Source: Marmoricola sp.
GTDB taxonomy: Bacteria > Actinomycetota > Actinomycetes > Propionibacteriales > Nocardioidaceae
DNA: 60,083 nucleotides
Direction of reading: 5' to 3'
Assembly (NCBI GenBank): GCA_025965315.1
Contig: JAOPXD010000030.1
Span: forward strand, 1 to 60,083
Part shown: positions 1-60,083 of the stretch, piece by piece
Position numbering within the stretch: the stretch's first letter is position 1
Layout: each line of letters opens with the position of its first letter
The notes under the pieces: model-generated
The model's database searches: none
The model's input: the letters and a program-made list of their open reading frames with translations, nothing else
What the model was told of the DNA's origin: nothing
Translations under genes and position numbers: made by a program

Positions 1-222
1 ATCGCGATCGGCCTACGAGACGGCGGCTGTGCTGCCGAGGACTGCGACTGGCCCCCCGGGATGTGCCACATCCACCACCTCATCGAGTGGATCAAGAACG
101 GCAACACCTCGGTCAAGGACGGCCTGACGCTCTGCCCCCGACACCACACCCTGGCCCACAACGCCCGCTACCAGATGAAATCCAGCAAGAACGGCAAGGT
201 CACCTTCAGCAGGCGAACCTGA
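1..222 (+). CDS. HNH endonuclease (DUF222/13E12-type), 3' fragment
   Basis: Reading frame 1 is open from the first base to a TGA at 220-222, so only the C-terminal 73 residues are present. The visible part is a zinc-finger HNH nuclease domain: two Cys residues (CAAEDC), then CHIHHLIEW with the catalytic-type HH pair, then LCPRHH. This arrangement is typical of the C-terminus of actinobacterial DUF222/13E12-repeat proteins, which occur in many copies per genome. The physiological substrate of these proteins is unknown. The gene is unlikely to belong to the leu unit downstream, because a promoter-like site and a leader peptide separate them. Confidence 0.8.
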   Translation: MAIGLRDGGCAAEDCDWPPGMCHIHHLIEWIKNGNTSVKDGLTLCPRHHTLAHNARYQMKSSKNGKVTFSRRT

Positions 223-253
223 GCACCAGCCCCACTCAGTCCAGGACATTCGC

Positions 254-259
254 TATGCT
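254..259 (+). promoter_or_regulatory. Candidate -10 element for the leuA leader
   Basis: TATGCT lies nine bases before the ATG of the leucine leader peptide at 269. The leader peptide could therefore begin at or within a few bases of the transcript 5' end. No convincing -35 was found. Confidence 0.4.
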
Positions 260-268
260 GATCCGGTC

Positions 269-313
269 ATGTTGATGCGCCAGCTCCTTCTTCGCTGCCG
301 CAGCGAGGTCTGA
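269..313 (+). CDS. leuL: Leucine leader peptide of leuA
   Basis: A 14-codon frame reads [14 protein letters not shown] and stops at 311-313. It has four Leu codons, three of them consecutive (284-292), and lies 71 bases before leuA. Its 3' end overlaps the left arm of an 11-bp perfect inverted repeat. Leader-peptide control of leuA is established in actinobacteria: a ribosome stalled on Leu codons changes the downstream RNA fold. That this frame is translated is inferred from its Leu-rich content and placement. Confidence 0.7.
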
Positions 314-338
314 ACCACGTCGGACCCCCTCGCTGCGG
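298..338 (+). promoter_or_regulatory. Attenuator-like hairpin upstream of leuA
   Basis: CCGCAGCGAGG (298-308) and CCTCGCTGCGG (328-338) form a perfect 11-bp stem with a 19-base loop that contains the leader stop codon. A ribosome held on the Leu codons at 284-292 would cover the left arm and open the stem. No U-run follows, so control may act on translation or on a Rho-type mechanism rather than by a classical terminator. Confidence 0.65.
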
Positions 339-384
339 AGTGCTCGTGTACGCCGGCACCACCTTCCAGCGAAGAGATGAATCC

Positions 385-2151
385 ATGACAGACAGCAACG
401 CATCCGCCAGCTCCTCGATCCACCTGAGCCGGTCGAGCAACACCCAGCAGACCAGCGGCATGCCGTTCGGCCGCTACCGGGCCTTCGAGCCGGTCACCGT
501 CTCTGACCGCACCTGGCCCGACCAGAAGATCACGCACGCGCCCCGGTGGCTCTCCACCGATCTGCGCGACGGCAACCAGGCACTCATCGACCCGATGAGC
601 CCGTCCCGCAAGATGACGATGTTCGAGCTCCTGGTGAAGCTGGGCTACAAGGAGATCGAGGTCGGATTCCCGGCTGCGAGCCAGACCGACTTCGACTTCG
701 TCCGCCAGCTCGTCGAGGGCGACAAGATCCCCGACGACGTCCGGATCTCGGTGCTGACCCAGGCCCGCGAGGACCTGATCGAGCGGACCGTCTCGTCGCT
801 GGCCGGTGCGCCCAACGCCACCGTCCACCTCTACAACGCCACCGCCCCGCTGTTCCAGCGGGTGGTGTTCGGGGTGAGCGAGGCCGAGTGCATCGCGATC
901 GCGACCCGCGGCACCGAGTGGGTGATGAAGTACGCCGAACAGCTGCTCGAGGGCACCGACTTCGGCTACCAGTACAGCCCGGAGATCTTCACCCAGACGC
1001 CGACCGACTTCGCGCTCGAGGTGTGCGAACGGGTCTCCGACATCTGGCAGCCGGAGGCCGGTCGCGAGATCATCCTCAACCTGCCGGCGACCGTCGAGAT
1101 GTCGACGCCGAACACGTACGCCGACCAGATCGAGTACTTCGCGCGGAACCTGACCCGCCGCGAGCACTCGGCGATCAGCCTGCACCCGCACAACGACCGC
1201 GGTACAGCGGTCGCTGCCACCGAGCTGGCCCTGATGGCCGGCGCGGACCGGGTCGAGGGCTGCCTGTTCGGGCACGGCGAACGCACCGGCAACGTCGACC
1301 TGGTCACCCTGGCGATGAACCTGTTCAGCCAGGGCATCGACCCGCAGGTCGACTTCAGCGACATCGACGAGGTCCGCCGTACGGTCGAGTACTGCACGAA
1401 CCTGCCGGTGCACCCGCGGCACCCGTGGGCCGGCGACCTCGTCTACACGGCGTTCTCCGGCTCGCACCAGGACGCGATCAAGAAGGGCCTCGAAGACCTG
1501 GACCGGATCGCCGCCGAGCAGGGCATCCCCGTCGGTGAGGTGCCCTGGGAGGCGCCGTACCTGCCGATCGACCCGAAGGACGTCGGCCGCACCTACGAGG
1601 CCGTGATCCGGGTCAACAGCCAGTCCGGCAAGGGCGGCGTCGCCTACATCCTCAAGTCCGAGCACAAGCTGGACCTGCCGCGCAGGCTGCAGATCGAATT
1701 CAGCCGGGTCGTCCAGCACGCGACCGACGACTCCGGCAAGGAGATCACCGGCGAGGAGATCTGGTCCACGTTCCAGGCGGAGTACCTCGACCGAGAGGCC
1801 CCGCTGCGCCTGGACACCGTGCACTCGTCCTCGGCAGCGGGGGAGAAGGACGAGCTCGCTGTCGGGATCGTCGTGGCCGGCGAGCCGATGCAGCTCACCG
1901 GGTCCGGCAACGGCCCGATCGCCGCGTTCGTCGAGGTGCTCAACACCCTGCCGCAGGCGGTGGTGCCGGAGCCGCTGGACGTCCGGGTGCTCGACTACTC
2001 CGAGCACGCGCTCTCCTCGGGCGGTGACGCGATCGCGGCGGCGTACGTCGAGTGCGCGGTCCGCGGCGAGATCCTCTGGGGGGTCGGCCTGGACGCGAAC
2101 ATCGTCACCGCGTCGCTGAAGGCCGTCGTCTCCGCGGTCAACCGCGCCTGA
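385..2151 (+). CDS. leuA: 2-isopropylmalate synthase
   Basis: This cytoplasmic enzyme condenses acetyl-CoA with 2-oxoisovalerate, the first committed step of leucine synthesis. The 588-residue product has an N-terminal DRE-TIM barrel ([28 protein letters not shown] for divalent-metal and substrate binding) and a C-terminal LeuA regulatory dimer domain (about residues 440-588) that normally binds leucine for feedback inhibition. The length matches the long actinobacterial form. The ATG at 385 (MTDSNASAS) is preferred over an in-frame ATG at 340 because the latter falls inside the leader structure region. The preceding leader peptide and hairpin point to leucine-responsive control. Confidence 0.96.
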
Positions 2152-2184
2152 GCCCGGCTACCGCGGCGGAGGCGGGCGTCATGG

Positions 2185-2190
2185 CAGGCT
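2185..2190 (+). promoter_or_regulatory. Candidate -10 for leaderless hydrolase gene
   Basis: CAGGCT lies seven bases before the ATG at 2198. This is a weak match to TANNNT, supported mainly by the same spacing at other genes in the window. Confidence 0.35.
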
Positions 2191-2197
2191 TGGCGGC

Positions 2198-3052
2198 ATG
2201 ACGCTCGTCTCCGAACGCATCGGGCAGTTCTTCTGCGACGACCACCGCCTCGAGTACACCGAGTACGGCGCCGGCGAGCGCTGGGTGGTGCTGCTCCCGG
2301 GGCAGCTGATGCCGCGCACGATGCACCAGCCGATGGCGCGCAAGCTGGCCGCGACGGGTGCGCACGTCGTGACGTTGGACCTGCTCGGGCACGGCCGGTC
2401 GGACCGCCCCGCCGACCCGTTGCTCTACTCGACCACCGCGTTCGCCGAGCAGGTGATCGCCCTGCTCGACCACCTCGATGCGTCCACCGCAGTCCTCGGC
2501 GGGATCTCGCTCGGCGCCAACGTCGCCCTCGAGGCCGCGGTGCTCGCACCCGACCGGGTCCAGGGGCTCGTCCTGGAGATGCCGGTGCTCGACAACGCGG
2601 TGGAGGCCGGGATCCTGGCCTTCGCGCCGCTGCTGTTCGTCGCCCGCTTCGCACCGCTCGCGGTCACCGGGGTCCGGCTGGCGGCACGGGCGGTCCCTCG
2701 GGGTCTGGTGCCGTTCTGGGCCGGGGTCGGCCTGGACACCCTGGAGCAGCGGCCGGCGGCGATGGCCGCTGCCGTCCACGGGATCCTGTTCGGTCGGCTG
2801 GCCCCGTCTGCCAGGCAACGGACCGGGATCGACGTCCCGGCCCTGATCGTCGGGCACGAGCACGACCCGATCCACCCTGCGGCCGATGCGGCGATGCTGG
2901 CCGAGGAGCTCGCCGATTCCCGGTTCGTGCGCTCCCGGAGCATCCTGGAGTGGCGGCTCCGACCGGACCGGCTCGACGGCCTGGCCATCGAGTTCGTCGA
3001 GGAGTGCTTCCGACGACCGGCCGCAGGCCGAGCCCTGGGTGCCTCTTCCTGA
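2198..3052 (+). CDS. Alpha/beta-fold hydrolase
   Basis: The 284-residue protein shows a nucleophile elbow GGISLGAN with Ser104, an upstream LDLLGHGRSD segment typical of the family, and an acidic segment VGHEHDPIHPAADA. It probably hydrolyses an ester or amide; the substrate cannot be deduced. The C-terminal stretch where the catalytic His usually lies reads SILEWRLRPDRL and has no His, so the triad may be incomplete or rearranged. A -10-like CAGGCT at 2185-2190 sits seven bases before the ATG, which suggests a leaderless transcript. No signal peptide is seen. Confidence 0.85.
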   Translation: MTLVSERIGQFFCDDHRLEYTEYGAGERWVVLLPGQLMPRTMHQPMARKLAATGAHVVTLDLLGHGRSDRPADPLLYSTTAFAEQVIALLDHLDASTAVLGGISLGANVALEAAVLAPDRVQGLVLEMPVLDNAVEAGILAFAPLLFVARFAPLAVTGVRLAARAVPRGLVPFWAGVGLDTLEQRPAAMAAAVHGILFGRLAPSARQRTGIDVPALIVGHEHDPIHPAADAAMLAEELADSRFVRSRSILEWRLRPDRLDGLAIEFVEECFRRPAAGRALGASS

Positions 3053-3174
3053 GCGCACCGCTCGCCGACGACACGCGGTGAGGTTTCGGAGGCTTTGTCC
3101 ATTGTGCGGGTTTCCGGGAGCCGGCCCGATTACCCTCGGTAACCCAGGGGAACGTCTGCGAAGGGACCCGTCCG

Positions 3175-4830
3175 GTGCGCTCCCGATCTGCCCTCGTCCG
3201 GGGGATCCAGCAACTGCTCAGCGGCGAGCAGGCTGATCCTCGGGTCGCGCAATTCCTGTTCCTGGTCCCGGTGCTTGCCGACGTCCTGTACGTGCACCTG
3301 CACGGCTCCGGGGTGTTCCAGTCCAGCTACCGCTCGGGCCTGATCATCGCCGGCGTCGCGACCCTGTGCGCGCTGGCGCTCGGGTTCGGGGTGGCTCCTG
3401 CGCGCTGGAGCATCGTGGTCCCGATCCTCGACCTGGTCGCGCTCTCGGCGATGCGGCTCGATCCGGAGAGCACGGCCGGCATCGTGGTGGTCCTTCCCGC
3501 CATCTGGCTCGGTCTGCAGTTCGGCCGTCGCGGCATCACGGTCACCATCCTGACGGTCCTGGTGACGGTGGTGCTGCCGATGCTGGCCAGCGCCGAGACC
3601 CCGCCGGCGATCGCGCGGACGGCGCAGCAGCTGCTGATCGCCAGCCTCTGCATCGTGGTCGTCGTGGTGACCGCCGAGCTCTGGCAGGCGAAGGTGGCCG
3701 AGGCCGCGGACGCCCGCCGGATGCTGGAGCGCGCTGTCGGAGACAGCGCCGAGCAGCGCCGGTTCAACGAGGCGATCCTGAACAGCGTCGACGTCGGTCT
3801 GCTCGCCCTGGACGCCGAGGGACGGGTGGTCTCGATCAACCCGCGGCACCAGCGCTTCCTGGAGACGGTCGGAGGCGTCGAGGGTCCGCTGGACCGGGCA
3901 GGACGCACCTTCGGTCCCGACGGGTTCAGCGAGCTCGCCGCCGAGGAGCTGCCCACCTGGCGGGCGATGCACGGCGAGACCCTGCGGGACTACGTGATCT
4001 GGGTCGGCGGCGACATCGCCTCGCGTCGCGCCTTCGCGGTCTCGGTGTCGCCGTTCTTCACCGCTGACGGTCGGTTCGACGGTGCGGTCCTGGCGTACCA
4101 CGACATCACCGAGCTGATGACCGCTGCACGGCTCAAGGACGAGTTCGTCGCGACGGTGAGCCACGAGCTGCGCACGCCGCTGACGTCGATCGTCGGGTAC
4201 GTCGACGTCCTGCTCGAGGACGTCGAAGGCATCCCGGCGGACGCCCGTCCGTTCCTGGAGACGGTGCAGCGCAACGCCCGACGCCTGCACCGCCTGGTCG
4301 ACGACCTGCTCTCCGATGCGCTCAAGCTCGGCAAGGCCGAGCTGCACCTGGGCCGGATCTCGTTCGCCGGCGTCGTACGGGCTTCGGCGATCGAGGCGGA
4401 GAAGGCCGCCCGGGTCGCCGGGCTGCGCTTCGAGGTCGAGGTCGGCCGGGCCGTCCTCGAGGTCCAGGGCGACACCGAGCGGCTGGCGCAGGTGGTCGAC
4501 AACATCTTCAACAACGCGGTGAAGTTCACCCCCACCGGGGGCAGCATCACCGGCTTCGTGCACCGCGAGGGCCGCGACGCCGTGCTGCGCGTCTGCGACA
4601 CCGGGCGGGGGATCCCGCACGAGGAGCTCGGGGACGTGTTCGTGAAGTTCTACCGGTCACCCGGGGTGCAGACGGACGCGATCCCGGGGACCGGCCTGGG
4701 GCTGGCGATCTCGAAGACCATCATCGAGGCGCACGGCGGTTCGATCGACGTGACCAGCACGGTCGGGGTGGGGACCACCCTGGAGGTCCGGCTCCCGCTG
4801 GCCGGGCCGCGCGTCGCGCGTCCCGGCTGA
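3175..4830 (+). CDS. Membrane sensor histidine kinase (orphan)
   Basis: The 551-residue product starts at GTG 3175 with an AAGGGA ribosome site eight bases upstream. About five or six hydrophobic segments (residues 25-170) form an N-terminal membrane sensor. A coiled region, a PAS-like domain (about 190-310), a HisKA domain with phospho-acceptor His330 (VSHELRTPLTSIVGY) and an HATPase domain (N-box NNAVKFTP, DTGRGIP near residue 475, GTGLGLAIS) follow. No response regulator gene adjoins it, so its partner must lie elsewhere. The signal is unknown. TTACCctcGGTAA at 3130-3142 is a small inverted repeat in its upstream region. Confidence 0.93.
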   Translation: MRSRSALVRGIQQLLSGEQADPRVAQFLFLVPVLADVLYVHLHGSGVFQSSYRSGLIIAGVATLCALALGFGVAPARWSIVVPILDLVALSAMRLDPESTAGIVVVLPAIWLGLQFGRRGITVTILTVLVTVVLPMLASAETPPAIARTAQQLLIASLCIVVVVVTAELWQAKVAEAADARRMLERAVGDSAEQRRFNEAILNSVDVGLLALDAEGRVVSINPRHQRFLETVGGVEGPLDRAGRTFGPDGFSELAAEELPTWRAMHGETLRDYVIWVGGDIASRRAFAVSVSPFFTADGRFDGAVLAYHDITELMTAARLKDEFVATVSHELRTPLTSIVGYVDVLLEDVEGIPADARPFLETVQRNARRLHRLVDDLLSDALKLGKAELHLGRISFAGVVRASAIEAEKAARVAGLRFEVEVGRAVLEVQGDTERLAQVVDNIFNNAVKFTPTGGSITGFVHREGRDAVLRVCDTGRGIPHEELGDVFVKFYRSPGVQTDAIPGTGLGLAISKTIIEAHGGSIDVTSTVGVGTTLEVRLPLAGPRVARPG

Positions 4831-4842
4831 CCGGCCGCGGGG

Positions 4843-4848
4843 GACAAT
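4843..4848 (+). promoter_or_regulatory. Candidate -10 for leaderless recO
   Basis: GACAAT is followed by six bases and the recO ATG. The spacing puts the transcription start at the start codon. Confidence 0.5.
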
Positions 4849-4854
4849 GGGGCC

Positions 4855-5583
4855 ATGCCCCTGTACAGCGACGAAGCGGTCGTGCTGCGCACGCGCAAGC
4901 TCGCAGAGGCCGACCGGATCATCACCCTGCTCACCCGTGAGCACGGGATCGTCCGTGCCGTGGCCAAGGGCGTACGCCGGACCACCAGCCGCTTCGGCTC
5001 CCGGCTCGAGCCGTTCACCCACGTCGACCTCCAGCTCGCCGAGGGACGGAACCTCGACGTGATCACCCAGGCCGTGACCCTCGCGTCGTTCGGGGAGCCG
5101 ATCAGCAACGACTACGACCGCTACACCACCGCGTCGGTGATGCTCGAGACGGCCGAGCGACTGGTCGCGGAGGAACGCGAGCCCTCGGTGCAGCAGTACC
5201 AGCTGCTGGTCGGCGGACTACGGGCGATGGCGGCGGGCAGCCACCGTCCGACCGACGTGATGGACTCCTTCGTGCTGCGCTCGCTGGCGGTGGCCGGCTA
5301 CGCGCCCTCGTTCGACGCCTGTGCCCGGTGCGGGCTCGAGGGACCGCACCGCGACTTCCACGCGGCGTCCGGCGGCGTGCTGTGCGCGGGCTGCCGGATG
5401 CCCGGCTCGGCGCACCCCGGAGCGGGCACGCTCCAGCTGCTCGGCGCGCTGCTGGCCGGTGACTGGACCTCGGTCGACGAGGCAGCGGACCGGGACCGGC
5501 GTGAAGCCCGCGGGCTGGTGTCCTCGTACCTGGCCTGGCACCTCGAGCGCGGCCTGCGATCGATGCCCTACGCCACCTCGTGA
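4855..5583 (+). CDS. recO: DNA repair protein RecO
   Basis: RecO helps load RecA onto SSB-coated single-stranded DNA in the RecFOR pathway. The 242-residue protein has the N-terminal OB-fold (MPLYSDEAVVLRTRKLAEAD) and the zinc site CARC...CAGC near residues 158-182. The ATG at 4855 follows a GACAAT -10-like element by six bases, so the transcript may be leaderless. The recO-uppS pair is a standard actinobacterial arrangement. Confidence 0.95.
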   Translation: MPLYSDEAVVLRTRKLAEADRIITLLTREHGIVRAVAKGVRRTTSRFGSRLEPFTHVDLQLAEGRNLDVITQAVTLASFGEPISNDYDRYTTASVMLETAERLVAEEREPSVQQYQLLVGGLRAMAAGSHRPTDVMDSFVLRSLAVAGYAPSFDACARCGLEGPHRDFHAASGGVLCAGCRMPGSAHPGAGTLQLLGALLAGDWTSVDEAADRDRREARGLVSSYLAWHLERGLRSMPYATS

Positions 5584-5603
5584 CCACCGGCGGATGAGAG
5601 TCT

Positions 5604-6422
5604 GTGCCCGTGCGTAGATCCCGACGTGAGACCCCGCGAGCCGTAGCGCGCTCCACCTTCGCGCGACCGGAACCGCACCCCAGCGGTGCCCGTCCGCCCG
5701 CGGTGCCGGCGGACCTGGTTCCCGAGCACATCGCCGTGATCATGGACGGGAACGGGCGGTGGGCCAACCAGCGCGGCCTTCCGCGTACGGCGGGTCACGA
5801 GCGCGGCGAGCAGGCCCTGGTCGAGGTGGTCAAGGGCGGGATCGAGATCGGGGTGAAGGCGATCTCGGCGTACGCCTTCTCGACCGAGAACTGGTCCCGG
5901 TCACCTGACGAGGTCAAGTTCCTGATGGGCTTCAACCGGGACGTGGTCCGGCGCCGGCGCGAGGAGCTGCACGAGCTCGGCGTCCGGGTCCGGTGGGCCG
6001 GTCGTGCGCCGCGACTGTGGCGTTCGGTGATCAACGAGCTCCGGGTCGCCGAGGAGCTGACCAAGGACAACGACGTGCTGACCCTGACGATGTGCGTCAA
6101 CTACGGCGGCCGGGCCGAGATCGCCGACGCGGCCCGTGCGCTGGCGCTCGACGTCGCCGCCGGGAAGGTCAACCCGAACCGGATCGACGAGCGCACCTTC
6201 GAGCGCTACCTCTACGTCCCCGAGCTGCCGTCCGCCGACATGGTCTGGCGGACCTCGGGGGAGGAGCGGCTGAGCAACTTCATGCTCTGGCAGGCCGCGT
6301 ACTCGGAGTTCGTCTTCTCCGACGTGCTCTGGCCCGACGTCGACCGGATCGAGCTCTGGAAGGCGATCGAGGTGTACGCGCGCCGCAACAGGAAGTTCGG
6401 CGCCGCCGAGGACCTCGTCTGA
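5604..6422 (+). CDS. uppS: Isoprenyl (cis-prenyl) diphosphate synthase
   Basis: This enzyme elongates allylic diphosphates with isopentenyl diphosphate in cis, giving the polyprenyl carrier for cell-wall and glycan assembly. Diagnostic motifs are HIAVIMDGNGRWA (catalytic Asp), FSTENWSR and RTSGEERLSNFMLWQ. The 272-residue length includes an N-terminal extension of about 45 polar residues. Start choice is uncertain between GTG 5604 and GTG 5610. It follows recO by 20 bases, and its stop is one base from the convergent zur stop. Confidence 0.93.
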   Translation: MPVRRSRRETPRAVARSTFARPEPHPSGARPPAVPADLVPEHIAVIMDGNGRWANQRGLPRTAGHERGEQALVEVVKGGIEIGVKAISAYAFSTENWSRSPDEVKFLMGFNRDVVRRRREELHELGVRVRWAGRAPRLWRSVINELRVAEELTKDNDVLTLTMCVNYGGRAEIADAARALALDVAAGKVNPNRIDERTFERYLYVPELPSADMVWRTSGEERLSNFMLWQAAYSEFVFSDVLWPDVDRIELWKAIEVYARRNRKFGAAEDLV

Positions 6423-6423
6423 A

Positions 6424-6831
6424 TCAGGCGCAGGCGCTGCAGGTGCCGAAGATCTCCAGGGTGTGGCTGACGTCGGTGTAGCCGTGCTGGTCGGCGACCG
6501 AACGGGTCCACTTCTCGACCGCGGGGCCCTCGACCTCGACGGTTGCCCCGCAGGTCCGGCACACCAGGTGGTGGTGGTGGCTACCGCTGCACCGCCGGTA
6601 CACGGCCTCGCCGCCCTCGGAGCGCAGGGTGTCGATCTCACCCGCGTCGGCCAGTGCCTGGAGGGTCCGGTAGACGGTGGAGAGGCCGACGGTGTCGCCA
6701 CCGGTACGCAGGGCGTCGTGGATCTCCTGCGCGCTGCGGAACTCGCCGCACTCCTCGAGCACGGTGACCACGGCGCGGCGCTGTCGCGTCGGACGCAGTG
6801 CCGGCTCGCTGGTCGGATCAGTGTTCGTCAT
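6424..6831 (-). CDS. zur: Zinc uptake regulator, Fur family
   Basis: This is a 135-residue Fur-family repressor with an N-terminal winged helix (RPTRQRRAVV...GLSTVYRTLQAL), the metal-site segment SGSHHHHLVCRTC and a C-terminal CSAC. The CxxC pairs form the structural zinc site. Zinc rather than iron specificity is inferred from its position as last gene of the znuACB operon. The ATG at 6831 (MTNTDPTSE) overlaps the znuB 3' end by 14 bases, implying translational coupling. It should repress its own operon through the palindrome at 9497-9533. Confidence 0.92.
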   Translation of the reverse strand: MTNTDPTSEPALRPTRQRRAVVTVLEECGEFRSAQEIHDALRTGGDTVGLSTVYRTLQALADAGEIDTLRSEGGEAVYRRCSGSHHHHLVCRTCGATVEVEGPAVEKWTRSVADQHGYTDVSHTLEIFGTCSACA

Positions 6832-7807
6832 AGTGGCCTCCGTGCACGGCGTGGCGGTGTCCGTCGTGGATGTAGTCGATGTGGTTGCCGTGCTCGACGG
6901 CGAGGTGTCCGCAGCCCGGTCCGTGCTCGTGGCGATGTGGTTCCTCGACGGCCTGCGGCTCCGGGGGGACATCGGCCGGGAACGGCACCAGCGCCTTCCG
7001 ACGGCGCTGGACGACCAGGCCGATCGGAGCAGTCAGTGCGAAGCCGGCCAGCGCGACCAGGACGATCATCGGTCCCGGCGGCGCATCCATGAACGCGGTC
7101 GTGGTGACCCCGCTCAGCGCGGCCAGCGCTCCGGCCCCCATGGCCGAGAACATCGTGATCCGGAACCCGCGGGTGAACTGCTGCGCGGTGGCGACCGGGA
7201 TGATCATCAGGGCGCTGACCAGGAGCAGCCCGACGGTGCGCATCGCGACGCTGACCGACACTGCTGCCAGCACCGAGATCAGGACGTTGTAGTAGCGCAC
7301 CTTCAGGCCGGTGGTCCGGGCGTAGTCCTCGTCGTTGGAGACCGCGAAGAGCTGGGGAAGCAGGGTGATCGACAGCACGATCACTGCCACTGCGAGCACG
7401 ACGCTGACCCAGACGTCCGACCAGGAGATCGCCGTGATCGAGCCGAACAGGTACCCCTGCAGGGCGTACGCCCCGTTGCCGGCCAGCTGGATCAGCACCA
7501 GCCCGCCGGCGATGCCGCCGTAAAACAGCAGCGCGAGCGCCACGTCCCCGGACGCCTTGCCGCTGGCCCGGATCAGCTCGATCAGCAACGCGCCGAGGAT
7601 GGCGATCACGATCGCCGAGAACGTCGGCGAGGTGCCGGTGAGCAGGCCGAGCGCCACCCCGGTGACGCAGATGTGGCCGATGCCGTCGCCGAGCAGGGAC
7701 AGCCGCCGTTGCACCAGGTAGGTACCGACGGTCGGTGCGGCCAGACCGGTCACGGCTGCGGCGATCAGGGCCCGGAGCATGAGCTGGGAGAGCAGGACGT
7801 CGAACAT
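6818..7807 (-). CDS. znuB: Zinc ABC transporter permease with His-rich tail
   Basis: This 329-residue inner-membrane permease of the ABC-3 family has about eight hydrophobic segments (MFDVLLSQLMLRALIAA through GFALTAPIGLV) and forms the channel of the ZnuABC importer. Its C-terminal tail of about 40 residues contains twelve His and a Cys (for example HRHEHGPGCGH), expected to face the cytoplasm and able to hold zinc. Its start overlaps the znuC stop by one base (TGATG). The family is shared by zinc and manganese importers; linkage to zur supports zinc. Confidence 0.93.
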   Translation of the reverse strand: MFDVLLSQLMLRALIAAAVTGLAAPTVGTYLVQRRLSLLGDGIGHICVTGVALGLLTGTSPTFSAIVIAILGALLIELIRASGKASGDVALALLFYGGIAGGLVLIQLAGNGAYALQGYLFGSITAISWSDVWVSVVLAVAVIVLSITLLPQLFAVSNDEDYARTTGLKVRYYNVLISVLAAVSVSVAMRTVGLLLVSALMIIPVATAQQFTRGFRITMFSAMGAGALAALSGVTTTAFMDAPPGPMIVLVALAGFALTAPIGLVVQRRRKALVPFPADVPPEPQAVEEPHRHEHGPGCGHLAVEHGNHIDYIHDGHRHAVHGGHYDEH

Positions 7808-8589
7808 CAGGCATCTCCGTCCAGGGGCGCGGCAACGCGAGGACCGACGCTGGTACGGGCCGGAGCCGGGTGGTGGTGTGCATGGCCGTGGTCGTGGTCG
7901 TTCTGGACCGGGGGGCCGTCGTACACGATCCGGCCCTCGCGCATCACGACGCTGCGCTGGATCAGCGGCTCGAACGGTCCGAGCTCGTGCAGCACGACCA
8001 GGATCGTGGAGCCCATCGCTGCGCGGGCTGCGAGCGTGTCGGCGATGTCGTGCTGGCTGGCCAGGTCGACGCCCGCGTTCGGTTCGTCGAGCACCAGCAG
8101 CTCGGGCTCGCCGGCGAGCGTCCGCGCCATCAGCACCCGCTGCTGCTGACCTCCCGACAAGGTGCTGACCTGGTGCCGGGTGCGGTCGGTCAGCCCGACC
8201 TGGTCGATCGCTGCGGCGATCGCAGCGCGGTCGGCGCCGCGCAACGGCATCAGCGGGCGGCGTCGCGACATCCGGCCCGACGCCACCACCTCCCAGACGC
8301 TCGACGGCACTCCCGCAGCGATCGTCGAGCGCTGCGGGACGTAGCCCAGTCGCGGCCACTGGGAGAACACCTCGAGCCGGGTGCCGAACAGCTCGACGTA
8401 CCCCTTGGTCATCGGGTTGAGCCCGACGATCGCCTTGACCAGCGTCGACTTCCCGGAGCCGTTGGCACCGAGCAGCGCGACGACCTCGCCGCTGCGCACG
8501 GACAGGTCGATGTCACGCAGGATAGGCCGGCCGCCGAGCGAGACGGCCCCGTCGGATACCCGCAGCACCTCGGGATCTGGGTCGTTCAT
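7807..8589 (-). CDS. znuC: Zinc ABC transporter ATPase with His-rich tail
   Basis: This 260-residue ABC ATPase has Walker A GANGSGKST, signature LSGGQQQR, Walker B LLVLDEPNAGVD and the switch His in VVLHEL. It powers zinc import through ZnuB. After the ATPase core lies a short His-rich segment, NDHDHGHAHHHP, with six His, a second candidate cytoplasmic zinc-binding tail next to that of ZnuB. The start ATG overlaps the znuA stop by four bases (ATGA). Confidence 0.93.
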   Translation of the reverse strand: MNDPDPEVLRVSDGAVSLGGRPILRDIDLSVRSGEVVALLGANGSGKSTLVKAIVGLNPMTKGYVELFGTRLEVFSQWPRLGYVPQRSTIAAGVPSSVWEVVASGRMSRRRPLMPLRGADRAAIAAAIDQVGLTDRTRHQVSTLSGGQQQRVLMARTLAGEPELLVLDEPNAGVDLASQHDIADTLAARAAMGSTILVVLHELGPFEPLIQRSVVMREGRIVYDGPPVQNDHDHGHAHHHPAPARTSVGPRVAAPLDGDA

Positions 8590-9497
8590 GAGCAGGAGTC
8601 CGCCTTCCGGATCGCCGCGAGGTTCGCGCGCATCAGGGTCAGGTACGTCGCCTGCGGGTCGGACTTGTTCAGGCCCTCGATCGGATCGAGGACCGCGGTA
8701 CCGATGTGCAGGTCGCCCGCCAGCGCGTCCACGAGCTTGGGGCTGGCGAGCCGTTCGTTGAACACGGTGGTGATGTGGTCGGTCCGGATCAGGTTGGAGA
8801 GCTCGGAGAGGTGCTTCGGCGAGGGTTCGGCGTCGGGGGAGATGCCGGCGATCGGGTGCACCTGCAGGTCGTAGCGGCGGCCGAGGTACTCGAAGGCGTC
8901 GTGACTGACGACCAGGCTGCGGGAGGTGCAGTGCGCCAGCCCGGTGCGGTAGTCAGTGTCCAGGGCCTTCAGGTCGGCCTGCAGGGAGACGTTGTTGGCC
9001 TGGTAGTCGGCGGCGTTCTTCGGATCGGCCTTCACCATGGTCGCGGTGAAGGTGTCGGCGACCTTCGCGAGCAGGTTCGGGTCCTGCCAGAAGTGCGGGT
9101 CCCCGGCCTTGCCGTCGTTGCTCTTCGCGTACTCGTCACCGAGTCCGGGCGGCACGGCCGACAGGTTGACGATGCTGGTGACGTTGACGGCATACTTCGG
9201 CGGGTCGTTCGCGATCACCTGGTCGACCGCGGGCTGCAGGCCCTTCTCGTACAGGGCGACGACGGACCGGGAGACGAGCACCGCTTGGCGCGGGGTGATC
9301 TCGCTGTCGTGCGGCTCGGCACCGGGCTTGGTCAGGTTGGTCACGTCGGCGTGGTTTCCCACGATCCGCTGGGCGACGAACTGCAACGGGTAGAAGGACG
9401 CCACCACCTGGGGCTTGCCGTCGTCGGCGATCCCGCTGCACGCGGTCAGCGGCAACAGGGCCAGGACGGCCAGGGCCAGCAGACGTCGTCGCAACAT
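8586..9497 (-). CDS. znuA: Zinc-binding lipoprotein of ABC importer
   Basis: The 303-residue solute-binding protein has a lipoprotein signal peptide (MLRRRLLALAVLALLPLTAC; lipobox LTAC) and the cluster A-I metal sites EPHDSE, GDPHFW and VVSHDAFEY, which bind zinc outside the membrane. It lacks the long His/acidic loop found in many ZnuA proteins. The ATG at 9497 is preferred over one 15 bases upstream because it begins at the signal peptide and lies seven bases after a good -10 (GAGAAT), so the mRNA is probably leaderless. Confidence 0.94.
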   Translation of the reverse strand: MLRRRLLALAVLALLPLTACSGIADDGKPQVVASFYPLQFVAQRIVGNHADVTNLTKPGAEPHDSEITPRQAVLVSRSVVALYEKGLQPAVDQVIANDPPKYAVNVTSIVNLSAVPPGLGDEYAKSNDGKAGDPHFWQDPNLLAKVADTFTATMVKADPKNAADYQANNVSLQADLKALDTDYRTGLAHCTSRSLVVSHDAFEYLGRRYDLQVHPIAGISPDAEPSPKHLSELSNLIRTDHITTVFNERLASPKLVDALAGDLHIGTAVLDPIEGLNKSDPQATYLTLMRANLAAIRKADSCS

Positions 9498-9533
9498 GAC
9501 AATGATTCTCATTCGGAATGAGAATCATTGTCA
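9497..9533. promoter_or_regulatory. Zur operator palindrome containing the znuA promoter
   Basis: This is a perfect 37-bp palindrome: two 18-base arms around G9515. Each arm contains an AATGATTCTCATT-like Zur box, so two inverted Zur boxes are fused. On the minus strand it contains TTGACA (-35, 9529-9534), an 18-base spacer and GAGAAT (-10, 9505-9510), seven bases before the znuA ATG. Zur bound here would cover the whole core promoter. The mirror element ATGACA-N18-GAGAAT could drive weaker plus-strand transcription. Confidence 0.9.
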
Positions 9534-9561
9534 AGTGGCTCTGGTCGTCGCCGTCGACGAC

Positions 9562-9567
9562 TAGCCT
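9562..9567 (+). promoter_or_regulatory. Candidate -10 for leaderless ABM gene
   Basis: TAGCCT is followed by seven bases and GTG 9575. Confidence 0.5.
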
Positions 9568-9574
9568 GGCTCCC

Positions 9575-9886
9575 GTGCTCGTGGTGAACCGCTTCCGCTC
9601 CGCGGGCGACGACGTCTCGATCCGGTCCGACCTGGAGGGTGCCCTCGCGCTGCTCTCGGCCCAGACCGGTTGCGAGGACGCCCGCCTTGGCCGCAACCTC
9701 GACGATCCCGGGCTCTGGGTGATGGTCACGCGGTGGACGAACGTCGGTAGCTACCGCCGGGCGCTGTCGTCGTACGACGTGAAGGCCGGCGCGGTGCCGA
9801 TCCTGAGCCGGGCGATCGACGAGGCGAGCGCGTACGAACCCGTCGAGGGCGAGCTCAACGAGGCTCTGCCGCGCACCTTCGAGTGA
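9575..9886 (+). CDS. Antibiotic biosynthesis monooxygenase (ABM)-family protein
   Basis: The 103-residue protein has the small ferredoxin-like ABM fold pattern (LVVNRFRSAGDD, alternating strands, LWVMVTRWTNVGSYRRAL). Members include cofactor-free monooxygenases and heme-degrading enzymes; the substrate here is unknown. GTG 9575 is chosen because TAGCCT (9562-9567) lies seven bases upstream and because a start at 9518 would lie inside the Zur palindrome. Being divergent from znuA, it might feel Zur, but it has its own -10. Confidence 0.75.
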   Translation: MLVVNRFRSAGDDVSIRSDLEGALALLSAQTGCEDARLGRNLDDPGLWVMVTRWTNVGSYRRALSSYDVKAGAVPILSRAIDEASAYEPVEGELNEALPRTFE

Positions 9887-9940
9887 GATCGGCCGACCGA
9901 CGCGGGACAAACCCGGTCGTCGGGTGCCCGGGCTGCTCGG

Positions 9941-9946
9941 TAGGGT
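9941..9946 (+). promoter_or_regulatory. Candidate -10 for glyS
   Basis: TAGGGT, with a predicted start near 9953, would give a leader of about 55 bases carrying the AGGAG ribosome site (9994-9998). Confidence 0.4.
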
Positions 9947-10008
9947 GGCCCTTCGCTTCGCCGGCAGCCAGTCGGCACCGGCAAGACCAGTCCAGGAGCT
10001 GAAGAACC

Positions 10009-11418
10009 GTGGCCAAGGCGCCCGCTTCCACCGTCGACAACGTCGTCTCCCTCGCCAAGCGGCGCGGATTCGTCTTCCCGTGCGGGGAGATCTACGGCGG
10101 CACCCGCTCGGCCTGGGACTACGGACCGCTCGGTGTCGAGCTCAAGGAGAACATCAAGCGCCAGTGGTGGCGCTCGATGGTCCAGTCCCGTGAGGACGTC
10201 GTCGGCCTCGACTCCAGCGTGATCCTGCCGCGCCAGACCTGGGAGGCCAGCGGACACGTCGCGACCTTCGCCGACCCGCTGACCGAGTGCCAGTCGTGCC
10301 ACAAGCGCTACCGCGCGGACCACCTGCAGGAAGCGTTCGCCGAGAAGGAGGCGAAGAAGGGCAAGGAGGTCAACCCCGACGACGTGTCCCTGGAGACGCT
10401 GGCGTGCCCGAACTGCGGCACCCGCGGCGCCTGGACCGTGCCGCGCAGCTTCTCCGGCCTGCTCAAGACCTACCTCGGCGTCGTCGACGACGAGTCCGGC
10501 CTGCACTACCTGCGCCCCGAGACCGCGCAGGGCATCTTCCTGAACTTCGCCAACGTCGTGACCTCGAGCCGGCAGAAGCCGCCGTTCGGGATCGCCCAGA
10601 TCGGCAAGAGCTTCCGCAACGAGATCACGCCGGGCAACTTCATCTTCCGGACCCGCGAGTTCGAGCAGATGGAGATGGAGTTCTTCGTCAAGCCCGGCGA
10701 GGACGAGGAGTGGCACCAGTACTGGATCGACCACCGCACCGCCTGGTACGTCGACCTCGGCATCAACCCCGACAACCTGCGCCACTTCGAGCACCTGCCG
10801 GAGAAGCTGAGCCACTACTCGACGCGGACCGTGGACATCGAGTACCGGTTCAACTTCGCCGGTTCGGAGTGGGGCGAGCTCGAGGGGATCGCGAACCGCA
10901 CCGACTTCGACCTCAAGACGCACTCCGAGGCATCCGGGAGCGACCTGTCCTTCTTCGACCAGGCCGCGAACGAGCGCTACTTCCCGTACGTGATCGAGCC
11001 GGCTGCCGGGCTCTCGCGCAGCCTGATGACCTTCCTGGTCGACGCGTACACCGAGGACGAGGCCCCGAACACCAAGGGCGGCGTCGACAAGCGCACGGTG
11101 CTCCGGCTCGACCCCCGGCTGGCGCCGGTGAAGATCGCCGTGCTGCCGCTGAGCCGCAACGAGGACCTCTCGCCGAAGTCGAAGGCCCTGGCCGCGGAGC
11201 TGCGCCAGTACTGGAACGTCGAGTTCGACGACTCCGGTGCGATCGGGCGGCGCTACCGCCGCCAGGACGAGATCGGGACGCCGTACTGCGTGACGGTCGA
11301 CTTCGACTCGCTCGAGGACGGTGCCGCCACCGTCCGGGAACGCGATTCGATGAACCAGGAACGGATCTCGCTGGAAGGGCTGCGCTCCTGGTTCGCCGAG
11401 CGCCTCGTCGGTTGTTGA
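10009..11418 (+). CDS. glyS: Glycyl-tRNA synthetase
   Basis: This 469-residue class II synthetase is the homodimeric bacterial/eukaryotic-like type. It charges tRNA-Gly. Motifs visible are [13 protein letters not shown] (motif 1 region), [38 protein letters not shown] (motif 2) and [17 protein letters not shown] (motif 3). Zinc-type Cys pairs occur at CQSCHKR and CPNCGTRG. The start is GTG 10009 with AGGAG about ten bases upstream. The C-terminal anticodon-binding domain is complete. Confidence 0.96.
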
Positions 11419-11450
11419 CGCGCTTACCGGCCAAGCCGGGTCCGGCCGTG

Positions 11451-11456
11451 CACAAT
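11451..11456 (+). promoter_or_regulatory. Candidate -10 for leaderless lipoprotein gene
   Basis: CACAAT is followed by six bases and GTG 11463. Confidence 0.45.
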
Positions 11457-11462
11457 GTGCGG

Positions 11463-12101
11463 GTGATCCTGCGCGCGCGTTCGTCCGTCGTCCTGCTCGC
11501 CCTTGCCCTGACCCTCACGGGTTGCGGTGACGCGCCCCGGAAGGACGTGGCGAAGCCGATCGTGACCCTGCCGACCGGCAACGTCAACGTTCCTGCCGGC
11601 GTCACGCTGACCAGGGCCGGTGCGAACCTCCGCTTCGGCGAGCCTGCCCAGGTCGCCTACGAGCCGAACCCGCAACGCAACACGGTCCTGCAGCTGACGG
11701 TCGTGTCGGCGACCAAGGGCTCGATCGCGGACCTCAACACCTACGTCCTCGACGACCAGACCAAGGCGTCCACGCCCTACTACGTACGGGTCCGGGTCAA
11801 GAACGTCGGCGACGGCGACGTCGGCCAGACGCCGATCCCGCTGTGGGCCGTCAGCCAGGACAACACCCTGATCCAGGCCTCGAGCTTCACCAACTCGTTC
11901 ACCCAGTGCCCCTCGACGCCGCTCCCGACGACGTTCGCGCCGAACGCGGTCCTGAGCACCTGCCTGGTCTACCTGGTGCCGAACCACGGCACGATGCGCG
12001 GCGTGAGCTTCCGGCCGCTCCAGGCCTTCGAGCCGATCGTGTGGACCGGCGCCCTCACCACGCCGAAGCAGGCGACCAAGAAGAACAAGAAGAAGTCCTG
12101 A
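11463..12101 (+). CDS. Putative secreted lipoprotein of unknown function
   Basis: The 212-residue protein has a lipoprotein signal ending in LTLTGCGD (lipobox LTGC). The mature part, about 190 residues, is predicted extracytoplasmic and beta-rich, and ends in a Lys-rich tail (KQATKKNKKKS). It resembles DUF4352/telomeric-repeat-like immunoglobulin folds in general shape only; no family is firmly recognised. Start GTG 11463 follows a CACAAT element by six bases. Its stop overlaps the likely dusB start. Confidence 0.75.
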   Translation: MILRARSSVVLLALALTLTGCGDAPRKDVAKPIVTLPTGNVNVPAGVTLTRAGANLRFGEPAQVAYEPNPQRNTVLQLTVVSATKGSIADLNTYVLDDQTKASTPYYVRVRVKNVGDGDVGQTPIPLWAVSQDNTLIQASSFTNSFTQCPSTPLPTTFAPNAVLSTCLVYLVPNHGTMRGVSFRPLQAFEPIVWTGALTTPKQATKKNKKKS

Positions 12102-13264
12102 CCGCAGCACCCGCCCCGCAGTCGGCTCCGGGCCCCGGGGCCGGGCTCACCCTCGGCTCGGTCCGGGTCGACGTCCCGGTCGTGCTCGCGCCGATGGCCG
12201 GCATCACCAACGCCGCCTACCGCCGGCTGTGCCGCGAGCAGGGCGCCGGGCTCTACGTCTGCGAGATGATCACCAGCCGCGGACTCGTCGAGGGCGACAC
12301 CACGACGAAGTCGATGCTGGTCTTCGACGAGCTCGAGGACATCCGGTCGGTCCAGCTCTACGGCACCGACCCGGCGTACGTCGGCAAGGCGACCGAGATC
12401 CTCTGCGCCGAGTACGGCGTCGCGCACGTCGACCTGAACTTCGGGTGCCCGGTCCCGAAGGTGACCCGCAAGGGCGGCGGTGCCGCGCTGCCGTGGAAAC
12501 GGAACCTGCTCGGCGAGATCCTCAGCGCCGCTGTTGCTGCTGCCGCGCGCTACGACGTCCCGGTGACCATGAAGACCCGCCTCGGCATCGATCCCGAGCA
12601 CCTGACCTACCTCGATGCCGGTCGGATCGCCGAGGAGTCCGGAGCCGCTGCGATCGCGCTGCACGGGCGGACCGCCATCCAGGGCTACTCGGGCACAGCC
12701 GACTGGGAGCCGATCGCGGCCCTGGTCGAGCACGTCGGCATCCCGGTGCTCGGCAACGGCGACATCTGGGAGGCCGCAGACGCGCTCCGGATGATCGCCG
12801 AGACCGGCGCCGCCGGGGTCGTCGTCGGGCGCGGTTGCCTGGGACGGCCGTGGCTGTTCCGGGACCTGGCGGCTGCCTTCACAGGCGAGGCGGTGGCGAC
12901 GCTGCCGTCCCTGGGCGAGGTCCGCACGATGATGTACCGGCACGCCGAGCTGCTCAGCCTGCACATGGGCGAGGAGCGCGGCTGCAAGGAGTTCCGCAAG
13001 CACATCTCCTGGTACCTCAAGGGTTTCGGTGCCGGCGGAGACCTGCGGAACGCGCTGGCGCTGGTCTCGACGCTGGCCGAGCTCGACCGGTTGCTGGCCG
13101 ACCTCGACCCGGACGAGCCGTTCCCGACCATCATCCTGGGCACTCCCCGAGGTCGCCAGGGGAGCCCGCGCAAGCGCGTGGTGCTGCCGGAGGGATGGCT
13201 CGACGACACCGACGGCGCCGGCCTGGTCGTGCACGAGGACACCGCCGAGATCTCCGGCGGCTGA
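12098..13264 (+). CDS. dusB: tRNA-dihydrouridine synthase
   Basis: This FMN-dependent enzyme reduces uridines in the tRNA D-loop. The TIM-barrel N-terminus VDVPVVLAPMAGITNAAYR, the catalytic Cys in NFGCPVPKVTRKGGGAAL, MKTRLG, ALHGRT and GNGDIW are diagnostic. No ATG or GTG lies at a plausible N-terminus. The frame opens with CTG 12098, whose last two bases belong to the lipoprotein TGA (CTGA), giving 388 residues. The next GTG (12182) would cut into the first barrel strand. The start is therefore unresolved, with CTG the best candidate. Confidence 0.9.
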   Translation: MTAAPAPQSAPGPGAGLTLGSVRVDVPVVLAPMAGITNAAYRRLCREQGAGLYVCEMITSRGLVEGDTTTKSMLVFDELEDIRSVQLYGTDPAYVGKATEILCAEYGVAHVDLNFGCPVPKVTRKGGGAALPWKRNLLGEILSAAVAAAARYDVPVTMKTRLGIDPEHLTYLDAGRIAEESGAAAIALHGRTAIQGYSGTADWEPIAALVEHVGIPVLGNGDIWEAADALRMIAETGAAGVVVGRGCLGRPWLFRDLAAAFTGEAVATLPSLGEVRTMMYRHAELLSLHMGEERGCKEFRKHISWYLKGFGAGGDLRNALALVSTLAELDRLLADLDPDEPFPTIILGTPRGRQGSPRKRVVLPEGWLDDTDGAGLVVHEDTAEISGG

Positions 13265-13411
13265 CCGCTCCAGGCCACCCGGGTGGCCCGCCTCACGTCC
13301 GGTATGTGGACATATGTCGGGTGTCCGGTTGGCTTTCGTCGGCGGATCCGTGGTCCGATGGCGAGGCCCTTTCCGGGAGGGCACGCCCTGTCGTCAACGT
13401 TAGGACGCCCC

Positions 13412-14224
13412 GTGACCCGAGGCCGACACAGCCTTGCCTCACGCAACCGCCGAGCTCTGAAGCTCAGCCTGGTCACCGCTCCACTGGTCACCTGCGCCGT
13501 CGTCGGCGCCGGGATCACCCTGACCTCGCACGGCTCCCGGACCATCGACTTCGGCCACCAGGTGGCTGCCGACATCGCCACCGGTCAGGGGCGCGCCGCC
13601 GCGATCTCGCGATCCGCCGTGCGCACCGCACTGCCCGACGTGCCCGCGGTGGACGGCCGGCTCTGGACCACCGCCGACCTCGACCTGCGGGTCCGGCCTG
13701 CCGATGGCGCCGCCACCCACGGCGAGCTCCCGAGCCTGAGCCACGTCCGGGTCACCGGCGTACGGCGCAACGGCTTCGTCCAGGTCGTCGTCGGGAAGAA
13801 GGCGTTCTGGGTCACCGACCAGTACCTCGCCAAGGCCAAGCCGACCGACCCTGCTGACCTGCCGCTGGTCGACACCCCGTGCGTCGGCACCAGCGGCGTC
13901 GAGAGCGGCTTGAAGCCCGGAGCGATCCGGGTCTACCGGGCCGTGTGCAACAACTTCCCGCAGATCACGTCGTACGGCGGCTACGCGCCCCGTGGCGAGC
14001 ACGCCAGCGGCAAGGCGATCGACATCATGACCAGCGACGTGGCCCTCGGTACCGAGATCGCCGACTTCCTCAAGGCGCACGCCGCCGAGCTGGATCTGTT
14101 CGACATCATCTGGCGCCAGCACATCTGGACCCCGGTCCGGGCGAGCGAGGGGTGGCGGTTGATGCCGAGCCGGGGGTCGGAGACGGCGAACCACGAGGAT
14201 CACGTGCACGTCTCTACGAACTAG
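13412..14224 (+). CDS. Secreted M15-like peptidase with SH3-like domain
   Basis: The 270-residue protein starts at GTG 13412 with a basic N-terminus and one hydrophobic segment (LSLVTAPLVTCAVVGAGITL), a signal peptide or anchor. An SH3-like domain (about residues 95-150, VRPADGAATH...FWVTDQYLA) may bind the wall. The C-terminal domain contains GEHASGKAIDIM, the HxxxxxxD zinc motif of D,D-/L,D-carboxypeptidase-like M15 folds, and EDHVHV with the third ligand. It probably trims peptidoglycan cross-links outside the membrane; the exact bond is not known. Confidence 0.82.
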   Translation: MTRGRHSLASRNRRALKLSLVTAPLVTCAVVGAGITLTSHGSRTIDFGHQVAADIATGQGRAAAISRSAVRTALPDVPAVDGRLWTTADLDLRVRPADGAATHGELPSLSHVRVTGVRRNGFVQVVVGKKAFWVTDQYLAKAKPTDPADLPLVDTPCVGTSGVESGLKPGAIRVYRAVCNNFPQITSYGGYAPRGEHASGKAIDIMTSDVALGTEIADFLKAHAAELDLFDIIWRQHIWTPVRASEGWRLMPSRGSETANHEDHVHVSTN

Positions 14225-14287
14225 GTTTCCTGGCTTCGCGTCCTAGGTGGGTCGGATCGCCCTGTGCGGGGCTTGGGTCGTCGGCTG

Positions 14288-14414
14288 GCGCCTGGGCGGT
14301 GCCCGGGTCGACGGCGCCCCCGAGCCAACCAGCCGTTGCGCTCGTTCCTCGCTCCACGGGGCCAGACCCATCCACGGCTCGGGGGCGCCACCGCCCCGGT
14401 CCCCGCCCAGGCGC
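14288..14414. repeat. Imperfect inverted-repeat element (MITE- or REP-like)
   Basis: Two 39-base arms are inverted: outer 12 bases (GCGCCTGGGCGG at 14288-14299) and inner 14 bases (GGCGCCCCCGAGCC at 14313-14326) match perfectly with 14403-14414 and 14376-14389. The 13 bases between match at eight positions. The arms enclose a 49-base loop. No open frame of note is inside. It lies in the 255-base gap before purT and may fold as RNA or be a small mobile remnant. Confidence 0.6.
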
Positions 14415-14467
14415 AGGTCTGTGCCGCGCGGCTCACCGATGGGTCGGGGTCGTCGCCTTGGTTGCGC

Positions 14468-14473
14468 TACGGT
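14468..14473 (+). promoter_or_regulatory. Candidate -10 for leaderless purT
   Basis: TACGGT is followed by six bases and the ATG at 14480. Confidence 0.45.
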
Positions 14474-14479
14474 CCGGCC

Positions 14480-15706
14480 ATGGGATTCGCGCCTGGCCCT
14501 CCGTTGACTGATGCCGCTGTGCGGTTGGTGCTGCTGGGGAGTGGTGAGCTCGGGCGCGAGGTGGCGATCGAGGCGATCCGGCTCGGGTGCGAGGTCCTGG
14601 CTGTGGACCGGTACGCCGGCGCTCCGGCGATGCAGGTGGCCCAGCGTCACGCGGTCATCGACATGACCGATCCTTCGGCGTTGCGGGCGTTGCTGGAGGC
14701 CGAGCGCGGTCGGCCGTGTGCGCACCTGCTCGTCGTACCGGAGCTGGAGGCGATCGCCACGCCGGAGCTGGTCGCGCTCGAGGCGGACGGGCTGCACGTG
14801 GTTCCCACCGCCCGCGCTGTCCGACTGACGATGGACCGCGAGGGCATCCGTCGGCTCGCGGCCGAGGAGCTCGGACTGCCGACGTCCGGGTACCGCTTCT
14901 GCGAGAGCGAGGCGGAGGTCGCCGAGGCTGTCGGCGTGCTCGGAGCTCCCTGTGTCATCAAGCCGGTGATGTCGTCGTCCGGCAAGGGGCAGACGGTGAT
15001 CCGGTCCGTCGAGGACGCGTCGCGGGCGTGGGCCTACGCCCAGGAGTCAGGTCGGGTCGGCGCGAGCCGGGTGATCGTCGAGGCGTTCGTCGAGTTCGAC
15101 TACGAGATCACGCTGCTCACCGTGCGGCACTCGGGCGGGACGTCGTTCTGCGCGCCCATCGGGCACGTCCAGGAGGACGGCGACTACCGCGAGAGCTGGC
15201 AGCCGCACCCGATGTCCGCGGCTGCTCTCGAGGCGTCGCGCGCGGTCGCCACCGCCGTGACCGACGCGCTCGGCGGGACGGGCGTCTTTGGTGTCGAGCT
15301 GTTCGTCCAGGGGGACCGGGTCCTCTTCAGCGAGGTCTCGCCGCGTCCGCACGACACCGGGATGGTGACGATGGCGACGCAGCAGCTCAGCGAGTTCGCG
15401 CTGCACGTGCGCGCCGTCCTCGGGCTGCCGGTACCGATCGGTGAGGTGCCGCTGCTATCCCCGGGTGCCACCGCGGTGTGCCTGGCGACCGCTGCTGGTG
15501 GTGCGCCGCGGGTGACCGGCGTGGCAGCGGCGATGGCCGTCGACCCGGGCGTCGACGTCCGGGTCTTCTCCAAGCCCGATGCCCGCCCCGGCCGACGGAT
15601 GGCGGTCGTGCTCGCCCGCGGGGACGACACCGACGCTGCTCGCGGCCTGGCTCGCGCCGCGGCCGCGTTGCTCGCCGTCGAGCAGTCGCCGCCGGGCGCG
15701 GGCTGA
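14480..15706 (+). CDS. purT: Formate-dependent phosphoribosylglycinamide formyltransferase
   Basis: This ATP-grasp enzyme makes formyl-GAR from GAR, formate and ATP in purine synthesis. The 408-residue product has the Rossmann-like start [17 protein letters not shown], the ATP-binding segment [11 protein letters not shown], the [11 protein letters not shown] strand and the metal/phosphate motif ELFV...[14 protein letters not shown]. Length matches PurT (about 390-400). The ATG at 14480 is six bases after a -10-like TACGGT. It is a single transcription unit between the repeat element and the ABC exporter. Confidence 0.95.
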
Positions 15707-15765
15707 CCTGTCGCTGGGAAAGTGAGCAGCGGGAACAGGGGCAACGTGCCTAGGGTTGGGTCACT

Positions 15766-17601
15766 GTGACTGCCGAGACCGCGATCGACGAGAACCTGCT
15801 GGATCCGTCGCGGGCGACCGTGATGGACGGGTTCCGCGTCCTGAAGGTGGCGATCAAGCGCGAGCCCTGGATCTTCACGCTGTCCACCCTCGGCAGCGTG
15901 CTGTTCGGGGCGCTGACGGTCGCGGATGCTTGGGTGCTCGGCTGGGCGACCAACCACGTGGTGCTGCCGGCGTTCAAGCACGGCTCGACCACGTCCGGCC
16001 TGGTCTGGACCGTGATCGGGCTGTTCGTGGGGGTGGCACTGCTGCGAGCGGTCGGGATCGTCGCTCGCCGGCTCGGTGCGGGCGTGATGCAGTACCGGCT
16101 GCAGGCGGCGTACCGGCGCGAGGTGACCGCGCAGTACCTCCGGCTCCCGATGGCCTGGCACCAGCGGCACCCGACCGGGCAGCTGCTCTCCAACGCCAAT
16201 GCCGACGTCGAGGCCGCTTGGGCACCGATCGCGCCGCTGCCGATGGCGGTCGGCACCGTCGCGATGATGGTGATCGCGGTCGTCCAGATGCTGCTGGTGA
16301 ACCTGACGATGGCCGCGGTCGGTCTGATGGTCTTCCCGCTGGTGACGCTGGCAACGCTGACCTACCAGCACTTCTCCTCGCCGCTGTTCACCCGGATCCA
16401 GGCGTTGCGCGCGGACCTGTCCGAGGTAGCGCACGAGTCGTTCGACGGCGCCATGGTCGTCAAGACGCTCGGGCGGGAGGCCGAGGAGACCGAGCGGTTC
16501 GCCGAGAAGGCGCTGCAGCTGCGCGACCTCGGCATCCGGGTCGGCCGGATCCGGGCCTTCTTCGACCCGATGCTGGAGGCGATCCCGAGCCTCGGTGTGC
16601 TCGGTGTGCTCGGCGTCGGGGTGCTGCAGATCCGGCACGGGACCGCGAACCCGGGTGATGTCGTCACGATCGCGTACCTGCTCACCATCGTGGCGTTCCC
16701 GATCCGTTCGATCGGCTGGCTGCTGGGAGAGTTCCCGCGCTCGGTCGTCGGTTTCCGTCGGGTCCACCGGGTCCTCGACGAACCGGTCACCACGACCTAC
16801 GGCGACGTCCGGCTGACCGATGACGCGCAGGGCGCCAGCCTCGAGGTGAGCGGCCTCGCGTTCTCCTACGCTCCCGGGCAGGACCTCTTCACCGACCTCT
16901 CGTTCGCGGTCGAGCCCGGGCGCACGATCGCGATCGTCGGCGAGACGGCGTCGGGCAAGAGCACGTTGACCACGCTGCTGACCCGGTTGGTGGATCCGGG
17001 CGCGGGCGTCGTCCGCGTCGACGGCACCGACCTGCGCGACCTCGCGCCCGGCGAGCTGGCCCGGCACGTGGCGCTGGTGCCGCAGTCCGCGTTCCTGTTC
17101 GACGACTCCGTCCGCGACAACATCGCGCTGGGCGAGGACGTGCCCGATGAGGACGTCTGGGCAGCCCTGCGCACGGCCCAGGCGGACGGCTTCGTCGCGG
17201 CGCTGCCGCACGGCCTGGACTCCCGGCTCGGGGAGCGCGGCACGACACTGTCCGGTGGCCAGCGCCAGCGGCTCTCGCTGGCCCGGGCCCTGGTACGCCG
17301 ACCGCGGCTGATGATCCTCGACGACGCGACCTCGGCGGTCGACCCCGAGGTCGAGGCCCGGATCCTCGGCGGACTCCTGCGATCGGGGAGAGGCTCGGGA
17401 GGCGCCGGGTCGACGCTGGTGCTGATCGCCTACCGCAAGGCCACCATCGGGCTGGCCGACGAGGTGTTGTTCCTCGACCACGGCCGGATCGCCGACCGCG
17501 GTCCGCACGCGCAGCTGCTCGCCCGGAACCCGGCCTACGCGGGGCTGGTCAACGCCTACGAGGACGCTCGCGAGGAGCAGTCGGAGGTCGTCGGTGACTG
17601 A
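15766..17601 (+). CDS. ABC exporter half-transporter, degenerate ATP site
   Basis: This 611-residue protein has an N-terminal exporter membrane domain (about six helices, residues 30-330) fused to an ATPase. Walker A is GETASGKST and the signature is a canonical LSGGQRQR. Walker B reads LMILDDATSAVD, so the catalytic Glu is Asp520. The switch His is replaced by Tyr556 (IAYRKATI). These are hallmarks of the inactive-site half of a heterodimeric exporter such as TM287/288 or BmrCD. The partner follows with an 8-base overlap. Substrate is unknown; drugs, lipids or peptides are possible. A TAGGGT lies nine bases before GTG 15766. Confidence 0.93.
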   Translation: MTAETAIDENLLDPSRATVMDGFRVLKVAIKREPWIFTLSTLGSVLFGALTVADAWVLGWATNHVVLPAFKHGSTTSGLVWTVIGLFVGVALLRAVGIVARRLGAGVMQYRLQAAYRREVTAQYLRLPMAWHQRHPTGQLLSNANADVEAAWAPIAPLPMAVGTVAMMVIAVVQMLLVNLTMAAVGLMVFPLVTLATLTYQHFSSPLFTRIQALRADLSEVAHESFDGAMVVKTLGREAEETERFAEKALQLRDLGIRVGRIRAFFDPMLEAIPSLGVLGVLGVGVLQIRHGTANPGDVVTIAYLLTIVAFPIRSIGWLLGEFPRSVVGFRRVHRVLDEPVTTTYGDVRLTDDAQGASLEVSGLAFSYAPGQDLFTDLSFAVEPGRTIAIVGETASGKSTLTTLLTRLVDPGAGVVRVDGTDLRDLAPGELARHVALVPQSAFLFDDSVRDNIALGEDVPDEDVWAALRTAQADGFVAALPHGLDSRLGERGTTLSGGQRQRLSLARALVRRPRLMILDDATSAVDPEVEARILGGLLRSGRGSGGAGSTLVLIAYRKATIGLADEVLFLDHGRIADRGPHAQLLARNPAYAGLVNAYEDAREEQSEVVGD

Positions 17602-19411
17602 GCTGCTGGCCGCTCCCGGCACGGTGATGGAGTCCGGTGAGGACATCTCGGCCTGGGACACGATCAAGCGCGGGGTGGCGATCTCCCCGGAGCTCCGCGA
17701 CGGGTTCTGGGGCACTGTCCTGCTCGCCCTGCTGGGCACCGCCGGTCGGGTCGTCGTCCCGATCGCGGTCCAGCAGACCCTCGACCACGGTCTCAAGGGG
17801 CAGCACGGTGTCGACCTCCGGTTCGTGGTCGTGATGTCCCTGATCGCGGCAGCAGCGATCGTGGTCACCGGGGTGTCGTCCTACTGGATGACCGCGCGGC
17901 TGTTCACCTCCGCCGAACGGGGGCTGGCCACCTTGCGGATCAAGGCGTTCCGGCACGTCCACGACCTGCCGCTGCTGACCCAGAACACCGAACGGCGCGG
18001 TGCCCTGGTCTCGCGGGTGACCAGCGACGTCGACCAGGTCAGCGAGTTCCTGGTCTTCGGGGGCGTGATCGGGATCGTGAGCATCGGCCAGGTGGTCGTC
18101 GCGACGCTGATCATGCTCGTCTACAGCTGGCAGCTCACCCTCGTGGTCTGGGTGTGCTTCGCGCCGCTGTTCGCCTCGCTCCGGTTCTTCCAGCAACGGC
18201 TCTCGGACTCCTACGCCGTCGTACGCCGGATGGTGGGCCAGATGCTCGCCGTCGTCTCCGAGCCGGTCGTGGGAGCGCTGGTGGTGCGCACGCACGCGAT
18301 CGAGGGTCGGACCCAGGCCCGGATCGACGACGCGATCTCCGAGTACCAGATCGCCAGCACCCGGGCGCAGGGACTGACCGCGTTCTCGTTCTCCCTCGGC
18401 GGCGTCTCGGCCGGCCTCGCGAACGCCCTGGTGCTGATCATCGGCATCTGGCTCGGCCAGGGGCACCTCTGGGCCGGCCACCTGACGTCGGGTGACGTGC
18501 TGGCGTTCGCGTTCCTGGTGACCTTGTTCGTCAGCCCCGTCCAGATGGGCACCCAGGTGCTCACCGACGCCCAGAACGCGATCGCCGGCTGGCGCCGGGT
18601 GATCGGCATCCTGGACACGCCGGCGGACCTGGACGACCCCGGACCCACCGGGGTGCAGCTCCCGCACGTCCCGCTCGGGATCGAGTTCGACCACGTCGAC
18701 TTCGCCTACCCGGGCGGACCCCTGGTGCTGCGCGACGTGAACGAGCGGATCGAGGCCGGTACCCGGGTGGCGGTCGTCGGTGAGACCGGGTCGGGCAAGA
18801 CCACCTTCGCCAAGATCCTGACCCGGCTGATGGATCCGTCGAGCGGCTCGGTCCGGCTGGCCGGTCACGAGCTGCGCGAGATCGGGTTCGGCTCCTTGCG
18901 CCGCCGGGTCGTGCTGGTGCCTCAGGAGGGCTTCCTCTTCGACTCCACGCTGCTCGCCAACGCCCTCTACGGCGACCTGGCCGCGGGGCCGGACGACGTG
19001 AGCCGGGCGATCGCCGAGCTCGGGCTGGGGGACTGGCTCGCCGGTCTTCCGCTCGGCCTGGAGACCCGGGTCGGCCAGCGCGGTGAGTCGCTGAGCGCCG
19101 GGGAGCGGCAGCTGGTCGCGCTGATCCGCGCACACCTCGCCGATCCCGATCTGCTGGTGCTCGACGAGGCGACCAGCGCGGTCGACCCTGCCCTGGAGAT
19201 GCGGATCGGGCGTGCGCTGGAGCTGCTGATGAAGGGCCGTACCAGCGTCACGATCGCGCACCGGCTCTCGACCGCGGAGAACGCCGACGAGGTCATCGTC
19301 TTCGACCGGGGTTCGGTGGTGCAGCGCGGGCGGCACGCGGACCTGGTTGCGCAGGGCGGTGTCTACGGACGGCTGCACGGTTCGTGGGTCGCCCAGCAAT
19401 CCACTACCTGA
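17594..19411 (+). CDS. ABC exporter half-transporter, catalytic partner
   Basis: This 605-residue half-exporter has Walker A GETGSGKTT, Walker B LLVLDEATSAVD with catalytic Glu525, and switch His556 (IAHRLST). Its signature is altered to LSAGERQ (from residue 500). Combined with the upstream gene, the active site would pair this protein's Walker motifs with the partner's LSGGQ, while the degenerate site would pair the partner's Asp/Tyr with LSAGE. The membrane domain spans about residues 35-330. GTG 17594 overlaps the preceding gene, so the two are translationally coupled. Confidence 0.93.
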   Translation: MTELLAAPGTVMESGEDISAWDTIKRGVAISPELRDGFWGTVLLALLGTAGRVVVPIAVQQTLDHGLKGQHGVDLRFVVVMSLIAAAAIVVTGVSSYWMTARLFTSAERGLATLRIKAFRHVHDLPLLTQNTERRGALVSRVTSDVDQVSEFLVFGGVIGIVSIGQVVVATLIMLVYSWQLTLVVWVCFAPLFASLRFFQQRLSDSYAVVRRMVGQMLAVVSEPVVGALVVRTHAIEGRTQARIDDAISEYQIASTRAQGLTAFSFSLGGVSAGLANALVLIIGIWLGQGHLWAGHLTSGDVLAFAFLVTLFVSPVQMGTQVLTDAQNAIAGWRRVIGILDTPADLDDPGPTGVQLPHVPLGIEFDHVDFAYPGGPLVLRDVNERIEAGTRVAVVGETGSGKTTFAKILTRLMDPSSGSVRLAGHELREIGFGSLRRRVVLVPQEGFLFDSTLLANALYGDLAAGPDDVSRAIAELGLGDWLAGLPLGLETRVGQRGESLSAGERQLVALIRAHLADPDLLVLDEATSAVDPALEMRIGRALELLMKGRTSVTIAHRLSTAENADEVIVFDRGSVVQRGRHADLVAQGGVYGRLHGSWVAQQSTT

Positions 19412-19418
19412 CGTCGGG

Positions 19419-19424
19419 GATACT
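19419..19424 (+). promoter_or_regulatory. Candidate -10 for leaderless hisI
   Basis: GATACT is followed by six bases and GTG 19431. Confidence 0.5.
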
Positions 19425-19430
19425 TGATCG

Positions 19431-19787
19431 GTGACCTCCCTGGATCCCGCCATCGCCGAGCGCCTCAAGCGCAACGAGCAGGGCCTCGTGCCCGCTGTGG
19501 TGCAGCAGCACGACACGGGTGAGGTGCTGATGCTCGGCTGGATGGACGACGAGGCGCTGCACCGCACCCTGACGACCGGTCGCGGCACCTTCTGGAGCCG
19601 TTCCCGAGCCGAGTACTGGGTCAAGGGCGAGACCTCGGGTCACCGCCAGCACGTCGTCGAGGTCCGGCTGGACTGCGACGGCGACACCCTGCTGGTCAAG
19701 GTCGACCAGGAGGGTCCCGCCTGCCACACCGGTGACCGGACCTGCTTCGACGCCGATCTTCTCGGGACCGGTGCCTCCGATGGTTGA
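19431..19787 (+). CDS. hisI: Phosphoribosyl-AMP cyclohydrolase
   Basis: This enzyme performs the third step of histidine synthesis, opening the purine ring of PR-AMP. The 118-residue product shows [19 protein letters not shown], the metal segment DCDGDTLL and the zinc ligands CHTGDRTCF. It starts at GTG 19431, probably leaderless. The stop overlaps the next gene by eight bases. In related genomes trpE commonly sits at this junction; here it does not. Confidence 0.95.
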
Positions 19788-20418
19788 GGCCACCGCCCCC
19801 GCGCCCGAGCCGACGCCAGATCCGCGCGAGGCCCGGCGTACGTTCGGGACGGTGATGCTCGCTGGAATCGGCACGGCCGGCCTGACGGCGATCGCAGCGT
19901 CGCGGACCTGGTTGCACGCGAACGGTGACGCCGCCGGCTTCAAGGTCAGTCAGCCGATCTCCGGTTCCGACGCGGCGCCGTTGGCGCTCGCGCTGGCGCT
20001 GGTGGCCCTGGCCGCCTGGGGAGTGGTCCTGGTGGCGCGTCTGCGCACCCGCCGGGTGGCCATCGTCCTGGGGTTGCTGGCTGCGCTGGGGGTGCTGGCC
20101 ACCGTCATCGACCTGGGACCGCACGCGCACGCCGTGGCCGCCCGTGAGCTCAGCACCCGCGGCGCCGGCTCGGTCGCCAGCCTGAGCCACGCCGGCTGGT
20201 ACTGGCTCTGCGGCATCGGTGCCGTGGCGCAGGTGGCCGCGCTCCTGGGCGCGTTCCGACTTGCTCCGGGCTGGCCCGAGATGAGCAGTCGGTACGACGC
20301 CCCCGTGGCCGGGGCCGCTGCGGGTGCGGTGCAGGCCCCGGCGGAGGAGCTGGCGGACCTCGAGCTCTGGAAGGCCCTCGACGAGGGTCGCGATCCGACG
20401 GGACCGACGGCCCCCTAG
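19780..20418 (+). CDS. Trp biosynthesis-associated membrane protein (TIGR02234 type)
   Basis: The 212-residue protein has about four membrane segments ([71 protein letters not shown]) with an extracytoplasmic loop. It belongs to an actinobacterial family found with trp genes; its biochemical role is unknown. ATG 19780 ([11 protein letters not shown]) overlaps the hisI stop. The TAG stop coincides with the -10-like TAGAAT of the next gene. Confidence 0.85.
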
Positions 20419-20421
20419 AAT
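20416..20421 (+). promoter_or_regulatory. Candidate -10 for the HGxxPAAW gene
   Basis: TAGAAT overlaps the stop codon of the upstream gene. A start near 20428 would leave a leader of about 60 bases carrying the AAGGAG site. Confidence 0.45.
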
Positions 20422-20486
20422 GCGTGGTGCCCGTACCTGCGCCGGGGACGCTCCTCGTCCCGGTGCCTCAGCAAGGAGTCGAACGC

Positions 20487-20678
20487 ATGTCGGACAACCA
20501 CGGGAACACCCCCGCAGCCTGGACCGCCGTCACCCTCGGCCTTGCTGGCTTCGTGGTGGGCGGGATCGGCCTGATGGTTACCTCGATGCCCGTCTTCTGG
20601 GTCGGCGTCGCACTCGCCCCGATCGCCCTGGTGACCTTCTACGTGATGGTGCGCATGGGGTACCACGTCAGCGACTGA
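20487..20678 (+). CDS. HGxxPAAW family small membrane protein
   Basis: The 63-residue protein carries the family signature HGNTPAAW near its N-terminus, followed by two membrane helices (TAVTLGLAGFVVGGIGLMV and VFWVGVALAPIALVTFYVMV). It belongs to an actinobacterial family located between the Trp membrane protein and trpC. Its function is unknown. The ATG at 20487 is set by an AAGGAG ribosome site (20473-20478) eight bases upstream. Confidence 0.85.
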   Translation: MSDNHGNTPAAWTAVTLGLAGFVVGGIGLMVTSMPVFWVGVALAPIALVTFYVMVRMGYHVSD

Positions 20679-20715
20679 CCGCCCGTCGGCAGCTGCTGAC
20701 GTACGTCGTCCTCCT

Positions 20716-20745
20716 GTGGACAACCACCGGAACACGGTTGTCCAC
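20716..20745. promoter_or_regulatory. 10-bp inverted repeat upstream of trpC
   Basis: GTGGACAACC (20716-20725) and GGTTGTCCAC (20736-20745) are perfect inverted arms around ten bases. Outer flanks make the left arm read TTGTCCACA on the minus strand and the right arm TTGTCCACC on the plus strand, both close to actinobacterial DnaA boxes. A possible -10 (TAGGGA, 20757-20762) follows. It may be an operator, a DnaA-binding site or an RNA hairpin controlling trpCBA. Confidence 0.6.
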
Positions 20746-20808
20746 CCGTGAGAACCTAGGGACGCCCAGCCCGCCTGCCCTTCCACCGCGTCTTCTGTGA
20801 GGCCCTCC

Positions 20809-21615
20809 ATGTCCGTGCTCGACGAGATCATCGCCGGTGTGCGCGACGACCTCGCCGGACGGCAGGCGCGGACCCCGCTTGCCGAGGTCCGGGCCCAGCT
20901 CGCAGACGTGGATCCTGCCCGCGACCCGATGCCGGCGTTCCGTGGGCCGGCGTTGAGCGTCATCGCCGAGGTCAAGCGCCGGTCGCCGAGCAAGGGTGAC
21001 CTCGCCGAGATCCCGGACCCGGCTGCGCTGGCCACGTCGTACGCCGCCGGTGGAGCCGACGCGATCTCGGTGCTGACCGAGGAGCGCCGGTTCTCGGGCT
21101 CGCTCGCCGACCTCTACGCCGTCCGCGCAGCCGTGCCGACGCCGCTGCTGCGCAAGGACTTCATCGTCACCGAGTACCAGCTCCTCGAGGCGCGGGCCGC
21201 CGGCGCCGACCTGGCGCTGCTGATCGTCGCCGCGCTCGACGACGCCGCCCTGACGGACCTGCACGCGACCGCGCGCGGACTCGGACTCACGGTGCTCGTC
21301 GAGGTCCACGACGCACCGGAGCTCGAGCGCGCGCTGGCGATCGGGGCCGAGCTGGTCGGGGTCAACGCCCGCAACCTCAAGACCCTCGCGGTCGATCCGG
21401 CGACCTTCGGCAGGCTCGCGCCGCTGGTTCCCGACGGTGTCGTCAAGGTGGCCGAGTCCGGGATCACCGGGCTCGACGACGCGAGCCGGTACGCCGCCGA
21501 GGGCGCCGACGCGGTGCTGGTCGGCGAGGCGCTGGTCAAGAACGGTGACCCGGAGGCGGCCGTCGCAGCGATGCGCGGCCTGCGGACCGGGCCGGTTGCG
21601 AGGGGTGCACGATGA
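20809..21615 (+). CDS. trpC: Indole-3-glycerol phosphate synthase
   Basis: This TIM-barrel enzyme closes the indole ring in tryptophan synthesis. The 268-residue product has [38 protein letters not shown], the catalytic strand [12 protein letters not shown], and [12 protein letters not shown] 20809 (MSVLDEI) is preferred over an ATG 12 bases upstream because TGAGG lies at the usual distance. The stop overlaps the trpB start (ATGA). Confidence 0.96.
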
Positions 21616-22820
21616 GTGAGCAGGGCCCGAACGCGGACGGCTACTTCGGGAGCGGCGACGTCCTCTGGGGCGGTCGGTTCATGCCGGAGGCCCTGATCGC
21701 CGAGCTGGACGAGCTCACCCGGGTCTGGACCGAGGCGATGGTCGACCCGGAGTTCACCGGCGAGTTCGAGCGGATGCTGCGCGAGTACGCTTGCGTGCCG
21801 AGCCTGCTCTACGAAGCCACCCGGCTCTCGGAGCGTGCCGGTGCCCGGATCCTGCTCAAGCGCGAGGACCTGAACCACACCGGCGCCCACAAGATCCGCA
21901 ACGTCCTGGGCCAGGCGCTGCTGGCCAAGCGGATGGGCAAGACCCGGTTGATCGCCGAGACCGGTGCCGGCCAGCACGGCGTCGCCACCGCCACCGCGGC
22001 GGCGTACCTCGGCCTGGACTGCGTGGTCTACATGGGCAAGGTCGACACCGAGCGGCAGGCGCTGAACGTCGCCCGGATGAACCTGCTCGGCGCCGAGGTG
22101 ATCGCGGTCGAGTCCGGCAGCATGACGCTGAAGGACGCGATCAACGAGGCCATCCGTGACTGGGTCGCGAGTGTCGAGCACACGGCGTACTGCTTCGGGA
22201 CCGCGGCCGGACCGCACCCGTTCCCGGCCATGGTCCGCGATTTCTGCCGCGGCATCGGGGACGAGGCCCGTGAGCAGGTGCTCGCCCTGGACGGGATGCT
22301 GCCCGACATCGTCACGGCCTGCGTCGGCGGCGGCTCGAACGCGATCGGCATGTTCACCGCGTTCCTCGACGACCCCGACGTACGGATCGTGGGGTTCGAG
22401 GCGGGCGGCGACGGCGTCAACACGGACCGGCACGCGGCGACCATCTACGCCGGTGACGCCGGGGTGCTGCACGGCGCCCGGACGTTCGTGCTCCAGGACG
22501 AGGACGGCCAGACCATCGAGTCGCACTCGATCTCGGCCGGTCTCGACTACCCCGGGGTCGGTCCGCAGCACGCCCACCTGGCCGATATCGGTCGGGCGGA
22601 GTACCAACCCGTGACCGACGCCGAGGCGATGGATGCCCTCGCCCTGCTGGCGCGGACCGAGGGCATCATCTGCGCGATCGAGTCGGCGCACGCGGTCGCG
22701 GGCTCGCTGAGGCTGGCTGCGGAGCACCCCGGTACGACGATCCTGGTGAACCTGTCCGGGCGCGGCGACAAGGACATGGGCACGGCCATCGAGTGGTTCG
22801 GGCTCGGGAAGCCCCGATGA
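21612..22820 (+). CDS. trpB: Tryptophan synthase beta chain
   Basis: This PLP enzyme joins indole and serine to form tryptophan. The 402-residue protein contains the PLP lysine in [19 protein letters not shown], the phosphate cup GGGSNAIG and the C-terminal LSGRGDKD. It overlaps trpC and trpA by four bases each, so the three are translationally coupled and the alpha-beta complex is made in balance. Confidence 0.97.
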
Positions 22821-23674
22821 GGTCCGTCTCGGCGGACGCTTTCGCGAAGACCCGGGCCGAGGGCAGGGCCGCACTCGTCGGCTACCTGCCCGCTGGCTTC
22901 CCCGACGTGGCCGGATCTATCGAGGCCCTGAGGGTGATGGTCGATGCCGGCTGCGACATCATCGAGATCGGACTGCCCTACAGCGACCCAGTGATGGACG
23001 GCCCGACGATCCAGGCAGCAGCCCAGCAGGCGCTCCGGAACGGCGTCCGGACCGTGGACGTCCTCCACGTCGTCGAGGCCGTCGCCGCGACCGGCACCCC
23101 GACCCTGGTGATGACCTACTGGAACCCGGTCGAGCACTACGGCGGAGCCGGAAGGAACGGGCAGAGCGGCGGAGCCGGAAGGAACGGACGTAGCGGGGTC
23201 GAGCGCTTCGCCGCCGACCTGGCGAGCGCCGGGGGAGCCGGGCTGATCACGCCGGACCTGATCCCCGACTCCGGCGCCGAGTGGATCGCGGCCGCGGACG
23301 AGCACCAGCTGGACAAGGTCTTCCTCGTTGCCCCGTCCTCGACCGAGGAGCGGCTGGCGATGACGACTGCTGCCTGCCGCGGCTTCGTCTACGCGACCGC
23401 CGTGATGGGCGTGACCGGTGCCCGGGCCAGCACCAGCGATCTGGCAGGCCCGCTGGTCAGCCGGACCCGGGCGCACACCGACCTCCCGATCGGCGTCGGG
23501 CTCGGGGTCTCGAACGGTGCCCAGGCCGCTGAGGTCGGCAGCTACGCCGACGCGGTGATCGTCGGGTCCGCGTTCGTCCGGACACTGCTCGATGCGCGCG
23601 GGGACACCGCCGCCGGGCTGGCAGCGCTGCGCGCGCTCACCGAGGACCTTGCCGCCGGAGTCCGCGGTGCGTGA
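22817..23674 (+). CDS. trpA: Tryptophan synthase alpha chain with an inserted 9-residue repeat
   Basis: TrpA cleaves indole-3-glycerol phosphate and passes indole to TrpB. The 285-residue product has the catalytic region [15 protein letters not shown] and [11 protein letters not shown]. Between YWNPVEHY and GVERFAADL it carries about 18 extra residues, GGAGRNGQS followed by GGAGRNGRS, encoded by two 27-bp direct repeats (23141-23194). Homologues normally join these segments directly. The site corresponds to a loop at the alpha-beta interface. ATG 22817 overlaps trpB. Confidence 0.95.
23141..23194 (+). repeat. 27-bp tandem repeat inside trpA
   Basis: Two units (23141-23167 and 23168-23194) share an identical 20-base core, GGCGGAGCCGGAAGGAACGG, and differ in the last seven bases (gcagagc and acgtagc). 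The repeat is in frame. Confidence 0.9.
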
Positions 23675-24308
23675 TGGCCGCCTGCTCGGACTGGCGGCCG
23701 GGGTGCTCCTCGGATCCAGCGTGCTCGCCGGCTGCGGCAACGGTGACGACGCCCTGATCTCGGGGGTCTCGACCCCGGGCAACCACGGCCTGCACGGCAG
23801 CTACCTCGCCGACCCGTACGTCGTACCGGACCTCGCGCTGACCGGCACCGGCAACCAGCCGGTCTCGCTCGCGACGCAGACCGCCCCGCTCAAGCTGGTC
23901 TTCTTCGGGTACACGCACTGCCCGGACGTCTGCCAGATCGTGATGAGCACGATCGCCTCGGCGGTCACCCGGCTCAGTCCGGCCGAGCAGGCCCAGGTCC
24001 AGGTCAGCTTCGTGACCACCGATCCGGCGCGGGACACTCCGTCGGTCCTGCGCGCCTACCTGGACCGCTTCAACCCGCACTTCGACGGACTCACCGGTCC
24101 GTTGAGCACGATCGAGGATCTCGCGACCCCGCTGCACGTGTTCGTCGAGAAGGGCCGCAGGCTGCCCGGCGGCGGCTACGAGGTCGGTCACTCGACGTAC
24201 GTGTTCGCGGTCGTCGGCACCGGCGTCACGCTGATCTGGAACTTCACGACCTCGCCGGCCGAGATGGCCGCGGACATCCACACCCTGCTCACGAAGGAGC
24301 CGACATGA
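23667..24308 (+). CDS. SCO1/SenC-family copper lipoprotein
   Basis: SCO proteins are thioredoxin-fold copper chaperones or thiol reductases that help assemble the CuA site of cytochrome oxidase. The 213-residue product has a lipoprotein signal (GVLLGSSVLAGC), the metal motif CPDVC in FFGYTHCPDVCQIV and the distal His in VGHSTY. GTG 23667 overlaps the trpA stop by eight bases. Its place between trpA and lgt ties it to this transcript rather than to oxidase genes. lgt, directly downstream, would lipidate it. Confidence 0.92.
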   Translation: MRDGRLLGLAAGVLLGSSVLAGCGNGDDALISGVSTPGNHGLHGSYLADPYVVPDLALTGTGNQPVSLATQTAPLKLVFFGYTHCPDVCQIVMSTIASAVTRLSPAEQAQVQVSFVTTDPARDTPSVLRAYLDRFNPHFDGLTGPLSTIEDLATPLHVFVEKGRRLPGGGYEVGHSTYVFAVVGTGVTLIWNFTTSPAEMAADIHTLLTKEPT

Positions 24309-25282
24309 CCCACTCCCTGGTGGTCCACTCGCTGGTGGCGCAATTCATCCCCAGCCCCGGACAGGGCGTCTGGCACCTCGGTCCGTTCCCGATCCGTGCC
24401 TACGCGCTGTGCATCATCGCCGGCGTGGTGGCGGCGGTCTGGCTGGGCGAGCGTCGCTGGGTCGCCCGCGGCGGACGCGAGGGCCAGGTCGGGGACGTCG
24501 CCCTGGTCGCGGTGCCGTTCGGACTGGTCGGGGCGCGGCTCTACCACGTGGCCACCGACCACGACCTGTACTTCAGCCACTCCAGCGCTCCTGACCACCA
24601 CTGGAACCCGGTCGGGGCTCTCGAGGTCTGGCACGGGGGACTCGGGATCTGGGGCGCGATCGCCGGCGGTGTCCTCGGCGGAGCGATCGCCTGCCGCCGC
24701 TCCGGGATCAAGATCCGGCCGCTGCTGGACGCGCTCGCGCCGTCCTTGCTGCTGGCCCAGGCCATCGGGCGCTGGGGCAACTACTTCAACCAGGAGCTCT
24801 TCGGCCGGCCCACGACCAAGCCCTGGGGTCTCAAGATCGACGCCGCCCACCTCCCGGACGGGTTCAACGTGGGCAAGTACTTCACCAAGCCGCCGTACAC
24901 GTTCAACCCGACGTTCCTCTACGAGAGCATCTGGGACCTCGGCTCGATGGGCTTCGTGCTCTGGCTCGACCGCAAGCTCAAGCTGGGCTTCGGACGGACC
25001 TTCGCTCTCTACGTGATGGTCTACTGCATCGGCCGCGGCTGGATCGAGCACCTGCGCATCGACACCGTCGAGTACCACCCGCTGGGGTTGCGCCTGAACG
25101 TGTGGACCTCGATCATCCTCGGCACCGGCGCGCTGATCTACTTCGTCCTGGCCGGGCGTCGTCACCGGGCACCGGAGACCCGCGAGGAGTCGGTCTGGCT
25201 CGAGGGTCGCGAGCCGGCTGCCGAGGAGACTGCCCCGGCTGCCGCGTCCGAGTCCCTCGACGCGAGCGACACGCCGTCCTGA
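24305..25282 (+). CDS. lgt: Prolipoprotein diacylglyceryl transferase
   Basis: This polytopic membrane enzyme transfers diacylglycerol to the lipobox Cys of prolipoproteins. The 325-residue product has HGGLGIWG, the signature IGRWGNYFNQELFG, FLYES and about seven membrane helices, with an acidic/Ala-rich C-terminal tail typical of actinobacterial forms. It overlaps the SCO1 gene by four bases (ATGA). Lipoproteins in this window (ZnuA, LivK, the SCO1 protein, the 11463 product) are its expected substrates. Confidence 0.96.
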   Translation: MTHSLVVHSLVAQFIPSPGQGVWHLGPFPIRAYALCIIAGVVAAVWLGERRWVARGGREGQVGDVALVAVPFGLVGARLYHVATDHDLYFSHSSAPDHHWNPVGALEVWHGGLGIWGAIAGGVLGGAIACRRSGIKIRPLLDALAPSLLLAQAIGRWGNYFNQELFGRPTTKPWGLKIDAAHLPDGFNVGKYFTKPPYTFNPTFLYESIWDLGSMGFVLWLDRKLKLGFGRTFALYVMVYCIGRGWIEHLRIDTVEYHPLGLRLNVWTSIILGTGALIYFVLAGRRHRAPETREESVWLEGREPAAEETAPAAASESLDASDTPS

Positions 25283-25356
25283 CCTGCGCCAACGGTGCGG
25301 CGCACCTCACGCGTCCAGTGCGGGAAACCGAGAGGCGCCGGACCGCTGCGCTGTTG

Positions 25357-25362
25357 TAGTCT
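25357..25362 (+). promoter_or_regulatory. Candidate -10 for gltBD
   Basis: TAGTCT in the 197-base gap between lgt and gltB; a start near 25369 would give a leader of about 110 bases. No recognisable riboswitch is seen in the gap. Confidence 0.4.
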
Positions 25363-25479
25363 GATCCTTCTTCCGCACGGGCCAGTGAAGTCCTGTGCAG
25401 CATGCCTCCACCGCCGTACCGAGCAAGTTCCCGCAGTGGGGACCGCTCGCGTGCGCACGATGACGACGGGAGAATGCAG

Positions 25480-28400
25480 ATGAGCGCATTCCCGCCAGCC
25501 GCTACTGCTGCAACGGGCCCGTACGGCCGACCCGTTGCCCAGGGTCTGTACGACGGCACGAACGAGCACGACGCCTGCGGCGTCGCGTTCGTGGCGACCC
25601 TGACCGGCGTACCCAGCCACTACATCGTGTCGCAGGCGCTGACCGCGTTGCGCAACCTCGAGCACCGCGGTGCCGCGGGTGCCGAGCCGAACTCCGGCGA
25701 CGGTGCCGGCATCCTGCTCCAGGTCCCCGACCGGTTCTTCCGCGACGTCACCGCCGAGGCCGGGTTCGAGCTTCCGCCCGCGCGCTCGTACGCGGTCGGC
25801 ACCGCCTTCCTGCCCGGTGATGCCGAGCAGGTCGCCAAGACCCGCCAGCGGATCGAGGAGATCGCCGCCGAGGAGGGGTTGACCGTCCTGGGCTGGCGCG
25901 AGGTTCCCACGGACCCGTCCTCGCTCGGTGCCACCGCACTGGCGACGATGCCGGCGTTCGCCCAGCTCTTCGTGTCCGCCACCGGGAGCCGGATCCTCGG
26001 CATGGGCCTGGAGCGGCTGGCGTTCTGCCTGCGCAAGCGGGCCGAGCGCGAGACTGACGTCTACTTCCCGTCGCTGTCCAGCCGCACCATCGCCTACAAG
26101 GGCATGCTGACCACCGACCAGCTCGACCACGTGTTCCCCGACCTGGTCGACGAGCGGGTCGAGTCGGCCGTGGCCGTGGTGCACTCGCGGTTCTCCACCA
26201 ACACCTTCCCGAGCTGGCCGCTGAGCCACCCGTACCGGTTCATCGCCCACAACGGCGAGATCAACACCGTGATGGGCAACCGGAACTGGATGCGGGCCCG
26301 CGAGGCGCTGCTCTCCAGCGACGTGATCCCCGGCGACCTCGAGCGACTGTTCCCGATCTGTACGCCGGGCGCCAGCGACTCGGCCTCCTTCGACGAGGTC
26401 CTCGAGCTGCTGCACATGGGCGGCCGCAGCCTGCCGCACGCGGTGCTGATGATGATCCCGGAGGCGTGGGAGAACCACACCGCCATGGAGCCGAAGCGCA
26501 AGGCGTTCTACGAGTTCCACTCAGCGCTGATGGAGCCGTGGGACGGGCCTGCCTGCGTCGTCTTCACCGACGGCAAGCAGGTCGGCGCCGTCCTGGACCG
26601 CAACGGCCTGCGTCCGAGCCGGTACTGGGTCACCGACGACGGACTCGTCGTGCTGGCCAGCGAGGTCGGCGTGCTGGACCTCGACCCCGCCACGATCGTG
26701 CGCAAGGGCCGGCTCCAGCCCGGCCGGATGTTCCTCATCGACACCGAGGAGCACCGGATCATCGAGGACGAGGAGATCAAGTCCACCCTCGCCGCGGAGA
26801 ACCCGTACGACGAGTGGCTGCACGCCGGGCTGATCAAGCTCAGCGACATCGCCGACCGCGAGCACGTGGTGCACAGCCACGCCTCGGTCACCCGCCGCCA
26901 GCAGATCTTCGGGTACACCGAGGAGGAGCTGCGCGTCCTGCTCACCCCGATGGCGAACAACCCGGCTGAGCCGATCGGCTCGATGGGCACGGACACGCCC
27001 ATCGCGGTGCTCTCGGGCCGGCCGCGGCTGCTGTTCGACTACTTCGCGCAGCTGTTCGCCCAGGTCACCAACCCGCCGCTGGACGCGATCCGCGAAGAGC
27101 TGGTGACCAGCCTGAACGGCACCATCGGACCGGAGGCGAACCTGCTCGACCCCGGCCCGGCGTCGTGCCGCCAGGTGGTGCTGTCGTTCCCGGTGATCAC
27201 CAACGACGAGCTCGTCAAGATCCGGCACGTGAACCGTGACGGGGACATGCCCGGGTTCGTCACCCACGTCTCCCGCGGTCTCTACGAGGTCGCCGGCGGG
27301 GGAGCAGCCCTGGCCGAGCGCCTCGACGCGATCTGCACCGAGGTCTCGGACGCGATCGCCGCGGGTGCCCGGATCATCGTGCTCTCCGACCGGCACTCGG
27401 ACGCGACCCATGCGCCGATCCCGTCGCTGCTGATGACCGCCGCGGTCCACCACCACCTGGTCCGGCAGAAGACCCGGACCCAGGTCGGCGTGATCGTCGA
27501 GGCCGGTGACGTCCGCGAGGTGCACCACGTAGCGACGCTGATCGGGTACGGCGCGGCCGCGGTCAACCCGTACCTCGCGATGGAGTCCGTCGAGGACCTC
27601 GCCCGGGACGGCTTCTACGTGAAGTCCGAGCCCGAGCAGGCCGTCAAGAACCTGGTCAAGTCGCTCGGCAAGGGCGTCCTGAAGGTGATGTCGAAGATGG
27701 GCGTCTCCACCGTGGCGTCGTACACCGGCGCCCAGATCTTCGAGGCCCTCGGCCTGTCCGAGGAGCTCGTCGGCAAGTACTTCACCGGCACCACCTCCAA
27801 GCTCGGCGGGATCGGTCTCGACGTCATCGCCGAGGAGGTCGCGATGCGGCACCGCGCGGCGTACCCGATCGACGGCATCGCGCCGGCGCACCGGGACCTG
27901 GCGATCGGCGGCGAGTACCAGTGGCGCCGCGAGGGCGAGCTGCACCTGTTCAACCCCGAGACGGTCTTCCGCCTCCAGCACGCCACCCGCAGCGGCCGGT
28001 ACGACGTCTTCAAGCAGTACACGAAGGCCGTCGACGACCAGGCCGAGAAGCTGATGACGCTGCGTGGACTGTTCGTGTTCAAGGACGGCACCTCGACCGG
28101 TCGCGCGCCGATCAGCATCGACGAGGTCGAGCCGATCAGCGCGATCGTCAAGCGGTTCTCCACCGGCGCGATGTCGTACGGGTCCATCTCCCAAGAAGCT
28201 CACGAGACCATGGCGATCGCCATGAACCGGCTCGGCGGTAGGTCCAACACCGGCGAGGGTGGTGAGGACGCTGAGCGCCTCTACGACCCTGAGCGTCGGT
28301 CGTCGATCAAGCAGGTTGCCTCGGGTCGCTTCGGTGTCACCTCGGAGTACCTCACCAACGCTGACGACATCCAGATCAAGATGGCCCAGGGCGCCAAGCC

Positions 28401-30060
28401 CGGCGAGGGTGGCCAGCTGCCCGGTAACAAGGTCTACCCGTGGGTGGCCAAGACCCGGCACAGCACTCCCGGCGTCGGTCTGATCAGTCCGCCGCCGCAC
28501 CACGACATCTACTCGATCGAGGACCTCGCCCAGCTGATCCACGACCTGAAGAACGCGAACCCGAGCGCTCGGGTGCACGTGAAGCTGGTCGCTGAGGTCG
28601 GCGTGGGCACGGTCGCTGCCGGTGTCTCCAAGGCACATGCGGACGTCGTCCTGATCTCAGGTCACGACGGTGGTACGGGTGCCTCGCCGCTCACCTCGCT
28701 GAAGCACGCTGGTGGTCCTTGGGAGCTTGGTCTCGCCGAGACCCAGCAGACCCTGCTGCTCAACGGTCTGCGCGACCGGGTCGTGGTCCAAGCCGACGGC
28801 CAGCTGAAGACCGGCCGGGACGTCGTCATCGCGGCGCTCCTCGGCGCCGAGGAGTACGGCTTCGCCACGGCGCCGCTGGTGGTCTCGGGCTGCATCCTGA
28901 TGCGGGTCTGTCACCTCGATACCTGCCCGGTGGGTGTCGCGACGCAGAACCCGGTCCTGCGTGAGCGCTACTCCGGCAAGGCCGAGTACGTCGTGAACTT
29001 CTTCGAGTACATCGCCGAAGAGGTCCGCGAGATCCTCGCCGAGCTGGGCTTCCGCACGCTCGAGGAGGCGATCGGGCACGCAGAGGTACTCGAGTCCGCC
29101 AAGGCGATCGATCACTGGAAGGCCTCCGGGCTCGACATCTCGCCGATCTTCCACGTGCCTGCGCTCCCCGCTGGTACTGCGCTGCACAACACCACCGGTC
29201 AGGACCACGGTCTGGACAAGGCGCTCGACAACGAGCTGATCGTTCTGGCCGAGCCGGCCCTCGAGCGCGGTGAACCGGTGCGCGCCCAGCTCGCCGTACG
29301 GAACGTCAACCGGACCGTCGGCACGATGCTCGGACACGAGGTGACCAAGCGGTATCGCGCCGAGGGTCTGCCCGACGGCACCATCGACCTGACCCTGATC
29401 GGTTCGGCCGGTCAGTCGTTCGGAGCGTTCCTGCCCCGGGGCATCACGCTGCGGCTCGAGGGTGACGCGAACGACTACGTCGGCAAGGGCCTCTCCGGTG
29501 GACGGATCGTGGTGCGGCCCAACCGCGCAGCGACCTTCGAGGCTTCCCAGCAGATCATCGCCGGCAACACCATCGGGTACGGCGCCACCTCGGGTCAGAT
29601 CTTCCTGCGCGGTCAGGCCGGCGAGCGCTTCTGCGTCCGCAACTCCGGCATGACCGCGATCGTCGAAGGCGTGGGCGACCACGGCTGCGAGTACATGACT
29701 GGCGGAACCGTGCTGGTGCTCGGACCGACCGGGCGTAACTTCGCCGCAGGTATGAGCGGCGGCGAGGCGTACGTGCTCGACCTCGACAGCGGCAAGGTCA
29801 ACACCGAGCTGGTGGACCTGGGTCCGGTACCGGCGGGTGAGTACGCCGCGCTCGAGTCGCTGGTGCGCCAGCACGCGGAGGAGACCGGATCGGACATCGC
29901 GGCTGCACTGCTGGCCGACTGGGACACCGCACTGACGCGCTTCACCGAGGTGATGCCGCGTGACTACCGGACCGTGATGGAAGCGAAGGCGAAGGCAGAG
30001 GCTGACGGCCTCTCCGAGAGCGATGTCGCGATGAAGATGATGGAGAGCCTCCATGGCTGA
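25480..30060 (+). CDS. gltB: Glutamate synthase large subunit
   Basis: GltB makes two glutamates from glutamine and 2-oxoglutarate. The 1526-residue product begins with a propeptide ending before Cys33 (HDACGVAF), the N-terminal nucleophile of the glutaminase domain. Central and FMN-binding TIM barrels follow ([28 protein letters not shown]), with the 3Fe-4S Cys set in [11 protein letters not shown] and the GXGXG beta-helix at the C-terminus. ATG 25480 is chosen over ATG 25474 and 25402 because GGGAG lies seven bases upstream. Codons at about 28200-28720 use more GGT/GCT than the rest. Confidence 0.96.
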
Positions 30061-31510
30061 CCCCAAGGGATTTTTGAAGAGCGGCCGCGAGATCGCCGAC
30101 CGTCGTCCTGTGGACGAGCGTGTCCACGACTGGAACGAGGTCTACCCGGGTGGGCCCGGCCGCGCGCTGCTGCCGATCATCCGCGAGCAGGCGTCGCGCT
30201 GCATGGACTGCGGGATCCCGTTCTGCCACCAGGGTTGCCCGCTGGGCAACATCATCCCGGAGTGGAACGACCTGGTGTACCGCGACGACTGGGACGCCGC
30301 GATCGAGCGTCTGCACGCGACCAACAACTTCCCGGAGTTCACCGGGCGGCTCTGCCCGGCCCCCTGCGAGACCGCCTGCGTCCTGGGCATCAACCAGGAC
30401 CCGGTGACGATCAAGAACGTCGAGGTCTCGATCATCGAGCGGGCCTTCGAGTCCCACAACGTCCGTCCGCAGCCGCCGGAGTGGCTCTCGGGCAAGACCG
30501 TGGCGGTCGTCGGTTCGGGTCCGGCGGGTCTGGCGGTTGCCCAGCAGCTCACCCGGGCCGGTCACACGGTCGCCGTCTACGAGCGCGCCGACAAGATCGG
30601 TGGCCTGATGCGCTACGGGATCCCCGAGTTCAAGATGGAGAAGAAGGTCCTCGACCGACGCCTCGAGCAGATGCGTCGGGAAGGCACCGTCTTCCGTCCG
30701 GGTGTCGACGTCGGCGGTGAGCTGACCGGTGAGAAGCTCCGTGAGCGCTACGACGCCGTCGTGCTCACCATCGGCTCCACGATCGCGCGCGACCTGCCGG
30801 TGCCGGGCCGCGAGCTCGGTGGGATCCATCAGGCGATGGAGTTCCTTCCCCAGGCCAACCGGGTCGCACTCGGCGAGACCGTCGAGAGCCAGATCACCGC
30901 GACCGGCAAGCACGTCGTCATCATCGGTGGCGGTGACACCGGAGCCGACTGCCTCGGTACGTCGATCCGCCAGGGTGCGGCCTCGGTCACCCAGCTCGAG
31001 ATCATGGCGCGCCCGGGTGAGGACCGTCCGGCAGGCCAGCCCTGGCCGACGTACCCGATGACGTTCCGGGTGTCCTCTGCTCACGAGGAGGGCGGCGAGC
31101 GCGTCTACGCGGTCTCCACGACGGAGTTCCTCGGTGACGCGGACGGCAACGTGACGACGCTGCGCCTGGTCGAGGTCGACGCGAAGTTCGCGCCGATCGA
31201 AGGCACCGAGAAGGAGATCCCGGCCGAGCTGGTGCTGCTTGCGATGGGCTTCACCGGACCGCAGCGCGAAGGCCTGGTCGACCAGCTCGGGGTGGACCTG
31301 GACGAGCGCGGCAACGTCGTGCGCGACCGGTCCTACGCCTCCTCGGTCGAGGGCGTCTACGTCGCCGGTGACGCCGGCCGCGGACAGTCGCTGATCGTCT
31401 GGGCGATCGCCGAGGGGCGCGCTGCCGCAGCTGCCGTGGACACCTTCCTGACCGGTGCCACCACCCTCCCGGCCCCGATCCCCCCGACCGAACGCCCCGT
31501 CGTCGCCTGA
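30053..31510 (+). CDS. gltD: Glutamate synthase small subunit
   Basis: GltD oxidises NADPH and passes electrons to GltB. The 485-residue protein has the N-terminal 4Fe-4S Cys sets ([26 protein letters not shown]), an FAD-binding [13 protein letters not shown], an NADPH-binding [14 protein letters not shown] and the C-terminal FAD segment [18 protein letters not shown]. The ATG overlaps the gltB stop by eight bases, so the subunits are co-translated. Confidence 0.96.
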
Positions 31511-31520
31511 ACCACCCGCG

Positions 31521-31562
31521 AGGCGCGCCTCGGCGATGTTCACCTGCAGTTAAGGCGCGCCT
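31521..31562. repeat. Two AGGCGCGCCT palindromes upstream of pyk
   Basis: The 10-bp self-complementary AGGCGCGCCT occurs at 31521-31530 (extended to 14 bp, CGAGGCGCGCCTCG) and 31553-31562, 32 bp apart centre to centre, about three helical turns. They lie between gltD and the pyk promoter. A pair of operator half-sites for pyk is possible; the first copy could alternatively help end gltBD transcription. Confidence 0.5.
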
Positions 31563-31598
31563 GAGCGCTGCGGTTGGAACGTTCAAGGTACGTCGCGG

Positions 31599-31604
31599 TA
31601 GGTT
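31599..31604 (+). promoter_or_regulatory. Candidate -10 for leaderless pyk
   Basis: TAGGTT is followed by six bases and GTG 31611; a TTGGAA at 31574-31579 could serve as -35 with a 19-base spacer. Confidence 0.55.
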
Positions 31605-31610
31605 TGTCGG

Positions 31611-33056
31611 GTGCGTAGAGCAAAGATCGTGTGCACGCTCGGGCCGGCTACCTCCACGAAGGAGAGCATCCGTGCCCTCGTGGACGCCGGCATGGACGTA
31701 GCCCGCCTGAACATGAGCCACGGCACCCATGCCCAGCATGAGGCTGCCTACAAGTTGGTCCGCGCGGCCTCCGACGAGAGCGGTCACGGTGTCGGGATCT
31801 TCGCCGACCTCCAGGGGCCGAAGATCCGGCTCGGCTGGTTCCGTGACGGGGGTGTCCGGGTCCAGACCGGGCAGACCTTCACGATCACCACCACCGAGAT
31901 CTCCGGCACCAACGAGATCGCCTCCACGACGTACGAGGGCCTGCCCGGCGACGTCAACGAGGGCGACCAGATCCTCATCGACGACGGCAAGGTCCGGCTG
32001 CGGGTCACCAGCGTCGACGGCAACGAGGTGCACACCCGGGTCGAGGTCGGCGGTCGGCTCAGCGACCACAAGGGCATCAACCTGCCCGGCGTACCGGTCA
32101 GCGTGCCGGCTCTGTCGGAGAAGGACATCGAGGACCTGCGCTGGGCGCTGCACCTGACGGTCGACTTCATCGCGCTGTCTTTCGTGCGCTCGGCCAAGGA
32201 CGTCGAGGACGTCCGCAAGATCATGCACGAAGAGGGCGTGATGCTCCCGGTGATCGCGAAGATCGAGAAACCGCAGGCGATCGACAACCTCGACGAGATC
32301 ATCAAGGCGTTCGACGGCTTCATGGTCGCCCGCGGGGACCTCGGCGTCGAGTGCCCCCTGGAGGACGTGCCGTTCCTGCAGAAGCGCGTGGTCGCCAAGG
32401 CCCGACGCAACGCGAAGCCGGTGATCGTCGCGACCCAGATGCTGGAGTCGATGATCACCAATCCGGCCCCCACCCGTGCGGAGGCTTCGGACGTTGCCAA
32501 CGCGGTGCTCGACGGCGCCGATGCGGTGATGCTGTCCGGTGAGACGAGCGTGGGGGAGTACCCCATCGAGACGGTCAACGTGATGCGCCGGATCATCTCC
32601 TCGACAGAGGACCACGAGCTGACCCGGATGGCTGCCATCGACTGGCAGCCCAAGACCCGTGGTGGGGTCGTCGCGAAGGCGGCGGCCGAGGTCGCCGAAC
32701 GCGTCGGCGCGAAGTACCTGGTCGCGTTCACCCAGTCCGGCGACTCAGCGCGTCGGCTTGCCCGCTACCGCGGGGTGATCCCGGTCCTCGCGTTCACTCC
32801 CGAGGCGCACGTCCGCTCGCAGCTCTCGATGACCTGGGGCGTGGAGACCTTCAAGACCGTCGAGGTCGAGCACACCGACCAGATGGTCCGTCAGGTCGAC
32901 GAGCAGCTGCTCGCCGCGGGCCGCGTCGAGGAGGGCGACATCGTCGTGATCATCGCCGGTAGTCCTCCAGGCATCCCCGGTTCGACCAACGCGCTGCGCA
33001 TCCACCGGATGGGCGACGCCATCAACGAGGTGGCTCCGGCGTACCGGAGTAAGTGA
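31611..33056 (+). CDS. pyk: Pyruvate kinase
   Basis: Pyruvate kinase converts phosphoenolpyruvate and ADP to pyruvate and ATP, the last step of glycolysis. The 481-residue product has RRAKIVCTLGPAT, NMSHGTH, the catalytic Lys in PVIAKIEKPQAIDN, MVARGDLGVECP and MLSGETSVGEYP, with the C-terminal allosteric domain intact. GTG 31611 follows a strong -10-like element by six bases. Its last 35 bases overlap the 3' end of a small gene on the other strand. Confidence 0.96.
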   Translation: MRRAKIVCTLGPATSTKESIRALVDAGMDVARLNMSHGTHAQHEAAYKLVRAASDESGHGVGIFADLQGPKIRLGWFRDGGVRVQTGQTFTITTTEISGTNEIASTTYEGLPGDVNEGDQILIDDGKVRLRVTSVDGNEVHTRVEVGGRLSDHKGINLPGVPVSVPALSEKDIEDLRWALHLTVDFIALSFVRSAKDVEDVRKIMHEEGVMLPVIAKIEKPQAIDNLDEIIKAFDGFMVARGDLGVECPLEDVPFLQKRVVAKARRNAKPVIVATQMLESMITNPAPTRAEASDVANAVLDGADAVMLSGETSVGEYPIETVNVMRRIISSTEDHELTRMAAIDWQPKTRGGVVAKAAAEVAERVGAKYLVAFTQSGDSARRLARYRGVIPVLAFTPEAHVRSQLSMTWGVETFKTVEVEHTDQMVRQVDEQLLAAGRVEEGDIVVIIAGSPPGIPGSTNALRIHRMGDAINEVAPAYRSK

Positions 33057-33309
33057 CGCGAGCCGCGCCGGTGCCGTAGCGCTCCCGGAGCCAGCGATCG
33101 GCTGCCTCCCTGGTCGCGTCCTCGTCCGTGGGGTGCCCCAGGGCGTCCCGTAGGCCGATCGAGACCCCGAGAGCGACGATCCAGATCAGGAACGGGACCG
33201 AAGCGAGCGCGACGAACACGATGGCGATCGTGTTGCCCCCGATGTACGCGAAGACGCCGCCGACGAGGTAGCCGACCAACGCGAGAATGAGAAACAGGGT
33301 GCGTTCCAT
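33022..33309 (-). CDS. Small membrane protein of unknown function
   Basis: The 95-residue product has two hydrophobic segments (TLFLILALVGYLVGGVFAYI and IAIVFVALASVPFLIWIVALGV) and a polar C-terminal tail. ATG 33309 (MERTLFLI) is set by a CAGGAG ribosome site about seven bases upstream, favouring it over a longer frame. It converges on pyk with a 35-base antisense overlap. No family is recognised. Confidence 0.6.
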   Translation of the reverse strand: MERTLFLILALVGYLVGGVFAYIGGNTIAIVFVALASVPFLIWIVALGVSIGLRDALGHPTDEDATREAADRWLRERYGTGAARVTYSGTPEPPR

Positions 33310-33331
33310 TCGGGTCTCCTGCCGTCGTCGG

Positions 33332-33883
33332 TCAGTCGAGTGTGGCACGCCAACGGGCCAGTTCGCGAGGGTTTCGGAGCCGTACGACGGGAAGCTCTGG
33401 ATCGGCCTCGAGCGCAGCCCAGACTCGCTCCGCGGTCCGCGGGTGCGAGGTCCACGCCCAGCGGATGATGTGCTCGGGGTCGATCAGGATCCGCGACAGC
33501 GGGCCTTCCCGGTTGCCGTTCCACAGCTCGGTACGGCGGAACCGCCGGCTCAGCGTGCGTCGGACGACCCGGGCCACCGAGGTCCGTCGAGGGAAGTCGA
33601 GCCAGATCACCAGGTCGCAGTGAGCCAGCAGGATCGGTCGGGCTTCGACGTACTGCCATTCGCTCACCCAGCACTCCTGGGCTGCGAGGGAACGGACGTC
33701 GTCCAGGAACTCCGGGCGGGGGACCCAGCTCGGCCCGTGGTAGAGCCCGTCGATCTCGGCGTACGGCAGGCCGAGGTCCGTGGCCAGCGCGCGAGCCAGT
33801 GTGCTCTTGCCGCTCCCGGAGCTACCGCTGATCAGGACACGTCGCGGAGCCAGTGGGAGTAGGTCGTCCGGGCCGAGCAGCAC
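33332..33883 (-). CDS. P-loop NTPase, adenylate kinase/FlaR-like
   Basis: The 183-residue protein has Walker A GSSGSGKS at about residues 20-27 in the context RRVLISGSSGSGKSTLARAL, an EIDGLYHGPSW substrate-type segment and an Arg-rich lid (VVRRTLSRRFRR). This pattern matches small kinase-like proteins often named topology modulation proteins. The substrate is not known. GTG 33883 lies six bases after TAGAGT, so the mRNA is probably leaderless, and that -10 overlaps the stop codon of the upstream gene. Confidence 0.82.
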   Translation of the reverse strand: MLLGPDDLLPLAPRRVLISGSSGSGKSTLARALATDLGLPYAEIDGLYHGPSWVPRPEFLDDVRSLAAQECWVSEWQYVEARPILLAHCDLVIWLDFPRRTSVARVVRRTLSRRFRRTELWNGNREGPLSRILIDPEHIIRWAWTSHPRTAERVWAALEADPELPVVRLRNPRELARWRATLD

Positions 33884-33889
33884 CGCGCC

Positions 33890-33895
33890 ACTCTA
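33890..33895 (-). promoter_or_regulatory. Candidate -10 for leaderless kinase gene
   Basis: TAGAGT (minus strand) is followed by six bases and GTG 33883. It includes the stop codon of the upstream HTH gene. Confidence 0.5.
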
Positions 33896-34618
33896 GGGCT
33901 TCACGCCGATCAGTTCATCAAGTCGCGCGACCCCGGCCCGGGTCGAGACCGACAACGTCCTTCGGTTGGTCTGCCGCCAGGCGACGTCGGTGCGGTCGAG
34001 CGCCTGACCGCACCACTTCATGATGTCGGCCGACTCGTTGGTGAACTGCCAGCGTGGGTACTCGTAGCGCTTGAGTACGCCTTGCACTGGACGGGTCGTC
34101 CCGTTGTTCACCCGGCAGCCGTCGGAGTGAAACAGCCCGCGCAGGAAGGCCGCAGGGTAATCGTCGACGATCGCCTGCTGCCAAGGCTCCATCACGAGCG
34201 TCCGCTCGTGCTTCCGCCCGGGTCCGTGCTGCGGAAACAGGCACGGCCAGTACTGCCAATAGCTCTGGACGACGACACAACCCGGTGCCGAGACACGGTA
34301 GGTACGGCGGTCAGGGTGAACGGCCTCGATGCAGGCCTCCACGTCGGCGATGATTCCGGGGAACTTCGCGTCGCACGAAATTCGAAGCGAGTATGCCCGG
34401 CCGTTTCGCGAGATGCAGCCGTCGCCGAGGTAGAAGCCGAGAAGCGCTGCGTACGCACGAGTCGGGGCGTGCGGTGCCGGACAGCCGCGTACCGGCGCGG
34501 ACGAGCTCCAGTCGCGGATGGTCGAGCGACCGATGCCGAGACTCCGGCTGACGTCACTGAGTGACACGCCGGTTGCAAGCAGGTGGGCTGCTTCCGAACG
34601 CTTTTGCGGTCCGTACAT
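33893..34618 (-). CDS. HTH plus LAGLIDADG-like protein next to a tRNA
   Basis: The 241-residue protein begins with a helix-turn-helix (about residues 6-38, LSDVSRSLGIGRSTIRDW). It then has two LAGLIDADG-like repeats: LLGFYLGDGC (59-68, Asp66) and FLRGLFHSDGC (158-168, Asp166), separated by a conserved LFPQHGPGRKHER...WQ block. The two acidic residues sit where homing endonucleases place catalytic Asp. From memory, similar proteins are widespread in actinobacteria and annotated only as HTH or transcriptional regulators. ATG 34618 is chosen because the longer frame merely reads through the tRNA. The gene starts 33 bases after the tRNA 3' end on the same strand, so tRNA and gene may share a transcript. 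It could be a site-specific nuclease, a regulator or a domesticated homing protein. Confidence 0.8.
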   Translation of the reverse strand: MYGPQKRSEAAHLLATGVSLSDVSRSLGIGRSTIRDWSSSAPVRGCPAPHAPTRAYAALLGFYLGDGCISRNGRAYSLRISCDAKFPGIIADVEACIEAVHPDRRTYRVSAPGCVVVQSYWQYWPCLFPQHGPGRKHERTLVMEPWQQAIVDDYPAAFLRGLFHSDGCRVNNGTTRPVQGVLKRYEYPRWQFTNESADIMKWCGQALDRTDVAWRQTNRRTLSVSTRAGVARLDELIGVKP

Positions 34619-34651
34619 AGCCGTACTCTTGCAGCCGCAACTGACACTTCT

Positions 34652-34727
34652 TGGTGCCCCGGGTGGGATTCGAACCCACACTGGATGGATTTTGAAACCA
34701 TTTCCTCTGCCGTTGGGATACCGGGGC
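34652..34727 (-). tRNA. tRNA-Leu (anticodon CAA) with a short variable loop
   Basis: The minus strand folds as a 76-base cloverleaf with encoded CCA: acceptor GCCCCGG/CCGGGGC, a 3-bp D-stem TCC/GGA, anticodon arm ATGGT-TTCAAAA-TCCAT (anticodon CAA; one U31-U39 mismatch), a five-base variable loop CCAGT and T-arm GTGGG-TTCGAAT-CCCAC. Leu-like traits are discriminator A73, a CAACGGCAGA D-loop of the tRNA-Leu layout, A15 and U48. The usual long Leu variable arm is absent. It may be an unusual leucine tRNA or a tRNA of altered identity. Confidence 0.85.
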
Positions 34728-34775
34728 CAACCAGGCCCAAACGCTACCGGACCAGCACCCCGGGTCCGTACTCGG

Positions 34776-34781
34776 TAGCCT
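34776..34781 (+). promoter_or_regulatory. Candidate -10 for leaderless pdtaR
   Basis: TAGCCT is followed by seven bases and GTG 34789. It faces away from the divergent tRNA. Confidence 0.55.
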
Positions 34782-34788
34782 GTGGCCC

Positions 34789-35400
34789 GTGACCGAGATT
34801 TCCGCTGTCCCCCACCGACGACGGGTCGTCATCGCCGAGGACGAGGCGTTGATCCGCCTCGACCTCGCCGAGATGCTCGCCGAGGAGGGGTACGACGTCG
34901 TGGCAGCCGTCGAGGACGGTGAGCAGGCGATCGCGAAGACCGAGGAGCTGCGGCCCGACCTGGTGATCCTGGACGTGAAGATGCCGCGCCTCGACGGCAT
35001 CGCCGCGGCCGAGCGGATCGCGTCGCAGCGGATCGCTCCGGTGGTGATGCTGACGGCCTTCAGCCAGCGCGATCTGGTCGAGCGCGCCCGCGATGCCGGC
35101 GCGATGGCCTACTTGGTGAAGCCGTTCGGGAAGTCGGACCTGATGCCGGCGATCGAGATGGCGGTGAGCCGTTTCGCCGAGCTCCAGCTGCTCGAGGCCG
35201 AGGTCGCCGACCTGTCCGAGCGACTCGAGACGCGCAAGGTCGTCGACCGTGCGAAGGGTGTGCTCCAGGAGAAGCTCGGGCTCTCCGAGCCCGACGCGTT
35301 CCGGTGGATCCAGAAGACCGCGATGGACCTGCGGCGCTCGATGCGCGAGGTCGCCGACGGCGTGGTCGAGCACGGCGTCGACATCGCCGACCCGCACTGA
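34789..35400 (+). CDS. pdtaR: ANTAR-domain response regulator
   Basis: The 203-residue protein has a receiver domain (IAEDEALIRLDLAEM; phospho-acceptor Asp in LVILDVKMPRLDG; Lys in YLVKPFGK) joined by a coiled coil to an ANTAR RNA-binding domain (RKVVDRAKGVLQEKLGLSEPDAFRWIQKTAM). Such regulators bind dual-hairpin RNAs and prevent transcription termination. Location next to pyk and a tRNA-Leu is recalled from other actinobacteria. The cognate kinase (PdtaS type) is not in the window; the kinase at 3175 is a membrane type and not an obvious partner. Confidence 0.92.
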   Translation: MTEISAVPHRRRVVIAEDEALIRLDLAEMLAEEGYDVVAAVEDGEQAIAKTEELRPDLVILDVKMPRLDGIAAAERIASQRIAPVVMLTAFSQRDLVERARDAGAMAYLVKPFGKSDLMPAIEMAVSRFAELQLLEAEVADLSERLETRKVVDRAKGVLQEKLGLSEPDAFRWIQKTAMDLRRSMREVADGVVEHGVDIADPH

Positions 35401-35416
35401 CCGGGGTCGGCGCAGG

Positions 35417-36133
35417 TCAGCTGCTGATCTCCTCGCCGAGGTACGCCGCGCGTACCCGGTCGTCCGAGAGCAGCTCCTGACCGGTGCCGGACAGGACCAG
35501 CTCGCCGGTCTCCAGCACGTAGCCGCGATCGGCGAGCGCGAGCGCCTGGGCGGCGTTCTGCTCCACGATCAGCACCGTCACGCCCTCGCTGTTGATCTGC
35601 TTGACGATGGAGAAGATCTGCCGCACGATCAGCGGCGCCAGGCCCATCGAGGGCTCGTCCAGCAGCAGCAGCCGGGGTTTGCCCATCAGCGCGCGCCCGA
35701 TGGCAAGCATCTGCTGCTCGCCGCCGGACAAGGTGCCTGCGTGCTGCCCGATCCGCTCCTGGAGCCGCGGGAACAGCTCGAAGACCCGGGCCAAGATCTG
35801 CGGGTCGGGGCGCTTGAACCGGAACGCGCCCATCTCGAGGTTCTCCCGGACGGTCATCATCGGGAACACCCGACGACCTTCGGGCACGTGGCAGATGCCG
35901 AGGTGGATCAGCTCGTGCGCCGGCAGCCCGTCGATCCGCTGGCCGTCGTACCGGATCTCGCCGAGCGATGGGCGCATCATCCCGGAGACGGTCTTCTGGG
36001 TGGTCGTCTTGCCGGCACCGTTGGCACCGAGCAGGGCCACCACCTCACCCTCGTCCACGTGGAAGGAGATGCCTTTGATGGCTCGGATCGCGCCGTAGCG
36101 GACCTCGATGTCGTCGACCTCGAGCAGGCTCAT
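35417..36133 (-). CDS. livF: Branched-chain amino acid ABC transporter ATPase LivF
   Basis: The 238-residue ATPase has Walker A GANGAGKTT, signature LSGGEQQM and Walker B LLLLDEPSMGLAP, typical of LivF. With LivG it powers uptake of branched-chain amino acids, though paralogues move amides or urea. It is the last gene of livKHMGF and overlaps livG by four bases. Confidence 0.93.
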   Translation of the reverse strand: MSLLEVDDIEVRYGAIRAIKGISFHVDEGEVVALLGANGAGKTTTQKTVSGMMRPSLGEIRYDGQRIDGLPAHELIHLGICHVPEGRRVFPMMTVRENLEMGAFRFKRPDPQILARVFELFPRLQERIGQHAGTLSGGEQQMLAIGRALMGKPRLLLLDEPSMGLAPLIVRQIFSIVKQINSEGVTVLIVEQNAAQALALADRGYVLETGELVLSGTGQELLSDDRVRAAYLGEEISS

Positions 36134-37032
36134 GCGGTCCCTCCCTCGGCGGCAGCGTCCTCGTCATCGGTCGTGCCCAGGTACGCCGCGATGACGGCCG
36201 GGTTCTTCTGGATCTGCTCGGGCGAACCCTCGGCGATCTTCTGACCGAAGTTCAGCACCACCAGCCGGTGCGCGATCGACATCACCAGCTTCATGTCGTG
36301 CTCGATCAGCAGCACCGAGATGTTGTCCTCGACGTTGATCTTGCGGATCAGGTCGGCCAGGTCGCGCTTCTCCGCGGGGTTGGTGCCAGCAGCGGGCTCG
36401 TCGAGCAGGATCACGCCGGGTTCGGTGCCCAGTGCGCGGGCGATCTCCAGGCGACGCTGCTCGCCGTACGCCAGCGAGCCGGCCAGGTCGTTGGCCCGGT
36501 GGGTCAGCCCGACGAACCCGAGCAGCTCGTAGGCGCGTTCGGTGGACTCGCGCTCCTCGCGGCGCTGCCACGGCATCCCGAGCATCGCCGAGATCGGTCC
36601 CGAGGTCTGCCGGGTCTCGACGCCCACCTTGACGTTCTCGAGTGCGGTCAGCGCCGGGAAGAGCCGGATGTTCTGGAACGTCCGGGCGACCCCGAGGTGG
36701 TTGATCTCGTGGGTCTTGCGGCTGCGGCGCTCCAGCGAGAAAGGCCCGAACTTCCGGTCGAGCAGCACCGGGGTCTGCGCGTCGCCAACGCGCGCGGCCA
36801 GCAGGATCGACCCCTCCTGCGGCGTGTAGACACCCGTCAGCGAGTTGAACAGCGACGTCTTGCCGGCGCCGTTCGGGCCGATCACGGCGAGGATCTCACC
36901 GCGGTTCATGTGCAGGGAGACGTCCGACAGCGAGGTGACACCGCCGAACTTCAGGGTCACGTTGCGAACGTCGTAGACGACGTCGGTCGTCGGCGGGTGA
37001 GTAACGTCCGGACTCTGTGACAGTGACGTCAT
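36130..37032 (-). CDS. livG: Branched-chain amino acid ABC transporter ATPase LivG
   Basis: The 300-residue ATPase has Walker A GPNGAGKTS, a signature region SLAYGEQRRLEIARAL and Walker B VILLDEPAAGTNP, plus the LivG-type C-terminal segment LNFGQKIAEGSPEQIQ. An extra stretch (about residues 75-105, with LDRKFGPFSLERRSRK) lengthens the domain after Walker A relative to the usual 255 residues. It starts four bases after livM ends. Confidence 0.92.
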   Translation of the reverse strand: MTSLSQSPDVTHPPTTDVVYDVRNVTLKFGGVTSLSDVSLHMNRGEILAVIGPNGAGKTSLFNSLTGVYTPQEGSILLAARVGDAQTPVLLDRKFGPFSLERRSRKTHEINHLGVARTFQNIRLFPALTALENVKVGVETRQTSGPISAMLGMPWQRREERESTERAYELLGFVGLTHRANDLAGSLAYGEQRRLEIARALGTEPGVILLDEPAAGTNPAEKRDLADLIRKINVEDNISVLLIEHDMKLVMSIAHRLVVLNFGQKIAEGSPEQIQKNPAVIAAYLGTTDDEDAAAEGGTA

Positions 37033-37036
37033 CAGG

Positions 37037-39268
37037 TCACATCCCTTCGCCGGCCGGGACGGCGGCCGTCTCGGCGCTGTAGACCTTGTCGAGCCCGGAG
37101 AGCTCGGCAGCCCGGCGCTTCGCGGGTAGCAGACCTGCAGGACGGAAGATCATCATCAGCAGGATCACCGCGCCGATCCACATCTGCCTGTCCTCGGCGG
37201 GCACCTGGGCCTTGAGGAACTCGGGCAGCCAGGTCAGGACTGCGGCGCCGGCGATCGCACCGGACAGCGAGCCCATCCCACCGAAGACGACGTACGCGAC
37301 CACCAGGATCGAGTTGTTCAGCACGAAGTTGTCCGGGTTGATGTACCCGATCTGGCTGGCGAAGAAGACTCCGGCCAGGCCCGAGGTGGAGGCGCCGATC
37401 GCGAAGGCGAGCAGCTTGACCCGCACGGTGTTGACGCCGGTCGCCTGAGCGGCAACCTCGTCCTCGCGGACCGCTGCCCAGGCCCGGCCGAGGCGCGAGT
37501 TCTCCAGCCGTCGGAACAGCATCACCACCACGATGATGAAGACCAGCAGCAGGTACCAGTACTGCAACGGGTCCTGCCCCCATTTCAGGTGCAGGGGCCC
37601 GAGGTGCACCACCGGCTGCGGGATGCCGAACGCACCCTGGGCGCCGTTGGTGATCGATTTCGCGTTGATCGCGACGATCCGGATGATCTCTCCGAAGCCG
37701 AGCGTGACGATCGCCAGGTAGTCGCCGCGCAGCCGCAGGGTCGGGAACCCCAGGGCGACGCCGGCGACCAGGCAGATCGCTATCGCGAACGGGATCGCCA
37801 TCAGCGGTGAGAGGTGCAGCCAGTGCGGCGGCTTCACCGGCAGGGTGTCGGTCAGGTACGCCGTGGTGTACGAGCCGATCGCGTAGAAGGCAATGAACCC
37901 GAGGTCGAGCAGGCCGGCCCAGCCGACCACCACGTTGAGGCCGACGGCCAGCAGCACGTAGGTGCCGATCTCGGTGACGAGCACGGTCTGCCAGAAGCCG
38001 GTCGCGGTCGGCGGGTAGAACAGTGCGCCGGCCAGCACGACCACCAGCATCGCCTGGGTGAACGCGAACGACTTCCCGGGGGAGACCAGCGAGTCGCTGC
38101 CGATCGGCCTCGGCGACACCGGATCGGCGGCAGCATCCACGGGCTTCCGGGCCACCATCCAGCCTGCTCCGGCGAGCACGGTGAACGCGGCGCACAGCGT
38201 CCAGGCGCCGGTGCCGATGTTCTGCCAGGCCTGCACCGCACCGTCGAACTTCTGGTCGGCGGCGATCCGGCTGAAGTTGTGCATCGAGAGCAGACTGATC
38301 AGGAGCGCTACCGCGCCGACGAGGACCGAGGCCCAGCCGAGCAGTTTGTGCTGCAACCAGGTTGCGGCGCCGGCGACCACGACCGAGGCCACCAGCAGCA
38401 CCCAGACCAACCAACCCAGGTAGGCCGAGGTCAGCCCGTTGATCGGATAGCCGTGGAACAGGTCGCTCATCCCGAAGACACTGGTGTTCTTGTCGGTCGG
38501 CGAGAACCAGGATGCCCAGAACGTCCCGAGCAGTGCCGCCGCCGTACCGATCACGAACAGCGGGAAGCCGGGCTTCCAGCCGAAGATCCGGTCCAGGAAG
38601 GCTCCGGTGGCGGCTTCCGAACCGCTGGTCCGCGCGACCGTCACCGACGCGCTCGCGATCGTGGCGTAGCCGAGCAGTGCCACGAAGGCGCCGGTGGAGT
38701 GATCCGGCGAGTGGAGGTAGCTGCGCACCATCTCGTGCGCGACGAAACCCCAGACGCCGGCCAGCACCGAGAGCCCGGCTGCACCCCAGGCGAGCGCACT
38801 CTTCTGCACGATGATCGCTGCTGCGGCGAGCGCGATGGCGAGAACGAACAGGATCCAGTAGAGGCCCGGGACCGCCGAACCGAAGAACAGTCGACCGATC
38901 ACCGAGATGCCCGAGGTGTCGCGGGCGCCGTGGGCCAACGTGCTCAGCTTGCCGTTGGTGAGGTTGCCGCTGTCGGACCAGTTCAGCAGCCCGTAGGACG
39001 CGACCACCGAGGCGGTACCCGCCGCCAACGGTCGTACGCCGGCCCGGGTCAGGTACGGCGCCACCCGGGGTCGGAAGGTCATCGCCAGGTAGAGAAGCAC
39101 GCCGATCCCGAGGAAGATCAGGATGCGCGGGTGGAACACGGCTGCCTTGAAGGCGAAGCCGAAGTCTGTCTGGTTGCCCTCCTGGTCGCCGATCATCAGG
39201 GCGAGCACGACACCGAGGCCCAGGCAGGCCAACAGCCGCTTGAGGTTGGTCTTGACGTCGGCGCTCAT
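37037..39268 (-). CDS. livM: LivM permease with a large extra N-terminal membrane domain
   Basis: The 743-residue protein is about twice the usual LivM size. The C-terminal part, from about residue 430 (EIGTYVLLAVGLNVVVGWAG), is a standard LivM permease with LRLRGDYLAIVTLGFGEIIRI and LGRAWAAVREDE. The first 400 or so residues hold about eight further hydrophobic helices with no family I recognise. The reading frame is continuous, so this is a fusion or extension and not an assembly of two genes. It overlaps livH by four bases. Confidence 0.92.
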   Translation of the reverse strand: MSADVKTNLKRLLACLGLGVVLALMIGDQEGNQTDFGFAFKAAVFHPRILIFLGIGVLLYLAMTFRPRVAPYLTRAGVRPLAAGTASVVASYGLLNWSDSGNLTNGKLSTLAHGARDTSGISVIGRLFFGSAVPGLYWILFVLAIALAAAAIIVQKSALAWGAAGLSVLAGVWGFVAHEMVRSYLHSPDHSTGAFVALLGYATIASASVTVARTSGSEAATGAFLDRIFGWKPGFPLFVIGTAAALLGTFWASWFSPTDKNTSVFGMSDLFHGYPINGLTSAYLGWLVWVLLVASVVVAGAATWLQHKLLGWASVLVGAVALLISLLSMHNFSRIAADQKFDGAVQAWQNIGTGAWTLCAAFTVLAGAGWMVARKPVDAAADPVSPRPIGSDSLVSPGKSFAFTQAMLVVVLAGALFYPPTATGFWQTVLVTEIGTYVLLAVGLNVVVGWAGLLDLGFIAFYAIGSYTTAYLTDTLPVKPPHWLHLSPLMAIPFAIAICLVAGVALGFPTLRLRGDYLAIVTLGFGEIIRIVAINAKSITNGAQGAFGIPQPVVHLGPLHLKWGQDPLQYWYLLLVFIIVVVMLFRRLENSRLGRAWAAVREDEVAAQATGVNTVRVKLLAFAIGASTSGLAGVFFASQIGYINPDNFVLNNSILVVAYVVFGGMGSLSGAIAGAAVLTWLPEFLKAQVPAEDRQMWIGAVILLMMIFRPAGLLPAKRRAAELSGLDKVYSAETAAVPAGEGM

Positions 39269-40218
39269 GCTGCACGCCCCAGACGCTCACCCAGGATGCC
39301 CGTCGGGCGGAACATCAGCACGAGCACGAGGACGACGAAGGCCACGACATCGGTCCACTGGGTGCCGATCCAGGTGTGCCCGCCCACCCAGGGTGCGGTG
39401 GGCACCAACGACTCGACGACGCCGAGGAGCAGGCCGCCGAGCATCGCTCCGCGGATGTTGCCGATGCCACCCAGCACAGCGGCTGCGAACGCCTTCACGC
39501 CGGGGATGAAGCCCATGGTGTTGTAGACGGTGAACGCGCTTCCGAAGAGGAACCCAGCAGCACCGCCGAGCGCGCCGCCGATGATGAACGTGCGCGAGAT
39601 GGTCTTGTCGATGTTGATGCCCATCAGAGCCGCGGTCTGCGCGTCCTCGGCGACGCCGCGAATGCTCTTGCCGAGCTTGGTGTGCGTGACCAGCGTGTCC
39701 AGGAACAGCATCATCACCACCGCAGAGACGATCATGATCGTCTGGATGAGCGAGATGTGGACACCGCGGATGTCGAACAGGTGCTTGTTGACGTTGTAGT
39801 ACGTCGGGAAGTTGTTGTCGCTGAACCGGTTGAACAGCTTGCCCGCCAGCTGGCTGAGGAAGAACGACATCCCGATCGCGCTGATCAGGAACGCCAGCTT
39901 CGGTGCACCTCGTTTTCGCAGCGGTCTGTAGGCGACCCGTTCCAGGCCCCAGGCGACGATGGCGCCGATCAGGGCGCCCGAGGTGAGGCCGAGCAGCAGC
40001 ACCCCGGTCACGCCGTACCAGGGCAGGTGGTGCACCCCGCGGCCGATGACGGACTGGACGATGATCAGGCTGCCGAAGGCGCCGGACATGAAGACCTCGC
40101 TGTGCGCGAAGTTGATCAGCTGCAGGACGCCGTACACCAAGGTGTACCCCAGCGCGATGAGGGCGTAGATCGAGCCGCGGGTGAGCCCCGCGATCAGGAA
40201 GTTCAGGAAGTCGGTCAT
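39265..40218 (-). CDS. livH: Branched-chain amino acid ABC transporter permease LivH
   Basis: The 317-residue permease has eight or so helices and LivH motifs (GSIYALIALGYTLVYGVLQLINFAH at the start; KLGKSIRGVAEDAQTAALMGI; GGIGNIRGAMLGGLLLG). It pairs with LivM to form the channel. ATG 40218 has a GAGG ribosome site upstream. A hairpin separates it from livK. Confidence 0.94.
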   Translation of the reverse strand: MTDFLNFLIAGLTRGSIYALIALGYTLVYGVLQLINFAHSEVFMSGAFGSLIIVQSVIGRGVHHLPWYGVTGVLLLGLTSGALIGAIVAWGLERVAYRPLRKRGAPKLAFLISAIGMSFFLSQLAGKLFNRFSDNNFPTYYNVNKHLFDIRGVHISLIQTIMIVSAVVMMLFLDTLVTHTKLGKSIRGVAEDAQTAALMGINIDKTISRTFIIGGALGGAAGFLFGSAFTVYNTMGFIPGVKAFAAAVLGGIGNIRGAMLGGLLLGVVESLVPTAPWVGGHTWIGTQWTDVVAFVVLVLVLMFRPTGILGERLGRAA

Positions 40219-40270
40219 CGGGCACGTCCTCTTGGCTGCGGCTTGGGCATGCGGCGCCGGGCTACAACCC

Positions 40271-40317
40271 GCGACGAGGGGCCCCGCATCTTGTGCAGAT
40301 GCTGAGCCCCTCGCCGT
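40271..40317 (-). terminator. Intercistronic hairpin between livK and livH
   Basis: An outer 8-bp stem (CGAGGGGC 40275-40282 with GCCCCTCG 40306-40313) encloses an inner 6-bp stem (GCATCT 40286-40291 with AGATGC 40297-40302). It lies 27 bases past the livK stop on the coding strand. Such hairpins after binding-protein genes usually cut or protect transcripts so that the binding protein is made in excess of the membrane parts. Confidence 0.7.
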
Positions 40318-40344
40318 CAGGTCAGGCGGTTGATTGTCGGTTCG

Positions 40345-41535
40345 TCACTTCGCCTGGGTGATGTCACCGAGGGACTTGATGTTGCCGCCCTGGTCGATGA
40401 AGAGGTTCACCGTGCCCTTGCCCGGAGGAAGGTCACCGTCGGTGCCGAAGCTGATCTGACCGGTGATACCGGTGTAGTCAGTCTTGTTGACCTGGTCGTT
40501 CACCGTCGAACGCGTCACCGAGCCAGCGGCCTTCGCTGCCTTGATCGCCTGGATCAGGATGTTCGTCGCGTCGTACGCCTCGGGTGAGTACGTGGACGGC
40601 GGGGTGTTGAACATCGCGGTGTACGCAGCCGTGAACGACTTCGCACTCGGAGCCACGGTGGCGTCCTGGCAACCGCAGGTGAAGTACCAGCCGTGACCGG
40701 CAGCACCCGCACCCGTGGTGAACACCGACGACTTCACGCCGTTACCGGAGATCCGGATGCCCTTGAAGCCGGCAGCCGCGAGTGCCTTGGCGAACAGCGC
40801 CGCCTGGGCGTCGTACCCGCCGTACCAGACAGCCTTGGCACCGGAGTTGACGACCTGCTGCGAGATCGGGCCGTAGTCGGTGGTCTTGGCGTCGACACCC
40901 TGGGTGATCACGGTGTCGCCATCCTTCTTCAGCTGCGAGGCGACGCTGGCCGAGACACCGGCGCCGTAGGCGCTGAGGTCGTTGATCACGAAGACCTTCT
41001 TGGCGTGCTTGGCGATCCAGTCAGCACCTGCCGGGCCCTCGGCGTTGTCGTTGGGGAAGATCCGGTGCCAGGTCTTGAAGCCGAGGGTCTGGATGTCGCC
41101 GGCACTGGCCGACGGGTTCACGATCGAGATACCCGCGGCGCCGAACTTGGCAGCGACCGCCTTGGTGGCGCCCGAGAACGACGGCCCGACGACACCCATC
41201 ACGGTGTCGTCCTGGATGATCGACGCGGCGGCGGCAGGAGCCTTGGCCGGATCTCCCTGGTCGTCGGACTTGCTCAGCTTGACCTTGAAGCCGAGGCTGG
41301 AGTCCTTGTTGGCCTCGGCGATCGCGAGCTGCGCGCCGTTGTACTCGTTGATGCCGAGCTGGGCGTTGTCGCCGGAGAGCGGGCCTTCGAACGCGATCGT
41401 GTAGCTGGTGGCGTTACCACCGCCGCCGCTGCTCAGGCCGCCCTTGCTGCTGTTGTTGCTGGAGCCGCAGCCGGTGAGCGCAAGCGCGCCTACCACTCCG
41501 AGAGCGGCCACCTTCGCCAAGGGACGAGTCCGCAT
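40345..41535 (-). CDS. livK: Branched-chain amino acid-binding lipoprotein
   Basis: The 396-residue solute-binding protein has a lipoprotein signal (VGALALTGCGSS) and a Gly/Ser linker, then a periplasmic-binding-protein type I fold (IAFEGPLSGDNAQLGINEYNGAQLA; GVVGPSFSGATKAVA; YSPEAYDATNIL). A CGCQD segment suggests one disulfide. The ATG at 41535 has a strong GGAGG site. The 165-base stretch upstream, to 41700, holds no other recognisable element. Confidence 0.94.
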   Translation of the reverse strand: MRTRPLAKVAALGVVGALALTGCGSSNNSSKGGLSSGGGGNATSYTIAFEGPLSGDNAQLGINEYNGAQLAIAEANKDSSLGFKVKLSKSDDQGDPAKAPAAAASIIQDDTVMGVVGPSFSGATKAVAAKFGAAGISIVNPSASAGDIQTLGFKTWHRIFPNDNAEGPAGADWIAKHAKKVFVINDLSAYGAGVSASVASQLKKDGDTVITQGVDAKTTDYGPISQQVVNSGAKAVWYGGYDAQAALFAKALAAAGFKGIRISGNGVKSSVFTTGAGAAGHGWYFTCGCQDATVAPSAKSFTAAYTAMFNTPPSTYSPEAYDATNILIQAIKAAKAAGSVTRSTVNDQVNKTDYTGITGQISFGTDGDLPPGKGTVNLFIDQGGNIKSLGDITQAK

Positions 41536-41700
41536 TCAATTCCTCCATGCTTGTGGGCTCACGTCGACCGGCTGGAGGGCCGGGCCGAGGAACCGCCGAA
41601 CACGATCCCGGGACCGGGGTCGTGCTGGAACCCTCGTCCGGCATCCTGCGGCTGTCAAGGCACGACACGGATGTGTGTCCGAGTCGAGACCAAACCGGAA

Positions 41701-42456
41701 CTATCGGAACCAGATCACGACCTGGGTCAGCACCGGCGCGATCACCAACGCGGGGAGCAGGTCGCCGACCTTGATCTGCTTGATCTCCAGCAGCCGCAGC
41801 CCGACGCCGACCAGGATCAGCCCGCCGGTGGCCGTCAGTGCGGCCAGGTGCGCGTCCGGAAGGAAGTTGCCCAGGACGGCGCCGAGCGCGGTCAGGGAGC
41901 CCTGGACGGCGACCAGGGTCACCACGCTGGCAGCGACGCCCCAGCCGAACGACGCGGCGAACGCGATCGAGGCGAACCCGTCGAGGGCCGACTTGAGCAG
42001 CAGCTGGTCAGGTCCGTTGCCGATGCCCTCGGTGATCGAGCCGAGGATCGTCAGCGGACCGACGCAGAAGACCAGCGAGCTGGTCATGAACCCCTGGATG
42101 AAGCGTGCCCGGGCTTCGTGGTCGGTGCTCGCGGACCCCTTGCTGAGCCGACGCTGGAGGAGGTCGCCGAGCCCTTCGAGCCGGTCCTCGATCCGGACCA
42201 GCGAGCCGACGATGCCGCCGACGAGCAGCGAGCCGAGCACGATCAGCATCGGCGCCGAGCTGCCGACGGCCGCCTTCAGGCTGTGGTCGGAGACGGCCAG
42301 CGCCGAGGAGGCCGCGATCAGCAGGGTCACCAGGCCCAGACCGTCGGTGACGACGCTCCGGGTGCGCAGCGGCAACCGGTGCCCGACCAGGACGCCGACG
42401 GTGCTCCCGGCCAGGACCGTCGTCGCGTTCACCAGAGTGCCCGTTCCGATGAACAT
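41701..42456 (-). CDS. DUF554 membrane protein
   Basis: The 251-residue protein has about seven membrane helices and the DUF554 layout (MFIGTGTLVNATTVLAGSTVGVLVG; LVFCVGPLTILGSI; GGLILVGVGLRLLEIKQI). The family (YdfK/YqgA in other bacteria) is of unknown function and may be a transporter. It is divergent from the GNAT gene, with an 88-base shared upstream region. Confidence 0.88.
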   Translation of the reverse strand: MFIGTGTLVNATTVLAGSTVGVLVGHRLPLRTRSVVTDGLGLVTLLIAASSALAVSDHSLKAAVGSSAPMLIVLGSLLVGGIVGSLVRIEDRLEGLGDLLQRRLSKGSASTDHEARARFIQGFMTSSLVFCVGPLTILGSITEGIGNGPDQLLLKSALDGFASIAFAASFGWGVAASVVTLVAVQGSLTALGAVLGNFLPDAHLAALTATGGLILVGVGLRLLEIKQIKVGDLLPALVIAPVLTQVVIWFR

Positions 42457-42544
42457 CTCAGCCCCCTAGAGTGGTCGAGCGCGAAAGCGTAGTCTGGCAC
42501 CGCCGTACTGAATTTCGGGTCACCGTGGGGGTTAGGAGGCATCG

Positions 42545-43150
42545 ATGTCACGTCGTCCGCTGGAGATACGTGATGCCGTGCCCGATGATGCCGCCGCTCT
42601 GCTGAGGCTCTGGGCCGACGCCGGCACCCGCGGCGCCGAGCAACCGACGCCGAGGCCGCTCGACGAGGCGGTCGCCGCGCTGGCGCAGACGGCGGCGGAT
42701 CCTGACGAGCGGATCGTCGTGGGTCTGCACGAGGGCGCGATCGTCGCCGCGCTGCACCTGCGGCGCTCGGCGATGAGTCCGCTGCACTCCGACATGGCGG
42801 TGCACACCTCGTACCTGCTGGTGCTGCCGGCGCTGCGCAAGCACGGCTACGCCCGGGCCCTGCTCGATGTCGCGGTCACCTGGGCCGAGGACAAGGACGT
42901 CGCGCACATCACCGCGATCACCAGCAGCAGCTCGCGCGACACCAACCGGTTCCTGGCCCGACTGGGACTGGCCACGGTCGCATCGGTACGCATCGCCAAC
43001 ACCACGATGCTGCGCCACAAGCTGACGCCGGAGCCGCTGCGGCTCGATGCGCGTCGCAATCTCGGTCGGGTGCTGGCCCAGCGTCGCTCGATCCAGCGTC
43101 GCTCGATCCAGCGTCGCGCCCAGCTCCGCGAGGACGACGCGGAGCTCTGA
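42545..43150 (+). CDS. GNAT-family acetyltransferase with repeated Arg-rich tail
   Basis: The 201-residue protein has a GNAT domain (residues 5-155), with the acetyl-CoA segment LVLPALRKHGYARALLDVAV. Its substrate is unknown. The C-terminal tail contains RRSIQRRSIQRR, encoded by a 15-bp direct repeat (43080-43109), which is probably variable. It ends six bases from the convergent thioesterase gene. Confidence 0.8.
   Translation: MSRRPLEIRDAVPDDAAALLRLWADAGTRGAEQPTPRPLDEAVAALAQTAADPDERIVVGLHEGAIVAALHLRRSAMSPLHSDMAVHTSYLLVLPALRKHGYARALLDVAVTWAEDKDVAHITAITSSSSRDTNRFLARLGLATVASVRIANTTMLRHKLTPEPLRLDARRNLGRVLAQRRSIQRRSIQRRAQLREDDAEL
43080..43118 (+). repeat. 15-bp tandem repeat in the GNAT gene tail
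   Basis: CAGCGTCGCTCGATC occurs twice in tandem (43080-43094, 43095-43109), followed by a partial third copy. It is in frame and encodes RRSIQ units. Confidence 0.85.
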
Positions 43151-43156
43151 GCCGGC

Positions 43157-43588
43157 TCAGCTCCCGGGAGGCGCCGCGATCAGCGCGCAGGTGATCCGCG
43201 AGGTGCAGACCCGCTTGCCGCGCTCGTCGGTGATCACGATCTCGTAGGCCGCCGAGGTGCGGCCGAGGTGGATCGCGGTGGCCGTTCCGGTGACGATGCC
43301 GGAGGTCGCCGACCGGTGGTGGGTCGCGTTGATGTCGACCCCGACCGGCACCTTGCCGAGCGTCATCGAGTGCAGCCCCGATCCCATCGAGCCCAGCGTC
43401 TCGGCGAGAACCACCGAGGCTCCGCCGTGCAACAGGCCGTAGGGCTGGGTGTTGCCCTCCACCGGCATCGTGCCGACCACGCGCTCCGCGGAGAGCTCCA
43501 GGATCTTGATGCCCATCTTCTCACTCAGGGACCCCATGCCCTGGGGCATCGCGGCGACGTACTCGTTGATATCGGACTCCGTGCTCAT
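43157..43588 (-). CDS. Hotdog-fold thioesterase, PaaI type
   Basis: The 143-residue protein has the hotdog signature QPYGLLHGGASVVLAETLGSMGS and GVDINATHHRSATSGIVTG, and likely hydrolyses acyl- or aryl-CoA thioesters in the cytoplasm. ATG 43588 lies six bases after a CAAGAT -10-like element on the minus strand. It lies 62 bases from the divergent polA start. Confidence 0.9.
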   Translation of the reverse strand: MSTESDINEYVAAMPQGMGSLSEKMGIKILELSAERVVGTMPVEGNTQPYGLLHGGASVVLAETLGSMGSGLHSMTLGKVPVGVDINATHHRSATSGIVTGTATAIHLGRTSAAYEIVITDERGKRVCTSRITCALIAAPPGS

Positions 43589-43594
43589 GGCCCT

Positions 43595-43600
43595 ATCTTG
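43595..43600 (-). promoter_or_regulatory. Candidate -10 for leaderless thioesterase gene
   Basis: CAAGAT (minus strand) is followed by six bases and ATG 43588. Confidence 0.4.
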
Positions 43601-43638
43601 CCCGGGTGGGCGGGGCAGACGATGTCGGGGCCAGCCAT

Positions 43639-43644
43639 TAGGGT
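43639..43644 (+). promoter_or_regulatory. Candidate -10 for leaderless polA
   Basis: TAGGGT is followed by six bases and GTG 43651. Confidence 0.55.
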
Positions 43645-43650
43645 CGCAAC

Positions 43651-46353
43651 GTGTCAGACAGTGCTCCTCAAACCAGTGCGCCCCCAGCAGTGCGTCCCCG
43701 CCTGCTGCTCCTGGACGGCCACTCGCTCGCCTACCGCGCCTTCTTCGCGCTCCCGGTGGAGAACTTCTCCACCGTCACCGGCCAGCACACGAACGCCGTC
43801 TACGGCTTCACCTCGATGCTGGTCAATGTGCTCCGCGACGAGCAGCCGACGCACGTGGCGGTCGCGTTCGACAAGTCGCGGCAGACCTTCCGGCTCGCGG
43901 AGTACCCCGAGTACAAGGCCAAGCGGAACAAGACCCCGACCGAGTTCTCCGGCCAGCTGCCGGTGCTCGAGCAGCTGCTCGACACCTTCCGGATCCGGCA
44001 CCTGACGTACGAGGGCTTCGAGGCCGACGACATCATCGCGACCCTGGTGACCAACGCCCTGGCCGAGGGGTTCGAGGTGCTCATCCTCACCGGTGACCGC
44101 GACTCGCTGCAGCTCGTCACCGAGGCCTCGACGGTGCTCTACCCGATGCGCGGCGTCTCGGACCTCGCCAGGATGACCCCGGCCGCGGTCGAGGCGAAGT
44201 ACGCCGTGCCGCCGCACCGCTATCCCGAGCTGGCAGCGCTGGTGGGTGAGGACTCGGACAACCTGCCGGGCATCCCCGGGGTGGGGCCGAAGACGGCGGC
44301 CAAGTGGATCGCGACCTACGACGGTCTCGAGAACGTGATCAACCGTGCCGACGAGGTCGCCGGCAAGGCGGGTGAGAGCCTGCGCGATCACCTCGACGAC
44401 GTGATCCGCAACCGCCGGCTCAACGCGCTGGTCCGCGACCTGCCGCTGGAGCTGCCGATCTCCGACCTCGGTCGAACCGAGTGGGACCGCCAGGCCGCCC
44501 TCGAGCTGCTCGACGAGCTGGAGTTCCGCGGTGAGCTGCGGACCAGGATCCTGGACACCCTCGCGCCCGAGGAGGAGCCGGAGTTCGAGGGCGGCTTCGA
44601 CCTGATCGGTCGCACCGTTGATCCCGGGGAGCTCGCCTCGTTCCTGGACGAGCTCGGCACCGATCCGGTCGGCCTGTACGTCCGCGGCACCTGGAGCTCC
44701 GGGACGGGGCGGGTCGACGGGCTGGCCTTCGCGGAGGCCGACGGCAGCGCGGCGTACGTCGACGCCACCGTGCTGAGCGTCGAGGATGACGTGGCCCTGG
44801 CGGCCTGGTTCGCCGATGCCGATCGACCGAAGATCATCCACGACGCGAACGGGCCGCTGCTCGCGCTCGGTGCGCACGGCTGGCCTGTCGCTGGCCTGGC
44901 CACCGACACCGCGATGATGGCCTACCTCGTCGCGCCCGACCAGCGCTCCTACGGGCTCGCCGACCTGACCCTGCGCCACCTCAAGCGGGAGCTCAAGCAG
45001 GACACCGGAGACGACCAGGGTCTGCTGTTCGAGACCGGTGACGAGGTGGCCGAAGCAGCGATGCTGCACGCGCGCGCCGTCCTGGACCTGGCCGTGATGC
45101 TGCAGACCGAGCTCGCTGATCGCGGCGGGACCCGCCTGCTCGGCGAGATCGAGCTGCCGCTGGTCGGTGTCCTGGTCGGGATGGAGCAGGTCGGGATCGC
45201 GATCGACCATGAGCTGCTCACCTCGCTCGAGTCGGAGTTCGCGGACTCGGTCCGCGCGGCAGCAGCCGACGCGTACGAGGTGATCGGCAAGGAGATCAAC
45301 CTCGGGTCGCCCAAGCAGCTGCAGGTGGTGCTGTTCGACGAGCTCGACATGCCGAAGACCAAGCGCACCAAGACCGGGTACACCACCGACGCCGACGCGT
45401 TGCAGAGCCTGTTCGAGAAGACCGAGCACCCGTTCCTCCAGCACCTGCTCCGGCACCGTGACGTGACCAGGTTGCGCCAGACCGTCGAGGGCCTGCTGAA
45501 GACCGTGGCCGAGGACGGCCGGATCCACACCACGTTCAACCAGCTGATCGCCGCGACGGGCCGGCTCTCCAGCACCGACCCGAACCTGCAGAACATCCCC
45601 GTCCGCACCGAGGAGGGTCGGCGGATCCGGCAGGCGTTCGTGGTCGGGCACGGGTACGACGAGCTCCTCACCGCGGACTACAGCCAGATCGAGATGCGGA
45701 TCATGGCGCACCTCTCCGAGGATGCCGCCCTGATCGAGGCGTTCAACTCCGGACGCGACTTCCACCAGGTCACTGCCGCCCGGGTGTTCGGGGTCGAGCC
45801 GGGCGACGTGAACGTCGAGATGCGCGCCAAGATCAAGGCGATGAACTACGGCCTGGCCTACGGGCTCTCCGCGTTCGGTCTCTCGGCGCAGCTCAAGATC
45901 GAGGCGGGCGAGGCCCGCGGCCTGATGGACGAGTACTTCGAGACCTTCGGTGGCATCCGGGACTACCTCGGCGGGGTCGTGGACGAGGCCCGTCAGACCG
46001 GGTTCACCGAGACGATCATGGGTCGGCGGAGGTACCTGCCGGACCTGACCAGCGACAACCGCCAGCGCCGCGACACAGCCGAGCGGATGGCGCTGAACGC
46101 ACCGATCCAGGGCTCGGCCGCGGACATCATCAAGGTCGCGATGCTCAACGTGGACCGGGCGATCGACGAGGCCGGGTTGTCATCGCGGATGCTGCTGCAG
46201 GTCCACGACGAGCTCGTCTTCGAGGTCGCCCCGGGGGAGCGCGTGGCCCTCGAGGAGCTCGTGCGCGTGCAGATGGCGGCGGCTGCGGAGCTGACCGTGC
46301 CGCTCGACGTCTCGGTCGGTACCGGCCGCAGCTGGCACGACGCCGCTCACTAG
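43651..46353 (+). CDS. polA: DNA polymerase I
   Basis: The 900-residue enzyme joins Okazaki fragments and repairs DNA. It has an N-terminal 5'-3' exonuclease (LLLDGHSLAYRAFFAL; EADDIIATL; GEDSDNLPGIPGVGPKTA), a central 3'-5' exonuclease fold and a polymerase domain (motif A DYSQIEMRIMAHLSED; motif B MRAKIKAMNYGLAYGLS; motif C LQVHDELVFEV). The central domain lacks the DxE motif (reads VGLYVRGTW), so proofreading is probably absent, as in other actinobacterial PolA. GTG 43651 follows TAGGGT by six bases. Confidence 0.96.
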   Translation: MSDSAPQTSAPPAVRPRLLLLDGHSLAYRAFFALPVENFSTVTGQHTNAVYGFTSMLVNVLRDEQPTHVAVAFDKSRQTFRLAEYPEYKAKRNKTPTEFSGQLPVLEQLLDTFRIRHLTYEGFEADDIIATLVTNALAEGFEVLILTGDRDSLQLVTEASTVLYPMRGVSDLARMTPAAVEAKYAVPPHRYPELAALVGEDSDNLPGIPGVGPKTAAKWIATYDGLENVINRADEVAGKAGESLRDHLDDVIRNRRLNALVRDLPLELPISDLGRTEWDRQAALELLDELEFRGELRTRILDTLAPEEEPEFEGGFDLIGRTVDPGELASFLDELGTDPVGLYVRGTWSSGTGRVDGLAFAEADGSAAYVDATVLSVEDDVALAAWFADADRPKIIHDANGPLLALGAHGWPVAGLATDTAMMAYLVAPDQRSYGLADLTLRHLKRELKQDTGDDQGLLFETGDEVAEAAMLHARAVLDLAVMLQTELADRGGTRLLGEIELPLVGVLVGMEQVGIAIDHELLTSLESEFADSVRAAAADAYEVIGKEINLGSPKQLQVVLFDELDMPKTKRTKTGYTTDADALQSLFEKTEHPFLQHLLRHRDVTRLRQTVEGLLKTVAEDGRIHTTFNQLIAATGRLSSTDPNLQNIPVRTEEGRRIRQAFVVGHGYDELLTADYSQIEMRIMAHLSEDAALIEAFNSGRDFHQVTAARVFGVEPGDVNVEMRAKIKAMNYGLAYGLSAFGLSAQLKIEAGEARGLMDEYFETFGGIRDYLGGVVDEARQTGFTETIMGRRRYLPDLTSDNRQRRDTAERMALNAPIQGSAADIIKVAMLNVDRAIDEAGLSSRMLLQVHDELVFEVAPGERVALEELVRVQMAAAAELTVPLDVSVGTGRSWHDAAH

Positions 46354-46360
46354 CCGATGG

Positions 46361-47605
46361 TCAGGAGCGGGCAGGCGCAGTACGCCGCATCCGGTACGTG
46401 CTCACGGCGAGCAGGACGACGAACAGCGCCGTGTCGACGGTGAGAACCCGGACCACGAGCTGGTGGGCCGAGTCGCTCCCGAGTCCGACGACGATCAGGG
46501 TGATCAGTCCGGCCCAGAGGTAGAGCACCGAGCTGCGCGCCTGCTTGGCCATCACGTTGTAGACCAGCAGCTGCAGCATCGAGAGCACGGTTCCGAGGAC
46601 GGCGAAGAGCCACAGCGAGTCCTTGATCGCGTCGTACTCAGCACCGCCCACGAAGGTCAGCGCGAGGCTCGACAGCACCACCACCCCGGCGGTCACGACG
46701 GCACCGGTCACCGCGATCACGGCGAGGCTGGCGTACAGGGCCCGCTTGCCGGCTCCTGCCGACCCCATCGACGGGAACGCCAGCACGACCACGAACTGCG
46801 GCAGGAACAGCACCGCCTTGGACATGATCAGCCCGCCGGCGTACAGGCCCGCCTCGTGGGAGCCGAGGGTGTTCCGGGCGATCACGATGTCGACGTTGGA
46901 CAGGATCAGGAACGCCAGCAGTGCCTGGGAGTTGAGCACCGTCTCCCACCACAACGCGCGCGCGGTGTGGTCGCCCTTGGGCCGGCTCGGCTTCGCCCGG
47001 GGTGCGCGCAACGCGATCGCGCCGACCACGATCGGGGCGAACATGGACACCGCCACCGCGGAGAAGGCGACCAGCTCGTCCGGGCGCCACCACATCAGCG
47101 CCACGCCGAGCGCGAGCCGGGGCAGACCGAACGCGAGGTACACCAGCGCCAGCGGGGTCCACCGCCGCTCGCCCTGCAGCACGCCGGCCTGGGCGCCCAT
47201 CAACGTGAACGGCGCGATCGCGACCCCGAGCAGGGCGGCGGTCCCGAGGCTGTCGAGCTTGAGCGCGACGTTGACCAGCGGTGCTGCAAGCAGGAACAGC
47301 AGGCCGAGCCCGAGCGCCGAGCGCTGGCCGACGAGCAGGATGGTGTTCTCGACCTGCTCGACGTCCTCGGGCTCGTGCGCGATCCGCCGCGCAGCCGTGG
47401 CCTGGAGCGCCAACGAGATCACCCCGGCGACCAGCAGCACGTTCATCACCGAGGTGAGCGCTCCGAAGTCGCGGGGCCCGAGCAGTCGCGCCGCGACGAT
47501 CGTGAACGCGTAGGTCGCCAGGTTCATCACGCCGATGGCGACGGCGATCGTCGAGCCGCTGCGGACGGCCGCGGCAGGTCTCGCGGTCTCGGGTGCAGTG
47601 CTCAC
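46361..47605 (-). CDS. Oligosaccharide flippase-like MATE/Wzx protein
   Basis: The 414-residue protein has about twelve membrane helices and the polysaccharide-flippase start VMNLATYAFTIVAARLLGPRDFGALTSVM. It may move lipid-linked glycans across the membrane. GTG 47605 is chosen because TAGGCT lies seven bases upstream; a longer frame would cross that promoter. It stands at the left edge of the envelope glycan locus. Confidence 0.87.
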   Translation of the reverse strand: MSTAPETARPAAAVRSGSTIAVAIGVMNLATYAFTIVAARLLGPRDFGALTSVMNVLLVAGVISLALQATAARRIAHEPEDVEQVENTILLVGQRSALGLGLLFLLAAPLVNVALKLDSLGTAALLGVAIAPFTLMGAQAGVLQGERRWTPLALVYLAFGLPRLALGVALMWWRPDELVAFSAVAVSMFAPIVVGAIALRAPRAKPSRPKGDHTARALWWETVLNSQALLAFLILSNVDIVIARNTLGSHEAGLYAGGLIMSKAVLFLPQFVVVLAFPSMGSAGAGKRALYASLAVIAVTGAVVTAGVVVLSSLALTFVGGAEYDAIKDSLWLFAVLGTVLSMLQLLVYNVMAKQARSSVLYLWAGLITLIVVGLGSDSAHQLVVRVLTVDTALFVVLLAVSTYRMRRTAPARS

Positions 47606-47612
47606 GCTCAAC

Positions 47613-47622
47613 AGCCTAGGGT
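47613..47622. promoter_or_regulatory. Bidirectional promoter with overlapping -10 elements
   Basis: AGCCTAGGGT contains TAGGCT on the minus strand (47613-47618), seven bases before GTG 47605, and TAGGGT on the plus strand (47617-47622), seven bases before GTG 47630. The two -10 elements share two base pairs, so polymerase can open only one direction at a time. Confidence 0.65.
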
Positions 47623-47629
47623 GTCGCAG

Positions 47630-48721
47630 GTGGCAGCCCCGACCGCCGGCGAACCGGTTCAGCACCGTATCGATCCGGCCGTCGAACAGGCCCGTCGGGT
47701 GGTCGGCCTGTACGGCGATCCCGGGGTCGCCTGGAGCATCGTGCTCGCTCTGGACCTGGTCGATCCGATCGCCACCGACGCGGTCGCCTCAGCGGCGACG
47801 CGGCTGGTGGCCGCCCACCAGCACCTCGGATCCGCACCGGTGCCGGAGGTGTACGCAACCGAGGTCGAGGACGACGTGCTCGCCCGCTTCGCGAGCAACC
47901 CGTACGGCGATCGGGATCCGCTCCTGCGCGTCGCGCTGTCCGACGACGGCCGGTCGCTGGTGGTGGCCGGCCACCACGGGGCCGTGGACGGGCTCGGGCT
48001 CCTCGGTGCTGCCGGTCTGCTCAGCGGACTCGATCTCGGCGCGTCGGCCCGCGGAGTCGGACCCGGCAGCGAACCGTCCGGGTTCCTGCTGCGCAGCGGC
48101 CGCCGTGTCGTCGAGGCGTTGGTCCACCCGCCGGCGCGGCTGGTCGGGGACCGCCAACCGGTAGGGACCGAGGGCGACTGGCTGGTGTCGCGCGCCACGG
48201 AGCTGACCAGGCCAGGAAGCGCGGCTCTGGTGGCAGCAACCGTGGCCACCATCCGCCGCCGTTCCGGGGGGACCCGGACGCGGCGCCTGGTGATCTCGAT
48301 GGGCGTCTCCCGCAGACCCGGGACCCCGATGCCGGCGCCGGACCGTGACACCGCGTTCGTCCGCCTGGTCGCCGATGGGGTCACGGATCGTGACGCTGCG
48401 GCCGAGCTCCTGGCGACCACAGCGCCGGAACCGGCGTACCCCGTCGGCAGCGGGACCGGGCTGGTACCGCGGCTGGTGCGGCTTCTCGGCGCCCGGCTCG
48501 GGGCGACGGTGCTGGTCTCGAACCTGGGCAGGATCGATCACGAAGGCTTGCGTGCACTGCGTTTCTGGCCGGTGCCGACCGGTCCTGCGGGAACGGCGAC
48601 GGGTCTCGCCACCACCGGAACGACGACGACCGTCACCGTGCGGGTGCGTCGTGACTGGTTCAGCCCGCAGGCAGCTGCAGAGATCCTGTCGGTCCTCGTC
48701 GACGAGCTGGCGGCTCAGTAG
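47630..48721 (+). CDS. Stand-alone condensation-like acyltransferase
   Basis: The 363-residue protein carries HHGAVDG (His115-His116...Asp120), the HHxxxDG active-site motif of the CoA-dependent acyltransferase/NRPS condensation superfamily, and a later SNLGRID segment typical of the second half. It is shorter than usual (about 420-450 residues). No carrier-protein domain is nearby. It probably esterifies a glycan or lipid with an acyl group, in the manner of PapA-type proteins. GTG 47630 follows TAGGGT by seven bases. A longer frame upstream is antisense to the flippase gene. Confidence 0.75.
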   Translation: MAAPTAGEPVQHRIDPAVEQARRVVGLYGDPGVAWSIVLALDLVDPIATDAVASAATRLVAAHQHLGSAPVPEVYATEVEDDVLARFASNPYGDRDPLLRVALSDDGRSLVVAGHHGAVDGLGLLGAAGLLSGLDLGASARGVGPGSEPSGFLLRSGRRVVEALVHPPARLVGDRQPVGTEGDWLVSRATELTRPGSAALVAATVATIRRRSGGTRTRRLVISMGVSRRPGTPMPAPDRDTAFVRLVADGVTDRDAAAELLATTAPEPAYPVGSGTGLVPRLVRLLGARLGATVLVSNLGRIDHEGLRALRFWPVPTGPAGTATGLATTGTTTTVTVRVRRDWFSPQAAAEILSVLVDELAAQ

Positions 48722-48775
48722 GGGTCGCTAGACCCTCAGTAGGGTCGCTGGACCCTCAGTAGGGGTCATAGGGAG
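48714..48775. repeat. 20-21-bp tandem repeat across convergent stop codons
   Basis: Units start at 48714, 48735 and 48755 (CTCAGTAGGGGTCGCTAGACC and close variants; third copy partial). Each full unit contains GGGTC-N4-GACCC, a short hairpin. The TAG stop of the plus-strand gene lies in unit 1 and the TGA stop of the minus-strand gene in unit 3, so the array forms the whole convergent junction and may act as a two-way terminator. Confidence 0.8.
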
Positions 48776-49499
48776 AGTCGTGCCCGAACAGCCGGGCCAC
48801 GGGTCGTAGCCGCAACCGCAGGAACACCTTCACCACGACGTTGCGGATCCACCACGGCAGCTGCGCCAGGATCCGGAACCGGTCCGCGGTAGTCGGGCGT
48901 CGTACCCGGAAGAGCGACTGGGAGTCCGAACGGCGCTCGTAGGCCAGCGTCGAACCGAACAGCACGTGCCGCAGGATGCCGAGGGTGACACCGATCGAGG
49001 AGTAGCAGTCGTGGATCACGACGCCAGCACCGTCGGGCAGGTGCACCGCCCAGCGGAGGTCGTCCGACAACGTCCAGTAGTCGTGCTTGCCGTCGATGTA
49101 GAGGAGGTCGAAGCTGCGGCTCCAGGTCGGCCTGAGCGCGGTGCTGTAGTCCGCGACCAGCTCGACCACGTTCTCCAGTCCGGCACCGGTGATGTTCGCC
49201 TCGAACTTCTCCCGGGTGCTCAGCCCCCCGAAGAGCTTGCCCTCGATGAACGGGTCCACGGCGATGACCGTTCCGCCACCGTGCCGGAGGGCGCGTCCGA
49301 GGACGACGGTCGAGCGGCCCTGGTGCGAGCCGATCTCGAGAACCGAGGAACCGGCAGGCAGCGCGCGCGCCTCGTCCCAGAGCAGCCGCGCCTGCCCCTC
49401 CTTGAGCCACCCGGGCACCTGGTCGGCGGCCGCCCAGGTGCTGGGCCAGTCCGCATCCGGGTATTCGGACGAATCGGATTTCTCGGGCTGGGCGATCAT
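48756..49499 (-). CDS. Class I SAM-dependent methyltransferase (CmcI/Methyltransf_24-like)
   Basis: The 247-residue protein has the SAM motif SVLEIGSHQGRSTVVLGRAL, VIAVDPF, and LLYIDGKHDYWTLSDDL followed by GVVIHDCY, a layout seen in sugar O-methyltransferases of this type. ATG 49499 is chosen because TAGGAT lies seven bases upstream. A glycan substrate is inferred only from its neighbours. Confidence 0.83.
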   Translation of the reverse strand: MIAQPEKSDSSEYPDADWPSTWAAADQVPGWLKEGQARLLWDEARALPAGSSVLEIGSHQGRSTVVLGRALRHGGGTVIAVDPFIEGKLFGGLSTREKFEANITGAGLENVVELVADYSTALRPTWSRSFDLLYIDGKHDYWTLSDDLRWAVHLPDGAGVVIHDCYSSIGVTLGILRHVLFGSTLAYERRSDSQSLFRVRRPTTADRFRILAQLPWWIRNVVVKVFLRLRLRPVARLFGHDSPYDPY

Positions 49500-49506
49500 G
49501 CCCCGC

Positions 49507-49530
49507 ATCCTACGGGCGCGCCGATAGAGT
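49507..49530. promoter_or_regulatory. Divergent pair of leaderless promoters
   Basis: TAGGAT on the minus strand (49507-49512) lies seven bases before ATG 49499. TAGAGT on the plus strand (49525-49530) lies six bases before GTG 49537. The start codons are only 37 bases apart. Confidence 0.55.
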
Positions 49531-49536
49531 GCGGCG

Positions 49537-52500
49537 GTGGAGGACAGCGCGTCCGGCTCGGGTGAGGGACCCCGGGGCCGGGAGGGAGCTCGCCGGACCG
49601 GGGCCCGACGGGCCGGGATCCGGGATCGTGCGCGCGCTTCGTGCCTGCACCTCGGAGCGATCACCGTCCTGGTCCTGATCAGCTTCGGCCAGCGCATCGG
49701 GCAGACGACCTTCGACACCAAGTTCGACCTGACCGCCGATCCGGGCCGGATGCTCGGCAAGTCGCTGAACCTCTGGGTCACCGGGATCGACCTGGGCGGT
49801 CTGGCTGACCAGGGCTACGGGTACCTGTTCCCGCAGGGCACCTTCTTCCTGCTCGGCGACCTGATGGCCGTGCCCGACTGGATCACCCAGCGCGCCTGGT
49901 CGGCGCTCGTCCTCCTGGTCGCGTACGACGGCGCGCGCCGGCTCGCGCGGGCACTCGGGATCGGCGCCGGTACGGCGACCACGAAGCTGCCTCCGGGGCT
50001 CGTGTCGAGCATCCCGGTGCTCGTCGGTGCGGCGTACGCGCTCTCGCCCCGGCTCGTCGGTCTGTCCGGTGAGCTCAGCTCCGAGATGCTGCCGAGTGCG
50101 GTGCTGCCGTGGGTCTGCCTCCCGATCGTGCTGGCGCTCTCGGGACGCCTCTCGGCCCGCCGCGCCGCGGTGCTGGCCGCGCTGGCCGTCGTGGCGATGG
50201 GCGGAGTGAACGCCACCGAGAACCTGCTGGCGCTGCCGCTCCCGCTGTTCCTGGTGCTCGCCGGGGTCCGGTCGGTCGAAGGTCGCCGACTCGCTCGCTG
50301 GTGGGTGGCCTGCACGACGCTGGCCAGCCTGTGGTGGATGCTTCCGCTGCTGCTGCTCGGCAGGTACAGCCCGCCGTTCCTGGACTACATCGAGACCGCG
50401 GCGACCACGACGCGCACGACCGGGTGGAGCAACACGGTCCGGGGCACCGAGCACTGGCTGAACTACATCTCGCAAGGCGGCGGGCCGTTCTGGGCCGGCG
50501 CGCACGCGATGAGCACGGCACTGGCCCTGGTCGTCCTCGGCGGCGTGATCGCGGCGTTCGGGGTCGCCGGCCTCGGACGCACCGGGACGGGCGCGCTGCG
50601 GTTCCGCGGGCCCCTGGTTCTTGCCTTCCTGACCGGGTTGGTGGTGATGACCTGGGGCCACGGTGGCGCGGCGGGCTCTCCGTTCGCCGGCGGCGTCCGG
50701 CACCTCCTCGACGGCGGCCTGGAGCCGTTCCGCAACATCCACAAGGCTGATCCGCTGGTGCGGCTGCCACTCGTGCTGGGCTTCGGGGCGTCGTTGGCCG
50801 CACTCGTCGCCGCGCCCCGAGTCCGGCTCCCGTCCGCCAAGCCGTTCGTCGTGCTGGCAGCAGGGGTGCTCGTCCTGGCCAGCGCCGCCCCGGTCTTCAC
50901 CGGGTCGCTGCGGCACCCCGGCTGGGACAAGATCCCGGCCTCCTGGCAGCAGGCCGCCAGCTGGCTCGACCACGACGGTCCCGGCGCAACCCTGGTCGTG
51001 CCCGCGGCCGGGTTCGCCGAGCAGACCTGGGGCTGGACCGTCGACGAACCGATCCAGGGACTGGCCAGCTCGGGCTGGGTCACCCGGAACCAGATCCCGC
51101 TGATCCCGTCGGCCTCGATCCGACTGCTCGACGGCATCGATGCCCGGCTGGACGACGGCCTCGGGTCGGACGCGCTGGCGCCGACCCTGGCCGCGTCCGG
51201 CATCACCCGGATCCTGCTGCGCAACGACCTCGATCCGTCGATCTCGGATGCGACCGACGCTGACCGGGTGGCGACGGCCCTGGCCGCGAGCCCCGGGATC
51301 GAGCGGGTGAAGACGTTCGGGGCACCGGCGCTCCCGGCCCTGGAGGTGTACCGGGTCAGCGGGGCCCGGGCCCGGCCGGACGCGACCGTCAGCGCGACGC
51401 TGCCGGTCCTCACCGGCGCCCCCGAGGACGTCCTCACCGCCCGGGAGGCAGGACTCGTCGGCCCTGGCGAGCACGTCCTGGTCGGTCGGGCGGCAGCAGG
51501 CGCTGCACCGGCGATCGTCACCGACGGGTACCGGCTGGTCGAGCGTGACTTCGGCCTGACCCACGATGCCGTCAGCGACGTACGGACTCCGTCCGAGCCG
51601 AGCCGGACCGACCGCAAGGTCGTCGACTACACCGGAGCACCCGGGGTCCCGCGGGTCTACGCCCGGTTCGGCGCGCTCCGCTCGGTGACCGCCTCGACCT
51701 CGGCCGGGTACGCCGACTCGCTCGGCCCGGTCCGCCCCGAGTACGGTCCGTCCGCGGTCGCCGACGACGATCCGTCGACGTCCTGGCGCTCGGCACCGTT
51801 CACCACGGCCCGGGGTCAGTGGGTCCAGTACGGCCTGACCCGGGCGCGCCCGATCGGGAAGGTCACCGTGCTCGCCGGCTCCGGTGGTGCAGACAGCCTG
51901 CGGGTCACCCGGCTCGCGGTCAGCGCTGGGTCAGCGCGGCAGGTGGTCACCCCGGACGCCGGCGGGACGGCCGTGGTCGACTTCGGCAGCCAGGTCGCTG
52001 CACGGGTGCGGGTCACCGTACTCGGCATCTCCGGGCACCGGCCGACCGCGCAGGTGGCCATCCGCGACATCGCGGTAACCGGGGTCGACACCAGTCGCAC
52101 GCTGGTGGTCCCCGACACCGCAGCCGATGCCGGTACGTCGTTCGTGTTCAGCTCCGACCCGCCCCGCCGCCCCTGCCTGTACGGCGCGCTGGGCACCACC
52201 TGCGACCCCGCCTACGCCCGTCCCGGCGCCGAGCGTGGGCATCTCGACCGGACGTTCACGGTGCACGGATCCGGGAGCTGGCGGTTCTCCGGAGAGGTCG
52301 TCGCGCAACCGTCGACGGACACGGCCAAGCTGCTCCTGCCGGTCGGTACGGGCCTGTCGGCGAGCTCGACCAGCGTGCTCGGCGACGACCCGGCCGTCTC
52401 CGCGGTGTTCGCCACCGACGATCAGAGCGACACGTCCTGGCTGGCTGCGCGCGGTGACCTCGCCCCGGTCCTGCAGCTGACCTGGCACAAGCCGTGCACC

Positions 52501-53652
52501 CTGAGCCGCCTCCAGGTGACCGCGTCCGCGATCCCGGCACTGTCGCCGTACGAGGCGGTGATCGAGGCGCACGGGCAGACCCGTCGGGTGCCGCTGGGCG
52601 CGGGTCAGCTCGGCTACTTCAAGGCCATCCCCGGAGCGACCTCGGCGCGGATCACGCTCCTAGCTCATCGCGACAGCGAGCACCTCGGGCGTTCTGTGGG
52701 GGCCGGGGAGGTGCGTCTCGACGGGTTGGCCTCCTTGGCCAGACCGGTACCGCTCTCCTGGACGTTCACCTCGCCGTGCGGCCTGGGCCCGGACCTCCAG
52801 GTCGACGGACAGACCTATCGCACCCAGGTGACCGGCACCCTCGGTGACGTCGTCGACGGCCGGACGATGAGCTGGCGCAGCTGTGACGGCGCCATCGCCC
52901 TGAGCTCCGGAACCAGCCGGCTCCAGGCGAACGCCAGCGGGATCTTCGACCCGACCCGGGTGGTGCTCCGCTCGGGCGAGGCGCCGGCCAGCGGTCCGGT
53001 CGCGGTCACGGAACAGCGTGCCGTGACCGGCGCCTCGAAGCTCGCGCCGTCGATGCGGGTCACGATCGCCGCGGGACCGACGTCGGTCCTGGTGTTCGGC
53101 CAGAACGCCAACCCGGGTTGGCAGGCCACCCTGGCCGGCCACGACCTGGCGACCCGGGTCGTCGACGGCTGGCAGCAGGGTTTCGTGATCCCCGCCGGCG
53201 CCGGCGGCACCGTCAGGATCGACTTCGCGCCGCAGACTGCCTACCGGGCCGCGCTCGGTCTCGGCGGTGCCGGCGTCCTGGTGCTCCTGGTACTGCTGCT
53301 GATCGACCTCCGACGCCCGCAGAGCCCGCTGGCCGTCCGCGGTGTCATCGCGCCGCGCCGCCGCGCAGGTCGGCTGGCCGTCGCAACAGCCGGGATGCTC
53401 GTGCTCGCGGCGGTGAGCCCGGTCGCCGCAGCAGCGGCGCTGGTCGGGGTGTTCCTCGTTCGCCGGACTCCGGTTCCGGTCGCCGCCGCGGTGCTGGTGC
53501 TCGCCTCGGGGGTGGCTGCGGCCTTCGCGGGCGGCACCGCGGGGGGGACGCCGGGTGCGGCCGCGGACGTGCTCGCCGCCCTCGGCTGCGGTCTGGTCGC
53601 AGCCACCCTGGTCGCGGCGTTCGTGAGGCGGGCCGACGATGTCGACGCCTGA
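49537..53652 (+). CDS. AftD-like GT-C arabinofuranosyltransferase (DUF3367)
   Basis: The 1371-residue membrane protein has an N-terminal GT-C domain of about eleven helices (residues 35-460), a long extracytoplasmic part with two discoidin/F5-8-like modules (about residues 720-850, AVADDDPSTSWRS; about 950-1040, TDDQSDTSWLA), and C-terminal helices (about 1235-1365). This matches mycobacterial AftD (about 1400 residues), which adds alpha-(1-3) arabinose to arabinan using decaprenyl-phospho-arabinose. In this lineage the acceptor may be a different glycan. GTG 49537 is probably leaderless. The stop overlaps the next gene by 14 bases. Confidence 0.85.
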   Translation: MEDSASGSGEGPRGREGARRTGARRAGIRDRARASCLHLGAITVLVLISFGQRIGQTTFDTKFDLTADPGRMLGKSLNLWVTGIDLGGLADQGYGYLFPQGTFFLLGDLMAVPDWITQRAWSALVLLVAYDGARRLARALGIGAGTATTKLPPGLVSSIPVLVGAAYALSPRLVGLSGELSSEMLPSAVLPWVCLPIVLALSGRLSARRAAVLAALAVVAMGGVNATENLLALPLPLFLVLAGVRSVEGRRLARWWVACTTLASLWWMLPLLLLGRYSPPFLDYIETAATTTRTTGWSNTVRGTEHWLNYISQGGGPFWAGAHAMSTALALVVLGGVIAAFGVAGLGRTGTGALRFRGPLVLAFLTGLVVMTWGHGGAAGSPFAGGVRHLLDGGLEPFRNIHKADPLVRLPLVLGFGASLAALVAAPRVRLPSAKPFVVLAAGVLVLASAAPVFTGSLRHPGWDKIPASWQQAASWLDHDGPGATLVVPAAGFAEQTWGWTVDEPIQGLASSGWVTRNQIPLIPSASIRLLDGIDARLDDGLGSDALAPTLAASGITRILLRNDLDPSISDATDADRVATALAASPGIERVKTFGAPALPALEVYRVSGARARPDATVSATLPVLTGAPEDVLTAREAGLVGPGEHVLVGRAAAGAAPAIVTDGYRLVERDFGLTHDAVSDVRTPSEPSRTDRKVVDYTGAPGVPRVYARFGALRSVTASTSAGYADSLGPVRPEYGPSAVADDDPSTSWRSAPFTTARGQWVQYGLTRARPIGKVTVLAGSGGADSLRVTRLAVSAGSARQVVTPDAGGTAVVDFGSQVAARVRVTVLGISGHRPTAQVAIRDIAVTGVDTSRTLVVPDTAADAGTSFVFSSDPPRRPCLYGALGTTCDPAYARPGAERGHLDRTFTVHGSGSWRFSGEVVAQPSTDTAKLLLPVGTGLSASSTSVLGDDPAVSAVFATDDQSDTSWLAARGDLAPVLQLTWHKPCTLSRLQVTASAIPALSPYEAVIEAHGQTRRVPLGAGQLGYFKAIPGATSARITLLAHRDSEHLGRSVGAGEVRLDGLASLARPVPLSWTFTSPCGLGPDLQVDGQTYRTQVTGTLGDVVDGRTMSWRSCDGAIALSSGTSRLQANASGIFDPTRVVLRSGEAPASGPVAVTEQRAVTGASKLAPSMRVTIAAGPTSVLVFGQNANPGWQATLAGHDLATRVVDGWQQGFVIPAGAGGTVRIDFAPQTAYRAALGLGGAGVLVLLVLLLIDLRRPQSPLAVRGVIAPRRRAGRLAVATAGMLVLAAVSPVAAAAALVGVFLVRRTPVPVAAAVLVLASGVAAAFAGGTAGGTPGAAADVLAALGCGLVAATLVAAFVRRADDVDA

Positions 53653-55396
53653 ACGCCGGCGCGCTGGCGACCCGATCGCCACGGCGACCACGGTGGCGTT
53701 GGCGGTCCTCGCACTCGCACCGGTGCTGTTCGCCCGGGGCTTCGTCCTGATCGGGGACATGAGCTTCGTGCCGGTCCAGCCGTGGAAGGGCGAGTGGCTC
53801 GGGCTCGACGGCTCCGTGCCGCGGGCGGTGCCGGCCGATGCGATCGTCTCGGTGCTCACCATGATCATTCCGGGTGACCTGGTGCAGAAGGCGGTCCTGC
53901 TCGGTGCGCTCGCGGGCGCAGCGATCGGGATGCTGCGGCTCGCCGGCCGGTTCGTGGCACCCGACGCCCGGTGGGCTCCGCTGGGTGCAGCCGTTCTCTA
54001 CCTGTGGAATCCCTGGGTCCTCGAGCGGCTCGCCATCGGGCACTGGGGCCTGCTGATCGGGTACGCCGCACTGCCCTGGGTGGTCGCGGCTGGCGTCGAC
54101 GTACGCCGGACCTCGTACGGCGGCCTCGCGGCACTGGTGGTCACCGTCGGGATCGCCGCTTCCGGCAGCCCGACGGGCGGTGTCGCCGCCGGGTTGGTCG
54201 CGCTGGTCGTGACCGGGGTCCGCTGGCGCGAGCTCGGTCGGCGGATCGGGCTCGTCGTCGCTGGCGTCCTCGTGGTCAACCTTCCCTGGCTGCTGCCCGG
54301 TCTTCTGGTCGCACACCAGACGACGGACCCTGAGGGAGTGCAGGCGTTCGCCGCACGCTCCGACACCCCGCTGGGTGTGCTGGGTTCGCTGCTCACCTTC
54401 GGGGGGATCTGGAAGTCCTCGATCGTGCCGGGGGAGCGCGGATCGCTGCTGCTGGTCCTGCTCGCGCTCGGACTGACCATCACCGGCCTGGTCGGGCTCC
54501 TGGACCGCGCGCGCCGCGATCCGACGCTCAGGCCGGTGATCCAGGCCTTGCTGGCGCTCGCCGCGGTCGGGTTCGTCCTGGCTGCGCTGCCGACCACCGG
54601 GCCGGGACTGCACGTGGCGACCTGGTTGGTGGGCCACGTTCCCGGCGCCGGGATCCTGAGGGACTCCCAGAAGTGGCTGCTGCTCGCGGTTCCCGCGCCG
54701 TGCCTGGGGATCGCGGTCGTCGTCGAGCAGGGTGGTCGGTTGCTCCGACCCAGGGACGTGCCTGCCGGCGCGATCGCAGCCGTGGCGGCGCTGCTGCCCG
54801 TGGTGCTGCTCCCGAGCCTCGCCTGGGGGATCGCCGGGAAGCTCGAACCGGTGCGCTACCCGGCCGAGTGGTCCCAGGTCCGCGGAGTGCTCGACGCGAC
54901 GCCTGCGGCGGATCGACGTACGGCCGTGCTGCCGTGGGCGACGTACCGGGCGTTCGGGTGGAACAACGACCGCGCAGCACTCGACCCGGCGATCCGGTTC
55001 TTCCCGGGTCAGGTCGTCACCGACGACGCCCTCCAGGTGAGCGCGACCCGGACGGTCGCGGGCGAGGACCCGGTCGCAGCCCGGATCGGAGCCGCGCTCG
55101 CCACGGGTGCACCACTGGCCCCCGTACTCGCCCGGGCCGGCATCCGCTACGTGCTCGTCGAGAAGACCGCAGGCGGCGACGAAGCCGTGATCGCCGGACT
55201 GATGAGTACCGGCACGGTCCTGCACGACGGTCACGACCTTGCCCTACTCGACCTCGGGCACGGTCGTCCGCAGGCCGACGCGCACGACGTCGTCGCGATC
55301 GTGACGGGTGACGTCCTGGCCGGGGGAGCGGTCCTCGGGTGCCTGTTGTTCATGACACTTCGGAAGTTTCGTAGTAAACCGGTCAATGTCGGGTAA
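53639..55396 (+). CDS. Polytopic membrane protein, Rv0226c-like
   Basis: The 585-residue protein has about twelve helices with GT-C-like features (a first loop containing GDMSFVPVQPWKGEWLG; LYLWNPWVLERLAIGHWGLLIGYAALPW) and a soluble segment near residues 410-555. Size and context resemble mycobacterial Rv0226c, a neighbour of GT4, MtrP and DUF3068 genes. A glycosyltransferase role is likely but unproven. The ATG overlaps the AftD-like gene, implying coupled expression. Confidence 0.78.
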   Translation: MSTPERRRAGDPIATATTVALAVLALAPVLFARGFVLIGDMSFVPVQPWKGEWLGLDGSVPRAVPADAIVSVLTMIIPGDLVQKAVLLGALAGAAIGMLRLAGRFVAPDARWAPLGAAVLYLWNPWVLERLAIGHWGLLIGYAALPWVVAAGVDVRRTSYGGLAALVVTVGIAASGSPTGGVAAGLVALVVTGVRWRELGRRIGLVVAGVLVVNLPWLLPGLLVAHQTTDPEGVQAFAARSDTPLGVLGSLLTFGGIWKSSIVPGERGSLLLVLLALGLTITGLVGLLDRARRDPTLRPVIQALLALAAVGFVLAALPTTGPGLHVATWLVGHVPGAGILRDSQKWLLLAVPAPCLGIAVVVEQGGRLLRPRDVPAGAIAAVAALLPVVLLPSLAWGIAGKLEPVRYPAEWSQVRGVLDATPAADRRTAVLPWATYRAFGWNNDRAALDPAIRFFPGQVVTDDALQVSATRTVAGEDPVAARIGAALATGAPLAPVLARAGIRYVLVEKTAGGDEAVIAGLMSTGTVLHDGHDLALLDLGHGRPQADAHDVVAIVTGDVLAGGAVLGCLLFMTLRKFRSKPVNVG

Positions 55397-55437
55397 GGTG
55401 GACATTGGGATTTAGGGACAACGAAGTGAGGGAACCC

Positions 55438-55629
55438 ATGTCGTTCTTTGGAATCGGTACCGGCGTCGGCGTCGTGAAGGTCGGGACGATCGTCACGACC
55501 GGGATCGTCGGCGCTGTTGCTGCCGGTGCGCTCGCCGTCGCGACCACCCAGGTCGCCGCGAACCTCACCCAGCCGAACCAGACGCCGGCGAACGTCAGTG
55601 GCGTCAACCAGCCGAACTACGCGCACTGA
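55438..55629 (+). CDS. DUF2613-type small exported protein
   Basis: The 63-residue protein has one hydrophobic segment (VGTIVTTGIVGAVAAGALAVA), then a short Asn/Gln/Pro-rich outer tail. This matches the actinobacterial DUF2613 group, which in mycobacteria (Rv0236A) sits next to aftD. Function is unknown. GAGGGA lies seven bases before ATG 55438. A -10-like TAAGGT at 55394 overlaps the end of the previous gene. Confidence 0.78.
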   Translation: MSFFGIGTGVGVVKVGTIVTTGIVGAVAAGALAVATTQVAANLTQPNQTPANVSGVNQPNYAH

Positions 55630-55656
55630 CCAACGCCACGCACGACCCGTACGACA

Positions 55657-55692
55657 AAGAACCAGCCCCGCTACTCGCGGTGGCTGGTTCTT
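55657..55692. terminator. Bidirectional terminator hairpin
   Basis: AAGAACCAGCC (55657-55667) pairs perfectly with GGCTGGTTCTT (55682-55692); inside, CCGC pairs with GCGG around TACTC. T-rich ends on both strands suit termination of the DUF2613 gene and of the convergent GT4 gene. Confidence 0.85.
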
Positions 55693-55719
55693 CTGCGTGG
55701 GCGGGCGGGGCGGTGAGGC

Positions 55720-56874
55720 TCAGGCTCCGTCGAGCGCAGCCATGATCTGCCGTGCGGCCGTATCCCAGGTGAACTCGCCCGACCTGACGAACGCCTTGAC
55801 GCCCAGCTCCTCGCGCAGGAACCGGTCGCGCAGCAGGTGTTCGACCTGGACGCGGAGGTCGGCCTCGTCGCGGGCGAGCAGCCCGGTGACGCCGTCCAGG
55901 ATCGCCTCGGCGACGCCACCGGCGTCGGCGTACGCGACGGACGGGGTGCCGGCGTGCCCGGCCTCGACGATCGAGAGGCCCCACCCCTCCTTGACCGAAG
56001 GGAGCACGTGCACCCAGGACCGGGACAGCTCCTCGAACTTGGTGCGCTCGTCGACGCGTCCGAGGAAGTCGATGTGCTCGTCCAGCCCGAGGGCGGCGCT
56101 CTGCTGGTGCAGCTGCTCGCCCCACCAGCCCTCACCCATCACCCGCAGCCGGATGGTCGGGAACTCCTCGAGCAGCGAGGGCAGCGCGGCGATGACGTGG
56201 TCGATCTGCTTGTGCGGCACCAGCCGGCTCAGCACGGCCAGGGTGGGCTCGGTGCTCCGTGCGCCCGCGTCGTAGTCAGGTACCGGCGGCATGCCGTTGA
56301 ACGCGAGCCGGATGTCGGCCGACCGGACCCCGAGTTCGACCAGCTCGCGCCGGGTGACGTCCGAGACGGCGACGTACTGCGATCCTCGGTTCGCACGCAC
56401 GGCGACCCGGGACTCGGCGAACCAGCCGATCCGCGCCAGGACCGGGCCGACCACGGACCACTGCTCGCGGTGCACGTGGTGGACCAGGACGACGACCCGC
56501 GAGCGGGTCAGCCGGGTGGCCAGGAACGGCATCCCGTTCTGCACCTCGAGCACGGCATCGATGCCTCCGGTCCGGCGCGCCAGGCTCCCGCTCAGGAACA
56601 GCCACGCCACCCACAGGTACACGGTGATGTGTCCGCCGCGGCGGATGAACCGGATGCCGTCGACGGTCTCGTCCTTCACGGCTCCCGGGTAGGACGCCGT
56701 GACCCAGGTCAGCTGCCTGCCGGCGTCGCGCATCTGCTTCGCTACCTGGTGGACGTAGAGCTCCGAGCCCCCGCCCTCCGGGTGCCACGGATCACGCCAG
56801 TTCAGGACGACTGTGTTCTTCGTGCGCGCAGGCTGCGAACGGGCAGCCTGAACGTCCCCCTCCAAGGTTCGCAC
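55720..56874 (-). CDS. GT4 glycosyltransferase, Rv0225-like
   Basis: The 384-residue cytoplasmic GT-B enzyme begins VVLNWRDPWHPEGGGSELYVHQVAKQM and has the donor-site segment VLPSVKEGWGLSIVEAGHAGTPSVAY with the EX7E motif. It transfers a sugar from an NDP-sugar; the exact sugar is unknown. Overall pattern matches mycobacterial Rv0225. GTG 56874 is set by GGGAGGGA seven bases upstream, rather than GTG 56901. It is divergent from the MtrP-like gene. Confidence 0.87.
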   Translation of the reverse strand: MRTLEGDVQAARSQPARTKNTVVLNWRDPWHPEGGGSELYVHQVAKQMRDAGRQLTWVTASYPGAVKDETVDGIRFIRRGGHITVYLWVAWLFLSGSLARRTGGIDAVLEVQNGMPFLATRLTRSRVVVLVHHVHREQWSVVGPVLARIGWFAESRVAVRANRGSQYVAVSDVTRRELVELGVRSADIRLAFNGMPPVPDYDAGARSTEPTLAVLSRLVPHKQIDHVIAALPSLLEEFPTIRLRVMGEGWWGEQLHQQSAALGLDEHIDFLGRVDERTKFEELSRSWVHVLPSVKEGWGLSIVEAGHAGTPSVAYADAGGVAEAILDGVTGLLARDEADLRVQVEHLLRDRFLREELGVKAFVRSGEFTWDTAARQIMAALDGA

Positions 56875-56918
56875 TGTGGTTCTCCCTCCCCGGTGCGACA
56901 CCGAATGTGTGACGACGG

Positions 56919-56924
56919 TAACAT
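56919..56924 (+). promoter_or_regulatory. Candidate -10 for leaderless MtrP-like gene
   Basis: TAACAT is followed by six bases and GTG 56931. The region is unusually AT-rich for this genome. Confidence 0.6.
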
Positions 56925-56930
56925 TGTTCT

Positions 56931-57674
56931 GTGCCCTTTGTCCGTTTGTTCCGATCTATCGGTCTAGCCCGTTCTGTCCGTTTGTTCCGGTCGTTCCTGA
57001 CCGAGCAGACCGACCCCGACGGCTTCTACTCGCTGATCGCCGACGACGCGATCGCGCTGGTCGCCGAGCACGTCGACCTGGCCGGCGCGACCGTCGCCGA
57101 CTTCGGCGGCGGGCCGGGCTTCTACTCGGCGGCCTTCCGGCGTGCGGGCGCGACGACGGTCCTCATCGATGCGGACCTCGACGAGATCCGGTTGCACGGT
57201 CGGCGTACTCCCGGGTCGGTGGTCGGGCTCGCCGAGCGGGCGCCGCTGGCCGACGGGTCCGTCGACGTCGCGTTCTCGTCCAACCTGCTCGAGCACGTCC
57301 GCGATCTCGGTGCGACCTGCGACGAGATCGTCCGGGTGGTCCGCCCCGGGGGAGTCGCGGTGCTCTCGTACACGATCTGGCTCGGCCCCTGGGGCGGCCA
57401 CGAGACCTCGCCCTGGCACCTGCTCGGCGGAACCCGGGCAGCACGACGTTACGAGCGCAAGCACGGCAAGGCGCCCAAGAACCTGTTCGGTACGTCGATG
57501 TTCGCAGCCTCGGTGACCGACGGGCTGCGCTGGCTGGGCACGCGTGCGGACCTGACGGTCCTCGACCTCCGACCCCGGTACCTGCCGTCGTGGAGCTCGT
57601 TCCTGCTGCGGGTACCGTTCCTGCGCGAGCTGGTCACCTGGAACCTCTGGATCGTGGTCCGGACGCCGGAGTGA
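56931..57674 (+). CDS. SAM-dependent methyltransferase, MtrP (Rv0224c)-like
   Basis: The 247-residue protein has SAM motif VADFGGGPGFYSAAF, VLIDADLDE and a distinctive block VLSYTIWLGPWGGHETSPWHLLGG...RYERKHGKAPKNLFG, which I recognise from mycobacterial Rv0224c, the homologue of corynebacterial MtrP, needed for efficient trehalose mycolate transport. Its N-terminus contains VRLFRS twice, 12 residues apart, from a 15-bp direct repeat (56939-56953, 56975-56989). Confidence 0.85.
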   Translation: MPFVRLFRSIGLARSVRLFRSFLTEQTDPDGFYSLIADDAIALVAEHVDLAGATVADFGGGPGFYSAAFRRAGATTVLIDADLDEIRLHGRRTPGSVVGLAERAPLADGSVDVAFSSNLLEHVRDLGATCDEIVRVVRPGGVAVLSYTIWLGPWGGHETSPWHLLGGTRAARRYERKHGKAPKNLFGTSMFAASVTDGLRWLGTRADLTVLDLRPRYLPSWSSFLLRVPFLRELVTWNLWIVVRTPE

Positions 57675-57734
57675 CGCTCGGATCGCCGCGCTTGTCCACG
57701 CCGGATTGTCACGTTTAAGGTTAGGAAGTGATGA

Positions 57735-57752
57735 ATGCCCGATTTAGGGCAT
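57735..57752. promoter_or_regulatory. Inverted repeat upstream of the DUF3068 gene
   Basis: ATGCCC-GATTTA-GGGCAT, a perfect 6-bp inverted repeat, ends nine bases before a -10-like TAACGT (57762-57767), overlapping the -35 region. It may be an operator. Confidence 0.4.
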
Positions 57753-57821
57753 GTTTCCTGATAACGTCCAGGTGTGCGTCGGGGGAGGGAGCCTGCGGCG
57801 CCGTACTGGGAGGAGCGCGTC

Positions 57822-58787
57822 ATGCGCCGAATGAGTCTTGTACTGATCGCCCTCGGGGCGTTCCTGATCGTGCTCGGACCGATGGTCCGCTGGTACGCCT
57901 ACCCGCACCTCGCGGTGGCGCCGGCGAACGAGCGCACCACCACCGGCCTGATCGCCACCGATGCGACCGTCTTCGACGTCGGCACGCTCAAGGACATCAC
58001 CACCACCCTGCACACCAAGGTGAACACGATCGGTGATGCGAGCACGCCGAACAGCCACCCTGGTCTGGTGACCTACACGAACTCGACCTCGACGCTCGGG
58101 TCGGACGGCACGATGCTGTCGCGGATGGTCGAGCGGATGACCTTCGACGCCCGCACCGGCGAGTCGTCCACCACCTGCTGCAACGACTTCATCTCGACGA
58201 CCGAAGGTGTGGAGACCCCGATCGTCCATCACGGCATCGTGGCGAACTTCCCGTTCGAGACCCAGAAGAAGACCTACCAGTTCTGGGACACCACGCTGCT
58301 CAAGGCGGTCCCGATCAGCTACCGCGGCACCACGAGCATCCAGGGCCTGAAGGTCTACAAGTTCGAGCAGACGATCCCGCCGACCGAGTACGGCACCCAG
58401 GACGTCCCGCTCAGCCTGCTCGGCCTCATCGGGACCTCGAACGTCAAGGCGCAGGAGATGTACGGCGTGCACCGGACCCTGCTGGTCGAGCCGAACACCG
58501 GCGTGATCATCACCCGTACCGATGACCAGCTCAACACGCTCGACTACAACGGGACGCCGCGGGTGACCCTGACCAAGGCGGTCAACAACTACGACGCCAA
58601 GACGATCGCCAAGAACATCAACGACTACGGCGCCCAGGGTTCGAGGCTGCACCTCGTCCACTCGGTGGTTCCGCAGGTCAGCTTCGCGCTCGGCCTGCTG
58701 ATGCTGGCCGCCGGGATCTTCCTCGGCCGTCGTCGTCCGACGGCAGCCGGGACCCGGGTCCGCGAGCTCGCTGACGCTCGTTCCTGA
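57822..58787 (+). CDS. DUF3068 (PorA family/LmcA-like) membrane protein
   Basis: The 321-residue protein has one N-terminal helix (SLVLIALGAFLIVLGPMV), a large extracytoplasmic domain of about 260 residues (including TTCCNDF) and a C-terminal helix (FALGLLMLAAGIFLG). This is the DUF3068 layout, annotated as porin PorA family; corynebacterial and mycobacterial members are needed for lipomannan elongation and lipoarabinomannan synthesis. ATG 57822 has GGAGG upstream; an in-frame GTG at 57774 is less likely. Confidence 0.85.
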   Translation: MRRMSLVLIALGAFLIVLGPMVRWYAYPHLAVAPANERTTTGLIATDATVFDVGTLKDITTTLHTKVNTIGDASTPNSHPGLVTYTNSTSTLGSDGTMLSRMVERMTFDARTGESSTTCCNDFISTTEGVETPIVHHGIVANFPFETQKKTYQFWDTTLLKAVPISYRGTTSIQGLKVYKFEQTIPPTEYGTQDVPLSLLGLIGTSNVKAQEMYGVHRTLLVEPNTGVIITRTDDQLNTLDYNGTPRVTLTKAVNNYDAKTIAKNINDYGAQGSRLHLVHSVVPQVSFALGLLMLAAGIFLGRRRPTAAGTRVRELADARS

Positions 58788-58802
58788 GCGATCCCAGAAC
58801 GT

Positions 58803-58839
58803 CGACCTGGTCTGACCAGCCCGCGGTCAGGCCAGGTCG
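58803..58839. terminator. Bidirectional terminator hairpin
   Basis: A 15-bp stem (58803-58817 with 58825-58839, one G-U pair) and a 7-base loop lie between the convergent DUF3068 and methyltransferase genes. The stem ends one base before the methyltransferase stop codon. Confidence 0.8.
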
Positions 58840-58840
58840 G

Positions 58841-59671
58841 CTACGTCCGCAGGTCTGCGACGCCCTGCAGATCTGAAACGAAGAGCGCAGTACCGGGCGT
58901 GAGCAGACCGCGGGTGCGGCTCCAGCCGCCCCAGACCCGGTCGTGGTCCGGCGGCCACTCGGGTTCGACCAGGTCGACCAGCCGGTAGCCGTTCGTGGCC
59001 AGGGCGCGGATCCAGTCGCCGAGCGTGCGGTGGTGCTCGACGTAGGAGGTCTCACCGGTCTCGTCGTCGATCTCGACGTACGGCGTCCGGTCCCAGTAGG
59101 ACTGGCTCGCGACCAGACCGCCCTCGGTCGGGTCGTCGGGGAACATCCACCGCGTCGGGTGCGTGATCGAGAACGCGAACCGTCCGCCCGGTCGGGTGAC
59201 CCGGGCGATCTCGGCCACCAGGGCGTCGGCGTCGGCGACGAACTGGAGCGCGCCGAAGGCCGAGAAGACGATGTCGAACGAGGCGTCCGCGAACGGGATC
59301 GCTGCGGCACCGGCGCACACGGTCGGCACGACGGTGCCGTGCTCGAGGTCGATCCGGCGGCTGTGCTGCAGCTGGCGCATCGAGACGTCGAGACCGATCG
59401 GTGAGCCGCCCCTGGCCAGCACCCACCGGGAGCACTGGCCGGCTCCGCACCCGAGCTCGAGAACCGCCTTCCCGGCTACCTCGCCGAGAGCGCCCAGGGT
59501 GTCCTCGCGGACTCCCTCCGGACCCCAGAGGAAGCCGTCGTCGCCGAGGAATTCGCCGTGCGTGGCCTGGTACTCGTCGGCGTACCGGTCCCAGTCGGCG
59601 CGGTTCGCGAGCAGCGAGTCGTGTTCGTCGGTCGTCCGCCGCTCCACACTGACCGGCCTGTGTTCGAACAT
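58841..59671 (-). CDS. Class I SAM-dependent methyltransferase
   Basis: The 276-residue protein has SAM motif VLELGCGAGQCSRWVLARG, GLDVSMRQL and FDIVFSAFGALQFV, then a Methyltransf_11-type C-terminus (FAFSITHPTRWMFPDDP). It resembles a widely conserved actinobacterial methyltransferase found next to polA or rpsA; the substrate is unknown. It is divergent from rpsA. Confidence 0.88.
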   Translation of the reverse strand: MFEHRPVSVERRTTDEHDSLLANRADWDRYADEYQATHGEFLGDDGFLWGPEGVREDTLGALGEVAGKAVLELGCGAGQCSRWVLARGGSPIGLDVSMRQLQHSRRIDLEHGTVVPTVCAGAAAIPFADASFDIVFSAFGALQFVADADALVAEIARVTRPGGRFAFSITHPTRWMFPDDPTEGGLVASQSYWDRTPYVEIDDETGETSYVEHHRTLGDWIRALATNGYRLVDLVEPEWPPDHDRVWGGWSRTRGLLTPGTALFVSDLQGVADLRT

Positions 59672-59708
59672 GCGCTGATGATCGCACTGCCACCAGCGCC
59701 CGGGCGGG

Positions 59709-59739
59709 TTGGACTCGGGAGCGTGACACGCCGTAGGAT
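59709..59739 (+). promoter_or_regulatory. Candidate rpsA promoter
   Basis: TTGGAC (59709-59714) and TAGGAT (59734-59739) are separated by 19 bases. A start near 59746 would give rpsA a leader of about 178 bases. Confidence 0.5.
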
Positions 59740-59754
59740 TGCGCTGCGCCAGAA

Positions 59755-59867
59755 GTCTGCCTGAGTCTCAGACGTAGCAGCCTCTAGCTCGCTGTTGTCC
59801 TCGCACGTCTGGGGACAGACGAAAAACACTTCGTGATGGTGGCTGTACCAATGCCGCCTGACGGCGG
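59755..59867 (+). promoter_or_regulatory. Structured rpsA leader with three hairpins
   Basis: GTCTG...CAGAC (59755-59773, also CTGAG-T-CTCAG inside), CGTCTG-GGGA-CAGACG (59806-59821, followed by AAAAA) and CCGCC-TGAC-GGCGG (59854-59867) line up in the 252-base gap before rpsA. A long structured leader suits autoregulation by ribosomal protein S1, which is known in other bacteria; here it is inference. Confidence 0.5.
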
Positions 59868-59923
59868 AACCGGCTTCCGCGCGTGCCCGCACTACATCTG
59901 TCCACCAAGGATCTATCTCCCTT

Positions 59924-60083
59924 ATGACTTCATCCATCCTGTACGCCGACGCACCTCAGGTAGCGATCAACGACATCGGCTCCGAGGAAGACTTCCTCGC
60001 CGCGATTGACGCCACCATCAAGTTCTTCAACGACGGCGACATCGTCGAAGGCATCATCGTCAAGGTCGACCGCGACGAGGTCC
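59924..60083 (+). CDS. rpsA: 30S ribosomal protein S1, 5' part
   Basis: The frame runs from ATG 59924 off the end of the window, giving 53 residues. The segment NDIGSEEDFLAAIDATIKFF followed by NDGDIVEGIIVKVDRDEV is the characteristic start of actinobacterial S1, ending in the first S1 RNA-binding domain. AAGGA lies about 12 bases upstream of the ATG. S1 binds mRNA on the ribosome. Confidence 0.93.
   Translation, partial: MTSSILYADAPQVAINDIGSEEDFLAAIDATIKFFNDGDIVEGIIVKVDRDEV

Follow-up and report, generated by a model that had tools for sequence, protein, structure and literature searches.

A class I tRNA-Leu(CAA) gene and an adjoining HTH-LAGLIDADG nuclease gene that appear to be exchanged between actinobacteria as one cassette

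The DNA analyzed here, referred to as the window, is a stretch of 60,083 nucleotides from Marmoricola sp. Its sole tRNA gene, a tRNA-Leu(CAA) at 34652-34727, is followed on the same strand, 33 bases past its end, by an open reading frame (ATG at 34618, stop at 33893) for a protein with a helix-turn-helix (HTH) and LAGLIDADG motifs (Table 1). An earlier note on this DNA had singled out these two genes, with this spacing and orientation, and its coordinates are right; it did not mention that the tRNA, despite its leucine identity, has a short arm (class I). According to passages of PMC7609411, the long arm (class II) is the normal state of leucine tRNAs. The window tRNA holds A73 and an encoded CCA, and its energy folding is not significant (z -1.25).

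Table 1. Features of the locus and of its borders (positions in the window).
Feature	Position	Strand	Basis or remark
Pyruvate kinase gene (pyk)	31611..33056	plus	Conserved site border, outside the cassette
P-loop kinase-like gene	33332..33883	minus	Tested and excluded as a part
HTH and LAGLIDADG protein, 241 aa	33893..34618 (stop codon included)	minus	ORF, Pfam, predicted structure
Asp166 codon, motif SDG, invariant	34121..34123	minus	Homologue alignment
Asp66 codon, motif YLGDG, invariant	34421..34423	minus	Homologue alignment
TGTCAGT, variant of leader motif TGTCGGTG	34640..34646	minus	By eye
tRNA-Leu(CAA), class I	34652..34727	minus	tRNA search; 76 nt, short variable loop
TAGCGT, putative -10-like hexamer 5' of the tRNA	34741..34746	minus	Inference
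pdtaR-like response regulator gene	34789..35400	plus	Conserved site border, outside the cassette

A scan of the window with the sigma-70 promoter consensus found no site. Between the tRNA and the nuclease gene of the window no terminator-like site was found, so that both may be co-transcribed. In Streptomyces loci L031-L044, a hairpin followed by T residues, read by eye as a terminator, lies between the two genes beside tRNAs of both classes, and the nuclease gene there is therefore probably served by its own promoter. Many filled loci of Nocardioidaceae and Kribbella-like genomes hold the leader motif TGTCGGTG, or a near variant of it, between the tRNA 3' end and the nuclease gene (L021, L023, L012, and L015, in addition to the window), and a motif of this kind is kept in L030, which is a decayed locus. 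It is possible that this motif is an operator or a part of the nuclease target.

The Pfam model LAGLIDADG_3 matches the protein above its cut-off (27.5 vs. 22.5 bits), over residues 153-177 only, and HTH_23 scores slightly under its own (23.6 vs. 24.6 bits, E 4.5e-5). Structure prediction, proposed as a check by the earlier note, returned an AlphaFold2 model (pLDDT 93.6, pTM 0.82) with a three-helix N-terminal part and two LAGLIDADG-type repeats, the predicted arrangement being that of the two-repeat fold, with alpha-beta-beta-alpha-beta-beta-alpha repeats placed around two LAGLIDADG helices. A Foldseek search of this model against the PDB gave 114 matches with E up to 0.001, headed by I-AniI, I-Tsp061I, I-SceI, I-DmoI, and WhiA. 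The TM-scores by query length are modest (0.41-0.55 for the best 50 of the 114 matches), and these best 50 are, by their titles and by what we take some of them to be, LAGLIDADG enzymes, a maturase, an intein, or WhiA. A PDB sequence search with the window protein gave no meaningful match.

Each LAGLIDADG motif is closed by an acidic residue, Asp66 and Asp166, at the positions to which the earlier note had pointed, and none of the 149 intact homologues departs from these two residues or from Lys136 and Arg139. The motifs YLGDG, SDG, and WQ, together with residues of FPQHG.G.KH.R, are also invariant in the homologues. A median dN/dS of 0.19 over 269 homologue pairs (75-97% identity) indicates purifying selection. 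The tRNA gene is uninterrupted and the nuclease ORF is separate, which places the latter outside an intron or intein. In a literature search of titles and abstract starts, with sparse coverage of subscription journals, neither this HTH-LAGLIDADG family nor a tRNA class switch was described among the matches listed, which is weak evidence of novelty.

Homologue searches gave matches in 30 of 98 relatives and in 36 of 396 genomes of the phylum, the window genome being counted in both. According to ARAGORN, a tRNA gene lies at most 362 bp from the nuclease match in all 59 loci obtained in this way (window included), with a median of 94 bp. The neighbors are tRNA-Leu(CAA) in 51 loci, Leu(TAG) in four, Leu(TAA) and Leu(CAG) in one each, and Trp(CCA) in two. 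Twenty further matches stand outside these loci: 12 from the search of relatives represent additional copies or fragments in genomes already counted, and the eight from the phylum search comprise a strong second copy in G122 and seven weak matches (E 4e-6 to 7.6e-4), six of which sit in open frames of more than 1,200 codons. The control gene rpoB had a tRNA within 1500 bp in none of 30 loci. In the window genome assembly, which is 90.5% complete and has 51 tRNA matches (RF00005), a random gene would have a chance of about 1% of falling within 362 bp of one of these matches and of 0.02% of falling this near tRNA-Leu(CAA) itself. The preference for tRNA neighbors over controls, a comparison that the earlier note had suggested, is thus strong, and the tRNA and nuclease genes behave as the unit suspected there. 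Of the outcomes that the note had named as refuting its idea, neither was observed: homologues are not indifferent to tRNA neighbors, and the predicted structure has both the LAGLIDADG fold and the acidic residues.

The two homologues beside tRNA-Trp(CCA) (L048 and L051) adjoin a gene whose anticodon arm resembles, by eye, that of tRNA-Leu(CAA), a hint that this arm may be part of the nuclease target. A search of named genomes brought up 583 relatives, the best 80 of which form a second collection; these are the nearest to the window protein and hence rich in class I, and they come from Nocardioides, Kribbella, Streptomyces, Kitasatospora, Actinopolymorpha, Actinomadura, Nocardiopsis, Streptosporangium, and uncultured kin. 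Among these best 80, a tRNA-Leu(CAA) lies within 450 bp upstream in 77: class I on the same strand in 73, class II on the same strand in three, and class II on the opposite strand in one. The exceptions are L173 and L205, with a tRNA-Leu(CAA) at 2249 and 976 bp, respectively, and L177, which meets a contig end.

An alignment scan of IMG/VR brought up distant relatives (27-39%) in 12 viral contigs, and in eight of them the match is preceded by a tRNA at a distance of 450 bp or less; a single-sequence scan of viral contigs confirmed no relative. The viral neighbors (L249-L258) include tRNA-Leu(TAA), 3 or 15 bp away, tRNA-Leu(TAG), and tRNA-Met(CAT), 31 bp away from the matched part. In L251, the match is followed at a distance of about 156 bp by a tRNA-Ala; in L254, a tRNA was called inside the matched ORF, which makes this call doubtful; and the DNA examined in L259 and L260 held no tRNA. 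Searches of the INPHARED phages and the PLSDB plasmids found no relatives, which leaves the close family without an observed vector.

The cassette occupies a conserved chromosomal site, whose border genes in the window we take to be pdtaR and pyk. Both a pdtaR-like gene and a pyruvate kinase gene are present in the examined flanks of 202 of 277 CAA loci, typically in the order pdtaR, tRNA, nuclease gene, pyk. Empty sites are common (in L132, for example, 13 bp separate the pyk match from the tRNA), and decayed nuclease copies are found in L026-L030, in L059, and as second copies in L016 and L020. The P-loop kinase, which according to the earlier note could also belong, turned out not to be a part: a relative of it is present in seven of 119 loci scanned (five genomes), two of them lacking the nuclease (L120 and L123), and it is missing from most nuclease-bearing loci in the flanks examined.

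Two arrangements are found in Kribbella-like genomes. In one of them, pyk, a class II tRNA, nuclease B, and pdtaR all lie on one strand. In the other, pyk is followed by nuclease A and a class I tRNA on the opposite strand, and then by nuclease B, whose leader starts, by eye, a few bases from the point that corresponds to the class II tRNA end of the first arrangement. A class II tRNA remnant was sought by eye between the class I tRNA and nuclease B of these loci, and none was seen. The presence in these genomes of an intact second nuclease beside a class I tRNA, without a class II tRNA of its own, counts against the reading of the pair as a homing cassette. Tandem full-length nuclease genes of different types, on one strand and beside a class I tRNA, are found at G526:C1:2578970-2580538 and G538:C50:6967-8542.

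At the pdtaR-tRNA-pyk site, the tRNA is either the ordinary long-arm form or the unusual short-arm one. One covariance model for class I (R1) and another for class II (R2) tRNA-Leu(CAA) were run on the relatives and on 150 Streptomyces genomes. By a count made by hand, a strong R1 match (E 1.2e-17 or better) is present in 96 of the latter, an R2 match (E 1e-15 or better) in 48, and neither of them at these cut-offs in six; both models matched at one locus in 0 of 150, and three of the 48 R2 genomes have a weaker R1 match elsewhere. A nuclease or a fragment of it is present in 111 of the 150 (by our own reading, 88 of full length without stops, 23 broken or partial, and 39 with no match), and many class I tRNA loci are without a nuclease. 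A strict rule by which nuclease type equals tRNA class does not hold: nine Streptomyces carry the second nuclease type (52-58% to L031) next to a class I tRNA, and G584 carries the first type with a class II tRNA. These exceptions indicate that the two parts can recombine.

For the co-inheritance trees, 213 of the 277 CAA loci provided a usable non-duplicate pdtaR and 149 of them an intact nuclease, the loci being the best-scoring ones of each search and not a random sample. On the nuclease tree of the 149 loci, the tRNA type changes seven times (300 shuffles: mean 30.2, range 27-33), in contrast with 32 times on the pdtaR tree of the same loci (shuffled mean 30.3, range 25-33). On the pdtaR tree of all 213 loci there are at least 48 type changes, near the shuffled values (mean 56, range 47-63), which means little host signal; the same tree is sound for families (five changes, shuffled mean 55). 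For 116 loci, a concatenated pdtaR and pyk tree gives 23 type changes vs. five on the nuclease tree. A 1.8-kb stretch of rpoB from 89 Streptomyces (58 class I and 31 class II, the class resting on model hits alone for at most 12) gives 24 changes (shuffled mean 25.8; 245 of 1000 shuffles as low). In the 56 Streptomyces with an intact nuclease, there are 16 changes on the rpoB tree (shuffled 16) and four on the nuclease tree (0 of 1000 shuffles as low). Distances in rpoB correlate at 0.55 with those in pdtaR and at 0.26 with those in the nuclease. To judge from these trees, the type of the tRNA goes with the nuclease rather than with the host.

The presence of the nuclease was also considered as a predictor of tRNA class, and no association was found in independent pairs on the pdtaR tree; it is the type of the nuclease, and not its presence, that matters for class. 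This lack of association, together with the class I loci that have no nuclease, implies that ordinary recombination could also spread the tRNA type. The nuclease tree mostly follows families (four changes for four families), a result that speaks against a homing cassette and indicates that exchange takes place mostly within families.

The exchange can be seen in pairs of genomes that are close by rpoB, namely L266/L326 (99.1%), L319/L291 (99.0%), L305/L334 (98.4%), and L273/L341 (97.8%). Their flanks are mostly 88-100% identical per 50-base window, and between them lies a sharp-edged block of about 0.7-1.0 kb that is mostly 40-60% alike or missing. The left edge of the block is about 55-110 bases upstream of the tRNA and its right edge within the nuclease gene or at the end of that gene, so that it takes in upstream sequence, the whole tRNA, the spacer, and much or most of the nuclease gene. 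The pair L273/L341 represents a filled and an empty allele of one site, as in free-standing homing. By these alignments and the trees above, the sequence flanking the nuclease gene appears to be co-converted with it. A fifth, less close pair (L274/L332) shows a noisier pattern. The window itself was compared with its relative G004 (L153), whose pdtaR is 96% identical: the upstream region is similar, the tRNA is class II, no nuclease match is present, and the downstream side gives no useful alignment.

Regarding the origin of the short-arm form, ARAGORN (on fetched loci and the window) assigns the Leu CAG and GAG tRNAs of the window genome to class II, and the UAA, UAG, and CAA ones to class I. 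No second copy of tRNA-Leu(CAA) was seen in these sequences of the incomplete assembly; a genome of the same order (G015) has at least two class II matches, so that a single copy is unproven for the order of the window. The class I CAA tRNA of G010, from the Nocardioides group, is identical to the class I UAA tRNA of the window genome at 71 of 75 positions, and the window's own CAA tRNA at 64 of 76. In the control family f11, which has an R2 match in 49 of 60 genomes, the 30 best CAA loci are all class II, with pdtaR nearby in 28 and no nuclease match in the flanks examined, and no f11 genome is among the 36 with nuclease matches in the phylum search, where four f11 genomes were searched. All 30 inspected R1 loci of f11 are class I tRNA-Leu(UAA), so that in some lineages the class I body belongs natively to a UAA tRNA. 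An anticodon change in a short-arm tRNA-Leu(UAA) may have given rise to the short-arm tRNA-Leu(CAA), which would have spread afterwards. In Streptomyces, 98 of 100 matching genomes have one R1 match, which means that a resident class I UAA tRNA is generally not seen at the cut-off used, and a local origin of class I CAA is unlikely there.

According to these data, the tRNA and the nuclease gene appear to be exchanged between species as one cassette, and the protein is probably a free-standing LAGLIDADG homing nuclease coupled to its own copy of tRNA-Leu(CAA). In the pathway postulated, donor DNA bearing the cassette would enter a related cell, and the nuclease, finding its site through its HTH and LAGLIDADG surfaces, would cut the allele already present there, in or close to the tRNA-Leu(CAA) gene. 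The break would then be repaired by recombination between the conserved flanks, pdtaR and pyk, and the donor block would be copied in. The incoming tRNA, different from the resident one (often class I for class II), would supply the tRNA function and remove or alter the cut site, making the linked tRNA resistant and the cleavage the driver of the exchange. Later on, the nuclease gene would decay or be deleted and the new tRNA would stay. A tRNA-Leu(UAA) could read UUG by wobble, and the presence of this tRNA in the same genome may make tRNA-Leu(CAA) a tolerant target. A bolder reading, held tentatively and at somewhat below even confidence, is that of a natural cleave-and-rescue element: the nuclease would destroy the resident host tRNA gene and bring a recoded, uncuttable replacement, repeatedly rewriting long- and short-arm architecture across actinobacterial genera. 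A linked alternative tRNA copy is present beside the nuclease; under this reading it would resist cutting.

An unlikely alternative is that the site is a recombination hotspot in its own right, in which tRNA alleles spread by homologous recombination or drift and the nuclease hitch-hikes. The common class I loci without nuclease are consistent with it, as are the failure of nuclease presence to predict class, the separability of both parts (as in G584), and the long, well-conserved flanks. Nevertheless, the acidic site is intact and under purifying selection, one hotspot hardly explains why the tRNA neighbors in the phylum and in viral contigs are of several kinds and orientations, and family f11, with no detected nuclease, is class II in 30 of 30 inspected CAA loci, 28 of them with pdtaR nearby.

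It is very unlikely that the HTH-LAGLIDADG protein has, in the manner of WhiA, lost the ability to cut and now regulates or processes the neighboring tRNA. WhiA is among the fold matches, an HTH is present, and co-transcription in the window is possible given the lack of a terminator-like site; however, WhiA has lost key metal-binding and catalytic residues, as passages of PMC3781837 describe, and both Asp residues are invariant here. The patchy presence and frequent decay of the gene and the terminator seen by eye in Streptomyces loci also count against such a role, which leaves the block exchange unexplained. Of the three mechanisms offered in the earlier note, homing is the one that fits best, and RNA processing and regulation of the locus fail on the block exchange and on the empty and decayed sites. 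Also very unlikely is a counter-defense, in which short-arm tRNAs would be selected to escape nucleases of the variable loop or the anticodon, with the DNA nuclease helping to exchange or amplify them. A precedent, according to parts of PMC13096335, is SegB of phage T6, which amplifies a tRNA gene and allows escape from Septu cutting of the tRNA-Tyr variable loop, and distant relatives do adjoin tRNAs in viral contigs. Nevertheless, cassettes with long-arm tRNAs exist too.

The enzymes I-DmoI, I-AniI, I-SceI, and I-Tsp061I are intron-borne. The predicted structure shares with them the two-repeat fold and the two motif Asp residues, and the cassette nuclease differs in being free-standing beside a tRNA and in its additional N-terminal HTH. 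WhiA (DUF199) also combines a LAGLIDADG domain with an HTH in actinobacteria; as described in passages of PMC3781837, its LAGLIDADG part is N-terminal, whereas the HTH comes first in the cassette protein, and the loss of catalytic residues given there as a trait of the WhiA family does not apply to the window family, which keeps both Asp. The cassette would work in a manner analogous to the intronless homing of phage T4, above all that of SegB. In the accounts that parts of PMC2988022 and PMC13096335 give, free-standing T4 nucleases spread with co-conversion of their flanks, SegB makes breaks within tRNA genes, and segB is enriched near tRNAs. The likeness to T4/T6 SegB and to seg/mob homing is thus that of a free-standing homing nuclease in a tRNA region. 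SegB has a GIY-YIG fold and resides in the tRNA arrays of phage genomes, in contrast to a LAGLIDADG and HTH protein at one conserved site of bacterial chromosomes in most relatives, where the tRNA type is swapped. In mycobacterial phage-like tRNA clusters, as parts of PMC6582537 report, HNH genes accompany horizontally moved tRNAs, one of them a short-loop tRNA-Leu(TAG); these clusters hold many extra tRNAs and an HNH fold, whereas the cassette replaces a single chromosomal gene.

Genes for tRNAs are usually treated as stable core genes. Here, one tRNA-Leu gene, which is coupled to a nuclease of selfish appearance, switches structural class at least 24 times when 89 Streptomyces are placed on an rpoB tree. 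Cleave-and-rescue gene drives are synthetic and couple a nuclease to a replacement copy of its target gene. The cassette shares with these engineered drives the nuclease and the alternative tRNA copy, its cutting and resistance being presumed. If the mechanism holds, it would be a natural bacterial counterpart of such drives, would offer LAGLIDADG nucleases against tRNA genes by the hundred (583 relatives), and would give mobile DNA a route to reshape the translation machinery.

Why leucyl-tRNA synthetase accepts its leucine tRNAs whether or not they have the long arm becomes a testable question. No Lys(TTT) was seen among the tRNAs fetched from the window's incomplete assembly. The same genome holds class I forms of tRNA-Leu(UAA) and tRNA-Leu(UAG) at G000:C181:3659-3733 (L104) and G000:C36:26241-26314 (L102), respectively, and an odd 80-nt tRNA at G000:C193:4864-4942 (L108), called Gln(TTG) by ARAGORN and different from the Gln(CTG) of this genome.
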